DNA from: Thozetella sp. PMI_491
Lineage: Eukaryota; Ascomycota; Sordariomycetes; Chaetosphaeriales; Chaetosphaeriaceae
Assembly: GCA_021432635.1 (NCBI GenBank)
Contig: MU270021.1
Coordinates: 1-64,000, forward strand
Length of the DNA stretch: 64,000 nt
Reading direction: 5' to 3'
This document shows, piece after piece, positions 1 to 64,000 of this stretch (position 1 is the first letter of the stretch; each line of letters opens with the position of its first letter). A program made the position numbers and the translations under genes. Below the pieces are notes generated by a model that had not been told where the DNA came from, ran no database searches, and was given only the letters and a program-made list of their open reading frames with translations.

Positions 1-2
1 CT

Positions 3-1283
3 TTACGAGATCTCGTACGCTTACCAAACACCAATAGTAAAATGGATGAGAGCGGAGCCACCATCATGGACGGCTCTTCCACCTGGGCAGCGGATGCCTT
101 CGCTGTTCTGCGGCACGTACTTCTGAGGCAGCAATGGAATGACACAGATTACCGTTCTAGCACGAAGGCGACCATCGCCGATATTTTCGAGCGTACTAGA
201 GGATACCAAGCCACCGACAAGCGCGATCAAGTGTTCGCTATCAGGGACTTGTTGAGTGAAGAGGATAAAGAGCAATTCCCAGCGCCAGACTACGCAAAAC
301 AGTGCAGCGAAGTCTACCAAGAAGCCACGGTTGCTTTCATCCGGAGCAAGAAGAATCTCGCCTTCCTGATGCATGCTATCGAGAAGGACGATTTGGAACT
401 AGGATTGCCCTCCTGGTGTGTTGACTTTTCCAAGAGACTATGGGACTGGGGCGGGTACGGGAACTTTGCAGAAGGCCGGGAAAGCGAACTGACTCCAGAA
501 TATATGAGCGCGCTCTCTCACGACCCGTCTGCAGGCACACTGAAGGTGTTGGGAGGTCTTCTTGGACAAGTCGCCGTGCCGTGCCCTCTTGTTCCCGTTT
601 CAGCCTCCATCCAAGACCAGACCGTGACAGTCATCAACGCCCACACTCTGCGTCCGGAGGAACCCGACTCGATACCTCAAATGTACATGCAATTCATCCG
701 GGAAGTCCTCCGTATAAGCGCAATGTCTTACAGAATCTGGGCACATCGGCACGACCCGCAAACAGCAAAAGAGCGAATAGCAGCCGGCAGGGTATGGAAG
801 ATGGTCTTCGGAGGGGGCATACTCTTTAACGCTGTCGATGCCGTCTGCGTCCACCAAAACTTGGAGAAAGTGGATGGAGATGACCGACCTCGCGAATATT
901 GGGTAGTGGAAGCCTTTGTTCGCAAGACCTGCCCCTGGTATGCCGACGCCATCGAGGGACTGGGCTTCTTCCATCCCACGCCTGAGCTCCCAGACAGCCG
1001 CAGGTTGATGGAGGCGCTCTTAGCGACCATGATAGTAACAATGCGCTCCAATATTGGATACTGGTGGTGTTTGGTCGATACAGGTTACATTGCGCGGATA
1101 GAGCGCGAGGTCCGAGAAGGCGATCGGCTCTATACGATTTTCGGCTGTCGACAACCTGTCGTGCTCAGACCATGCGACGGCGGCTACCAACTGGTAGCCA
1201 TGGCCTATTCCGAAGACTTTTATGAGGACTATCATCGGACATATGAGCGCGAGGTGGAACGAGAAATCATTACCCTCCGATAG
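3..1283 (+). CDS. HET-domain protein, C-terminal part (cut by left window edge)
   Basis: The frame is open from base 3, so the ATG at 42 is probably internal and the HET core lies off-window. What remains carries two features usual after a HET core. One is an ATDKRDQVFAIRDLL segment near residues 65-80, matching the ATDPRDKIYALLG-type motif. The other is a C-terminal YTIFGCRQPVVLRPC...YQLVAMAY block, the conserved G...P.VLR....Y.LVG.AY tail. HET proteins trigger heterokaryon-incompatibility cell death in fungi; that role is known for the family, not shown here. No intron is needed in the visible part. The stop is TAG at 1281-1283. The N-terminal signature of the HET core cannot be checked in this window. 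Confidence 0.85.
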   Translation, partial: LRDLVRLPNTNSKMDESGATIMDGSSTWAADAFAVLRHVLLRQQWNDTDYRSSTKATIADIFERTRGYQATDKRDQVFAIRDLLSEEDKEQFPAPDYAKQCSEVYQEATVAFIRSKKNLAFLMHAIEKDDLELGLPSWCVDFSKRLWDWGGYGNFAEGRESELTPEYMSALSHDPSAGTLKVLGGLLGQVAVPCPLVPVSASIQDQTVTVINAHTLRPEEPDSIPQMYMQFIREVLRISAMSYRIWAHRHDPQTAKERIAAGRVWKMVFGGGILFNAVDAVCVHQNLEKVDGDDRPREYWVVEAFVRKTCPWYADAIEGLGFFHPTPELPDSRRLMEALLATMIVTMRSNIGYWWCLVDTGYIARIEREVREGDRLYTIFGCRQPVVLRPCDGGYQLVAMAYSEDFYEDYHRTYEREVEREIITLR

Positions 1284-1562
1284 CGACGGGCTAGCAGAAG
1301 GTGGCTCGCATGGAAACTCCATTATCACAAACTCAAGCGTTCTATATATTGTCCCGTGTCATTGCCAAGCCTTGCAAGCAGTCAGACCTCTCAAAAGTGG
1401 ATCAGTGCAAGCTTGCCTTTCTCGCGAGTAGGAATTATACTTGATACGCACAAGCTTTGATTTGCCAGCTAGTGTCCCGACATGTGCTAGTTCACCCAGC
1501 ATTTTCTAGGGGATCTAGTTGCTCGAAACGGTAAATCGGTGTTGAGGCGCTTCCTAATTACT

Positions 1563-4106
1563 CTAATGGTGGATAGTTCCGTCATCGATAATAAATCCAT
1601 ACCTAGCAGTGCCTTCGGGGCCTGGCATCAACCCAAGGCCTACCCCTGCTCCTTGATATCCACTACTGTTGGCGTCACCATAAGAATGAACCCCGTCGTC
1701 GTTTGCCGGCGAATTTATTAGCTGGCCGTAGCCTAGCTTCAACTTCCTCGCACGCCTTGCTCCGTCTCCCTCCTGCGGACTCGAGAACTCCCCTCTGATT
1801 ACCGCCTCCAGGCCTGGAGCCCTTGTCGCCGCGACGATGTTGCTGAACTTGGTGTGCCGTGTGCGCCCTTCGTTCCGCCTGATTGCCAGCAGTCCCAGGA
1901 CAGCTGCCAGCACCGCCAGCGCCAAGCTCGAAGAATAAACCGCCCATAAAATCCCAACATGGTACGAAAATACGATTTCAGTCCGAGACTTGGTGCAGGG
2001 ATATCGAAGCGCTTCGTTCCGGTGGGCATCGTCCGGTTCTGAAACGTTCGCCCCCGCGAGTTGGTCTGGCGTGGCCGCCCAAGTGACCGCGAGGAACTGA
2101 GGCTCGGCGAACATGCTGAGGATCATGTCCTCATACAGTGACTGCACGTCGTCCATCAGGTTCACAGTCGGTAGCCACGTGTGTCGATCTATCAGCTTTG
2201 TCTGTGTGGCTTTAGTATGCGTGATATGCTTGTAGTCAATCGTTCCGTTTAGTATGGCCCGCAGCAGAGACCCCATACTGTGATAAGCGGCGGTCAGCCG
2301 GTAGGTTGGGATGTCTGGCCTGGGCGTGACGTATCTCGATTCGGGCGTCGCTGTCGTGTTATCGAGTGTCCCGTCATTGGCGGCTATTCCCTCCTGGAAT
2401 GTTGTATTGACAACGGGGCCTAAGAAGTTCCTACTCCGCACGCTCGTCTCCTGCACTCCACCGGTGTAGTTGAACTGCACTACGTATTCCGTCTCGTAAT
2501 GCTCACATGCAAATATGACGGGCGTGTACGCAGTGTCCCATCCTTCCACAGATCGATTCGCAGGTTGTGCCTTGGTCGTATCGTTCACCACGCTGAGTCC
2601 CATCCATAGAATTGGCTCCGTGCGAATAGCTCCTAGATGCTCCGGGAATGGTGCCGCTTGATCGGGCTGGCCCCCGTCGTGAGAAGCAATTTGTGGATTT
2701 GCATATTCTCCCCTATACGCGTCCGCATAGTATACTAGATCCCCGTCTGGGGCGAACATGCTAGTGTTGAAAGGCGGTTCCTGCCCGCCCAAGCTTTTCG
2801 TCTCGGATGCGACGCCCCGAGCTAGCTCGCTGCATTTATAACCAGGCGCCACGAAGGTTATAGTATACGAACAGTTCCACCCTGAACCGCAAATTTCCAG
2901 GGCTGCATTGTCGTGGGCCAGAGGTCGTTTGAGATAAGCAGCGATACTGCTTACCTCGATGAATGGTTGACTGGTGCTATCAAAATAGTCAAAGAAATTC
3001 GGATCGGAGGTGTTGGGCGTCGTGTTGTTCCAATAGCAGACGGAGAACTCGTACAGTCCGTCGATAATCGGAGGGTCACGCCAGTCATTTATGGCTTCCT
3101 TCGTAAAATTCAAGGTCCGCACGGAGGGGCAAGTGGTCTCCAAGACCTGCCAAAACGGAGCAACGGCTAGCGTCTCGCTCGTGAAGATAACTACGAGCGG
3201 CGTCATCCACACATAGAACGCTAGGAGGACTGCAATCCATGCCTTCTTTAGCAGTTCCTTATTCAGCAAGGATAATGGGTCGTCCACCGCAGAGAAGAGT
3301 GAATCCAGGGCCTCGACGGTCATCGGGCAGGCGCGAACAGTGGACCATACCTGTTGGCGAAAGGCGATCACAGCTGAGCCTGCGAGAGATGCCTTGGCAA
3401 AAAAGGCTATCGTAGCCCCATAACGCAGAGCCCTTATCTGCATCTCTTGGTTATAGACGACTTGGCCGTTTAGTTTCATGTAATAGATGTGGTGGCCCAG
3501 CGCCAACAGAAACCCTGCCAAGAGGAGTAGAATCATACTCCAGCGAGCATCCCATGCCGCCGAGACGTCATAACAATAACGTTTCCAATTGGGTGTCAGG
3601 CTAGAACGCGAATACCTAGCACTGTTAATGTGAGGACCCCAGTGAACTCTTCTTCCATATCCGGCATCGTGAGGTGGGTCATTGCGATAAGCGGAAGTTT
3701 TATTGCCTATGCCGGGATCCTGTCCGATCAGATTCAGCGGTATATGCTCTCTCTCTGAGGATATTGAGGGCGCAAGCAGTGCCGCACGCGAGTCGCTAGG
3801 GTGGGTATTCTGGTGAAAAGGAGAGGAAACGGAAGAGGCGCTACTAAAGTAGCTACGCGAAGATTCCGGCCTGGAGATGGCTATGTTCGTCCACTCAGGC
3901 TGCAAGGGAAGCGGAGCCGGGCCGGATCCCGCAAACACGGGCGTTCCAGTGGGTGTTGGCGTCGCTGATCTCGAGAAAGATGTCCGGAGGTCTTCGTCTG
4001 GGGTATCGGTCAATCGCTTGAGGCGATGCGGGGTTGGTGAGGCGGCTCTTGGCGATTGATACGCTCGCTCGCCGTCTCCTCGGTGGCCCAAAGTCGGGAC
4101 ATCCAT
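1563..4106 (-). CDS. Large fungal four-TM membrane protein, function unknown
   Basis: One uninterrupted frame encodes about 847 residues from the ATG at 4106; an in-frame ATG at 4244 would add 46 residues. I chose 4106 because the extra stretch reads like translated leader. The first ~180 residues are Ser/Pro-rich and probably cytosolic. Hydrophobic segments follow near residues 190-210 (MILLLLAGFLLALG), 230-250 and 289-309 (AWIAVLLAFYVWMTPLVVIF). Next comes a long Asn-glycosylation-rich domain of ~400 residues, then a last membrane span near 720-742 (YSSSLALAVLAAVLGLLAI) and a ~100-residue tail. This layout matches a widespread Pezizomycotina family that pipelines often label formylmethionine deformylase-like. 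I see no deformylase motif and would not use that name. Probable location is the plasma membrane; the ligand is unknown. Confidence 0.8.
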   Translation of the reverse strand: MDVPTLGHRGDGERAYQSPRAASPTPHRLKRLTDTPDEDLRTSFSRSATPTPTGTPVFAGSGPAPLPLQPEWTNIAISRPESSRSYFSSASSVSSPFHQNTHPSDSRAALLAPSISSEREHIPLNLIGQDPGIGNKTSAYRNDPPHDAGYGRRVHWGPHINSARYSRSSLTPNWKRYCYDVSAAWDARWSMILLLLAGFLLALGHHIYYMKLNGQVVYNQEMQIRALRYGATIAFFAKASLAGSAVIAFRQQVWSTVRACPMTVEALDSLFSAVDDPLSLLNKELLKKAWIAVLLAFYVWMTPLVVIFTSETLAVAPFWQVLETTCPSVRTLNFTKEAINDWRDPPIIDGLYEFSVCYWNNTTPNTSDPNFFDYFDSTSQPFIEVSSIAAYLKRPLAHDNAALEICGSGWNCSYTITFVAPGYKCSELARGVASETKSLGGQEPPFNTSMFAPDGDLVYYADAYRGEYANPQIASHDGGQPDQAAPFPEHLGAIRTEPILWMGLSVVNDTTKAQPANRSVEGWDTAYTPVIFACEHYETEYVVQFNYTGGVQETSVRSRNFLGPVVNTTFQEGIAANDGTLDNTTATPESRYVTPRPDIPTYRLTAAYHSMGSLLRAILNGTIDYKHITHTKATQTKLIDRHTWLPTVNLMDDVQSLYEDMILSMFAEPQFLAVTWAATPDQLAGANVSEPDDAHRNEALRYPCTKSRTEIVFSYHVGILWAVYSSSLALAVLAAVLGLLAIRRNEGRTRHTKFSNIVAATRAPGLEAVIRGEFSSPQEGDGARRARKLKLGYGQLINSPANDDGVHSYGDANSSGYQGAGVGLGLMPGPEGTARYGFIIDDGTIHH

Positions 4107-5596
4107 AGAGACCGCCGGCGATACACCTGCGATGTGTGGGTTTGACTTATTTCCTTCCCTGCCTGCAATGAGAACATGTAAAGCGTGGGGAAAAAAAATC
4201 AGATTCCCACGGCTGGAGAGAAGGCTGAGGCCCGGCGGTGGCATCAAAGCCGCCGCCAAGACAACCCCGTCGTTGGTTGTATTGGGCCCTCGGGCGTATG
4301 ATTGGACTATGCAGGAACGCGATGCCTCCCATGCAGCTTACCACACATTTATTCGGTTTCCCCCCCTCACTTCCTTACGTCATCCACAATGCTTCATTGT
4401 TTCTTATCTGAGCTGATCGGGTTGATTCCTGTGATTGGAGGATTGCTTGCCAGAGCATGTCAAGTATAGTTCATAGACCCCAGAGTCTATAGTTGAGTTT
4501 GGATATATTGCCAATACAGCGGCTATACGAGTCGGATCGTATGCTGGCCCTTGTGATCAATCAGGGCACAAATACATAGAGCCTAGCCTTCGTTACACGA
4601 AGATCCTTCTAAATAACGTCGGATGGCCGCCGGTCTATTTTCCTGCGTAAGCTGCGACTCGGTGTCGGGCCGCTCTAGATTTAGCCCTTTCCCGATTCAA
4701 AAACTTGGCTCCACCGCCTCAGGCGCTCTGTAAGGTAGCCTGCCTCCTAGGAAGGCTACAAGACTCGAGCTTGTCCCGGGTCCCTTCCTCGTACTCTTTA
4801 CTTACATATCTACTTCCTCTCCTCTCTCCTCTTTTTCGGCTATGTATGTCTTCTGGGACTCCAGCTCCGCCCGTGCTGGCTCGCTTCGTTCGACCATGGT
4901 CTCGATGCGACCGGCAGCCTCTGATGAGCGGCCATACAGACTCTGTCTAGTGAACAAGCTGGTCTCATGTAATTTACAGGAAGGTCGGTTTGGTGAGACA
5001 TATGTGCGAAAGGCCCGCAGAGTTGCGTTACAGGTATGGTACGTAGCTCTATTTTATACTGAGTTATCTTGATAAGCTTCGTCTTGAAGGAATAAAACGG
5101 TATAACTTTCGTGCCAACTGCCTCGCATATGATTAAATACTACGAATTCGTTGCTCGGTATGGATCACAGATACCATTCACCGCCTTTAACGTATAACAA
5201 TAGAAGAAATGGGTCTGTTCATGGTGGTGGTTATTTACTTCAGGAATTTCTTTCCTAAGCTTGGTAATGGTTTATTTATGAGAACCTTGTGCTGATAGCC
5301 AACAGCCAAATCCCTCTTTCGTGTCGATAATGCGGCGCTAGCTTACAGAATCGGAGTATGTTACTTGCCAGGATGGTACAAGGTATCAATTCTATATCTG
5401 CTCCGCGACTTGGCTGTCAGCTTTCATGTCATCTTCTGTGCTCTGTTCCCTATCAGCCGCTACAGTTGTGCTGCGGTCCTTATTCGTCAAAGATCTCAGA
5501 GTCTCCCTACTAACCCTTCGCCTATCTCTGTACAGGTAGCAAAATAGATCAACTTGCTTTATCTTCTAAGCCTTGATCGCTTAGTCTCTTCGACTT
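4107..5596. other. Intergenic, no gene seen
   Basis: About 1.5 kb lie between the 5' end of the membrane-protein gene and the 3' end of the C2H2 gene. Only short overlapping frames without family motifs or credible splice structure are present. The part next to 4106 presumably holds the promoter and leader of the membrane-protein gene. Confidence 0.5.
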
Positions 5597-7549
5597 CTAG
5601 CGTTCCGAAATAAACCGCTCTATCAGGTCGCCTCTCTCCTCGTACTTGGACCGCAAGTTGCTAAGGTCTGTCTCCAGCCGCTGATTTCGTTTAACGAGGT
5701 CGTCAAAGGCTTGCGACTTCTCTCGCAAGCACTGAGAAAATCGCACAACTTCAGCTGTCAGGCAAGCAAGCTCATCTTTCATTTGCGCTCTCTTTTGCCT
5801 TTTCTTCCCTGGTGCCCCACTCTTGGACAAATTATCCTGTTTTGCGTTCCCAGGGCTCATATCATCGCAAGCCCCCTTAGTTGCGACAATCTCAGCCACG
5901 GTATTTATGAATTCGTCTCGATCTTCATTGCGAGGGCGTTTAGAGTTAGCCCCTAAAGATTCGGGTTGAGAATGGCAAATTTGGACGTGTCTATCACGAT
6001 TCTCTTTCCGCGAAAAGCCCTCATTATACCGCTTACAGCGCACTTCAGGACAAGGGAAGAGCATTGTTCTTTCATGCTTCTCTTTTTTATGTCGATCGAG
6101 TTCGCGCTTGCCTATAAAGGTCTGGCCTTGGCATCTCTCACAAACGAAGGCGGCAGGCTTCGATGAATCGGTTTGGGGGACCGGAAGTCTGAGAGCAGTC
6201 AGCGTTTACTATGTCTTAATGTGAGAGGTCCATTTGTTGGAGATGCTTGCCTAGCTAACGGGATCCCGCTAACATGACTCTCTCCATCTGTTGCTGTTGA
6301 GTTCAATTTGCTCTGATCTGACAAATCTCTTGCAATGGCAGAGATTGTGCCGACATGTCCCGGTGACAATTGAACGGCTCTAGATTCTGGTCGACTACAG
6401 GTCCCCTCTTCCGGACTGTAATACGAGACGTCTTTGTTGGACTGGAGGATGACACTTTGAAACAAGTCTTGGGATGTCGTTTGTGAGGCCAGATCCTGAA
6501 AATCTGCTGCGCATTCGGTTCGCGACATCTGTCCTCCGAATTCAATGTTATCTAATGAAAACAAGTCCTGTCCTGTGAAAAAATACGTTGCGCATTGAGG
6601 ATCATCCATCAGCTCGCTATCAGCAGATGATGGCAAGAGATCCAGGCTGAATGGCCCATTCAAGTCTGGATTTTAGTGTTAGCGGACACATGTACGAAAT
6701 TTTGAACCATGGTCTTACCGAAGTTATCTTCCGTTGGCCTGAACCTCCAAAACACTCCCCATAATACCAACAGTGCTGGGGGAATGGTCCATGGCATCGA
6801 AAGTGCTACGCCTTTGAAGCCTTTCCTGCCCCATGGTACTTTCATGTTTGTACAGAGGCCCAACAGAATGTTCGAAAACAAAGCTATTGCCTTGAAAGCC
6901 GCTCTCATCGCATGGTAGAAAGCCTTCAGGGCTCTTTCTGCCTGTTTCACTTGCTCTAATAATTCCAATAGGTAATGTTGGTTGCCTGTCTCCAAGTCCT
7001 CTGGTTGGCTTTTAGTTGAAACGATTGGGAAGAAGGGTGATAACAAGGCCAAAATATCTGAAGGATTATCTTCCGTGCATGCCAGGTATAATCCTGAACT
7101 TGACAATTGGCCCGGCAGCGACAGTCCGGGCTCGATCACCTAAATGTGTTCCACATTAGCCTATCCGAAAAGGCAGACCAGTGACTTGCCGCACTAACCC
7201 CTTCAACAAGATACTCGATTTCATCAGGACAATAGAATTCATCAGGATAGCCGATTCGACCTCTGCTCCTGTGATGTCCTTCGTCCCTAAAATTCCTTTT
7301 GTCCTTGCGATGTCTCCGTTTCTGTAAGAAAGTAGATGTGATATCCACAATTGGGGTCACCTCTGTCCTGGAGCGGTTTACAGATCCAGCCAGCCTGCCC
7401 TCTAAATTTTCTGTGCATTGTCTTGTTCGTGATTGCGTCGCTAATGGCCGAGTCTGATTTCCTGCGAGGACTGAAGCAACAGTTTGTTGCGCATCCCGAA
7501 TTTTTATCAGAATCTGATCGATTCGATCGAGCCTGGTCTTAATGATAGA
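5597..7549 (-). CDS. C2H2 zinc-finger protein, multi-exon, 5' end unresolved
   Basis: Three introns are supported by phase: 6189-6259, 6666-6718 and 7140 up to the donor GTTAGT just after the LVEG codons. Joined exons run coiled region, RGRIGYPDEFY, VIEPGLSLPG, a helical part with a hydrophobic stretch (WTIPPALLVLWGVFW), an acidic/Ser-rich region, and two tandem fingers. Finger 1 is FVCERC...ELDRHKKEKH, reached only by reading across the intron. Finger 2 is CPEVRCKRYNEGFSRKENR with RHVQICH. A Lys/Arg-rich nuclear-signal-like segment (GKKRQKRAQ) and a C-terminal coiled coil follow. The paired-finger layout is common in fungal regulators. The frame is open up to about 7549, just past a TTTAG acceptor, but I could not place the ATG. 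DNA binding is inferred. Confidence 0.7.
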
Positions 7550-8123
7550 CTAAAGAGAACCGCCCTGACACTGAATCATATCGTAATTGGGTTCAGCCAC
7601 GGAGATCAACGATAAAAAGAAGGGAATGTTGTATGACTAGGTAGGTGTCGGGAAGCGATCAGGCTGACAGAAGGGAGGGTGTGCCATCTATATATAGCAT
7701 TGGGCATGCGTGAGGCGCCCAATAAAACCATGGAGCGTGAAGAGAGCTCACGCACTGCCAAACAGCGAGGGCAATTGAGGCCGCCAATGAGAGTGCAAGT
7801 CTTGCCATATCAAATTCGTGCAAGGCTTGCCACGTCAAATTCGTGCAATGGCTTGCCACATTTCCCATTAAACGGTTACGCTACTATCACCCGGACGGTG
7901 ACGAAAGGGGGCCCGCGCTCGAAGGAACCTAATACAGAACAACCTACAAAAGCTATCACCTCTATACACCAAATAAGCCTTATGAAAGGGTCACATGAAG
8001 TTATAGGCTCGACGTAAAGCAGTGCTCTGCCAGCTCATATAAAGGAGGATAGGAGACACATAAGAATCAAAGCCTTAGCAGCCTCTAGATCTGTGAGAGT
8101 ACCTTGGGCATATAAATCCGCCG

Positions 8124-8177
<54 letters not shown>

Positions 8178-8693
8178 TCATTTTTTATACTATCCCTCTT
8201 TATTGTATCGGTATTGCTATTCAACGGGATACACACCCTTGGGTTTCCTGTGTAGACTCGTTGATCTGATGGCTTTACCCTAGCTTGTTTCGCCGACAGA
8301 ATCACGACTCGTTGTCTGAATTGCGAGAACCTTTCTCCTCGGTTCTTCCTGTAACTTGGGTATCAAAGTAGAGAGTAGTGCTATCGACCGGGTTCATAAA
8401 TACAGCCTAAGTCGTGTTCAATTTGCCGTTTATCACAGTCTAACTCATTTCCTAGAAGTTAACACTAGGTACCAACATGACTTCTTATCCATCATATATC
8501 CATGTTCAATTTTCTTATCTTCAGTCAATAAATTGCTCATTTCTCAGTCCGTGATCCCCAGACCACTTGATCTAGGCAAGCCTACACAATGTCGCCAGCT
8601 CAGCTTCCAACATACATGTCGAGGCTCAGTGATAGAACCAGATCCCCCCGGTTCCTTAGTGCAAGGACGTAGGCTCACACGTCTGTCGGCTTC
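7550..8693. other. Intergenic, includes C42-A10 tract
   Basis: It probably holds the missing first exon and promoter of the C2H2 gene, plus the homopolymer tract listed separately. No other gene is supported. Confidence 0.4.
8124..8175. repeat. Homopolymer C42 followed by A10
   Basis: The run of C spans 8124-8165 and is followed directly by ten A. On the minus strand it reads T10 then G42. Exact length is likely unstable in the cell and in sequencing. Confidence 0.9.
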
Positions 8694-9521
8694 TCACGCA
8701 GCTCCTTTAGACGGAACGTCTCGAACTCTGGATGCGACTTCCTGAACACCCCACTCGAAGCCATATCTATCCCAAGCCTTTGGTACCTCGGCGTTTTCGA
8801 CCATGTCCACGGTGATGTTTTTCTCGCCGTCACCGTCCTCGCTTATCACGCGGATCGAATCGATGTAGCCCCAGATGAGGCCCGTTCCCTTAAGGATGCT
8901 AACGAAAGTACAGATCTCATCATAGTTACTCCGGAAACCGCCACCTTTTTTACCACTCTCGTCAGGAGGCAGCGTAGCAACGCGAAGAACCAAGGTTTTA
9001 AATTTTAGGGGTTGCGAGAGACGAGTCTGCCGGCTCAAAGCCGGGCCGTAATGCAATAGCCAGTTCAGCGTCTGATAGAGCTCCCGTACGACTGGCATAG
9101 GCCCCCCGCATCCCCAAAAGCGAGCCTTAGGATGCGGAAACTGAAGTTTTGCAACAAGAGTTTCAGCTTGGGTGGGGTTACAGGGAATGTGACGCCAACG
9201 ACTGGATGTGACACGGCCGTTGCCGATGGCAAGTTCCACGGTCCAAGTCGCGTTTTCTTTGTCCACGCGCGATTGCATGTTGACGTACGCATCAACTTCC
9301 ATCCTAATAGCCTTGCAGGTTAACAAAAGATTGATCCATGGAATGCAGAATTTCGTGTCTGGCGCTTTAGTGGGTTTGGTTTGATATCCATGCTCGAATT
9401 CCTCCAAGTAACCCCAAACGATCTTACTGGGCGGATCAAAGTGGGTGACGTTATCGTACACATAGTATCTGATCTCTCGAGGCATCCTAAGAAAAAAGCA
9501 CCGATCACTGGAGGGCTCCAT
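8694..9521 (-). CDS. 2EXR / F-box-like domain protein
   Basis: A single frame encodes 275 residues from the ATG at 9521; further upstream the frame continues without an ATG, so this start is the natural one. The N-terminus has FFLRMPREIRYYVYDNV, the fungal 2EXR/F-box-like signature (F..LP.EIR..IY). It is followed by PWINLLLTCKAIRMEVDAY, the usual LL.TC+.I..E helix. The rest (residues ~80-275) is uncharacterised. Such proteins are very common orphans in Pezizomycotina. An adaptor role in ubiquitin ligases is proposed for related F-box folds but unproven. No intron is needed. Confidence 0.75.
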   Translation of the reverse strand: MEPSSDRCFFLRMPREIRYYVYDNVTHFDPPSKIVWGYLEEFEHGYQTKPTKAPDTKFCIPWINLLLTCKAIRMEVDAYVNMQSRVDKENATWTVELAIGNGRVTSSRWRHIPCNPTQAETLVAKLQFPHPKARFWGCGGPMPVVRELYQTLNWLLHYGPALSRQTRLSQPLKFKTLVLRVATLPPDESGKKGGGFRSNYDEICTFVSILKGTGLIWGYIDSIRVISEDGDGEKNITVDMVENAEVPKAWDRYGFEWGVQEVASRVRDVPSKGAA

Positions 9522-10865
9522 ATCGTGATGGTGAGATGGTGTGATAGGACAGCAGGGAATATAGTTGGAACAAGAGCAGGTACTTAGATGATCTTTTTTT
9601 TTATATATATACAACTTGAGCCCATGAGGAGGTAGAGCTGGAGCGAGAGCAAGCCCTGTACTTATAGGTCTTGGGCAAGGTGGATATTTTGCTAGGCAGC
9701 GACCCCGCACTGTAGGCAGCAGCCAGCATCAGATACAGCCTCGTCTGTATGTTACCGATAAATAGAATAGATGTAACTTCTCTAATGCATATTTAATAGC
9801 TCAAGTTATTAAAGAAAATACGGGTTCATCGAAACCGGCCGAGCTGCCTTCAATTTAGTAGCGCAGACTAGATGGGTTGTAACCAGAACACTCGTGCAGG
9901 ACAGACACCTAGGCTGGCTCGCCTCTCCACGTTCTCGATAGAAGTTGCCGTGCGACTTGCTAGTGTAGTAGTTAACGAGTTATGCTGTTTTAACATTTAC
10001 GCTTTTAGAATAAATGTTGGACAGTGAAAGATTAGTTGTAGAAAGCAATCAGGAATCAGTTAGTTCTGTGTGGCTAGTGCTGAGACCAGGACAACCCTAA
10101 GGATTGGATTTCCCCTTATCTAGCTTGAATCCTCCAGAACAGCTGCTCTGGAAGAGGCAATTTGGGTCATACTTCTGGCTAGCCTCGCACATAAGTCTCT
10201 CGACGTTCTCGCTACAGCCTTGGTAGGGGTTCTGCCATTCTATACAATAATTCATGAATCTGTATGGATGATCCGCCTGCCTAGCGCCTGTCCCATATCA
10301 TATTAAAGGTATGATTTTAGTGAGTATTAGTATAAATAGAATTCAGCTCTGGCGATGCTCTCGGCTCGGTCTGTCTCTACGGGGGAAGAGTATGAAGACA
10401 GCTGAGCGTTTCTGGTATTTCCGACATGTCGGCACAGCATCGGATCATTTTTCAAAGAAAAAGAAAAAAGAAAGAGAGAGAGAACGATGGTTGCTTAATG
10501 TGGTGCCGAAAGGAACTACCACGGTATTTTGGAAACTAAAATGGTCAAACTGAACTGATAAAATGACATGTATGCCAGTGGCACTATTAGGTTTGTTCCA
10601 CGGCTGTTGAATGAATCTCTCCTCGCGCATCGTTTCTCCAAAAGAAAAATAAATCTCAAAGTGGTGGTTAAGCCATGGTATGCACAGAAAATGGTTGACA
10701 TGTCATAGATTCTTAGCAGTTGCAGACTCTCTCAGAGTTTCCCTCTCCCGAGACCAAGTTTCGATGTCCAACGGGTTGGGGACTATCTTCTTAGTTTCTT
10801 CTGGGCTACCTTGCTGAATCCCCTTCGCAAGCCACTGGGAAAACATTAGTCAACTCTAATATTCT
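9522..10865. other. Intergenic, no gene seen
   Basis: About 1.3 kb without a recognisable gene. It contains a T/TA-rich run near 9593-9610 and a purine (GA) tract at 10453-10484. Confidence 0.5.
10453..10484. repeat. Purine-rich AAAG/GA low-complexity tract
   Basis: An A/G-only stretch ending in a (GA)n run. It is simple-sequence DNA with no sign of coding. Confidence 0.7.
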
Positions 10866-11750
10866 CTAGTTTAGGGCTGATGAGTATAGGCTTTCGCATA
10901 CAGTAAACATTTGCTTATAGTGATGAGGCGACAACAGAAGCACCAGCCAACCGGGAAGCCAGGCTCGCCAGACAGTGCGACCAATTCCGAGACTCAAGGC
11001 AGATTGCACTTCGTCAATGGTTGCAACTTGTCCACAAATAGTAAAGGTCTGGTCGTAGTATGCCTCTGGGGTTAGGAGGGCATTTGAGGCCGCAATTCCG
11101 ATATCTTTGCAGGCGATCCATTTCTGCTTCGTGTTGCCGAAGACCGCAGCCATGGCTCCGAGAAAGAAGAACTGGCCCATTGCGTCTTCAGGAAGAAGGT
11201 CCATGAATCCAACAGGTCGTATTATGGTGTACGAAATGCCAGAAGCATGGATGTACTGCTCAATCTTGTACTTGGACCAGAAATGCTCAACCTCTTCGGC
11301 AGCGTCGGCTCCACCCACAGACGAGAAAACCAGGTGTTTTACGCCTATGGGCACTATATTAGCTCACATGGTTCGCATGCAGAGCGCGCTTGATAGGTTT
11401 TGCTCTCTTGTGCTGGAGGGAGCTGGGAGGCCACACTTACCGAGTTCTTTGGCAACATCGACAAATCGCTTGCCTTGTTCGATCTCTCCTTCCACATCGT
11501 GGGGTCCACTAAAATCGGTGACGAGGTACGCAGCCGAGCATCCAGTCAGGGCAGGAACAAGGCTGTTTCTATCTTCCAGATCTCCCTTCACCAGTTTTAC
11601 CCCGAGCTGCTCCAACTTCTTCGCTTTCGGCGAGCCTAAGTTGCGAGTTAAAGTGCGGATCTGGACACTGCTAGGTTTGGCAGCTAGTAACGCGTCTATT
11701 ACGGCGCTGCCCTGCTGCCCAGTTCCTCCCGTAACAAGAATATCGGCCAT
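10866..11750 (-). CDS. NmrA-like NAD(P)-binding protein
   Basis: Exons 11441-11750 and 10866-11344 flank a 96-nt intron (donor GTAAGTG, acceptor CCCATAG); joined they give 262 residues in frame. The N-terminus MADILVTGGTGQQGSAVIDAL is the Rossmann start with the GxxGxxG dinucleotide loop. The splice rebuilds AKELG-VKHLVFSSVGGAD, the conserved beta-strand of the family. PVGFMDLLPEDA and GQFFFLGAMAAVFGNTK match the substrate-side region of NmrA/HSCARG proteins. These are atypical SDRs that usually lack the catalytic Tyr-Lys pair and act as redox sensors or regulators; some catalyse reductions. The typical Tyr-x-x-x-Lys is not obvious here, so a regulatory role is possible. Cytosolic or nuclear; no signal peptide. 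Confidence 0.85.
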
Positions 11751-12460
11751 TTCGGTAGGCTGAATTTATGTGTGGGTACGCGATAAACGGAGTAGCAAAG
11801 AAAGCAAGAGAGTTAATTTGCATTGAGGAGACCTCTCTTTGTGGCCGCAGCTGCGCAGGGGGCAGACTGAATAAATCAGGAAATACGGCATCCGAGCAGA
11901 CGCGGGGACTACGTTATTATTAATCAAGAAAGGCATTACAAATTATCGCAATGCTATATAACAGAGGTTAATGTGTTATGGAAAGTCTGGTTTGGGTTTT
12001 GCAGGGCACTTGGTTTTGTGTATAAGTGCCAAACAAATGGAGCATGTTTTGGTGAGCTTAGCACAAATTATCTAGTAACTAGCTCTCCAAGGTATATTTG
12101 CTGACTACCAAGCGAGTCGCTGTGGGGCTTCTTGGTTTCAAATTTAATATCCGACCAGCCCAATCATTCGCTGATGCCAAGGCACTAACTAAACCTACGT
12201 TCTAGGAGCATCAACGATGAACTGCAGTTAATCACATAATCGAATGCTGCCTCGAGTCCGGCCGGTGGTCTAAGACCGAGCTCACCCAACGCGCAGTATC
12301 GACAACAGTTTCGTAGTTGACGAGCCAGGGCTGCGTTCGGTTTTATGGAGCTGAGAGGGTAGCTTGACCTCACTCAAAGCACCTATCAAGCCAAGCCAAG
12401 CGACAGAACCATCTCTTTCTCGACATATCACCTGTCCTTCTTCCGGGATACCTGACGAAC
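11751..12460. other. Intergenic, no gene seen
   Basis: About 0.7 kb upstream of the NmrA-like gene, partly AT-rich, with no supported gene. It likely contains that gene's promoter and the lost 5' end of the LysM-WSC relic. Confidence 0.4.
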
Positions 12461-13691
12461 TTGCGGTCTAGCAAGATCAACCTTTCTCTCAAGCGACGAT
12501 CTGCTACGAAGGAAACTTCAGTAGCTGCAGCGGTGCGGGGCTTCATCTTTCCTTGCCTCACCTTGAACTCTCCTGCGGACAGCGCACAATATGTCGGCAA
12601 ACATGGCGTGAGTCCTCGCGTGCCGCGGGATCTGAGTACTATCAGCGGATGCACACACTGGTATGCCAATTATGAAGATTACACCTGCCAGGAAGTACGA
12701 CGCTTGTACAACATCAGCGCGGCAACTTTCACTCGGTGGAGTCCGTCCATCACCCTCACGTGTGGAAACTGGAAAGAACAATCCTGCTGTATGAAAGTTC
12801 GGAGCGAGAATCCCACCACAACTAGCTCGGTAGTCACGTTGACTATCACAGCGTCCAGCACACCATGCGGCCACGTGACATGGAACGCGCTTGGTTGCTA
12901 TCTTGACTGTATACCACCAACTCAAAGCAGCCAAATTAGAGTAGACGGTACGATGACGACTGTAACATGCGAGGCAGCTTGCTAAGCCGCTAGCTTCCTA
13001 GCTTCCGCTTCGCCTGTTTGGAGGACAGTTGACATTGCTTTTATTGTGACTATGTATGAGGAGTGTAATAAAGCATGCGCCGGTGCAAATGATCTGTGGT
13101 GGAACCAGTTGCATCAACGTATACGAGGCTGTGGCGCCACGACCACGACCATGGCCACGACTGCAACAAATGCGACGAATATCTCCGAGTAACGGGTCCA
13201 CAGCAATCCCAACCCTACCTACGGTAAAATGGAGGCATCAAGGCTGTTGGGTCAGCTCCGGCAACCCACGCATTCTCAGTCAAGCTAAAGACGTCGCTGG
13301 CGGCGCACTAAACATGACTCTCAGCAACTGTCAGGCGGCTTACACCCGGACTAGGCCCTGTAAGCTGGCATCCAACTAGGCTAGGAATGGTATTGTGGAA
13401 ACCGCATAAGTTTCCCGACATAAACAACTTGGCTATCTTAACGAACTTCAATGTGCCTTGCAGATGGAATAGCTCCCTGCTCTGTTGGAGCCCTAACCGC
13501 ATCAGCATCTACAGGACCAACGATGTAACACTGACCATCTGGATACCCCTGGGATGCTACGCCAAAATTGAATCTCGGGTCCCAGCCAACCAGTCTAAGA
13601 GTGGCGATGGGAGAGATGATACCGATGAGTTTCATTCTGCCTATATGATGAGTCTAGTTTATAAATTTGTTATTAACCTGACTTGGCTGTA
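12461..13691 (+). pseudogene. Broken LysM-WSC carbohydrate-binding protein
   Basis: Family pieces occur in order but in different frames. A LysM module lies at about 12650-12800 (CTHWYANYEDYTCQEV, ISAATFTRWSPSI); its last Cys region is altered (SCCMKV where SYCV.V is usual). WSC-1 begins at WNALGCYLDC, reaches TMTTVTCEAAC and stops at TAA 12983-12985. Its end reappears after a frame change as ICGGTSCINVYEAVA, followed by a Thr-rich linker with another stop. WSC-2 runs HQGCWVSSGNPRILSQA, MTLSNCQAA, then in another frame AGIQLG-stop-EWYCGNRIS with TAG at 13382-13384, then PCRWNSSLLCWSPNRISIY. A third WSC start (WIPLGCYAKI) fades out. There is no ATG in a sensible place. Intact relatives are secreted chitin/glycan binders. 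Confidence 0.75.
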
Positions 13692-14539
13692 AATTATATA
13701 TTGTAAGTGGAAACGTTAGAGAACCGGTAACATTCCTGTTGTCTGCCGCGGCCTTATAAAAACTTTTAATCTTACAGTCTCTGAGTTTTAGGAACTTTAT
13801 ATAGGCGCTTGCGTCCCAGCCGACCTAGCCAAAGTATTTGGCCCTGATGACTTGCTACTCCTCTCAGTTGGCAAAGGCAAGTAAGTGTTGGTGCTAAAAT
13901 GCGCGGAGATTCTATTCGTGTGAGCGTGTGTGTGAGCGTATGTGTGAGCATGAAGGTTGGTACGGCAATTGCCGACAAGTGCGGGGCGGCTGCTTTACAT
14001 ACCAGTATGTGGCAGGCGTGACGAGGTGGATTATTGGCTAGATTTGCCTAAAAGAAATGATTCATTGCGATCAATCAGTAGTCTTCATTCGGCATTCGAG
14101 TTACACGACTTACCCTGTATCACCCATATAAGGCTTGGCTGACGCAAGGGCAGTCTAGATGCAGCATCCATTGGCGATTGAAGCTGCTGCGCCGCGCATG
14201 ATCAGCCATATATATACCTAATATATGTGAAGTCGGATCCTGCTGACTGCCAAGGCGGAGCCTTTTAAACTCTCCCCCGTGTCCTACTCCGCCTCGCATA
14301 GGCAGAAACCACTTCCCAGCCTCAATTCTCCACGGCCCCATATGATGCAACTTCCAACACTGCGAGGCAGCCCAGACAGCCGAAAGTCCACCGAGATTGC
14401 AACCTCGAGCAGCAGTGCTTCTAGGTAGAGCGGAACCCAGGACTGAGGTGTTTATTCTAGGCGAAATTTTGCTTCGCGCCTACCCTCGAGCCATTTTCAG
14501 TACCTTCCCGGACTTCGGAGCAATCAAGAGCAGGCAAAG
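13692..14539. other. Intergenic, no gene seen
   Basis: Between the LysM-WSC relic and the four-TM gene. Contains a short GTGTGAGC-type repeat near 13915-13952. No supported gene. Confidence 0.4.
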
Positions 14540-15593
14540 ATGGAGCAGCAATTCTCAACACAGTATCCAGGGAGCATACGACCAAAATTATTAGAACAAA
14601 CACCGCCTAATTCCCACCAGGAGGTATGGGACAAGACCAAAATCTTGATACAAATAGCTAGTACTATAACGTGCATCATCCTGATCGCGCTGTCGGGCTA
14701 CATCGAAACAACTTTCTCTGGCATCCAATGGTTTCCAGGGGGGTGGGCAATTGGAATACCGACGGTAATTCCCACAGAGCGACTAGAGCCCTATGTTTGT
14801 TAATATAGGGCAGACGGAAACTGACTTTTTCAATACCAGGGAGTTTTGGTCTTGCTTTGGAACGTCTCTGCGTTTGTCCATGTCTACCTCAGAAAGAGAA
14901 TATCCGGGTTTCCTCCGGGATATAGGGTGGCTGGCGAGCTCATTATCTGGTGCGGAGCCGTGGTGGCTCTAAGCTTTGAGTCCATATTAGCAACTGATGC
15001 CAGTGGGAGTGGCTATCGCCTCTCGGATCCCCCGCCCCAGTCTCTTTACCGTGCTATATTAGCATCGGCAGCGTTTTTAAGCTTGTTGATGTAAGCATCA
15101 AGAGACTTCATATCCGGGGATTCTAGCTGACCTGATTTGTTCGCCCAGTATCTTGCATTTTACTCTGTTTGTTCGAGCCTGCATCGAGGTAGACAGAAAA
15201 AATAAGGCGGAGCAAATTCAAAACTTGGTCATGGGTCTGCAGCAAAATGGAATCAATCTCAATGGCCCCTTTGCTCCCGGGAATATACAACAAACCACAG
15301 CCCAGCATTTTGGTCAAGGCACCTACAACGGTGTGCCGTTGCACCTGCAGATCCCCCCTCAGGAAATGCCCAGCAAACCCGACGCTCTAGAGATGGCCGT
15401 GAACTCGCATCCGGCAGAGATGTACACGGACAACACTATGATGGAATACTCGGAGTTACCTGGGGCCTACGGCGAGTTTCTAACCCAGAACGAGTATATG
15501 TCGCAAGAGCCGCCTACGATGCCTTCGGAAGGTTACTTACAGCAGGTGAATTTGCCTAGGACGGAACAGTATAACAAGGGAGCTGGAATATGA
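14540..15593 (+). CDS. Four-TM membrane protein with Gln/Pro-rich tail
   Basis: Exons 14540-14764, 14840-15090 and 15149-15593 (introns of 75 and 58 nt, donors GTAATT and GTAAGC) join in frame to 306 residues. Four hydrophobic spans are visible: ILIQIASTITCIILIALSGY; a span over the first junction (GIPT-GVLVLLWNVSAFVHVY); AGELIIWCGAVVALSF; and AILASAAFLSLL-MILHFTLFVRA over the second. The topology and short loops resemble MARVEL-type fungal proteins, but I cannot confirm the family. The C-terminal ~130 residues are polar, rich in Gln, Asn, Pro and Met, and probably disordered in the cytosol. Both introns fall in membrane spans and restore them, which supports the model. Confidence 0.75.
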
Positions 15594-16280
15594 TATCAGT
15601 AGCAGTCAAAAGCAACCAGATATTTGTCGCATAAACCGGCAGGAGTGATAAGGCATATTGATCGATCTGTTACGTCCAAAGGCCGAACGAACGAAGGCGA
15701 GCTCCCTAATGGCTCTATGTGTGCGTATGGATACCCCTAGCCGGGCCGCCGCCGGCTAAAAGAATGGCGGGTATATACTGCGACAAGTCTCTATGTACTG
15801 TGATCTCACGCGGGGTGGGCAGGTTGTGCGACCGTAGGCTAACTCGACGCCATTTAGACCATCCGAGTCACTAAATACAGATCATAGCAGGCTACTGAGT
15901 AGCTAATCGAATATCCGCAGGCTTTTTCACAGATTCTGTATTGCTATAACAAGTGTCAAAGATCAACATATCCTCAAATTGCATCCATGGACTCTTGCTT
16001 TCTATCGGGCCAAACATGACCTTCGGAAAGTAGCGTCGGCCCAATAGATTTTACAAACACGTTTGCCTAGATAGGATGAGAGTTTTAACAAATACGGTCG
16101 TGACAGTATCTTCATAGCGAATCGTCTTGTTGCTGTTTACCTTAGCATAGCGAGAGAAAATAAGTCTCTTTTTGGGTCAAATCACTCCCTTTCTTTGTGG
16201 CCAGAATGGAAGGCACCCTTTGAATATGCTCTTTCAACCTCTTTCCGCCGCTACCAGCGGTTTTAATTACTCCACCCCCC
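15594..16280. other. Intergenic between convergent 3' ends
   Basis: About 0.7 kb between the converging four-TM and hydrolase genes. No supported gene. Confidence 0.5.
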
Positions 16281-17284
16281 TCAAGCTAGCCAATAATCAA
16301 ACCAGGACACTGCCTGCCAAAAGGCACTCTCCTTCCCCCACTTCTGCATTGGATCCGATATGTTTGCCCGGACCCCGAAGCCGTGGCTCGTTCCCGAGTA
16401 GAGCGAAACCTGATACTTGGCAGAGGCATTCTTCAGTAGCCCCTCGATCAACGCCCGCTTCGCTGGTGGGTTAGCCGAGTCGCTCTCAGCCTCTCCGATG
16501 CTGACGGGGCCCTTGATAGCCAATACCTCGTCGTCCTGCCATAGACTTGGGTGGGCGGCGAACGCAGCGTCTACTCCCCTCCCGCTGCCCGACGGCCCTG
16601 TGACGCCGAGAAGGCGGAAGGCGTATCGTCCGCCAAAGCAATACCCCGTTGCACCAATCTTCTTGATCCCAAGCGTGTTCCGCATGTAATCTATAGTTGC
16701 CGCGAGGAGCGGGTCGGTCGCCTCGGGGCCGTGACTAGCAGTGAAGTTGGACCCCAGAGGGCGGTCGGCGCTAGCCGGAGTGCTATTGAAGAGATCCGGC
16801 GCGATAGTAAGGTACCCTGCGCGTGCAAAAGAGTCGGCCAAACTAAGTATTTCCGTGTCAACAAACTGAAAGAACCCAGAAATTGACATGGGTGTGATGA
16901 TGTCCCGAATAGTCGAGGCCAGGGGAATGAACCTACAGCTTGTTCTCGAGCAGTTGAATCCCGAATACATCTGTCAAGTAGAGAACCGCACTCTTAGGCC
17001 TGGTGCCATTGAGCGTGAGGTTAGACTGTGAGATATACATGTTTACTGTCCAAACCATGTCAACCACCGCTCTCTGCACACAGCTTGTAATCATCGCTTG
17101 CGACGGAACCTGATGCCTGCGTCTACTTACCTCCGTTGTGCATCTCCTCCTTGCCGACCGGCGTTCCTTCATGCGCAATAATCGGGCCTTGGCCGCCACG
17201 TAGGCCTGCGTAGGAGCTAGGCCATTGTGCTAGAGCAGTTCGGAAAGCGGTGGCATAAAAGAATAAAAGAAAAAAGTAAATCAT
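16281..17284 (-). CDS. Dienelactone hydrolase family protein, predicted secreted
   Basis: Exons 17131-17284, 16937-17045 and 16281-16842 join to 274 residues. The first exon reads from ATG 17284 through a hydrophobic signal-like start (MIYFFLLFFYATAF) and on to GPIIAHEGTPVGKEEMHNG. Exon 2 gives SAVLYLTDVFGIQLLENKL and exon 3 AGYLTIAPDLF, the DLH fold order. The expected triad is visible: Cys156 in GYCFGG, Asp209 in GEAESD and His241 in GTSHGF. The family cleaves dienelactones and related esters through a Cys nucleophile and is often named for aromatic degradation; many fungal members have unknown substrates. NFT and NGT sequons fit an extracellular or vacuolar location. Both introns have GTTGAC-like branch points, at 17046-17130 and 16843-16936. 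Confidence 0.85.
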
Positions 17285-18034
17285 AGTGCCGCCGGTGAGT
17301 TCGTCCTATGGTCGTTATTACACAAGTGACCTTTATGTTTATGCAGTCCTAATATTCAAAAGGTGTGGTTTTTTTTTCAAACTTCTGCTTGGGTTCAAGG
17401 GAACCTATATACCCGACTTAAATATGACGCGCGGTGTCTTTCTTATTTCCCGTCATAGCGTCTTGTATATTGGACGGTACGGGGACGGGATTCACTGCAT
17501 CCAATATGCCGGAACCGGCAGTGTCTTCAGACCTGAATAGCCTAGCCAATGGCCGCTCCCGCGCGGGTCACTCGGCACCAGCTAGCACCGGGATCTTGCA
17601 AGTTCTATTCGTGAGCACGCCAGCTATTGCGGCTAATACCGTCCGCTCGCGGCTACCTCCAGTATGATGAAGGGGAACGGAACAGCATCACAAAACTCCC
17701 GGTTGGGGATGTATGGCGTTGAATATTAGATAAATTCCCAACCTGGAATACGCGAGATTCGCGAGATAGTCGACGAAAGCGCGTTCAGGGTTATTTTTGT
17801 TGATCGCTTGTCTGCCTTCCATCCATAAGAACTGTGAGGTCAGAGGTCAGCGTGTATATCAAGACTTCTTAATCGTGGTCTATGTATAGGTTGCCTGGCA
17901 CGTTTTCCCCCGGGAAGGGACATATATATTTTTAAGAAGAGATGTCTGCTAAGAATATCTTACTTTGGTATGTACATTTACTCTGCTAACAAATCTTACA
18001 ATTCGACCTTATATATATCTTCTAATTCTCTATC
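17285..18034. other. Intergenic, no gene seen
   Basis: Holds the promoter side of the hydrolase gene and the 3' flank of paralog A. No coding sequence is supported; short TA-rich runs occur near 17930 and 18010. Confidence 0.4.
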
Positions 18035-21000
18035 TTACTTGCCAGATTCGTCGTCCTGCAGGGCGTAGTCGTCAAAGACCTTGTCATCAAAGAGGTAGTC
18101 AAGGTCACCCAGCGCCGGGTCATCCGGCACTAGGAGCGAGTCCGGCAGGACAAGGTAGTCCTCAGCACTCCATAGGCTGTCGTTAAGCTCGAGCATCACA
18201 GGGTCAGACTCGTACTCGGCGTCAAAAGCTACGTCAAGGTCTGCCCAAGCGCCCGCGTCAGGCTGCGTTACGCTGAGCGATAGCATGTAGCAGTCGTCAA
18301 CCTCGCCGTTGGTGATACTGTAGGCCACGTCGGACGATTTGAGCATCGCGAGACCCCCCTCGATATCCTCGCCCACGAGGAACACGTGCGCCGTCTGGTT
18401 TCCCTTATACGTGCACACAGCAGGGAAGAAGACGTTACCCGAGGCATCCGTGGCTGCAAGAAGGCTCGAATCCATATCGTCGTATTGGAAAGGGGCGAGC
18501 ATTCTGTTGTTTTACGCCTTGGTTAGCCCGGTCCGAAGTATCGGCAAAAGAGGATAGCAGGTAGGACAGTCAGGAAGGGAGCTTACATCCAGACGGAAGA
18601 GTCAGGGAGATGTTGATTATCCGCGGTGCGCAATCGGCTCACACCAACTTTGTCCATGGTGTTGTTGTAATAGTGTAGGATATCGCCTGTCGGGGCTGAC
18701 ATCACAGTATCCTGGTAGCCAGACCATAGGGCCGTGCAAGTGATGTACCAGGGCAGCTGGCTCAGCGCGCTCTCCTTCTGGACGTAGATATTGCCGTCAT
18801 TGCAGGAGACCAAGATGTACTTGTCTCCACCATTAGAGCCCGTGTTGACCTCCACGGTCGAGTACCAGTACCCGTCAAAATCCTCCATGAGCCAAGGCGT
18901 CACCGGGTACTTATGGCCATCGTAGCCCAAGTCGATGTCGTCACTGACAACGTATCCGGTCAAGTCGTAGGTGTGCACGGTCGAGCCGTTGGTGGCGACG
19001 CCAGAAGTGGCGTTGACAGATGTGGCGTTGACAGACGTGGTGTTCGTCAGAGCGCGGCGGGAGAAGTCGTAGCTGAGGCGGTCCCGCGCGGGCCCGTCGA
19101 TAAGCAGGGCGGAGCGCTTCTCTTCGGCGGGGCCCAGCCAGCCGATACGGCCGCTGGTGGTGTTGTCGGTCTTATTGCCGATGCAGTAGGACGCAATGAT
19201 GTAGTCCTTGGTTTGGTGGAGAACGGCCTTGTTTTTGTATCCAAAGCCCTTGATCTTAGCATTCACGTCATTGCGTACAGAGAGCGTAGTCGAGATGCCG
19301 GAGCAGTTGTTCACGGGCTTGATGCCCTTGGTGAAGTTCTTGGTGACGGGGTCATAGCCCGCCTCGTAGGAAAAGGCAGCCTGCGCTTTGATGGAGGGCA
19401 CGGTGTCAATACCGATCGTGCCTTTACAGAAGTCACATCCGTTGCCCACGCTCAGGCCGAACTCCAAGCCAATTGGCATGCCAAAATCGACCCAGGCCCT
19501 GACGGAACCGCTAGCGTTGAACTTTGGGGTCCAATCCGGCACGAAACCCGACGTCTGGATATCGCCCCCCTTCTTGAAATCATACGTGAAGTTGGCCCGC
19601 ACAAGGGTGGCTTCGACGCCAGCGAGGGCCGATCCCGTCATGTTGACGCCAAACTCGAGCGATGTCCCGATGGAGAGGATCGGCCCGACGTGAATGAAGC
19701 CGAGGGTGAAGGGTGAGAGCGGCACGTCGTACAGGTTCTGCTCGAACTTGGCCTTACTCTCGTACGAGGCGAAGATGCCCAAGTTGACCGACGCCTTGAG
19801 ATCCATGGTGCCGTCGATTATGCCGGCTGTGATACCGTTCTTTAGATCGATAGTGACGTTGCCCTTCGCCTTCAGAATACCTGTCACGCCGCAGTCGACG
19901 CAGTAGAAGTTGAGAAAGCCGGCGGAGGCTAACTTGGTCTGCTTCTTGCTGCCCTTGGGATGCTGTTTTTTGTACTCGGCCGGGTCTCCAAAAGTTTTAA
20001 GAAGCAGCGCCTTGTCACCCCACGGCGACTCAATCGCGGCGGCTTTGGATTCCGTCTTTGGCTTGCAGGCATTCTTCAGCTTTTTGGACTTCTCCTTGTC
20101 ATTCTTGGCCTCGTTGCACTCCTTTTTGGGGCGGGGAAGAAGTAGCTTCTCCTTGTCAACCTCGCTGCTGTAGGTAATGGGCTTGCCCTCCAAGATGTCG
20201 GTAGCCAGCTTCTTGGCTTCTTGGAAATTGGTTACGACGGTATCTTTGAGCGCGACAGCCTTCTGCACCCCCCGGTCTATCGTCTGGACCACTTTATCCT
20301 TGGTCTTTGCCATGGTTTCGGTGCCCGTCTTGTGTACGTTTTGAACTACCTGTTTTGTGGATTCAGTAGCTCTGTTAAATCCCGTCTTAACAAGGCTGAT
20401 GAGATCTCGCTTGGCAAGCTGTGCGGGGTCGATCTGGATATTTTTCACGATGTCGCTGAATGAAAAGCTGCTCAAGTCGGGATACCCAAGGCCGTCGTCT
20501 AGGTCGTCATCGAACTCTGGGCCCCAGCAGGCAGTGGGCAGCCCATACTTGGTATCAACAGGAGCGACGCACCGTGCAGTCGGGGCAGGATAGACGTTAT
20601 AATCGCCCGTTGCGGTCGTCGCTGCTGCATTGGCCGTCGCTGATGGGGTTGTACTCGCGCCGGTGCTAGCCGGCGCACCCTGGTTGATCTCTTGATGGCC
20701 GTAGTTGCCCCATGCGACGTTGATATCAATTACAATATCTTCGAGAGGCATGGCTTGGCCGACACAGCGCGCGGTAAGGGAGTCAGCGAAGAAGATGACC
20801 TCCGTGGCGTGGAAATAGCAGCGCTGGCCAAGATTGTAGTCGCCGCAGTTCTCGGTGTACGTGACGAAGACAAGCTCTTGAGCTGCCCAAACAGTGGAAG
20901 AGTGGTTGAATGCATCCTTGTCATTGAACGTGACGACCAAGTGGCCGCTCTGGTCGACTTGAATACTTAGGATGAATCCAGAGTGATCCAATACAATCGA

Positions 21001-21484
21001 AGGCAACGACCATCTTGGAATAGCCACAGCATAAATGCCGCCAGCCCCTGCACAAATGTATTGTGAACATTTCAAATTTAGAAAAGAACCGATTGCTCGG
21101 ATATCTGGTGAGACGGGAAACCATCTACGTACCCTGCTCTGACGGCGTAGAATAATGCAGCGGAGCCCCAGTCCCAACGTCATGGGGTGAGAGATGGTCG
21201 ATGTCGTTCCAATCGTGATCATGGGGCACAGCCGGGGTTAGGGTCGCCAACGGGCCTACTTTACCGTAGGGAAAGTCATAGTCGTCGCCGGATGATGTGG
21301 CAGTCGGGCAGACTGTAACAGTCTTAGTGACTCCAATGACCGTTACATCCGATGAATTTGTCGAGATAGAGCTATTCCATATTGAAGTACTGTTTTTCGA
21401 GCTGAACAGATGGGATGGGTGATGCCGAGGGTGGGCGAGAGCCTCGGCGGCACCCAGAAATAGCGCTATCAATGTCCACCTCAT
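18035..21484 (-). CDS. Large secreted protein, paralog A of three
   Basis: Exons 21133-21484, 18587-21047 and 18035-18503 (introns of 85 and 83 nt) join in frame to 1093 residues. A signal peptide starts MRWTLIALFLGAAEALAHP. A HDHDWNDIDHL segment and IVLDHSGFILSI precede a Ser/Thr/Ala linker. Then come YGLPTACWGPEFDDDLDDG (near 286-305), a Kex2-like KR at AKRDLIS, a Lys-rich helical region, SPWGD, NFYCVDCGVTG (CxxC, ~500-504), and a repetitive beta-rich domain with IGPILSIG-type strands. The C-terminal region has NDGNIYV, VSRLR, and a third-exon VFFPAVCTY block ending in an acidic tail. Paralogs B and C share the same order. I recall this as a fungal DUF family (DUF7029/DUF7223), but am not sure of the accession. 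Function unknown; probably extracellular or cell wall. Confidence 0.85.
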
Positions 21485-22824
21485 GTTTGAACACTATCTA
21501 TTGCTTCGCAGAAATATAAGGAACGTAGGATGGGTCAGTCAAATGTCAACAAATAAAGAGTGACTAGAGCAATTACTTGGCTCTGCGCAATAACGAATGC
21601 ATGGCCTTGAACGAGTGCCTAGATGAAAGACGGGGTCGCCGTAGGGGGAGGGGGAGGGTTGGCGCGGGTATTAGTACCGATGCAGTGGATGCCTGGAGAA
21701 CTCTGTCCTCCTTCTTCTCCCACTTCCCTTTTTCTTTTCGCTCTGAGGTGACCGTTACCGTCGATAACCATACCTACCTTAGTGCCAAAATATGCCTCGG
21801 AGACGGCGTGATGCGTTGAATCTCCCGAGCCGGATGGCTTGCTCTGCGTGACCAGCGCTGTCCGCCTCGCCTCACCCAGTCTCACACACCAACACAAATT
21901 ATTGGAACAGGTCGGCGCCACCGTCAGTGTCATTTCAATGGCTGGGAGTTCGGCTTCGAAGAGTGTGAGCTACCTGCGAGCACATATCAACTGGTGCGCG
22001 CCTTGGCGAATTAGAGCTTTCCGGGGCTTGCTTGGCACTCTAAGGATGCCCTAATGCAGGGACAGTGACTACCACACATGCGCTTACTGCATCGTCGGGA
22101 CTCGTAGCGCAGTCGATGTGCTAAAAAGCGCCGAGGAGCAAGAGTCTAGACTACAATAGCCAGAACGTGTAATGCCTAGTCGGTGCTCATGGCTTCAAAG
22201 GCGCTAGGGTGACTAGAGCAGCTTTCCATCGTGTTGACTAGAATACCGGTCAGGGGGTAGCCTGGAGCTACCCTGAAGTAGCGCCAAAATATCGGCGTTC
22301 AGTTCCAAATCTGGTGTTTGCCGTCACTAAGCCGAAAAAGGTCGTCTAGTGTCGGATCCGTCAAAGGGGCTGGCAAAGGTACTGGATAGCACACTCCCAC
22401 TTACACATGCCAGGAAAGCTGGCGTAGTCACTCAGCTACTGGACCACATCACCTAGGTTCCTTTTTCAGGTAGTTTGTCACCACCCCAGAGCACATCGAG
22501 TTAGGGGCGGAAACTGATTGTTAAGAAAGGCGGTTTTTCTGAGAGATTTACTTCATCCGTATGGATAGAATATTATGGTCATATCTAATTATTTTGGCCT
22601 CACGGCAAAGCGGTTTATGGGAGAAATGATGGTTATAAGCCTTTAGCCAAGGCCCTACTCACGACGTGGTATATTCTAAAGGTAGACACTGTCAATGGAT
22701 TTGATAGAAGTTGCAGGAAAAGAAAAAGTAGCGTCCACATATACACGATTGCTTAATTTTTTCTCGTTTTTAAACTATTCTTAAATACTCCACTAAACTT
22801 CTACAATCTCGCAACTACCTTCTC
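21485..22824. other. Intergenic between paralogs A and B
   Basis: About 1.3 kb with the promoter of A (shared element listed separately) and the 3' flank of B. No supported gene; the middle holds only short frames. Confidence 0.5.
21592..21606 (-). promoter_or_regulatory. 15-bp upstream element shared with paralog B
   Basis: In gene orientation it reads GGCCATGCATTCGTT and ends 108 bp upstream of the ATG of A. The copy before B differs at one base and sits 89 bp upstream of its ATG. It could be a regulatory site or a leftover of the duplication. Confidence 0.35.
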
Positions 22825-25800
22825 TCACGGAGTTGTGCTACCAGTTAGTTGAAGTGGCATACTCTTTGCATCGGCATACCCCGTGTAGCTTGTAATTTGG
22901 TCCACTGGGTTAGCCACAAGAGGCAGGTAAAAACACTTGTTAACAACACCGCCTGTAATGCTATGTTGGACGGCCGAGCTCTGAAGGATGTTCGCTCCTT
23001 CAACAGGATCCTTGGCTAGGAAAATCTTGGGCGTAGTGTCGTCGTTGTAAACGCATGCAATAGAATAGAGAACTTGACCAGTGGAATCGACACCGAAATA
23101 CAACCCATCGTTGGATTGATCCTCGTCGCCGGCCAGCGTGGAGTTGTATCGTTGAAATGATATCAAAACTCCGTCTCTGGGCATATTCTTTTCGCTCGAT
23201 ACCCGCAGCCGCGATACGCCAGTTGCTCTCAGGGCCTGGTCGTAGAAGTGGATGATGCGATGAGCCCCGTCGCCAATCACGGTTCCATTTACGAAAGCCC
23301 ACAACCCCGCGCAAGTGTCGTCATCTCCTGTAATGTGACCGTCAATGGCATAGACGTCGCCTTCTCCACATGTTGCGAGGTACAGAGATTTGTCGGGGAC
23401 GGTAAATAGATCGTAGCGATATCCATTAACCCCAATGTAGGGGTACATGGGAATGTCTGGAACGTTGTAGGTGACTGTATCGTTGAAATTATCAACCACG
23501 AACTTAGTAACGTCCACGAGCTCGTCGTCGCTTTGCGTATCGTTGAACGCACGTGGACTGAGCTCGAAAGGGAAAGCGGGCGCTGAAATGGATCTCTGGG
23601 TCGCGCCAGGGAGCCTGTGGTGATTTGATTAGCATACAGCTAGGAAAATATAAAGAGAAGGGTAGCCATACTTGATGCAATTCCTACCGAGAGATTTATC
23701 CTTTGTGTCATGGAGTTCGAGGGTTTTGAGACCGAGAACGTCAATCCAGAGTCTGTTTCTCCAGCTGATTTCGGTCGCAATGCCTTTACAACCATCAATT
23801 GTCGTAAAGCCACCCTTCAACTTATTATTTGACTGTAAACCAATACTGGCGGCTACCTGTGCCGTGGCCTTGATTGACGGCTCGTCGATGACACGGAGGG
23901 CCTTGGTCCATTTGGCGATTGTAATCCCCAGCTCGACACTAACAGGGAGGCCGAGGGTTGCAGCCAATTCAATCTTGCCTGAAGCGTTGAAAACGGGAGT
24001 GAAGTAAGGATCCCACCCATTCTTGAAGCTCTTGTCGGGATTGACAAAATCAGCATGGGTGTGGCCCTCTTTGATGCCAAACTTGGCGCCTGCAAGAAGC
24101 TGTCCCTCAGCTTGAGTTTCCAGGGTGACACGGGTGCCGAGGGCAACGCTAGGGCCAATAGAGACCAATGATCCCCAGCTCAGCCCGGGAAGGCCGATTC
24201 TTAGGAGCGTTGACTCCCAATTTTTCTCGTATGAGATTTGCGCATCGATACCCAACTGGAAGACGAAGTCGATGTTAGCCTTAAAGTCGGCATAGCCCTC
24301 AGAAACCCCTCCAACTGGGCTCCAGGCCGCCTTACCAGCAATGCTGGCGCCTCCGGAAACTCCACAGCCTACGCAGTAGACATTCATGTAACCAGTCTTG
24401 CCCTTGTTCGTGATTGACTTAAGGAGAATGGCATCTCCCCAAGGCGAAACAGCCTGCCTAGCCTCCTTGTTCTGAAGCTTTCTGCTGGCTGGTTTGGCCG
24501 GGTCGGGGAGTCTGAACGAGATGCTTTTGTTGATTGAGGCATGGATGGTAGTCGCTTTCTTAACTGTATCAACCACGACCTTTGCGACTTTCTTGACGAC
24601 CTTGATGAGTTTCTTGATAAATCTCTTGTTGTGAAGCTGGTCTCGAGACAGTAGAGCGATCTCTCTGCGCACCTTGCGTGAGGTGTACAAATCTGAGAGG
24701 AAAGGGACGTCGGGGTCGTTCATATCCGCAGGGTATTCGTTATCCTCGAGGTCATCACCGCCGAGCTCTGTAAGGTACCTTTGATATGCCTCGGGGAGGT
24801 CTTCCTCATATCCAATCTGATCATCCAGATCTTCATCGAAGTTGCCTCCGAAGCAAGCGGTGGGTAACCCATACGTGGTGTCGGGAGGCGCGGTGCAGTT
24901 TGATATGACAGTGCCGAAATTTGTTCTGCCAGCGGTGTCGGTGGAGTTATTGCTAGTGGAGTTATTGCTAGTCGAATTATAGCTGGTCGAAGTTCCATTC
25001 CAGTTGACATTCGAACCGTAGGGGGTGGAGCTGTTGCCACCTGTTTTAGGCGTGTACCAACCCCATTCGGTCTCGCCCTTCGAGATGATATCTTGACTAT
25101 GGCAGAACTCGCCAGAAATTACAACGGTGAGATCTGCCATAAACTGGACGTTTGAGGCTCTGAGATAACATCTCTCATCAACTTCATAACCAGGGCATCC
25201 GGGCGTGTAAGCCATGACAATCAAGTCAATGTCGATTTTCCAGTGGCTCTTGGCATAGTTGAAAGCTTCCGTTGTGAGAAAGGATACTGTGTAGCCAGTG
25301 CTTGATGCCACCACACTTGATACGTGGTCACTGTGGTCCAAATTGACCGACGGCGTAGTAAAGTAATACGTCAGGAAGGCAAAGTAATGGGAGGCAGTCG
25401 GGTCTATGGCACATTTAGTAAGCTACGGTTTGGGAGGAATCACTGTGACTGACCTCCGAGGCCAAAGTAAAAAGGAGACCCGGATCCGACTGGCAAAGGA
25501 ATGACGTTTGTAGCCGGCGCTGTGTCCCATTCCCAATGCACAGCAGGCTTGAGAACATGAGCAGGTCCAGGATCGATGTATATGGGATCATCGAGGCGCG
25601 GAGCGTCTGAGGGATATGAGGCGCCCACCACGGGTGTGCTGGCTGATGGCGGTGCGGCGGTTTTGGAAACACTGGGCACCAACGGAGAGTCGTCGATGCA
25701 TTGCCGAGGCGCACACCCGCCTTCGGGCGTCTCGTAGACGAAGACAACCTCAAACGCCTTTGGATCCATGGTGGCATTTGTAGTTGCAGCAGCAGCGAAG

Positions 25801-25853
25801 GACGCGGCCCATAAGAGGGCCGCCGAAAGCGTGGTCAACATGACAGGAGGCAT
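22825..25853 (-). CDS. Large secreted protein, paralog B of three
   Basis: Exons 25454-25853, 23672-25403 and 22825-23614 (introns of 50 and 57 nt; first donor is the less usual GTCAGT) join to 973 residues. The start MPPVMLTTLSAALLWAASF is a signal peptide. Like A it has VNLDHSDHVSSVV, then an Asn/Ser/Thr-rich stretch dense in N-glycosylation sequons. YGLPTACFGGNFDEDLDDQ follows, then a dibasic RR site, SPWGDAILLKS, NVYCVGCGVSGG, a beta-rich domain (LVSIGPSVALGTRV, LPVSVELGI), and a C-terminal region with GEGDVYAI, GVSRLRVSS and LYSIACVY. SPWGD, absent from C, makes B closest to A. Biochemical role unknown. Head-to-tail arrangement with A suggests tandem duplication. Confidence 0.85.
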
Positions 25854-25941
25854 GAGAAGGCCAGAGCCTTCGCGTCCAAGTGAGCTAAAAAGAGTGACGA
25901 AGAAGTTGGATCAAATGCTGCACCGTGAAAGCGAATTCATG

Positions 25942-25956
25942 AACGAGTGCATGGCC
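25942..25956 (-). promoter_or_regulatory. 15-bp upstream element shared with paralog A
   Basis: In gene orientation it reads GGCCATGCACTCGTT, a 14/15 match to the element before A at a similar distance from the ATG. Confidence 0.35.
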
Positions 25957-26395
25957 AGATTAATGTTGAGTGCTCGTCATTAAGTACTCACCTCGAACCC
26001 AGATCCTTGATGCGTCCATCAACATAACTCGAACAGAGCGAGAGCCACAAGAGGGCTGACAGCATGGCACATCTTCACGCCAAAGCCACCAGTTGGTTGG
26101 CGGGCAGCGTGGCGCCCCACCACCAAGTTGCTAGATGTTAGCTTAAGCTATTTGGCACGGGGGTTAGCTGCTAAGAAAAGGCGATGAGGACTTAAAGCAA
26201 TACTAGGCTTGCATATAATTACATGTAGTTAGACAAAAATGACGCCACCTGATTTATGGAATAGGGGAGCAGCTGAGCTTGGATGTTGTTATACGATTTG
26301 GTCTAGGCCCTTGGTGCTGGTGTATCTACAGCGGACGACTGCCAAGACGAGCTAAGACCCGCCATTAGCCCAAGTCTGAAGCATCCCGCAGAGTG

Positions 26396-26425
26396 TTTTT
26401 TTTTTTGGGGGGGGGGGGGGGGGGG
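26396..26425 (+). repeat. Homopolymer T11 followed by G19
   Basis: T run 26396-26406 then G run 26407-26425. It has the same T-then-G order as the tract at 8124-8175 read on its minus strand. Confidence 0.9.
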
Positions 26426-28352
26426 CTTGAATTCTAGAGAGGGCTACCTGGAACCTTCGACTAGATCCCTGCGGGTATGATGCATATAAAAATCATCAAA
26501 GAAGTGAATAGTCGATGGATAGACGTTCAGTTAAGCAACAATGCTTAGGCCTCTCCTTGGCCCAATGCAATTATTGTGACATGCTGGGGGTATCTTGGTA
26601 TTTGCGGAGGCTTTGATCCGAGGCTAGTGAATTCGGTAGTCTTAGTTTTACGTTTTAAGCATTGGTCTAATTTAGTAAAAGCCTTGTTTCTTTTTAGTCT
26701 CGCATGGTTAAGGTCCTGGCTAAGGCTAATGGAGGAAAGTCAAGCCACTGACACGGGTACTGGCACTGGCTTATTCCGCTGGCCTGGCACCCTAATTTCT
26801 TTAGAGCGATAGGCTAAGAACCTAGCTCCGGGGTTGACAGGCTGCAGCCATTACCTTCAACAGCATATCCCTTTACGGCCTCGGGCCACGGGGCACTTAT
26901 ATGCCCCGAACATACAAGCGGCGGAAGGTTTACCGAGGTTAGGTACTCGATGTTTTGAACTTGGTCCTCGTTAATTGCTCTCGGGCCTACCTTCCGATAC
27001 CAAGCCAAGTCGGGTCTCCATTTTTCCGCGACAGCATCAACCGGCATGATAATACTTCGCATACAGTGGGCCATGTGGTATAACCTTCTAGGTTAGTATG
27101 CTGGGCGTGACATCACCTGACCTGATATATAAAAACTCATCTTTGGTTCTACGAAAGATTAGACTTCAAGGTTATGGAACAGGGAGCTGGACCTCAACTT
27201 CGGCAAGCATGTCGGTACCTGTTTTCGGGAGGGAGTCGAGGTTTCTCACTGCATTTGTCGGACATTGAGGAATTAGCTCTCCTGACTGGGCAGGTTTACG
27301 AAATGTGGCACTGCGTTTGACTCAGACTATCTTAGCTGGCCAAAGGGGTGTTTTTGGGCTCAGCAGGCTAGTTAGATCTAGAAGTGCCTCAGTAGGCTAG
27401 TCGGATCTAGATGCCTATGGGCCTCGACCCCGAAAGAACGTCACTCAAGGTCTACTTTCAAGCTGTCCTAGTTTTAGCACTACCCCTGGCCTTGAGCCAT
27501 CGTTAGCGCCAGTATTGCTAGAGGCATGCTTTCTGAACTCCAGGAGAGGAACACCAGGATTCTTTGATTTTGCACCCCGCATGATTTCTCGCGATTCCAT
27601 GCAAGGACCTAGCATCGATAACGATCTGGGGAAAGAGACTTTTAGATGATGTTTCCCTTTTTTGTACTAACTTCTAATTGCCTGTCTAACTTGACAATTC
27701 TTTAATAGGAACGCTTAAGTTCCAAAAAATGGGACGGAAATCTTGCCGCTCTTCCACAACTATCGCGATTTTTGATGAGGGCAATTTGGTCTACGGATAT
27801 GTCCCATTTGGTGCCACAAATTCATTTTCTACATGCATGTCGGAATTTCTAATCCTTTACAATGGCTCTTCAACTACCGCCATTTTAGCGTCACGACCTC
27901 GTTTGTTTGTTTTCCAGCCACGATTCAAGGCCACCGCCATACGCGGAGATTACTTCCAGTCCAGCTTAGCCACATCCTCTAGGTCCTAAATAGCACCACG
28001 CGGATACAATACTAGAAAGTGTGGAAATTGAGAAGTGTCCCTATTGTATACAACTCTGTATCCCTAATAGTGCATAGTCTAACTCCCACTAGACTGCCGA
28101 TGGCTCTTCTAGAGAGAAGAGCGATTCATCAACCAAGTGAAGGATCACAATCAATGTTGATATTGGCTGCCCGAAGCTAGGATTATAGTTGCTATATAAT
28201 ATCTCTCTCGTCAGCCTCCGATAATTCAGCTTGACTGGACATCGACACTCGCTTGAAAATTCGGGGCCTCGGCTTCCTTCCGCTCTTTCCAGCAAAGTCA
28301 CTCATTCTTTGCTTTTATCCGTCGCTCGTTTCACCTTTGGTAACATTGTACC

Positions 28353-31300
28353 ATGGTGCCTTTTCTTTTGGGGCTTGCAGCCTTCATCGGCTCGGCCGTT
28401 GCTGTTCCGAAGAGTTTCCCTCTTCGCGGACGCTATACCAACTCTTCCGTCGCTCAGAGTGCAAGCTCATTCCTCCCCTCCACCACGAGTCTCTCGAGCG
28501 CCAGGCTCAACATCAGCACTAGCACTACGTCGAGCTCCAGCACTCTCGCGTCTCCTTCGGCGGTAGCTGAAGGCCTGGATACCCTTTCTCCTGGATTTCA
28601 TTGGGACCATGACCCGTATGATCTGGATCATCTCAAGCCGGACCATCAGAATCAGCTGCATTGGAATCCAGGGTCAACTAACGGTACGGAGAGCTCGAAA
28701 ACTTTACCGAGAATTAACCAAAGCATTTGCTGATACTGCCTATAGCGTATCCCGATCATGGCCACGTCGTCGTCAACTCTGACCTACAGTTCAACTTCCC
28801 CACAGTTGTCCTGGACCACTCCGCCTTGATCTCCGTCACAATCATTCAGTCCACTGTCAACATTATCTTTACCTCTTCGGAGGCCTACCAGATTGCCAAA
28901 GAGACTTGGCAGGAGACTACTACAGTGATCTTGGTTACCTCTGCGTCATCGGACTCTGGCCAGTATGACTACCACCAAGCGACTTCGGTCGTCTTCGATG
29001 ATATCCTTATGAAAGCCGTCTGGGCTACAGCCCAGATCGCGCTTGAGGAGGCAATCCAGCATGTCCACTTTCAATGGGGTACATACCAGCAGGGAAGTGA
29101 CTCCAGCTCTTCCCCCCCGAGCGGCAATTCCCCATCTGGATCAAGTTCCTCTGGTTCAGGCCACGGGTCTAGCTCCGGCCCTTCCGGCCCGGGCTCTGGG
29201 TCTGGCACCGGTCCTTCCGGCTCCGGCTCTTCTGGTTCCGGTTCCAACTCCAACTCTGACTCTGGGCCGAGCACTCCGTCATCTGATTCACTAACACCGC
29301 TCCCAACTCCCGTTGCTACAGATGTGTACTGCGGCGACTACTTGGCCATACCAACAGCCACTCCTGGCCCCGACTTTGACCGCGATCTGGATGACGCCCT
29401 CTGCTATCTGGTCTGGAGCGAAGACAACTTCGAATTCGATATTGAAGAATTTGCGAACGGCTTAAACGATACAGACTATGCAGATTATACCGACGGCGGT
29501 TATGTTTTGGATGAGGACGGAGTGTGGGGACCTGACGGTGATCTAGAGACCTCTACCTCGGTTAAGAAGAGGGCTCCTGTCAAACAGCCCCCCAAAAAGG
29601 CGCCAGCGCAGCCCAAGAAGCCCGAGCCAAAGAAGCCGGAGCCAAAGAAGCCAGAGCCAAAGAAGGCCGCTGACCCACCCAAAAAGTCCGACCCGCCCAA
29701 AGCCGCCACTCCGTCCAAGGCCACCGTCCCGCCCAAAAAGTCCGATCCTCCCAAGGCCGCCACTCCGCCCAAGGTCGCCGACCCGCCCAAGCAGGTCGTC
29801 AAGGCGGCTGCCAAGGTGGCGAAGAAGACTGCTATGGTTACTGAAGCACAACTGCCGGCTTATATGGCTAAGCTTAAGAGCATCTATTCCGATGTGCAAA
29901 CGTGTGCAGTAGGCATCACAAAGAAGGTTGCTGGCCGCGATCTCCAGCCTAGGTTCGATTGCATAAGCATGATTGAAAAGTGGAAGTCATATCTCGATGG
30001 AACTGTGCATCCTTTCAGCCTTGTCGACAAGGAGTTCGATTTCCCTACTACCAGCCAAGTCACCTATGTTGACCAAACTACCTTCGTGGATAAAGATACC
30101 AATACGCCGCGCAAGGCCTTCACTCTCGCGTCCAAGGGAAACACCGACGAAGGCAATGGCATCACAGTCTATTGTATTGACTGCGGGGTGCATGCCAACC
30201 TCAAGATCGGTGGCGAGGTTGCCTACAACCTTCTGGAAGGCGGCCTCCAACAGGCTGAAGTTACTCTCAATGGGTCGCTCCTTGTGGGTGTGAACCTTGG
30301 AGTCGTGGCTCGGTATGCGTATAAAAATACGTACCAAAAGGATATCGCTCGAGTGCCGATCCCTGGCGCAGGCTTTAATATTCCCCAAGTTCTGAATGTC
30401 GGTCCTTACATCGAGATCAAGGCAGATGCGAAACTGGAGGTCGAAGCATCGGGTACCCTCCTGGCGGGTGGTCAGCTGTCGTTGCCCAACGTGCACGCCG
30501 TTCTCGATTTGAAAGAGCCTAAGAATAGCACAAAGCCTGACTGGACCCCAACGTTCAAGAAAACATTTGAGGCCAAGGGTGAAGTGTCTATCAAAGCTGA
30601 CCTTGCACTGCCAGTCTCTCTCAGCGTGGGCGTCGAGATTCTTGGAAAGGAGGCGGCTAAGGCGGCTATCATTAGCACTCCTAAGATCTCAACCGGTGCC
30701 AGTTATTCCGGTAGTATCGGAGGCAAGCCTGTCCCACCGGTTGACGGAGTTAAGACGGATGATTGCAAGAACGGCATCTCGTATTTCGCGAACGTCGAGC
30801 ACTCGCTGACCGCGGTTGTTAAATTCCCTGGTATCTCCGACGTGGACCCTTGGAAGCTTCTTGACGACTACAAATATCCTCTCGTGGAGGACGCATGTCT
30901 CAAGTAAGTAATTGTTTTTCTCCCAACCAACTCATAGGGCATTAGATAACTTACTAACCAATAATTATAGGCTAGGGAAGGGCAAGCGCCAGCTTAGCAA
31001 CGCTACCTACGTCAACTCCACATCCGTCGACGATTCAGTGCAAGACGACAGCGACCGGTTTATTACACTCGTTCCATATGGCCGAAATGAGACGGCACCG
31101 TTCCCTGATATATTCGAGGATGACAACAACGACGGTCTGGTGGATGATCTCGGATTCGAATTTCCCGCAGAGCTGGATACTTGGTTGAATACCACAGGAC
31201 TCGCCACCGCCCAGCTGACTGCGAGCACTAATAGCAGCGCGCCAAGCTACAACTTTAATTACACGTTCATCATGGACATTACCAATACCTTTACTTTGAT

Positions 31301-31831
31301 CTGTAAGCTTTTCTCGCCAGCGCTACTCAGGAGATTAGCCACTAACGCAGTATTTCTTCAGACGGGGACGACGGGAACCTCTACATAAACCGTTATGGTG
31401 CCAATGTTTCCTCAACTGACCCGAGTTTCTCGTTGTTTGCTGTTTATGACGACATGGTCGTGGGTGACTCCATCGGTCGTACCCTCCTGTACTATGCGCC
31501 GGTGATGGATGCGTACAATGTATCCCGGATTCGCCTTGCGGACGATGATTCGATTCCTTACTCGGCCGAGATTCTATCCTTAGCCCCCCTGGACTATGAC
31601 AACGATGCGAGCACCGTACCGATCTATGCTGCGTTCGACACTCTCGGGAACATGTTCTACCTCGCCATCTGCACCTACACGGATGGCAGCCCCAGTAAGG
31701 TTTTTGTGGTCAATGACATCGAGTACGACCTGGATGCCCTAGCTAGTGAGGAGCTGCAAAGCTCGGTCACAGGAGGACCTGTCGACCAATGCTATCCTTT
31801 GGCTCTAAGCAGCGGGCAGCGTGGGATATAA
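28353..31831 (+). CDS. Large secreted protein, paralog C of three
   Basis: Exons 28353-28683, 28746-30903, 30971-31302 and 31362-31831 (introns of 62, 67 and 59 nt) join to 1096 residues. The start MVPFLLGLAAFIGSAVA is a signal peptide. It shares with A and B GFHWDHDPYDLDHL, VVLDHSALISV, PGPDFDRDLDDALCY, TVYCIDCGVHANL, the beta-rich domain and the C-terminal GDDGNLYINR, YNVSRIRLADD and MFYLAICTY blocks. It differs by a long Ser/Gly/Pro linker, a Lys/Pro repeat region and a fourth exon, and lacks SPWGD. A KR pair in GKGKRQLSN may be a Kex2 site. It is transcribed away from A and B, so the local duplication involved an inversion. Function unknown. Confidence 0.85.
29612..29800 (+). repeat. Lys/Pro-rich tandem repeats inside paralog C
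   Basis: First, about three perfect KKPEP units, then imperfect PPKKSDPPKAATP units repeated. The charge and periodicity suggest a disordered, possibly polyanion- or wall-binding spacer. A and B have Lys-rich segments at the same place but without this repeat. Confidence 0.8.
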
Positions 31832-31928
31832 TAGCGTCAATGGGTCAAGACCCAATAGTGTAACACACTACGGCCTTTTCTTTGTCACCTGCTCTAATGC
31901 CCTCTTCATTCGGGCCAGTACACGACAT

Positions 31929-31950
31929 AAATATATATATATATATATAT
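31929..31950. repeat. (TA)n microsatellite
   Basis: About eleven TA units in the 3' flank of paralog C. Confidence 0.85.
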
Positions 31951-32053
31951 GTAGAGCTTTCAAGTCTGTGCCAGTTCTGTAGAATCAAGATCCAGTGGAA
32001 TAAAACTACTCATATCAGTGACTGTTGTTTCTCATTATTCAAGAGTGCCGAAT

Positions 32054-32600
32054 TTATCGTACATCTTTCCCTGCAAGCTCTCCATAACTCGGGAATTCTG
32101 CACTGATAGGCATATGCTTGATCTGCAAGCCAACGCTAGAACCCCTTTTCTTAGCCTCCCACATTCGACCGCTGACCGTGTCCTTTTCCAGAGCACCAAC
32201 GAGCACGGGAAACCGCGATATCGCGGATTCTGATTCTGGCCCGGACGTTATATTCTTGGCAATTTTTCCCGTATCCGCGTCATCTGGTAGAGAGAAAACT
32301 TCGGCAATCAAGACATAAACCTTGGGCGTGATATGGCCCATGAGGGATACCGAGTATCTCTCGGACTCCGGGCTCGATTTCCATCCAGCTAGACGCAGTC
32401 GGATTTCCGAGAATGATTGCTTCTCGTTCAGCCATGAGGAATGAGAAATGAAACAGGGAGACCTTGCGAATTCTTTACATGTTAAAGCTTTAAGGACATA
32501 TAAAACGGTTGTTCGATAGCCAGAATCGGGCTGATATATAGACGCTGCACCGAGGGTGGGGGGGGGGGGGGGGCACTGCACATTTCCCCCAATAAGAGAG
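32054..32600 (-). CDS. Uncharacterised open frame
   Basis: A minus-strand frame continues to 32791, but its upstream end lies antisense to a WSC relic, so only the lower part is considered. That part has a balanced composition (SERYSVSLMGHITPKVYVLI, SRFPVLVGALEKD) but no motif I recognise and no convincing start. It may be a gene remnant or chance. Confidence 0.2.
32558..32573 (+). repeat. G16 homopolymer
   Basis: Sixteen G in a row immediately 5' of the WSC relic. Confidence 0.9.
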
Positions 32601-32617
32601 CTTTCGTAAACCACCAA

Positions 32618-32910
32618 CGACGATGCCACTACGCTGAATGATACCTGGAAATATTTCAATTGCGGGTATCTGTATGCCGATGCCGAAGTTGGAAAAGAAT
32701 GTTGGTGCGATAGCACGACGGACGCACGAGGAGCACTTGCTCTGGAGGGAAATGCCGGATGGTAGGAATCCCGTTTATTTGAACTCCTCATTGAGTAGGA
32801 TGCTAGCTAGGGACAGCAACAAGTTGACATGTACGGGCAATCCAACGGAGACATGTGGTGGCACTAGTCGTCTCAATATATTCTTTAACTCGGTTGAGAT
32901 TATTAAATAG
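32618..32910 (+). pseudogene. Relic WSC domain
   Basis: One frame reads TLNDTWKYFNCGYLYADAEV then GKECWCDSTTDARGA, the middle of a WSC domain (C..GY.YAG.E.G.ECWC), and ends at TAG 32763-32765. The domain's end, CTGNPTETCGGTSRLNIF, continues in another frame. A Trp stands where the domain normally has Cys. No start codon or signal peptide remains. WSC domains are Cys-rich glycan-binding modules of secreted or surface proteins. Nearby non-coding DNA (31832-33501) holds no other clear gene. Confidence 0.65.
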
Positions 32911-33501
32911 AAGTAAATATTGTGAACTACTGTAATATTAGAGTTTAAATGATGGTACTAGGGTAAAGAGCTCTAGTGTGCCGTTCCAGTTAATTAAATC
33001 TCAGCATAAAGGACTCAATAACTAGTCGGTTACAATAGCCAGTTAAGACCAACCACCACTAATATACGTCACTCTAAATGAGAGATAAGGCCATGTGAAA
33101 TTACGGGATGCAGGGTGATTTGTCTTAATCAAGCCTCAAGACTACTTGAACACATTTATGCTTCAAGCGCCGCCTTTGAAAGTCCTCACGTGTGAGGCGC
33201 TAGTCCTGCCGCAGAGCGCCTTTATTGAGAGAGAGTCTCAAAATCTACATGAGCTGCGTCCTTTGAGCTCAGAATTACACGAAGGTAATTTATCTAAGCA
33301 TCTATGTATACAAACTGACTCGAGGGGCAGTCAAGGGCGCCGCCCGGTTGTTTAGCTAAAATGAAATGCACGGCGTTTTGTTCCGATCCGAAGATGGGCC
33401 ACTGGGCGCGCTAAAATCCCCCCTAAGCGTGGGTTAGACCCCTCTCCGCCTGAACCTGTTGTGGAAAACAACTTCCATTCTGCTAAAGTCTTTTGTCCGT
33501 A

Positions 33502-35258
33502 ATGCGCTCCACTCAGCGGGCGCCGAGGTCCTGCACAGCCTGTTCACGGCGCAAGATCAAGTGCGACAAGACCGTCCCCTGCCAACAGTGTGTTGCGCGC
33601 TCCGAGGCGCGGGAGTGCCGCCGCGAAGTCGTCAAGGTCCGCGGTCACATTCGCGCGGGCGAGCCCGGCGATTCGGGGTCCAGGTACGAGGATGTCTTGC
33701 AGGAGAATGCCCGCTTGCGTGCGCTTCTCGCCCGCGGGAGCACCGAGCAAGCTCCTACTGCTGACATGGAAGATGCCGGGCCACAAACGATTAGCAGTCG
33801 CTCCGAGGCGTTGGAGCGCCGTCTCTTCGAAGATGTCAGTCGCCTGTCGCGGCCGAGAGTGGTCGTCACCGAGCACGACATTGCAATGCCACCACGCGAC
33901 CTAAGCGATGCAATTGTCAAGCACGCATTTGAGTGGACGTTTTGGGTCCACTACGCCCTGATCATACCCGAGTTTGACAGGGAACACCGCGAATTTTGGG
34001 ACCGCTTCGCAGACACCAAATCATTCAGCGGCATTGATCCTTCTTGGCTCGCCACCTACTTCAGCGTGCTTGCGTCGAATCTCTTATTCATGGACGATAA
34101 AGATACGGTCTGTGTCCGCCCAGAGGGAATGGGAGTAATGGATCTCCTTCGCAACTGGTACGACGCTGCCCTCAGTTTCCTGGATCGGGCAGACTTCATG
34201 CAGAACCCCAGCATCCACAGCGTGCGGTCTATTGCTATCCTGGGGATTGTATTCAACCATGTCGGCGACGTTCGTCGGCACTCGAATCTCTGGTCGGTCG
34301 CGATCCGGCAGGCTCAGCAATTAAGGATGGGAACCGACTCTGGGCATGAGAACGAGACGTACACCCAGCAGCAGGCGAGGAGGCGGCTCTGGTGGACGTT
34401 GGTTTTATGCGACTGGATTCCCGTGCCCTTCAGAAGCCCCTGCATCAACGAGATTGACTTTAACTGTCAAATTCCAGATGAAGTTGACGACGACGAGCTC
34501 CTGTCCTCTAGTGGTCCCTCTCGGCTCTCTAGATCTAAACCCAGACCAATAAGGTATCACATCGCCATGATCAATATCTCCAAGATATACTACCAGATTC
34601 GCTACAAACTGCGACTTCGCAACTGGGCCGCTTCCGAAGTGGCAGAATTTGTCTTTGCGGCCGATGAGCAGCTGGCAAATCTCATCAGCGACCTCCCAGC
34701 ATATCTTCGATTCGACGAGGTCGCTACAGACACAACTCGCCAAAGGGATTTGCAGAACCCATTCATCCCATGGCAAAAAGAGAGTCTATCCATGGTTCTT
34801 CTGTACTATCGGATGGCCATTAGTCGACTCCTACAGGTACATTGGCTGGATAACTCTATCACTGGAGCCCGGACGAGGGCCATTTGCATGTCGTCCGCAC
34901 AGGGGCTCATCAATTCCACACTGTCACATACATCACACGCATCCAAGATGCGTACCTGGTATGATGATCTCTCATGATTATTCCGCTGTGCACAAGCAGG
35001 GCTGAAATCCACAGGGCACTGGCGGCGAACGTCTTTTCCGCATGCACCACCTTAGCTCTCGAATCATCGTTTCTAGTTAACGATTTTTCTGCCCACATCC
35101 AGCATGGCCTGGCATTTTTACGACGAATACAATCGCAGAACATCATTGCTGAACATAGTGTCCTTATTCTAGAGGACCTCCTGAAAACAACATATGGAGA
35201 TATCAGTATTTTCTCCTTAGAGGATCCAGCGGGCCACGAAATCTTGTCCTCGCAGTAG
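33502..35258 (+). CDS. Zn2Cys6 transcription factor with fungal-TF domain
   Basis: Exons 33502-34958 and 35000-35258 (41-nt intron, donor GTATGA) join to 571 residues. The Zn2Cys6 binuclear cluster is at residues 11-39 (Cys 11, 14, 21, 27, 30, 39; spacing 2-6-5-2-8), with the basic SRRKIKCDK signature. A short coiled coil (YEDVLQENARLRALLA) follows. The middle has the fungal-specific TF domain, including IHSVRSIAILGIVFNHVGD and RRRLWWTLVLCDW. The ATG at 33502 is the first in frame. It lies next to the dioxygenase and transporter genes and may regulate them; a CGG-N4-CCG site in their shared promoter fits this class of factor. Target and inducer are unknown. Confidence 0.9.
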
Positions 35259-35291
35259 TCAAGCTAGAGCAGCTCTGTCCTTAGCGCACAT

Positions 35292-36502
35292 TTAATATGG
35301 GACCACGCCGGCCAGTTTCAGCACTTGCTCTGACTCCTCGGGCTCCTGGATCGGTCTATGCCTCGTGTAGTCCTCGGTCTTTCCTAGCCGCTTTTGCTCG
35401 GTGTCATTGCGGAAGATGTTTGCGTGAGGCCAGTGAGTCTACCGTATGAGTTAGCAGCCGCAATACCACAATAAACGGAAGACTTACCGTTCCGATCCTT
35501 TCTTGAAATAGCTGCTTCTTCATTTTCAGGTCTTCTGGAGACGCGTATGACACTGGAGTGTAGCATACATCTGTACGACCAAGTCAGCACCAGTTCCGTA
35601 TCAAATGAAGCGGGTGTCATGTATGTACACAAGACTGAGCGGACGGTGTCGCTTTGCGGAAGAGCGTTGTAATGCACCGTCCTGGAGTCCCAGAGGATCA
35701 AATCGCCTGGGTCGGCGCAGACCTTGACGACCTCGCACCCTTTGGCTGTGAACCATTTGACTTCCTCTTCTGTGAACCCAAACCAATCGGCTGGGCCCCA
35801 GGTTTTGCGGTCGGTTTCGTGGGTCTTGAAGAACTCCTCATTCATGCCGGCGGAACCCTTGAGCACGATAAGGCCACCATCATCGGGACCATTTGGTGTG
35901 AGATTGAGGATGCCCTGGACGCACTGGAGACCCTTTCGCAGAGGGCTCTGGTCCACGTGGGGCCATGCTCCCACAGGCGGCCGGTCGGGGGCGGGGAGAG
36001 TTATATTTGCGCCGTCGAAAGACACGAGGAGTTGGTCGGTACGCCACAGTTTCGTGAATGCCTCGATGACCTTGGGCTCACTGTAATAGCTCTTAGTCCA
36101 AGGAACAAATTGGTCTTGTATGAACAGTGGCTCGCTGAGAGGGTAGACCACTCACGTCCGCGCCTCCCAGAAAAACTTCTCGTGCGACACAGCGTATCCA
36201 TGATACATCCCGCTCCTAAGAAGATATGAGTCCCGATGTCGGTAGGTATCTGGCTTGTTGGCGTACACAACTCACTTTACGTGGGCAGGAAGGTTGGCGG
36301 GACCCCAGGTAGACCTGTCGTCTTTCTTGAAGCCATAAGGAAACGTCTCGAGCCAATCAAACAACGAATCAAGGTAGTGTTGCGCCCGGTCTCGTGAAAC
36401 AACGCCCTTCAAGACCACATATCCATCCTTGATAAGCTGATCGCGCCAATCCGCATAGGTAGTAGCGGTGTCCACTAGGGGCTCCGTGCTGTAGCTTCCC
36501 AT
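35292..36502 (-). CDS. Phytanoyl-CoA dioxygenase (PhyH)-like Fe(II)/2-oxoglutarate enzyme
   Basis: Five exons (36276-36502, 36156-36215, 35629-36080, 35488-35570, 35292-35438) join to 322 residues. Each junction restores family sequence: SHEKFFWEAR-TEPKVIEAF, RSVLY-VCYTPVSYASPED and QERIG-TTHWPHANIF. The iron-binding facial triad is visible as His137-x-Asp139 in WPHVDQSP and His232 in DSRTVHYNA, with Arg243 placed to bind 2-oxoglutarate. PhyH-like enzymes hydroxylate lipids or secondary metabolites; the substrate here is unknown. The gene is convergent with the Zn2Cys6 gene (33 bp between stops) and divergent from the transporter. No targeting signal is seen. Fungal close relatives are often annotated only as PhyH. 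Confidence 0.9.
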
Positions 36503-37019
36503 GGCTGCGTCGCAACCAACTGCAGTTCGAACTAGCTGTGCGTTTGCGAAGATCGAGCTGGCACCTCACAACCCAGTCCAAGTAGCCGTTATCTATATAG
36601 GGTCCTCGCACTACCTTAGACAAGGATCTTAGATGCCGGATCTAGGGAAATGAGCGTTGCCCGGGCGAGTCGCGGACGAGCGCTGTGACATTTAGCCTCA
36701 CGTTGATTGGTCAGTATGAAGTGACATCCCCACGTTCAACGTAAGGTCGGGCGAGACACGGTCGAGTTTTTACGCTAATGGAGTATTTAGTGGTTTTTAA
36801 TTGGTGTATGTAGGGAAATGGGGGTTCAACAAAGCTAACTAGCGGTTATCCGGGGTAAGTGGCTCCTCTGGCTTTTCCACCCCGAGTCAAGCTGGCTATC
36901 GTCCAACAAGAGGATTTGAACATTGTCAAAAATCCATAAAGAACCGCGCGACGGGCACCATGTAACAACTGCGCCGCACCGGATACACATTGCTTTTCAC
37001 GATCTCGATCACATTCACC
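36503..37019. promoter_or_regulatory. Bidirectional promoter between PhyH-like and MFS genes
   Basis: This 517-bp region separates two divergent start codons. It includes a TATA-like TCTATATAG about 90 bp upstream of the PhyH ATG, an ATTGG (CCAAT complement) near 36703, and the CGG-N4-CCG site listed separately. Co-regulation is an inference. Confidence 0.5.
36843..36852. promoter_or_regulatory. CGG-N4-CCG candidate Zn2Cys6 binding site
   Basis: Reads CGGTTATCCG, an inverted pair of CGG triplets with a 4-bp spacer. This is the kind of half-site pair bound by Zn2Cys6 dimers. One occurrence can arise by chance. Confidence 0.4.
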
Positions 37020-38717
37020 ATGACCCTCAAGGCTGCCGTCCCTGGTAAGCCATCCGCCCTCCGCGCATCAGCGGCGGCTGAGGTGCTGCCTTGGTGGCAA
37101 GATGCTGGTTTGCGGAAGCTCATCTTCTGGCAATTCTGGATTCTTGTCTCCCAGATGGTGGTAGGATATGATGAAGTCATCGTGGGGTCGTTCCAGGCAA
37201 TGGATCCATGGCAAGAAGGTGCGCTGTCACGTCTCCAGGCTACGTCTATTGGTATACTCAGAATCACGCTAACCACCTCCCGTAAAGCAATGGGAAATCC
37301 TTCATCGGAGACCCTCGGGCTCATCACTGCCATAACCTTTGTTGGTGGTTTTGTCGGAGCCCTATTTGCGGCGATACCTGCCGACAGATATGGCCGCCGC
37401 CCCGCCATCCAGCTGGGATCTCTTCTCTGTATAGTCGGCTCTGTCCTCCAAGCCGCGTCGACTAGCAGGGGTGTCTTCATTGGAGGCCGCTTCATCCTTG
37501 GAGTCGGCATCAGCTTTACTACCAGTGCTGGCCCTAGCCTCATGAACGAGCTCGGCCATCCACGCTTGCGCGGGAAGATGGCGTCCATGGTGATTCCCAG
37601 CTCCTCCTCATTGCTCTTTTGGGTACATCTTAACCTTTTTCTTCAGTTTAACGTGTTGTGGTACGTGGGCTCCATCATAGCTTCCTGGCTCACGTTCGGC
37701 ACCGGCCACTTGTCCACGCAATGGTCTTGGCGGATCCCCTCCATCGTACAGGCCGTGTTTCCGCTTCTGGTGATAATCGCGGTCTTCTTCATGCCGGAAT
37801 CACCACGCTGGCTCTACTCCAAAGGCCGCTACGAAGAGTCAAGGAAGATTCTGGTGACATACCACGCAAACGGCAATGAGGAAGCCGAGATCGTCAATCT
37901 CGAACTCGAGGAGATTGCTGCGGCCATTTCCCTCGAAGAGGAGACACAAATCGCCTCGTGGTCCAACATGCTTCAGTCTAAGGCCAATCGCAAGAGATTC
38001 GGAATCTGTATATCTGTGGCAATCCTGACGCTGTGGAACGGTCAGGGCATCATTTCATACTACTTCTCGCCCATTCTCGATAGCATTGGCGTCACGAGTA
38101 CGAACCAGCAGACCGGCATCAATGGCGGTATGGCCATTTGGAACCTGATCTGCTCCGTGGCCGGCGCATTGCTAGCGGACCGGGTCGGCAGACGTCCGCT
38201 ATGGCTGATCTCGTTTGCTGGCATGATCGCCGCCAACGTGCCTCTGACGATCTCCAGCGCCATGTACAAGGAGCACGGTTCGCAGGGAGCGGCATACACT
38301 ACCATCGTGTTCCTGTTTCTCTACAACGCCGCGTTCAATCTCGCCTGCAATCCATTGTTATACTGCTACACGCCGGAGATCCTGCCGTATAGCATTCGCA
38401 ACAGGGGTCTGGCGCTCCAAATTCTTGTCAGCCAAGCCGCGCTCACTGTGAATCAGTATGTTAACCCAATCGCGTTGGAGAGGATTGGTTACTATTACTT
38501 CATATTTTACCTGGGCATGCTTATCTTGGGCTTCGCCATCATTTACTTCACATTCCCAGAGACCAAAGGGTATACTCTCGAGGAGCTAGGTATGCTTTTC
38601 GATGACAGCTTCGATGTCCGCCCGAAGCACCTTGCGGGAGTGTTGGACGGCGAGGAAGTGGATAGATCGCTGGGTCTGCGGAAGGAAACCGAGACACTAA
38701 AGGCTTTTAAGGTGTAA
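37020..38717 (+). CDS. MFS sugar-porter-type transporter
   Basis: Exons 37020-37218, 37288-37589 and 37647-38717 join to 523 residues, the usual family length. Both introns (69 and 57 nt) are multiples of three and stay open, so the raw frame hides them. Removing them restores TPWQE-like/AMGNPSS and MASM-FNVLWYVGS. Sugar-porter hallmarks are present: ADRYGRRPAIQLG after TM2, PESPRWLYSKGR before the central loop, DRVGRRP after TM8, and PETKGYTLEE after TM12. The start is the ATG at 37020. The plasma-membrane protein likely moves a sugar or related small molecule by proton symport; fungal relatives include lactose-permease-like proteins. It is divergent from the PhyH-like gene and may feed or export its pathway compound. 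Confidence 0.9.
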   Translation: MTLKAAVPGKPSALRASAAAEVLPWWQDAGLRKLIFWQFWILVSQMVVGYDEVIVGSFQAMDPWQEGALSRLQATSIGILRITLTTSRKAMGNPSSETLGLITAITFVGGFVGALFAAIPADRYGRRPAIQLGSLLCIVGSVLQAASTSRGVFIGGRFILGVGISFTTSAGPSLMNELGHPRLRGKMASMVIPSSSSLLFWVHLNLFLQFNVLWYVGSIIASWLTFGTGHLSTQWSWRIPSIVQAVFPLLVIIAVFFMPESPRWLYSKGRYEESRKILVTYHANGNEEAEIVNLELEEIAAAISLEEETQIASWSNMLQSKANRKRFGICISVAILTLWNGQGIISYYFSPILDSIGVTSTNQQTGINGGMAIWNLICSVAGALLADRVGRRPLWLISFAGMIAANVPLTISSAMYKEHGSQGAAYTTIVFLFLYNAAFNLACNPLLYCYTPEILPYSIRNRGLALQILVSQAALTVNQYVNPIALERIGYYYFIFYLGMLILGFAIIYFTFPETKGYTLEELGMLFDDSFDVRPKHLAGVLDGEEVDRSLGLRKETETLKAFKV

Positions 38718-39142
38718 TATAAAATTCCAGTGCTTGGATACTTACAGCCGTCGGCCGATGAGAGCAAGTCGCTCGCACTGGCCAAGAAACCGGGTAACTA
38801 GGACGAGTGGAGAGGTCTCTGGATGGTGCCTTGGCAGACACTGTGGTCCTGTCTAAGCGAGGAACCATGCGGCTGGATAACGTTGATGGGATCCAGCCAT
38901 TCTCGTAGCTAGTCTTCTCCAAGGACGAATGGAGATAGCTTGGCGGTACTCAAGCTTGAAAGAGGCTACTGCTCATAGCATAATCCGGCCCGTGGAAAGA
39001 GGAGGCAGGCCCGGGCTTGGCACTCCCAAACCCCTTTTTGCCGCTGAATACATGTAGATTATTGGCTATTTAATGGACTCGAGCTGGACACTAAACGAGC
39101 CTGGGAACTTCACCCCCACTGCGAAATCTCGAGTTCCCGGTC
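38718..39142. other. Intergenic between convergent 3' ends
   Basis: About 0.4 kb; nothing recognised. Confidence 0.5.
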
Positions 39143-41008
39143 TCAAGTCACTAGGCCATCTAGGCTGTCCCAAAACTCTCTCGGTTTTGTGACCAGATCT
39201 CTATCTTCAAAAGCAGTTGCCCTGTAGAGCTCGACTTCCCATACCTCTTCCTTAAAAAGAGGCACCAGCACGGGATCCGAAGCCACATCAGAAAGCTGTC
39301 GGTCTACTCGCCATGCGAATTTACAAGCTGTTTCTGATCTAACCCAGGAGTTCGTGCTGCCGACAGCAATATGCCGAACGCGGATTGACGATGGTCTCAG
39401 GATTCTTTTGGCAAATTTCTCGCACCATTTATCTGCGTCGAACCGGCTGCCGCGACGGATGGGAACGCTGACGATGAGCTGTTCGAGATCTGGCATCGTG
39501 GCGAGTAGTCTTGCGAGCCTTGTTTGCAAGGGAGCCGGGAGTAAATAGACGGAGACTTCGTCTTCGCCAACAAACGCTAACCGTAGCCCCCGAAGACGCC
39601 GGTAGCGCTCGAGCAGACCAAGGGCCTCGAAGAACTTGCGTGGGTACGAGCGAGAACTTATCTTCACGTCGATGCTCATCATGCGAGGGCAAGACGGGAA
39701 TGGTATGTCCGGCAATGAGCGGTAGAATCGTCTCCAGGAATTCTCCAGCGTGATGAGTGCTAGCTGTTCGATGAATTGCGGAGAAGAGGTACGAATCCAG
39801 TGCCTCATCGCCGGATCGTGGAGGTAGGCCGAATTAGTAACAAGGCGGCGAAGCCTAGGGGCAGTCCGCTCGGAAAATGTACCCCAGGCAACCAAATGAG
39901 AGGATCCGTCGTGAGTACCCGTGGGGTCCAGATCAACCTCCTCCAGGCTGCCGAGATGTAGGAGTTTGCCGAGGTAGTCTGCCTGCTGTAGCAAGCCTGG
40001 ACGACGGTCCGCAGATAGTTCCAATCCCCTGTGAAGACCCAGCTTGGAGATATGGAGGGGACGGCCCCCTTTGGCCGCATACCGATCGCACAAGTCCGTT
40101 AAGAAATTCACAACGTGCTCCGCGTCAATATCTGGGTGCCCATATGAGTATTTGTACGAGCGGTGCCAGTGGAAGTCGATGCAGAGCACTTTGAGGTTGA
40201 GAGAAGAAAGGAGCACGTTCTCGAGGGTACTAGTGCAACCCTTTGCCGAGGGAAGCAGATTCATCAAAACCAGCGATGTCAAATTCCAGTGCACTGCGGT
40301 CGTCCAGCGGCGACCTGTGATCGCCTTCAGGTTCTCTGTATCAACAGAATTGGAATAAATAATCGTCAAGTGGTCCAGACGTGTCGCTGTCTGTTTCAGC
40401 TTGGAGATTGTAGATCCGGCCACCGAGAAGTTGATCAGCCTGCATGCACGCCGGTCGTCAGTAGCCGCATTCTGACAGATCCACAAGCAGGACAGGCGAT
40501 GTGGACGAAGAGAGATCCGACCTTAGTTGTCGTAGATTGGGCATCTCGGCAAGCATGCGGGCCACTTTCCGGTTCAGCTCAGTGTGGCTAGCTAGGATGT
40601 CGTTCTGCGGCGGGTCGAAGACACGTCTACTGTCGCCTGCGTAGACTGACAGCCTGCGGCTGAAATGGAGAGAGCGGTTTGCCTCGAGCAACGGCGGCGA
40701 GCATGTCGTCCAGTTTCGCCCGTCAAACGAGACATTGGCGTAGAGGAAGGGAGTGAATATTGCGTTAAATGCCTTGCAGCTCTGGCAAAGATGGGCAAGG
40801 TCGCGGCGGTCGCCGAGCTTCGCGGCGCTGATTAGCACGCCAGGGCAGGACTATGGTGGTATCACTGGAGCGCCATAGGGTACACAATGCATAGACGTAC
40901 GTAGGATGCTAGAATGGAAGCGAGCTCCTGTGTGCGAAGAAAACTGCCCAGAGCCAGGCTCGTCCGTTGCCTGGCGCTTCGTCGTGTTCGCGGGCCGAGA
41001 GGCAACAT
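39143..41008 (-). pseudogene. F-box/LRR-like protein gene with apparent frameshift
   Basis: A first exon (40901-41008, ATG 41008) joins across a 50-nt intron to SCPGVLISAAKLGD and RRDLAHLCQSCKAFNAIFTP, the F-box-like LA.LC..CK.FN region. This frame ends ...MPNLRQLRSDLSS. The next ~450 residues lie in another frame, starting ISLRPHRLSCLWICQNAATD and continuing with leucine-rich repeat-like strands to the stop at 39143. No GT-AG intron reconnects the frames well. A one-base shift near 40525-40545 explains it, either a real mutation or a sequence error. Weak donors (GTCCAC, GTCGGA) with the acceptor GCATGCAG are a less likely alternative. If intact it would be an SCF-type substrate adaptor, cytosolic, target unknown. 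Confidence 0.6.
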
Positions 41009-41812
41009 GGAGAAGATTGAAAGATGGGTCGCGTAATGGGCCGAGAAGGGCCAGCTGCTGCGAGTATCGTCTGAGAAGGAAGAGAGGAGAAGGAATACCA
41101 AGCATGTGGCCTCGCTATCCCTTACATACCCGAGCTGCCGCGCATCAAGCTTTTTGCGCTTGATTCGAGATTTACATGGGAAGCAGCGAGGTTAGGTGGG
41201 CTGGTGTACCTGACAGCTGCAACCAGCCGGCATCATCTGACGCGAGCCGACCTCAAAACAACTCTGGCGCTGAACCCGGCGGGGCAGGCTACGTCACCAA
41301 GGTTATAAAATAAGCGCCCCTACGCTTCGCTTCGGAGCTGATTTCCTCTAGCACACCCTATGCTACGCTCTAGGGCACTAGAGCTGACCATTCTAAAGAG
41401 AATTTATCCGTAACGCACACTGTTTTTACTCCGTAACGCATACTTGACACGAGTGGATGACGCCATTAGAGTCATGACATAGAGGCAGTTCTTACACATC
41501 ACTGGTGATACAGCATGTTGGCATGCTTGTGATAGAGAGATGGATAACACAAGACTAATGCATGGGGTGGGTGACTACTGTCGACACAGCAGGCCTCCTA
41601 GTCACGAGTTAGTCAATAGTTTCTTGAGCCGCCGCCTTCTAGCTGAAGAGTGGGGCTGTTGCTCTCAGCCGCACCCCCCCCCCCCCAAGCCGTTTGTCTC
41701 GACGCGTCATTTTCCCATATATCTATCTGCTAGCTTGCCTACCTTTCAAAATCCGGCCCGAAGATACCTTGCAATATCTGTAGTTAATCCTTTTCAGCGT
41801 CACCCCCTCGCC
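41009..41812. other. Intergenic, divergent promoters, C13 tract
   Basis: About 0.8 kb between the F-box-like and HET genes. Contains a C13 run at 41674-41686 and no supported gene. The HET frame is open upstream to 41540, but the extra codons look like leader sequence. Confidence 0.5.
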
Positions 41813-44800
41813 ATGGCTAAGGTACACATGTCCTCCGGCGCGCCGTCGAACTTCGGACTTATTAGCTTCGACAACCTGAATTGGAACGCTCGAGTACCGC
41901 TCCGGAAGCGCTTGGATACTTTGCTCGAAACTACCACATCTAAGGAAACGGAAGATAAGCATACCTCTTCGTCGAAGGGCACTAGCAACGATGCCGAGCC
42001 CGAAAAGCCGGTCCCATCCCTCCTAGATCTCTTGGCGCTACTGGAAGCCGGCGGAGAGCCCCGCGGCACGTCACACTTTAGAAGATATTATCAGAACATC
42101 GAACGCCGACCATACGCTTGCTCGAATACTCGAGCGAGCGAGATAATATCAAATTTACCAATCGAAAAGCCGCAGCTTGAAAAGCGCCGAAAATCCTTAC
42201 TATCTAAGATTTGGAAAAAGAAACCACCGGCTAGCACCAGCACTCCACGCGGCCACGAGCACTCTCAGGATCATGACCGCGAGCTGATAGAAGAGATACG
42301 GCTTGGAAAAATTCAGCCCTGGCGGCGCCACGCTCTCCTTGATGATGGTTTACATGTACCGCATTTCGAGTACGGAATCGCGTACCCGCCTCCCGAGCTC
42401 CTCGTGAACAGATCGATACATGCGAGAGACCGCTATGCCGGTGCCCATGATTTTGTCTACTATGAGACAATAAGCCATCCGAAGATATACCCGCAAGAGG
42501 ACCTCGTCGACGAGGATGATCTCGTCGAAGGGTCTGTGCCTCAAGCTGCAAGATGGGAGCGACGAAGCACGCTGGTCGATCGGATCTTCCCACCAGAGAC
42601 TCATGGCACCTATGAAGCGGATGAAGGAATTAACCTCCAGTACCATCCAAGTGAGAAGACAGACCATGAAATTCGGGATTGGTACGCCCACAACCGAGCA
42701 GATGAGTCCGACAACGAAGATGAACTGCTTGGTATGCTACCAGCAGAGGTAATCTTCCCGTATTTCGTCGACATATGGAGGAAGAAAAGCCAACAAGCTT
42801 TCTTCGAAAAATTATCCCATTTAGAGGCGTTCGGGGAAGTCCAAGACAAGAACATGCCCAGCTTTGGGATAAATGACATCAGTAGTTGGCTGATGAACAT
42901 GGCTGATAGCACTCGGCGCTGCGCCTTGTGCAGTACGATCAACCTCAATCTCGCATGGATGGAAAGCGTAGATGAGGAAGGAATGCCCGCCCGTCGCATG
43001 GTTTCCCCGACGGTTATCATAAATGAGGAAGGCGAAGAGATAGCACCTCTGCTGCCAAGCTTCAACCAGATGGTTCTGAATTGTCAGGACGGCACTTGCG
43101 GGCAATGCGCCTTCATCGTCAAGATCTTGTTCGCTTCTGTCGGAGCCGACATACTGAGCGCGAATAGTCTTTTCGACCGGGAGACTTTCATCCAATGCTG
43201 TCTCAACCCACCTCTTGGTACCCTGAAGCAATACGTCAGTTTGCTGTCCGAAGAAGCTTTGAAGCCGTTGCCGCGCTTTCCTCCGGCGCCAGAACTCACA
43301 ATTCGACCACCCCATAAGCGGAAAACTTGGGCACAGTCACCTTTTAAGGATATCATCTTGTCAGTTGAGAAGCAATCACTCCCTTTCCCCGATATGCAAG
43401 GGAGCGGGACGCTCGTGAAGGGCGAAGGGATTGACTTAACACGAGCCAAGAACTGGTGGGCACAGTGCCAAGCGGAGCACGGCCAGGGGTGTCAAGTACC
43501 TTTAAAACATAGGTATCCCGGACGGGAGGTGGCAGGGCATCTTTTACGGCTCCTCGATGTTAACCAGAAGAGGGTTGTGGCCGCACCGGCTGGTAGCAGT
43601 TATGTGGCTCTCAGTTATGTTTGGCCGAGAACGAAGAACCTCTTCAAGGCAGAACAGCAGCATTTCCAGCGCCCACGAACCACCCCGATAATGACACCAC
43701 TGAGGGACGATGAAACAGCGTACTTTGATGTCCCCATGGACCGACTGCCCAAGACGATACAGGATGCCATGCGTATAACACATGAAATAGGCGAGAAATA
43801 CCTATGGATCGACGCACTATGCATCATCCAAGACGACATGATTGATGTACAACGTACAATATACAAGATGGACGAGATATATATGGCCGCATCGCTCACT
43901 ATCGTTATGGGGGACCGGAAAGGCGCTGTGCTTGAGGGGGGCCGGCCAAATGTTCACCAGTAGGTTTTGAATCTGATAGTCGCACTCTACTCTTACTCAC
44001 CCCCCGAAACTAGAATCAAGGAGCAGCTTGGAGATACCACCTATGTGCTCCCCCTTCCCCCGATTTCGGAGGCCATCAACCGCAGTGTATGGGGATCCCG
44101 AGGTTGGACATACCAAGGTGAGAAGAGTTTGTAACAACTACCATCTATGTTCCGCCTTTAATCATCCTCTCTCTTCTTAGAATGGCAATTCTCAACTTGC
44201 AAACTCGTCTTCGTAGGCGACCTAGCGTACTATATGTGCGCCCGGTCTCTCTTCCAAGAAGATCGCGTTGAAGGACCTTACAAGATGAACACCGGGGTAG
44301 CCCAATCCGAAAAGTACTTCGAGCACGAGAATACGTATTGCCGCCATGTCGAAGCGTACAGCGCACGCAACCTTACCAATGGCACGGACATTCTGAGTGC
44401 ATTTCAGGGTGTTATGCACTCAATGGAGCCGCATCTACACACCGAGTTCTGCTGGGGCCTCCCGTTGGGCGATTTTGATGGCGCTTTGCTCTGGAGTGGC
44501 GCCGAGAACTTGCAAAGGAGAATAGAGAAGAAGTCCCCTATGCTGGATGCTGAGAGCGTATTGTTCCCTTCCTGGTCGTGGGCGGGTTGGAAGGGCGCGG
44601 TTCGATATCGGCCTAAACATCACACTGACAATCGGTCGGAGCGGACTGTGCATGACGGTGCCGTCAACCGCCTCGGACACCTCACAACGCTGATCACCTG
44701 GCCGTGGCAGATGGGCTTTGACCTTCCGCCCGACGGCACTGATCTGAAGACTATCGTCTCTGACATTCTCCTTCGAGGCATCCTGCGGTTTGTAACGAGC

Positions 44801-45118
44801 GTGGCCCGCGTCAACATCCGCCGGCTTCGTTATTTGTTCGCGCGGCAAGGGATCAGCGGCTGGACGCTGGATGATGGAACAGTTGTGACTGGCGGGTGGC
44901 GGACGTGCATAGTGCTTTCAGAAGTTGAGAACCCATGGATTGGACCCAAGCAACCTCCAATAGGCCAGATTTCCGGACGCTCGCCAGTCACGACATACAA
45001 TGTGATGGTCGTGAAGGAGAAGAAGGGCGGCATATTCGAGAGGAGGGGCATAGTGAAGATCACGAGGAAAATTTGGGAAGCCTGTGAGCCCGAGATTCAG
45101 TGGGTCACTTTGATGTAA
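41813..45118 (+). CDS. Long HET-domain protein
   Basis: Exons 41813-43959, 44014-44117 and 44181-45118 (introns of 54 and 63 nt) join to 1062 residues. The HET core spans about residues 590-760: YVALSYVWPRTKN, then LPKTIQDAMRITHEIGEKYL with WIDALCIIQDD, then IYMAASLTIVMGD, then across both introns SVWGSRGWTYQ-EWQFSTCKLVF. A ~590-residue N-terminal extension is unusual. It is charged, has a Lys-rich patch (SKIWKKKPP), and carries clustered cysteines (CALC, then CQDGTCGQC) just before the core. HET proteins cause vegetative-incompatibility cell death when an incompatible partner is sensed. The next gene on the same strand, 0.9 kb away, is an NLR. I chose the ATG at 41813 because upstream codons lack conserved features. 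Confidence 0.85.
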
Positions 45119-45990
45119 CATACTTGTCGAGGCACGCTCTCGGCTTCACGCCCATACGACGCTAAATCCGTATGAACCGCACCGAGTTACCGAGAGAATG
45201 ATGATTTCGCTCATAATGGTAACTAGATAAGCCATGCACGCGTCAAAATCTCTCATCAGCCAGCTTCAGAGCCCCCATTTCCCTCCGCTTCCAGCGGGAC
45301 ATTCTCACAAAGCCCATTCTTTGAGTCATAACCGATAGTCAGTGAAATATATTTGCTAGAATTGGACCAAGTCGTGTTTGGACTGCTTCGAAACCCTGAT
45401 AAATTCGTGCTATAGCTTTTAAAAGTAGATATAAATCGAGTCTCTGTATACTATATTAACGATAACTCCTTCTCATGGAGATACGTTTCTGCTTAGAAGA
45501 AATTGACTTTTAGAGGGATTACACTAATAGAAATAATTAGTATTTCAATCTTAAAGGGTCTGCTTCACTGCTAAAATAGATCAACATACCTATGTATAGA
45601 CCTCTCTTATAGCCCCGCCGTCGTTCCCTGGCGCTGGCTCATCAATACTCCTGTGTTATATTTATATAAGAACTCTGGGTCTAGCGCGGGTGACGTGTCC
45701 CATTCGGGTGCCGACAAAGAAGCTATGGGGTGGACTTCGTAAATGCTCGGCCTGGACGAGGTCTCTGTACCAAGTTGGTGCAACCGCCCGCGTTCCAACA
45801 CTGTTCCGCCAACCATCCAATCAGCATTTAGCATAGACCGGGCGCAACAGCCATCTCACAGCCAAACAAAAGTGCACAAATGAAATGATTGGCTGTGGCC
45901 CCGGGCAGAAAATACGCAGCCGCAAATCCTGGAAAAATTTGCATCCACGTCCTGCAGTGCTGGACAACGAAGAGCCAACCTCCATCAGCA
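45119..45990. other. Intergenic between HET and NLR genes
   Basis: About 0.9 kb, AT-rich in the middle, with no supported gene. It should hold the NLR promoter. Confidence 0.5.
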
Positions 45991-48900
45991 ATGTTCACAG
46001 AAATCTATACGTTGTTGGTCTTTGTCTTGGCAATAGGTTTGGGATGGTGGTGGGCATACCCAAAACCCGCTTCGACCAGCGACATCCGCCCACCAAAGGA
46101 AAGACGGACATACCGTGTGCGCGGAGTACCCCACGCCTGGGACCAAGGCAAACTGACGTCTTTCCTGGAAGAGCAAGACTCTTCGACCGCCGCCGTTGTT
46201 CACTCCTTGGCCAAAGAGGTTCATGGTCGCTCGCAGACGGCCACAGTGTCTTTTCGGAACCCACCCCGCCAGCTGGGGATGCTCCTGCCTGGACGGACTT
46301 GGGATGTTCCTCTCCCTGCGTCCTGTTCGCAGCCTGGTGAATCGCCGAGCCTAGCGCTTGATGACAACTTTTTCGGCGTCACAACTCTCTATACCCCTCC
46401 CCCGGACGCCCATAAGGTTGAGTACGTATCCCGCCTCGCGTTTTAATCGCGTTAACTGATCCTCTCTAGCCTCATCGCCATCTCCGGTCTTGGCGGACAC
46501 GCGTTCGGATCCTTCAAGGAGAAGGGAGGAGAGCACATGTGGCTACGCGATGCACTCCCACACCATATCGCCGAAAATGATGGGGGTAGTCCTATCACAC
46601 GCGTTATGGTCTATGGCTATGAATCGAGTCTTCTGCAGAGCAATAGCTTCCAGAACCTGGATGATATTGGAAAGTCTTTTTTGGATAGCCTCCTAGTCTT
46701 AGCTAACACCACGACTTCCCGGCCGATCGTCATCGTAGCGCATAGCTTAGGTGGTTTAGTCGTCAAGCAGGTAAGAATATCGAGGCCCTCCATTATGCAT
46801 TATTCTCAGACTATCCAGTCCTTCATATACCTATCGAAGGCCAGGAGCGATGATCACCAAAGGTTTCTTCGAGCGGTGTATGGAATCGTCTTTTTCGGTG
46901 TTCCACATCTTGGCATGGATATCAGCTCCCTCAAGCCAATGGTAGGAGATGGGCCGAATCGAGCACTTCTTGAGTCAATTGGCACCAATGCACAAGTCCT
47001 CAGCCAGCAGTACGAAGACTTTCGGGCAGCCTTGGAACACCAAGGCGAAGTCGAGGTCGTCTGTTTCTACGAAACTCTGGAGTCGCAAACCGCCATACAG
47101 GTATGCCTTTGTTACCTCTCTCCCCAGGCAAGCTATGCTAATACAGGCAGGATCTAAATGGCAAGTGGGAAATGGACGGGCCTCGCGCGGTTCTAGTGTC
47201 TCCCCAGTCAGCTACGCACTGTCGGCCATGGGAGGATGGGCCGGAGTATAGATGCCCTATCAATCGGACGCACTCAGAAATGGTCAAGTTTGGGCACCAC
47301 GATGAAGAGTATGATAAGGTTATTGAACGAATCAAAGGACTTGCTCGAAGAGCGATTTCCAGCGCACGTGGTAGGTGAAAGGGGCTCATATACGGCAGCT
47401 TGAGGCAGTAATATTAAAGTCTCGCAGGACCATTACGGCCACACCTGTCGCAGAGAGAACTAGATTGCCTGAAGTCGCTAGCCTTTGCGCAGATGGATAC
47501 TCGTGCCAGCGATATTGAACCCGCCGTCACAGGAACAGGCGAGTGGCTTCTTCGGCACATGGCATATACAAGCTGGGCCACTTCGAATCACGGCCTGCTC
47601 TGCATCAAGGGCAATCCTGGCTCAGGGAAGTCAACCTTGCTCAAATATGCCCTCGATCATCAAGAAGCTGCAATTAGAGCCGGAAGCAGTGACCTTGTCC
47701 TATCGTTCTTCTTCCACGGTCGCGGCGATGAGCTTCAAAAGACTCCTCTCGGCTTCTTCCGGCATATTCTTTACCAGCTCCTTAGCCAGGTACCTGCCGC
47801 ACTGTCCGAACTAGTAGACGAATTTCAGCGAAGATGTGAACAAAGAGACAAGCCCGGTGAGCAGCATCAATGGCAGTGGCACCCGGAAGAGTTGTGGCAC
47901 TTCTTTAGGTCGTCACTTCCAAAGGTTCTTGAGACCTACCCAATCTGGTTATTTGTCGACGCCTTAGATGAATGTGGCGAGAAGAATGCAAGACAGCTTG
48001 TCGAAAAGTTCAGATTGTTACTCGAAAGTTTAGTGTCCCAATCTCTCAGCCTCAAACGGTGCCATATCCTGTTTGCTTGCCGGCATTATCCCCTTCTCGA
48101 CGGAAATTGCGAGTTACAAATACGCCCTGAACATGAGAACAAAGAGGATATTTCAGCGTACGTCCAAACCCGCCTCGCCGCATCTAATGCGCTAAAGACA
48201 TCTACCATTGCGAATTTGATAACAGAGCGCGCCAACGGTGTATTCATGTGGGCGCGTCTGGTGGTGGACCAAGCTCTAAATCTCGACACGAGCGGAATAG
48301 GGATAAGGAAGATCAGCGCCACAATAAACTCTATCCCTGAAGAGCTGGGTAGTCTATACGAAGAGCTAACCCGGCAGATGGACGAGAGGGCGACGTCTCT
48401 GAAAGTCATCCAGTTGATCTGCTTTGCTGAACGGCCCCTCTCTCTGGACGAGTTACGCTGGGCTCTGATAGTTGATACAAAATGCAAATACAAGTCCCTG
48501 CAGGAATGTCAGAGCGACGATGAATACGACTGCAATCTGGAGAAGAGGCTCAAAACGCTGAGCCGGGGTCTTGCCGAGCTCACACCATCGTCCAAGTCGC
48601 AGTTTGTTCAGTTCATCCACGAGTCTGTCAAGGACTTTTTCATCAGTGGAGGCCTATTGCTCCTTGAAAACAGCTCGAACACGATTCAAATGGCGATAGG
48701 AATGGCGCACATTCGACTGTCGGGAATTTGCATACAGTACTTGGCTATGGAAGAGATAGACCAGTCAACAACTCACAGTAGCACCGACTTTCCGTTTTTG
48801 GATTACGCTACGATGTTCTGGGTGACACATGCCAAGAAAGGCGACGCCAGTGTCAACCCCCAAGAAGATCTTATGGATTTATTTCCCTGGCCATCAAATA

Positions 48901-49508
48901 CTCTCATGGAAGTATGGGTACGTGTTTACATCAAAAAGGGGCGCTATTCACAAAACTGTCCAGCTTCAGGAACCAGACTGGTACACGTTCTGTCGAGGTA
49001 TGGGATTATCCGGTTATTGACGGCTATCCTAAAGATAGCAGGCCGGATTACAGATATCGACGCAAAAGATGGCTATGGCCGGACGCCGTTATCGTGGGCT
49101 GCTAAGGAGGGCCACGACGCGGTCGTGAGGCTATTACTCGACCGAGGTGCTGAGATTGATATNNNNNNNNNNNNNNNNNNNNNNNNNNNNNNNNNNNNNN
49201 NNNNNNNNNNNNNNNNNNNNNNNNNNNNNNNNNNNNNNNNNNNNNNNNNNNNNNNNNNNNNNNNNNNNNNNNNNNNNNNNNNNNNNNNNNNNNNNNNNNN
49301 NNNNNNNNNNNNNNNNNNNNNNNNNNNNNNNNNNNNNNNNNNNNNNNNNNNNNNNNNNNNNNGGGGCCACGAAGCGGTCGTGAGGCTATTACTCGACCGA
49401 GGTGCTGAGATTGATATGAAGGATACTAATAGCAGGACGCTGTTATCGTGGGCTGCTGAGGTGGGCCATGACGCAGTTGTGGAGCTGCTCCGGGCTTCAA
49501 ATGATTGA
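45991..49508 (+). CDS. NLR-type protein: alpha/beta hydrolase, NACHT, ankyrin repeats
   Basis: Exons 45991-46421, 46470-46770, 46819-47100, 47151-47370 and 47428-49508 join in frame to about 1104 residues (67 unknown in the N gap). A membrane-like segment (YTLLVFVLAIGLGWWW) comes first, then a YRVRGVPHAWDQGKL region. A SesB/DUF676-type hydrolase follows: VAISGLGGHAFGSF-like, AHSLGG nucleophile elbow (Ser ~235), YGIVFFGVPHLGMD. NACHT has Walker A GNPGSGKST (~472) and Walker B WLFVDALDEC (~584). Then a helical linker and nearly identical ankyrin repeats (GHDAVVRLLLDRGAEID). Such proteins act in fungal non-self recognition; repeats sense, the hydrolase is the likely effector. Intron 46771-46818 is in frame and restores VVKQ-SFIYLSK. 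Repeat number is unknown because of the gap. Confidence 0.9.
49085..49500 (+). repeat. Near-identical ankyrin-repeat DNA array
   Basis: About 54 bp before the gap (from GGCCACGA...) and the matching 54 bp after it differ at one base, including silent positions. A more diverged repeat follows (SRTLLSWAAEVGHDAVVELL). Confidence 0.8.
49163..49362. other. Assembly gap (200 N)
   Basis: Exactly 200 N inside the ankyrin array. A round number suggests a placeholder, so true length and repeat count are unknown. The frame happens to continue across it. Confidence 0.99.
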
Positions 49509-52500
49509 GTCCCTCATCTTTATTAATACTTTATTATTTATTGTCACAGTGTGAGACATTGCAGGTCTGTGGGGATATAGTTATACGGCCTATTTTCATG
49601 GTTCCTATAATCTTCTGTTTCTTTCATATGCCTCACTAGAGCTTCTATTGTCCCCATCTAAGTAACGGCGAGGTACTTCTCCCACGGGAACTTTATTCAT
49701 TAGTGAGTTTATGTCAAGCGGGGACGGAAGCAGGATTTATAAATCTTCATCACCCTAGCAATGATTGCCCCGAACTGCAGCCCAAGAATACCACGCGGTC
49801 GGCCGCACGTCTCGGTGTGCTGCATATAATATATCCCAAATTTCATGTCAAAACAAGATATAAGAACCGGTGTATCTTCTGGCATAATAGGGGAGCTATT
49901 TTGCTTACTTGGAACTTCTAGGCGAGCTATAACGGAAGCTTCTCTTACTGGATAAGGCTCTTGTCCTGCTCTCTGTTTCCTGGTATATCTATGGCCAAAC
50001 CCTCCTGTTCGTTTCCCTTGGCCTGCAAAAGACTTCACTGGCTCATGGAGCAGCCACTGCCCATTGATGTCAGGCTTATGAAAGATAATCGAGTGTATCA
50101 TTAGTGCGTACCTCTCCATTTGATAAGTGCAGGAACGCATATGATCCTCATCGTGATGCAGAGACAGACGCAAAACCGGCTGTTGTTGCAGCCTGGTTCA
50201 AATATCTGGTAAGACTAGGAAGAGGGAGATTTCTAAGTATCGCTCTATCCACATTATGAGTCCTACCTACTAATCACTTTGTTATATATAAGTAAATTTT
50301 TATTTTATTTTTCGCCACCCCGCCTTCTACAATTTGGTCATCCCAATATGTGTGAAGCATAAAATACGCGTCTAAGTCGGTCGTCTTGGTCCTTTCGCAA
50401 ATTCCGCTACACGGACTGGGCACTGGGGCTCCGGCTGCTGGGGCCTATAGCCTAAGATGATAGAGGTTGAGAATATCGATCCAAACGAAATGTTACTCCC
50501 CGGCCAAAGACTGCATTCAACAGCTCCATAGCGATGCCCAGGGCGACCAGGGCCTTATGTATAGTAGCTCGCGCAGACTCGTGTCAGGCAAGCCCGTCGG
50601 GAATTAAAACAGCCAACGGTGTAGAACGACATGCGAGAATGTATTCACTCTCGACAAGTTTTTTTTATAAGCATAATTCATCCACTGGAAGGCTCTATTC
50701 AGAGGCCCTACAGCATCTTGGCTATCGCGCGGCCAGGGCGTCGGGAAGCTACCCGACAGAATTTCCTAGAACGGAAAGCGGGGTCTTTGTTGGCGGGATT
50801 TATAGAGGCATCGCTTTTTGCACATCTCAGCACGCCATATCATCTTATTGCACTCGACTCGAGCACATCTTAGTACCGCTTTCCTGTATTAATTACAATA
50901 CGGTATCTACGTTGTTGGTTTGGTATGAGACTCGGGATACGCCGGTAAACTTACATTTTATGGATGTTCTCCTTGGCCCATTGATTACATACAGGCAGTT
51001 GGATGTGTAAGCGACCTAGGGTAGTCTCAAGTGGCTATTTGACCCTTGTACTGTAGTTCCCCCCCCCAGTCCGCCAATTTATCAGAGAAGCAAGCCATAA
51101 ATAAGCTATGTAATCAAGAAGCGCTTGATCCATATCCCGAGGCGATGCACATGGAGCGGAAGCCCACATGTAGCCTGTCGGACTCGATTTAGCAGGTGAT
51201 GAGAGTGGCAAGCATGCCCTTTCTAGCAAAAGGTTCGAGGCGGTCGGCGGTGCCGTCCTACTCGACTTGCACCAAAACCCATGTGGTAGTGGAGGACAAG
51301 GTTGTGGTCGCTGTGCTGTGCCTGGAACTAGCGGTTCCAATCAGAAGCCCCACCCAGCAAGTCCGAACAAGTCCGAGGTATCTACGTACTGTACAACCAA
51401 CCTTGCGGTAGAATTGTATTACATTGCAACTTCCTTGGGCGACGGACGGGGTGGTCTCCAAGCTGAGGTAAGGCGGCGTTGGCAAGCTCGATGTAGGGCT
51501 GGGAGTGGGCGGCAAACTGCCCTAGGCTTGCGCGAACTAGGGAAGGGGACTTTCGGCAGTGAGTGGCGCCGCTACACTAAGGCATGGCCCGATCCTTGCT
51601 CACGGGCCATCGAATCGATCCTTCAGTGGGGTTCGCCCCCCCCTGCATACTCCGTAGGGCTGGCTGTCCCGTGCAATGGGCTGTCTGACTAAACCGCTGC
51701 CAGTACCCGCATCGTGTGTAGGACATATGCAGTCCGTAGCTAGATGGCTGCTGCAATAGTCACCTTCTGACGTGTTCACAAACCGGATTTCCCGATGATG
51801 ACGGGGCAGTCTCCAACCCAACGCGTGTCATGCACCTCTCGGAGCGGACATGCGCCCTTGTTCTCTAGGCGTCAGAACCCTATCTGTGGCACGGACTCGG
51901 CTTACGACCCTCGGCATCGTACTCGACACAACCCATTCGCCTTTTTCGGTCTAGACGTGGCTTCTCGCTGACATGATATGTACCAGTTCCTCCACGCATA
52001 ATTACGAGAGAGAAGGGGGTGGGGTGATGACAGGCGTGTAAGCCATGTAGATACTATCTCTTTTCTCATGACGAGAACACGCATAACAGGCCCAAAACTA
52101 GTCGAAGCGGTGGACAGTCAATTTCTGGAACGACGACGGCCCCAGCCTTTTCGTTTCCGCAAGCCTAGCAGTCGGGGTCATCCCGACGGGCTTCGAACGC
52201 CATGCGATTGGACGCCGCAAAGTTGGCTCGTGGCCACGAGTGCCATCATGTAGGCAGTAAAGGGAATGTATGGCTGTGAGGTGGCTGGCATGTTGATCCC
52301 ATTCTGGCTCTTGCCATTTCTTGTTGGGTCTATGGAGTAAACCTTAATTCGCCCGGGTTGAGTGGTGCTGCCTTAGCTTTTTGGCGACAGCGTGGGGGGC
52401 GGGGCTTTGGGGACTTTGGGGGAGAACATGGCCATATTCCCTATTCGGCAAAGGTGGCGCCGCATCGCCTGCCGTGCAGACTTTCTTGTCGCGTGGTGGT

Positions 52501-52727
52501 CTGGACACAGGCCATTCGCCTAATCGCGGCACCATCCGGCTGATGCACGCACTCCACCATAGGCATAGGAAAATATACCTAGCAATCTTGGTTTGGGGTG
52601 GCCCTTTTCGTCATGCTGAGCTTGACCGCATGCTAAACCTGCAACTGAGGAAGGAAGACAGCGAGCTTCCCGCCGTCCGGTGAAAGGCCCTTGGCAAGCG
52701 GCTTATGTCCATGCAGGTGCGTGAAGA

Positions 52728-52762
<35 letters not shown>

Positions 52763-53775
52763 CGGTCTGAACAGGGGTGTAGCGGCAAGCAAAACTCTGC
52801 CCACGGTAACTCGAAGTCCTCTTGTCAGCCCTGCAGGCCTAGGTCACCCCGCAGTATGAGTATCAATTCGCCTATTTGCGTCTGAAAGTCGGGACCAGCT
52901 GTCTCGTTAGGACCGCCTAAGTCCGGGGAGAAGGGTGGTTGGATCCTGTTGACGCACTGTACTGTACGAGCGATGCGGCATCCTTACGCGGACCTTGGGG
53001 GAGGAGCTTCTCTCCCATTATCTCTGCAAGAGCACCCTCGACGCTGGAAGGGTAACCCCATGGTGTGTGTTTATTCGCATGTGTCAAGAAAGCCCGGCTA
53101 TCTTGAACGCGGGACGAGTCTCAAGGCCCAAAGAGCGAGGATTAAGGTCAACAAAATTTTGCACTCGCAAGCTATTCGACATTAGTGGCTTGCATGGCGG
53201 CCCGCTACGGACGGGTGCATACCTGCCGGCTATGTAAACACCCCGGCCGAGCCAAACCATGTCCGTGTTCCTGATGATGACGCCGTAGCCAACGACGCCG
53301 AACCAAACTACCAACATTGACCGACACTAACACTAAGGTATACAAAACAGTGAACATTAAACGTGGAGACCTGCCAGCGCTGCCGTCCGAACATGACCTT
53401 GACCGAGCGCCCGCCAAAACCCAAGAAGCCGAACCAGTCAAACGCTATTTCCGTGCTGCCCCGCAGGCCGCATGACCCAGAGAGCGCCCCACTCTTACTT
53501 ACACCGCACCCCTTTTGGTATACACCGGGTTCTCCAGAAGAAGGGGGTTTCCGCAATCAGCACATGGCGCGCCGCCGCACTGCGGCATGCAACACCATCC
53601 AAACAAAATTTCGACCACCGGGCCGTGTCGGTCGAGAAGATGTGCACCCGATGGCACGCCACGACTCGGAGCTGTCCCACGGTTGGCTGCTATCACGTCA
53701 AATCCATCACCGAGGACTGGACGCAGGCTAATACCAACGGGCGATGGCCTCATCGGGCCGCATCCGAACGAAGCT
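49509..53775. other. Gene-poor interval of about 4.3 kb
   Basis: I see no family motif or convincing spliced gene. The longest frames (minus 49709-50173, starting at TTG; plus 50534-51010) are not recognised and are not called. From about 51 kb the sequence becomes visibly GC-rich. A G32 run is listed separately. Confidence 0.4.
52730..52761 (+). repeat. G32 homopolymer
   Basis: Thirty-two G in a row in GC-rich non-coding DNA; G-quadruplex-capable. Confidence 0.9.
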
Positions 53776-54188
53776 CTAGTGGCTGCTTGCCCCGCCGTTG
53801 GGGGAGAACGAGTAGTCAAAGTTGCCCAGAGTGTCGGCGGCCCGGCTTGAGTAGGCGGCCACGCGGTCATACGGCTGGGGGTCAGTCGGGAGCCCCACGA
53901 GGCGGCCGTAGATGGGGCCGTCCTGGTCAGCGGGCTGATCGAGGTAGGTGCCCATCTGGTAGTCTGAGTCGAGGGGATACTCGGACGGTGAGAATGTGGG
54001 CTGGTCGTTTTGGCTGGGTCGCTGGCTGTCTCGCGTTGATAGCGGGGTGAGAATCGCTGCCGTAGACTTCCTGCAGCCGCGCGGTGTGTTAGACAGCCAA
54101 GATGGCGCAGTGGGATAGGTGGGAGGGACGAATCGTACCCGGAGCGCCGAGATTTGGACTCGCCCGACTTCTTCTTGGACGAAGCCAT
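53776..54188 (-). CDS. Small disordered protein, two exons, unknown
   Basis: Exon 54139-54188 starts with ATG and encodes a basic, Lys/Ser-rich start (MASSKKKSGESKSRRSG). A 68-nt intron (donor GTACGA, acceptor GGCTGCAG) joins it to 53776-54070, giving 114 residues to TAG. The second half has SEYPLDSDYQMGTYLDQPAD and PIYGRLVGLPTDPQPYDRVA and ends FDYSFSPNGGASSH. This reads as a genuine, aromatic-spaced disordered protein rather than translated noise. A different frame covers the same DNA without splicing, but its Pro/Thr/Arg-rich product looks like shadow. The basic start could be a nuclear signal. No family recognised. It is the only gene I can support between 49.5 and 60.7 kb. Confidence 0.55.
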
Positions 54189-56225
54189 ACTTGTTATGGG
54201 TGCTGTCCAGCGCGGTGTGAGTGCAGTGCGAAGCTGTCTCGCCCGTGGTAGCGGCGGGGAGGGCTTTGTAGGCGAGAATGGTAGGGGATCCGAAGAGAAT
54301 GAGAGGGGCGGCCGTCTGGGAAATGTGATCCTAGTAGATGGATGGACGCGGACAGGTGTGATATAATATAGTAGGCTTATGGTAAGCGCGAGCTAAGAGG
54401 GGCGGACCTCGTTCTGTCCGAGGAGACCCCCCGACTTATTTATCACCGTGTGTTGGCCCGCCATCTCGCAGGTGTTGTGTCTTGGGGGTTAGGGGCAGGA
54501 GGTGGTCCGCCCGAGGAGGCGGCTCGCAAGTACTTAGGTACCTCCGTAGCAAAACGGGCTTTTCGACGGAGCCCTCTTGATAGTGCCGACTGGGCTGCAC
54601 GGCGGCGCTGATTAGGAGAGGGCTACATTCCAGAAGTCCCATCGATCGGCGGCAGGCCCCCTGGGTAAGGTATGCATGGAGCCGAATCCGCGAGGAAGAT
54701 GGGACGGACCTGTGTGAGGACTTGGAGGGGTAGGTGGGGTGGCTCTATGCACGAAAAGCCTGCCGCGGGAGGCTCGTCCAAAGGCCCGTAGTCCGTAGTG
54801 TATTGCGGCCGGGGCCACCTGCATGGCATCACCCAAGGGGCGTTCACCCCGGCGCCCCCAGGCCCTTGCTCCAGGGATATGCCAAGCGATTGGCCATCGA
54901 CCACTTGGATTCGAGGAGCACGGCCTACCGGCGTGCACTCCTTTAAGCTTCCGCGCGTCGTTGGGAGCGATGGAGAGCTCCGGGTCCTCAGCACGATAGG
55001 TTAGACCGCTTCGCTCCACCGCTAGTTTATTCGAAGCCCGGGGCGAAGGGCGAGGCACTCCTCGGACTCGGAAAAATGGTACCTTGCAAGTCTTTCGTCA
55101 TCGCGGCTCTTTGGGTATATACTTGGCGTTGACTTCTACCCTGCATGGCATGGAGCCAAGAGCCCGAACCTTGCCCGCATTCTGGCAGTGGGAGTGGGCG
55201 CCCCCGAGGGTACCTTTGGTACGCGTCCCTTCTTGGCATCTGGCAGTGCAGCAACAAAGCGGAACACGGGGGGGCAATGAGGGCACCAGTACGAATCCGT
55301 GCTGCAGCAGACCGATGCAGCGCGGCAATACCCCGGCCCCCCACACCCTAGCCTACGGTACTGTACTTCGTGAGTACCCGGAGCCTGGTCGTGCCCGTTC
55401 TGCCGCCCAGATTTTTCTCAGGGGGCCAAGTGAATGATCGATGGAGGGGCTGATGCTCTGCTGGACAGGTATCGAAAGTGGGAACATCCAGGAGGGCAGG
55501 GCCAGGGGCTCAGAGACTCCCTGAGGGCGTCTGTGTGGACACCCGAGTCACCCCGCTAGGGTCTCGTCGGACTGAACATCCGCGTGCGAAAGGATTGCCT
55601 CTTGACCCTGCTGCTCTCATCCCCTTCCGTCCCCTCAACTACCTGCAGCCGCTGGAGCCAGCCGGATCTACAAATCCAGCCCGACAAGGGTCATGAAAGT
55701 GGGCAAATTTGAGAAAGCCACCGCTTCCTCTTTTCCCCACTACATCTCGGTGTTCTTTTTTTGGATTCTCGTTCTCAGGATGAGGGCCCAATGCCGGGAT
55801 CCCCCCCGAAGGACTAGCCGATGACTCTAACCCGTTTGCCTTAACGGGCCTAAGAAGCGTTCGGTCAGGCTTGTATGGCAAGAAATGGCAAGAGTTCGTC
55901 CCTTCAGGTCCCAGCGGTGGTGATGCCAGAGGTGGTGCCAATCAGGTGCTGGGTTGGGTCCGGCTCAAAGCTGGCACACCGAAGCCGCTGCCGACCCGCG
56001 AGGCCGAAAGAGGATTTTTGAACATGATACCAGGTTCTCCCAAGAAAGGAAAGTAAGGGGGCGGGCAAGCACAGGAGAGGGCGTTAGGCATCGGCCGCGG
56101 CGCGGATATCCAATCATTCTTGGCGTCATGGCCCCGGCGAAGGGGAGGGAGGGAGGAAGGACAAAAGAGGTCCCACTTTTGCCTTCCTGCATGTCGCTCT
56201 GAGCCGACACTGGGCAACACTCGCA

Positions 56226-56262
56226 CGCTGAGCAGCGCTGAGCAACGCTGAGCAACGCTCAG
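56226..56262. repeat. GCTGAGCAACGCTGAGCAGC-like short tandem repeat
   Basis: About three imperfect copies of an 11-bp GCTGAGCAACG unit. Confidence 0.6.
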
Positions 56263-56891
56263 ACGTCTTCTGACCTGGCCCAGTCGACCGGCAGGACCGG
56301 CAAATTTTGCTGATTTGCTGATTTGGGTAGCCAGATCGGACCATCGCTTGCGAGCCCTGCAGCCTCTTTGGCGCGACGGACATCATGAGCCTAGCCACGC
56401 CTAGGCTCGCAGATAGCGGTACAAACGCACCCAGGTGCTGCCTCGCCCGACACAATTCCTTGGCGAGGCGACCTCCGATTGGCTGCATTTGGACTCATTT
56501 GACAAGTTGCAGCGGCCAAGTGCTGCATTTGAAGCCACCTGGCAAGTTGCAGGCAGCATCGATACCTGGGGAGGGATGGGCAAGGAAGCTTATTTTTCGA
56601 TGAGGCTTACGGCAGTCCTCGCTGTTTGCTGCCTGCCGGCGCGTTGAGGCCAGCGCCTCCCGCAAGAGGCCTCGCTCGGTCTCGATCTGTAAATCCGAAC
56701 CTACGCTCTCGCTCGCTAGCATCGGGCGCAACCCGACTTCCGACTGTCTCGGATTGCATCTCCTCCAGTTGGCTCGGCATAGCGGGCGAAGGCAGCGATC
56801 TAAACAAAGCAGGCGCCCAGTAAAGAAAGCTAGAGGAACTAAAACGCGCGGCGCAGATTTTCCTTAAGACCTTAACTCGCGGAGCATGCAG

Positions 56892-56995
56892 AACATGCCG
56901 CGAACATGGTGCCGAACATGCTGCGAGCATGGTGCCGAATATGCTGCGAACATGGTGCCGAACATGCTGCAAAGTCTGCCGCGAACATGGTGCGG
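56892..56995. repeat. Minisatellite, ~23-bp unit
   Basis: The unit alternates AACATGCTGCG and AACATGGTGCCG. Three full copies and a diverged fourth are visible. Non-coding as far as I can see. Confidence 0.8.
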
Positions 56996-57739
56996 GGCAT
57001 GCTACGGAGCACCATGGGGCCAAGGTCACGGCAGGCAGTCTACGAGGTTTGGGGGTAGCCGGGGATCGATTGATACGACGAGTCTTCGCATTGGCGCCAG
57101 CGCATATTCCCCTCGCCGCCGCCTTACGTCTGGTGGCGAAATTGGGAAATGACGGATGCGGGAAACGCTCGTCATCTGGCGCCGTAGATGTACTGAGCGA
57201 CTGGGAAGGCTGGGGTCTGATAGCTAAGGAAGGAAGAAATGAACCTCTGCGTTGCGATTCGAGGCGAATCAGCGGTCGGAGAGTAGGTGGCGTTGGAAGA
57301 AACTTAGGTCCTCTCCTCAGCTAGCCTGACAATAACGGCCGTCTGGGGTCGCTTACAATTTTAGTCGCCTCCTTTCCTGTCTGGTCTGGTCACAATTCCA
57401 AATGAACGTGCTATGATTACTCAGTGTCTGCGGGGGCAACCGACCTAGCCAGGCCCATGGCGCCCAAGGCCCCCTGTACTGGTTAGGTCCGGGATTCACG
57501 ACTAGTCGCTCTCACTCACCACGAAACCTTGGCCTGACCTGAATTTACCTAGTCTTTCCCTCGGGAGGATCGTCCGCGCTCTTGTCATGGTGTCAAGGCC
57601 TGGTCGTCACCGCCGTTTCATTCTTTTACAGAAAATATTTTCATTCCCCGTCCCAGGTATCCGCTTCCCCATGGACTTGGTGACCTTTGTTCAGCTTGCG
57701 GCCCCCAACTCTCGAATCATAACACGAAGTGCCCATCCA

Positions 57740-57912
57740 TGTGCCTTCCATGTGCCTCTCCATGTTCCCCTCCGTGTGCCCCTTCGTGTGCCCCTCCGTG
57801 TGCCCCTCTGCGTTCCCCTCCGTGTGCCCCTCTGCGTTCCCCTCCGTGTTCCCCTCCGTGTTCCCCTCCGTGTGCCCCTCTGTGTGCCCCGTGTTCCCCT
57901 CCGTGTGCCCCA
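57740..57912. repeat. Minisatellite, ~12-bp CCCCTCCGTGTG unit
   Basis: About fourteen copies of CCCCTCCGTGTG and variants (CCCCTCTGCGTT, CCCCTCCGTGTT). Frames through it give a monotonous Val-Pro-Leu-Arg string, typical of chance translation of a repeat. Confidence 0.85.
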
Positions 57913-60719
57913 TGGACATGGAGCGGTCTCTCAGGGGGCACTCGGGTGCAACATTGCCAGCCCCGGTCCGTCACGTTCTTCAAGGTTGTCGATGATGTCC
58001 TTCTAGGGACTCATCTGGGAAAGTCGACGGTTATGCCCATCGGCCTCATCTATGATACTCGAACATTATGTCCTTTTCGGGCTCCCTGGGCGGGCTCGTC
58101 TAGAGGACACGCCAACAAGCTGGGGCGTCCGGAGGCCAAGCAATGTCCGCCGACGAGAAATCGGGGCCCGCAGCCCGAGCGGCTCTACAGAGTACCGACG
58201 AAGTACTGTATAGGGTGCCAAGGGCGCCCCTGTCGCCCCTGCTTTACCGCCCGGGCGAGAGCCGGGGCCAAAACCAAATCCTTCGCAAAAGCACCCCCGC
58301 GCATCGCTTGTGGGATTAAACATGGGCTTGTGCGATCAGAGATCAGCGATCAGCAATCAGGAAGCAGCCACGCCAAGACCACTCCGGGATGGCCCCGCCA
58401 AGAATTGCTGCCAAGCAACTTGTTTGGCATCGCGCAGGCGTCACCCGCGCCGTATACTAGCTATCTGCCAGCCCGGCGCCAGGGCGAGTCGATGGACACG
58501 TCATGCCACGGCGTGCCGTATCTCCCGACACAACTATTGCGGCGCCTAGAACTGAGGGATTTCTGGCTCTTCCCAGCGTCCTTGGCCGCCGGCGACTAGG
58601 TCTCAACAGCCTGTCGCAAGCAGCTGCTTCCGTCAGTCGGGGCCATTTCCCCGGGCTGGAGCATCTGGACCGGAAGGGCGCTCGTTACCCCGACGCCGAC
58701 AGGAAATCTCCGCAAGCTGTGGGCTTCAATTGCAGGGTTCGAAGTGGTCATCTGCAAAACACAACCCCGGCCCCCTGCAAAGTCAAACCCGCTTGCAGGG
58801 GCAGCAACTGTGGGATATTGTTCATCCCACAAGCCACTCGAGATTGGCAACAGCCTGTCGGCAGGCAAAAAAAAAAAAAGAAGGCAGCCACGCTATGCTA
58901 CTCTTGTTCATTCACGTGCATTCGGGTTCTCTTCGATATCGTAGAGCGCTCGATCAAAAGGAGCCTCACCACATCACAATCCTAGAACCCGCCTTCCTGA
59001 TATTGGCAAATGCTCCAATGGGGATGTCGCTGGCTGATCATATTGCAAATTTTGTCTGATCTATTAAAAGCGGCTCTCAGCACATCGGGGATGGTTATAG
59101 TGTGGCGGTGACGTACTCAGAAGTGCGTCGTGGAGGGATTACGGGTACATAGGAGCGTCAGGTGGCAGCGGATGCCGCGTTGGATTCCGCCTGTGTAGCC
59201 GGACGCACAGTTTCTTCCCGATACCTTTGGTCCACTGTGGCTGACAGTATCGATAGGAAAAGCCTGGCCGGACGCCGACCACAAACGCCGACCACGTACA
59301 TAGGCGGAGCGTAGAGGAGGCACGTTGGCAGCCCCATCGGGACTCGGGAACGAAAGCACTCGTACTGCTTCTTGCGGCCGTAGTGCGCAGTGACTGGCCG
59401 GCCGTTACGTGCCCACCAATCGAGGAGGCGGAATGGGCGCGGCGGCATACGACAGAGTTTTCCTATCGAGCTCACATGCCAGTGTGGCCTAATAGGCACC
59501 AACAAGAAGTTTCGTCCAGCCACGCAGGGAGATTTTTTTTTTTTTTTGGCAGCGCAGCGAACTTCCCAAACCGGCCAACGCGTTTCAAAGTGCCCGACGG
59601 CGGGCTCCAAGTCGGCCGGAGGCGGTCGTACATACAATGCCGCATTAGCGGGGGCTAGCAGTTACGTGGAATTCGGCTTGGCGCCGACCACGTCTCGTTT
59701 CTCGCAGTTACGATATACGCACAAGAAGTGCCGCTGGCTTGCAGGCGGCCGTCAATTGGTCCCTAAGCATGGGGAGTGGTACAGGCGAACGTGAGCGCCC
59801 CTTCCCAACGCCGCCGCTGTGGCAGTTGGTCGCATGAGCCCACTTCATCGCCTAGAAGTGCCGGGCTGCACGGGACAAGTGCCCAGTCCCGCGGGGGCTA
59901 GCATGTTGTTCAACCCCAATGCCTAGAGCTCGGCGATTCGTCATGGTCTAAGGGCCGATTACAAAAATCGACGAGCGGATGGGGTTCAGAGACGGCGTCG
60001 GCGTTTTTCGGGACGTTGACGCCGACAGACGAACCAACGGAGACTCCGGGCGGCGGGCTCCGGTGCACGCCGTCACTTGACATTGGCAAACTGCGTATTG
60101 GCGACGGGGTTGAATGGCCAGGGATCTGCAGCTCGACAAGTCGTGCAGGTGCCGTACATGTGAGTTGTCTTGGTGGGCCAATTGGGAACCCCCAGGGAAA
60201 TTTATACCTCTTTTCGGCCTTATCAATCTGCTAACTTATTGTTCTTTACAGGAGGAAAGCTGTGACAAAATTCCGTCCTGTTGAGTCGCCATTTGGACAC
60301 CGGGAGAAGGGAGGCAAAGGGGGGGAAAGTGCGACAACTATTTATTTATCCTAGCTGGTTGGGGAGATTGGACACCACGTTCGAGAGGCAATATCCCAGC
60401 CTGGAGTTGAGTGGGGCAGCACAACCCCTGCTGCGTGAGGTACCAGGTGCCCACGCAATAAATACGTCCCGGCGCCCGGTGTTGGGGCGGCTGAAACGAC
60501 AGGTTTGCGCCAGCCATTTTCTTGTTTATCTGTAATATGCGACCTGGTGTCGAGGTTATTTCAGGCTTTGTGCGAGGCCGAGGCCGAAGAGGCACAATTG
60601 CGCCTTTACCAGCCCTGCAGTTTCACAGCAATTTTAACCACAAACGAGAGCCCTACAGTAGTCATTTTCAACAGCATAAACACCAGGTTTTGGTTTATTT
60701 CTGAGTATCTCAATCCAGA

Positions 60720-62113
60720 TTATTCATTGGACTTCTGCAAGATATCTTTCACAACGACCTCGGACGTCGCCCAAAGCTCTTCGGCGAGCTCGGCACTCTG
60801 AGCATCTCCTGTGGGCTCCTCTGTCACACCAGGTGGGACCAGGAATGCCCCCTTATATTTTTCTTTCTCTACCAAAATCTTCGGGCTCGTGGTCGCGAAC
60901 AAGGTAGTGATGGCTCCCTCGGCCGGAGATACGCGACCGTCAAGGGTGGCAGGCCGTAGTGAATTTATAACTCCATCTACCGAATCCGGAAGGAATGGTT
61001 ATAAGTCTTGGACATGATTGCAAAGCTAGTGATAACCTTACCGGTTTTAATTAGCCCAGGGTGTAGGGCCATGGAAATAGCGTCAATGCCCGCCGCGTCA
61101 AAGTTCTTCTGAAGCTGCCTAGAAAATAGGATATTTGCAAGTTTCGACAGACCTACAGTGAGTCAAACTCAGCCTTTGCTTTAAATATACCTTGGAAGTT
61201 ATATTATTCTCTTACTGTAGCGGGTAAAATCTGCACCACCCAATACGGTAGGTTCCATTTCTGCATTGAAGCTAGCGACAGAGTCGAACTTGATGCCCGG
61301 AGGCAAAAACTTGTAGGAAGTTGCTGCGACCTGAGATATTTTTATCCCAGTTAGCAAAGAACTCGTTTATCAAGCAGAGCGAAACCCTATACAGTGACAA
61401 TGCGGACGTCTTTGGTGCTATCGGCAGTCTGTTTTAGCAGCGGCATGAGCTCATCCGTCAAGACGAAGGGCCCGAAGTAGCTAAGAGTTTGTCAGCCTTA
61501 ATTCTCGATAGGGATTATCGGACAGAAAACGCATAGAGGGCGGACTTTGTGGTGAATGACACAGAAATGCCGTGCTCGTTCATGACCAAGGGCATCGAAA
61601 TGCTATGTGTATGCGTTAGCCTCAAATATATGTCGATAGTCAGGGATGTGCATCGTACATAGCAGCATTATGAACTAGGATATCAAGCCTATTCTCGGAC
61701 TGAAGAAGGCTCTGGGCAGCGGCTCGGACTGCGCGCAAGTCTCCCAAGTCGGCAACGAAAGGGATAAGCTTATCCTCTTTAATCGCTGGGTTCGCTTCCT
61801 TGATCTCCTGGATGGCAGACTCTGCCTTGGAGACACTTCGGGCTCCAATGTAGACCTTGGCGTTTTTAGATGCTAGCTGGTAAGCCGTGTGGAAGCCTAT
61901 ACCGCCCGAGGAACTACGAGGCTTTCTTAGTCTAACAGCACCCAAGATTCGGGGGCTTCACGTACTTTGCACCAGTCACCAGCGCAACCTTGCCGGTTAG
62001 GTCCGGCACATCATCACTAATGGGCCAGTGCTGATTGGGCGTTAGCCAGGCTCCTATACTAACAGATGTGTTCTCACTTTCTGCGCCGGAGTGGCCTCTG
62101 ATGGAGTTGTCAT
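60720..62113 (-). CDS. Short-chain dehydrogenase/reductase (SDR)
   Basis: Eight exons (62078-62113, 61966-62030, 61659-61913, 61546-61602, 61393-61480, 61216-61330, 61042-61152, 60720-60976) join in frame to 327 residues. The cofactor site is VTGANSSGGIGFHTAYQLA (Gly32, 38, 40), with YIGARS after strand 2 suggesting NADP preference. NAA marks strand 4, TNYFGPFVLTDELMPLLK helix 4, and the catalytic pair is Tyr205-x-x-x-Lys209 in RYSLSKLAN. The usual catalytic Ser position reads VTVAATS rather than VSS, so Ser172 may substitute. It ends with ALHPGLIKT-D and a C-terminal FLVPPG segment. It belongs to the WWOX/retinol-dehydrogenase-like group; substrate unknown, cytosolic. Eight exons in 1.4 kb is dense; one donor is GTCCGC. 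Confidence 0.88.
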
Positions 62114-62815
62114 GATGGGGAAGGCGCAAAAACAGTAGTCAAAGACACGGCACCGGATCAAGTTTAAAGAGCGCGGTAACATAGATGAACAGTACAAGTC
62201 CACCCAGCAAAAGAGAAACCTCTATTAAAAAGCTCAAGCTTAAGCTCTCCCTTACCTTGCGCCGATATCGCAATAGGCACCTAAGCCGTAACAAAGCGTA
62301 GTGGGCCGCTACTCATTCGGGTACGAACACGTCTTATTGTGGTTCTCCACCGCTGGAGACGCCATTCCTTACGAAGACTAAGGTAGGTACCTCCTAGCTA
62401 GAGCACCGGGTCTTCATATATCACCGCCTACCTAGATCCACTATAGTCTGAATCATGGCATAATCGCTGACCCACCTTCGATCCACGTGTTAAGTGGAAG
62501 TAGTTAAGGCGGATTGAAGCTAACAGTTCTCACCATAATCACGACTAGATCCTACTATGAGATAGGGCGGTCGACCACAAGGCAGCCTATTAGGTAGAAG
62601 GCCGGGAAAATCAGCTTAAGCCTAGCCACAGAGCTGTTGACGTAAATCTCGACAGTATAGTATTAGCTCTAGTATGCTGTACTCACGCTGGGATATAGGT
62701 TTAGTATTCTAGCCAAGCCGCTCTCATCATCCTATCCTCTTACGGGTCGTCTTATTGTGACCCGTTCGACGAAATTGGCACGCTGCCTATGCAGCAATAT
62801 AGCGCTCTCTACATT
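62114..62815. other. Intergenic, no gene seen
   Basis: Upstream of the SDR gene; no gene supported. Confidence 0.4.
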
Positions 62816-63145
62816 CTACACCGCCTCCTTGATGCCGATCAATTTTTTCACAAAGCAGAAGTGGGTGTCGGGGCCTCTCGCGCTGGAATAGTCCCAGGTC
62901 ACGCCGACACATTTATTGTTCAATGCGCAAGAATCCATGCAATCTTCCATTGTTTGGACCGTCGCATTGAATATATCGTTAAATAGGAAATCGTAATTGC
63001 ATAGTCGCTTGAAGGTCTTGTTCCCAGCAGCAGTATAACTAAGCCCGTCCGCTGAGGGACACTGTATCGAAATTCCGTCTGGCCCAGGGACGGTGGTGCC
63101 CTGATTAACTTGAGCGTAAATTAAAACAACGCTGCTATCCCGGCC
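62816..63145 (-). pseudogene. Relic exon with PAN/apple-like domain
   Basis: An open frame without ATG reads VPGPDGISIQCPSADGLSYT, then a segment with LCNYDFLF, TVQTMEDCMDSCALNNKC, VGVTWDYSS and THFCFVKK. The six-Cys pattern and the aromatic VGVTWD strand match fungal PAN/apple modules, which bind protein or glycan ligands in secreted proteins. It stops at TAG 62816-62818, but the same frame goes on with NVESAIL, which fits the family's tail; a CAG-to-TAG change would explain this. The upstream 5' part is missing: DNA from 63150 to 63386 is AT-rich with no signal peptide. Confidence 0.55.
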
Positions 63146-63386
63146 TCAGTATCTACATCTATTATATATGATGGTATTTAATATTAATTTTAATTTCTAA
63201 GCCAAAGGACCTCTGTAAGAAAGTAAATAAAAACATGATTATTGACAAAGGTTTTTAACTTCTTATACTAAGACCCTTAAAAAGCCAGCTGAATATTAAT
63301 TGCTAATTATCGGCTTAAAAAGTCCTACATATAAGATAAGAGAAGTGTATTATGAGAGATGATCATGGGTTACCCCGTCCCTCTCC

Positions 63387-64000
63387 CTATTTTAAGGTAT
63401 CCGAGTTATTCTTGTCGGGTGAGGTCTCATCCCTTCCGCCGCAATCCTGAACGTTTACCCTTGGTTCATCATTTGGAGCAGCGAACCATCTTGGCACAAC
63501 CGCTTCATTGTTATCCAAAAGGTGCTCTGACGAGACGAAATTCCGAATCCAGTCAGCCTGGCTTTCGAATAACTCTCCTGTTGCCGAAGTTTGACCCGGT
63601 CCAATGTTATTCTCATCTTCTATGATACACTGAAAATTTCGATTGGTCTCTGACCCGGGCTGCTCATCCCGACTAAAGCTAAAGCTGATGTTTGACGCGT
63701 ACCCTGAGTCCGACATCGGCTGATTAGCTCCCATGCTGTTGAATTCCAGTGAGCTCGAGAGATCCATGTGTGTCAGATTTGTGTTGTTGGCCGTTACCGG
63801 TGAGAGAAGAAACATGGCCGAGAAGTCAAGCGGAGGTGGCGGGTCTTGGTTTCCTGCCTGGTCTGGTTGATGGCTGTCCAACTCAGAATCCTCTTGTCCA
63901 GTAACAGGTAGAGTGACCTGCTGTTGACAATTTTGTCGATAGAAACGAAAAAGATCAGATTGTGAGTCTCTCACAATGTCTATGAGGTGATGTCTCAGTT
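63387..64000 (-). CDS. 3' part of an unknown gene (cut by right window edge)
   Basis: The frame is open to the right edge, so the start lies outside. The visible ~204 residues begin LRHHLIDIVRDSQSDLFRFY, which looks helical. They become polar and disordered, with MSDSGYASNISFSFSRDEQP and an acidic C-terminus ending SDTLK. The DSGYAS phrase is frequent in disordered parts of fungal zinc-finger regulators, so it may belong to a protein like the C2H2 gene at 5.6 kb. No zinc finger is inside the window, so this stays a guess. Confidence 0.5.
   Translation of the reverse strand, partial: LRHHLIDIVRDSQSDLFRFYRQNCQQQVTLPVTGQEDSELDSHQPDQAGNQDPPPPLDFSAMFLLSPVTANNTNLTHMDLSSSLEFNSMGANQPMSDSGYASNISFSFSRDEQPGSETNRNFQCIIEDENNIGPGQTSATGELFESQADWIRNFVSSEHLLDNNEAVVPRWFAAPNDEPRVNVQDCGGRDETSPDKNNSDTLK

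Follow-up and report, generated by a model that had tools for sequence, protein, structure and literature searches.

Among described systems, the closest to the gene studied here are fungal NLRs of the sesB-like/NACHT/ANK type, in which near-identical repeats account for 10% of the annotated NLR ankyrin repeats (Dyrka et al., 2014; PMC4986451). The likeness lies in the domain order, in the near-identical ankyrin repeats and in the variable positions on the concave side. In contrast to those NLRs, our gene carries a hydrophobic N-terminal helix, its two halves appear to have different nearest relatives, and its array is partly visible, so that the criterion of Dyrka et al. (more than 85% identity over at least 100 residues) is inapplicable; 53 of 55 bases agree in the visible part and the rest lies inside an assembly gap. 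Near-identical sensor repeats are likewise found in the HNWD genes het-d, het-e and het-r of Podospora anserina, and there too short-read assemblies interrupt the repeats with N runs or get their number wrong (Ament-Velasquez et al., 2025; PMC12222747). The HNWD genes differ in having WD40 repeats, an N-terminal HET domain and a tested incompatibility function. The P. anserina genes Pa_3_8560 and Pa_2_8180 (PNP_UDP/NACHT/ANK; PMC4986451, Table 4) are also ankyrin-type NLRs, with repeat numbers that vary among isolates from 7 to above 16, but they carry another effector domain, and our gene probably has a shorter array, of about five or six repeats as judged from the gap. An architecture of this kind, repeats that are nearly identical and short-read assemblies that fail on them have all been published (PMC4986451, PMC12222747); what is added here is the apparently different ancestry of the effector and NACHT halves.

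The window, by which we mean the whole stretch of 64,000 nt that was analysed, contains on the + strand at 45991-49508 a gene for which we made a five-exon splice model by hand, with ATG at 45991, stop at 49508, GT..AG introns of 39 to 57 bases and an open frame (Table 1). Its product has 1108 residues when the assembly gap is translated as X, and consists, from the N- to the C-terminus, of a hydrophobic helix, a stretch of ~100 residues, an alpha/beta (SesB-like) hydrolase, an NPHP3_N/NACHT domain, a further region and ankyrin repeats. It thus combines the features of a NACHT-type fungal NLR, namely an NTPase with nucleotide-binding motifs, C-terminal repeats and an N-terminal effector domain.

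Table 1. Coordinates of the NLR gene, its parts and the neighbouring HET-domain gene within the window.
Feature	Position	Strand	Basis
Neighbouring HET-domain gene, two open frames taken as one	41483..45118	+	Pfam HET
Exon 1: hydrophobic helix and unannotated N-terminal domain	45991..46421	+	Splice model
Hydrophobic helix, residues 2-22	45994-46056	+	Single-sequence AlphaFold2 model of exon 1
Unannotated N-terminal domain, about residues 38-140	in exon 1	+	Common to some paralogs
Exon 2: hydrolase core, A-H-S-L-G-G nucleophile motif (Ser codon 46744-46746, residue 236)	46470..46770	+	Splice model, paralog alignment
Exon 3: hydrolase	46810..47100	+	Splice model, paralog matches
Exon 4: hydrolase end, T-H-S-E-M-V-K-F motif (His codon 47271-47273)	47151..47370	+	Splice model, paralog alignment
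Exon 5: NACHT, following region, ankyrin repeats	47428..49508	+	Open frame, gap translated as X
NPHP3_N/NACHT NTPase domain	47532..48083	+	Pfam
Walker A-like GNPGSGKS	47610-47633	+	Motif visible in sequence
Walker B-like WLFVDALDE	47946-47972	+	Motif visible in sequence
Ankyrin repeat A, last before gap	49065..49162	+	Pfam Ank, repeat scan
Assembly gap, 200 N within repeat array	49163..49362	.	Sequence
Tail of ankyrin repeat B	49363..49418	+	53/55 bases identical to A
Diverged last repeat C and stop codon	49419..49508	+	Pfam, repeat scan

The SesB-like hydrolase/NACHT/ankyrin architecture proposed in the initial annotation was supported by the domain order, by Pfam and by the Ser and His motifs of the hydrolase. 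In the Pfam search NPHP3_N reached 107 bits (cut-off 24.8) and NACHT 28.5 bits (cut-off 26.7), and Ank was above its cut-off on both sides of the gap; the region between NACHT and the ankyrin repeats gave no above-cut-off match and the ~100-residue stretch after the helix no Pfam match. The motifs GNPGSGKS and WLFVDALDE are what we take to be the Walker A-like and Walker B-like sites. By Pfam alone the hydrolase falls just short of assignment, since the best model, DUF676, scored 19.7 bits against a cut-off of 20.3. The hydrolase region matched 67 pieces in the genome (72.3 million bases, 157 contigs searched), which merged to 49 loci including this one, and in the alignment of these paralogs the Ser and His motifs of the catalytic triad could be placed while the Asp was not located. 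The H-S-L/M-G-G motif of our gene recurred in 26 of 28 paralog rows, several of these rows being fragments of a single gene; the second motif's His, which our gene also has, was present in all 26 rows covering the site. Two paralogs may be inactive or mis-spliced: the one on C43 (L027, G000:C43:374392-375342) reads RSLGR where HSLGG stands, and the one on C21 (L036) has in-frame stops in its N-terminal part.

The N-terminal helix was predicted by single-sequence AlphaFold2 with a pLDDT of about 89 over residues 1-20; the remainder of exon 1 was of low confidence (mean for the exon 49.7), leaving the first helix as the sole usable part of the model. Of 18 paralog loci tried, 8 had a domain match and six offered enough upstream open frame for comparison; upstream introns being disregarded, none of the six showed an equally hydrophobic helix, indicating that the putative membrane anchor is no family trait.

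The 200 N that the initial annotation had reported in the repeats were confirmed as the sole N run in the window, of exactly that length. Comparison of the 55 bases on the left with those on the right of the gap gave 53 equal bases, the mismatches being the first and the eleventh base after the gap. The earlier statement that the units differ by one base in ~54 is thus correct once the first base after the gap is omitted (98% over 54 bases), while two bases differ over 55, and the near-identity extends to silent sites as had been claimed, 17 of 18 third positions agreeing. This near-identity is visible between two copies only, A and B, and over 55 bases. Repeat C is diverged, sharing 24 of 42 bases with the right-hand copy B; a diverged last repeat is what is expected of the capping end of an array. 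Elsewhere the left-hand 55-mer found at best 39 of 55 matches (75 other fetched loci of the genome), and the 118 bases before the gap, searched against the whole genome, had best matches outside the gene of 78% over 88 and 84% over 67 bases. As a chance control we took 19 chunks of 3.3 kb from the window with distances of 60 to 1500; the best repeated 55-mer reached 50 matches, within the 12-bp tandem array located at 57.7 kb, and outside that array the maximum was 35 of 55. The TpA/ApT index serves as a measure of RIP, and with values of 0.73 for the gene, 0.81 for its ankyrin part and 0.80 for the window a RIP signature was absent.

Other complete gaps in the fetched loci measured 10, 125, 155, 255, 330, 365, 410, 468 and 690 N, and because of this range the gap in the window looks like an estimate and not like a filler. 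Moreover, in eight gapped arrays the distance between the best matching 55-mers (49 to 55 of 55) across the gap was near a whole number of units, with a mean of -14 bases and a range of -33 to +6, mostly slightly short (simulated p 0.003; unit length set at 99 bases, 102 for L011), and in a ninth, that of the relative on C6, it was 15 bases short of eight units. Since the gaps of other arrays cluster in this way near whole repeat units, gap sizes carry information. In the window, A and B are 255 bases apart, 42 bases fewer than three units and 57 more than two units, which is the worst whole-unit fit of all gaps measured (-42 or +57 vs. -5 to -33, and one +6). This distance was taken from the tandem-repeat scan; the gap-array scan gave 45 matches at 354 bases, missing the 53/55 register. 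By the yardstick of the nine other gapped arrays, three unit periods between A and B are, loosely, the likeliest, so that the gap most likely hides two whole repeats and the first 44 bases of copy B, and the size of the gap suggests that the array probably counts about five or six repeats. The earlier view that the repeat count is not fixed by the assembly was correct, although the stated length of the gap appears to be an estimate.

To place the array among others we considered 34 unique ankyrin loci, of which 27 came from a Pfam search (30 best loci), 5 resembled the window repeat and 2 were chosen paralogs; the sample was thus partly picked by similarity, and not every locus need be an NLR, L072 for instance sitting in an open frame with a HET domain. 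The scan had listed 47 loci, of which 39, and the window, gave units, and 5 overlapping ones were dropped; 8 NACHT loci gave no units with our ankyrin consensus. Near-identical unit pairs (at least 75 of 99, up to 95) were present in 18 of the 34 loci, while the other 16 reached at most 63 of 99, the threshold of 75/99 having been chosen after the values were seen. With the diverged arrays as control, gaps inside the array or at most 60 bases from it occurred in 8 of the 18 near-identical loci vs. none of the 16 diverged ones (Fisher p 0.0024), and by our own count in 4 of 11 vs. 0 of 16 among the 27 Pfam-search loci alone. No N run occurred in the 28 hydrolase-anchored loci L020-L048 (partly overlapping, the window's own excluded). 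Four loci with similar tandem repeats were left out of the ankyrin counts: L004 and L006 have a 99-base period (52 and 53 of 55), and the NACHT loci L005 and L007 have 126-base tandem repeats (45 and 48 of 55), a length compatible with WD40 or TPR units. N runs at the cut ends of L003 and L004, two of the eight NACHT loci, were likewise excluded. Three NACHT matches (G000:C96:125455, C28:97529 and C15:1167133) are surrounded by open frames of 23,718 to 26,917 residues, in which very long adjoining N runs were perhaps counted as open.

In the 18 near-identical arrays, 144 of 168 units were closest to another unit of the array they belong to, as homogenisation within loci would produce. In the 15 of them with three or more near-identical units, which entered the variability table, the most variable unit positions were 4, 3, 14, 2, 11, 6 and 15 of 33, with few silent changes there, whereas changes at framework positions such as 9, 12 and 24 were mostly silent. 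Residue changes hence concentrate at binding positions, a descriptive pattern across 15 other arrays of one genome. In the standard repeat layout the variable positions correspond to the concave face. For the P. anserina ankyrin NLRs, variable and positively selected sites were described on the inner helices and the hairpin/loop, i.e., the concave face, with one exception (PMC4986451). In the gene itself, A and B differ at unit positions 15 and 18 (ranks 7 and 10 of 33 in variability), and A and C at seven of the first 24 unit positions, a range of our choosing, with enrichment for variable ones (permutation p 0.008, rank test p 0.017). The initial annotation had called the receptor fast-evolving; the other arrays make this likely, and it is on those arrays, all of one genome, that the claim is based.

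We therefore consider it probable that the gene encodes a fungal NLR (STAND receptor) of the SesB-like hydrolase/NACHT/ankyrin type whose ankyrin repeats are kept near-identical by exchange within the locus, and the near-identical arrays in its nearest relatives and in other ankyrin loci were counted in favor of this reading. The two visible copies and the diverged last repeat (24 of 42 bases shared with copy B) would fit an ordinary NLR in which one ankyrin repeat was recently duplicated in tandem, with neither shuffling nor fast evolution. However, near-identical arrays are common in the genome (18 of the 34 ankyrin loci examined), they recur in the nearest relatives of the gene, and the gap, if its size is meaningful, has room for further copies, which makes a single duplication unlikely. 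More improbable still is an assembly artefact, in which the contig ends represent one unmerged repeat and the 200 N hide nothing. The ends do overlap as suffix and prefix over 55 bases, and a merge would preserve the frame, the copies being 255 bases, or 85 codons, apart; moreover, unmerged overlaps may occur in this assembly, as L012 has an exact 95-base suffix-prefix overlap beside a 10-N gap and L016 an exact 58-base overlap beside 125 N. In contrast to L012, however, the ends here disagree at two bases and the assembly states a gap of 200 rather than 10, while L016 indicates that an exact overlap alone is undiagnostic, and the clustering of the other gaps near whole units (eight gaps and the ninth, described above) speaks for sized gaps. 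The gap thus looks real rather than an unmerged overlap.

A different objection concerns function, since a NACHT protein acting in secretion has been reported in Penicillium herquei (PMC13311144), and our gene could likewise encode an NLR-like protein that serves house-keeping or development, e.g., in secretion or signalling, and whose repeats are identical through gene conversion without selection for new binding. We regard this as doubtful, given that in the 15 other arrays the residue changes are concentrated on the binding positions and the framework codons change mostly silently. Under the preferred reading of a receptor with repeats exchanged within the locus, the specificity-deciding part would be missing from the assembly, and the same loss would affect at least 8 other ankyrin arrays among the 34 loci, plus the relative on C6. 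Repertoire counts and evolutionary analyses from this assembly would then be unsafe at those arrays, and the species would lend itself well to typing of receptor repertoires by long reads.

In such a receptor, ankyrin repeats would be gained, lost and shuffled by unequal recombination, and the array would bind a partner or a molecule of an invader, a ligand that may come from another strain, a microbe or the cell itself. Binding would lead the NACHT domain to oligomerise, and oligomerisation would activate the hydrolase, most likely on a membrane lipid, with the N-terminal helix anchoring the protein at the membrane where the hydrolase acts; the outcome would be damage to or death of the cell or a part of it. 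What follows binding is modelled on the family (PMC4986451, PMC9815663), whose sesB-like domains are predicted to be lipases and are linked to cell death by indirect evidence. From the same family we infer a putative role of the gene in non-self recognition, and the term non-self receptor, used in the initial annotation, is to be understood in this sense.

The hydrolase was closest to those of the relatives on C86 (L079; 61% over 268 residues) and C21 (L080; 59% over 272), the NACHT domains of which were 38% and 33% alike to that of our gene. In contrast, the NACHT domain was closest to that of the relative on C6 (57% over 239 residues), whose hydrolase was 32% alike. This nearest NACHT relative (L081, G000:C6:151913-155700) combines a hydrolase of another clade with NACHT and with ankyrin repeats broken by 468 N. 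Each of the three relatives carries, downstream and on the same strand, ankyrin repeats that are near-identical (88 of 99 on C86, 93 of 99 on C21, 88 to 91 of 99 on C6), and the array on C21 is gapped like that on C6. A first test of mosaic origin used 12 genes, with alignments anchored on the window gene and 250 columns for NACHT; it rejected a clade of window and C6 for the hydrolase (p-AU 0.0008), whereas a clade of window, C86 and C21 was not rejected for NACHT (p-AU 0.21). In a second test with 9 realigned genes and up to 544 residues, the clade of window, C86 and C21 was rejected for NACHT and the following region (p-AU 0.0195) while that of window and C6 was not (0.275); window with C86 alone was also rejected, but this constraint splits C86 from C21 too. 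For the hydrolase, window with C6 was again rejected (0.0004), and the best tree holds window, C86 and C21 together with weak support (56/50). Both trees contain long branches. The effector half and the NACHT half therefore likely have different nearest relatives and the gene is likely a mosaic, a conclusion that we rate as fair, not firm. Such an origin would be a known process too, since NLRs are described as exchanging their N-terminal domains (PMC4986451).

The relatives on C86 and C21 (L032, L036) have lysine/arginine-rich N-termini, which could possibly serve as a nuclear address. Taking the C86/C21-type hydrolase on a C6-type NACHT together with the membrane helix here vs. the lysine/arginine-rich stretch there, one may speculate that the NLR kit is shuffled at three levels, i.e., individual ankyrin repeats inside a locus, entire effector halves among NACHT-ankyrin backbones, and the N-terminal address, so that one sensor lineage could be re-aimed at different compartments and lipid targets; we put this forward tentatively, as something more likely to be wrong than right.

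The neighbouring HET-domain gene ends 872 bases upstream of the NLR start codon on the same strand. Its HET domain, at 43601-43921 in the first frame, scored 77.5 bits in Pfam (cut-off 22.5), and the second frame had no Pfam match. Counting the best 150 HET matches, among which the window's own HET gene is absent, HET was found within 5 kb of 3 of 49 hydrolase loci vs. 1.0 expected (p 0.08), within 10 kb of 5 vs. 2.0 expected (p 0.048) and within 20 kb of 7 vs. 3.9 expected (p 0.09). The HET gene beside the relative on C6 (C6:149763) was not among the 55 other best candidate matches of the window HET protein. A role of the HET gene as a conserved NLR partner was rejected as unproven.

Besides HET, the window contains fungal transcription-factor domains, and these domains together with the introns suggest a filamentous fungus. 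Large DUF7029 proteins are encoded at 18583-21237 and 28718-30907, one of them also with DUF7223, and a third large protein at 22825-25422 was put in this cluster by eye. Homopolymer runs of 42 C and 32 G are located at 8124-8165 and 52730-52761, and the 12-base tandem array at 57729-57911 comprises 15.6 copies within a Cys- and Pro-rich open frame.
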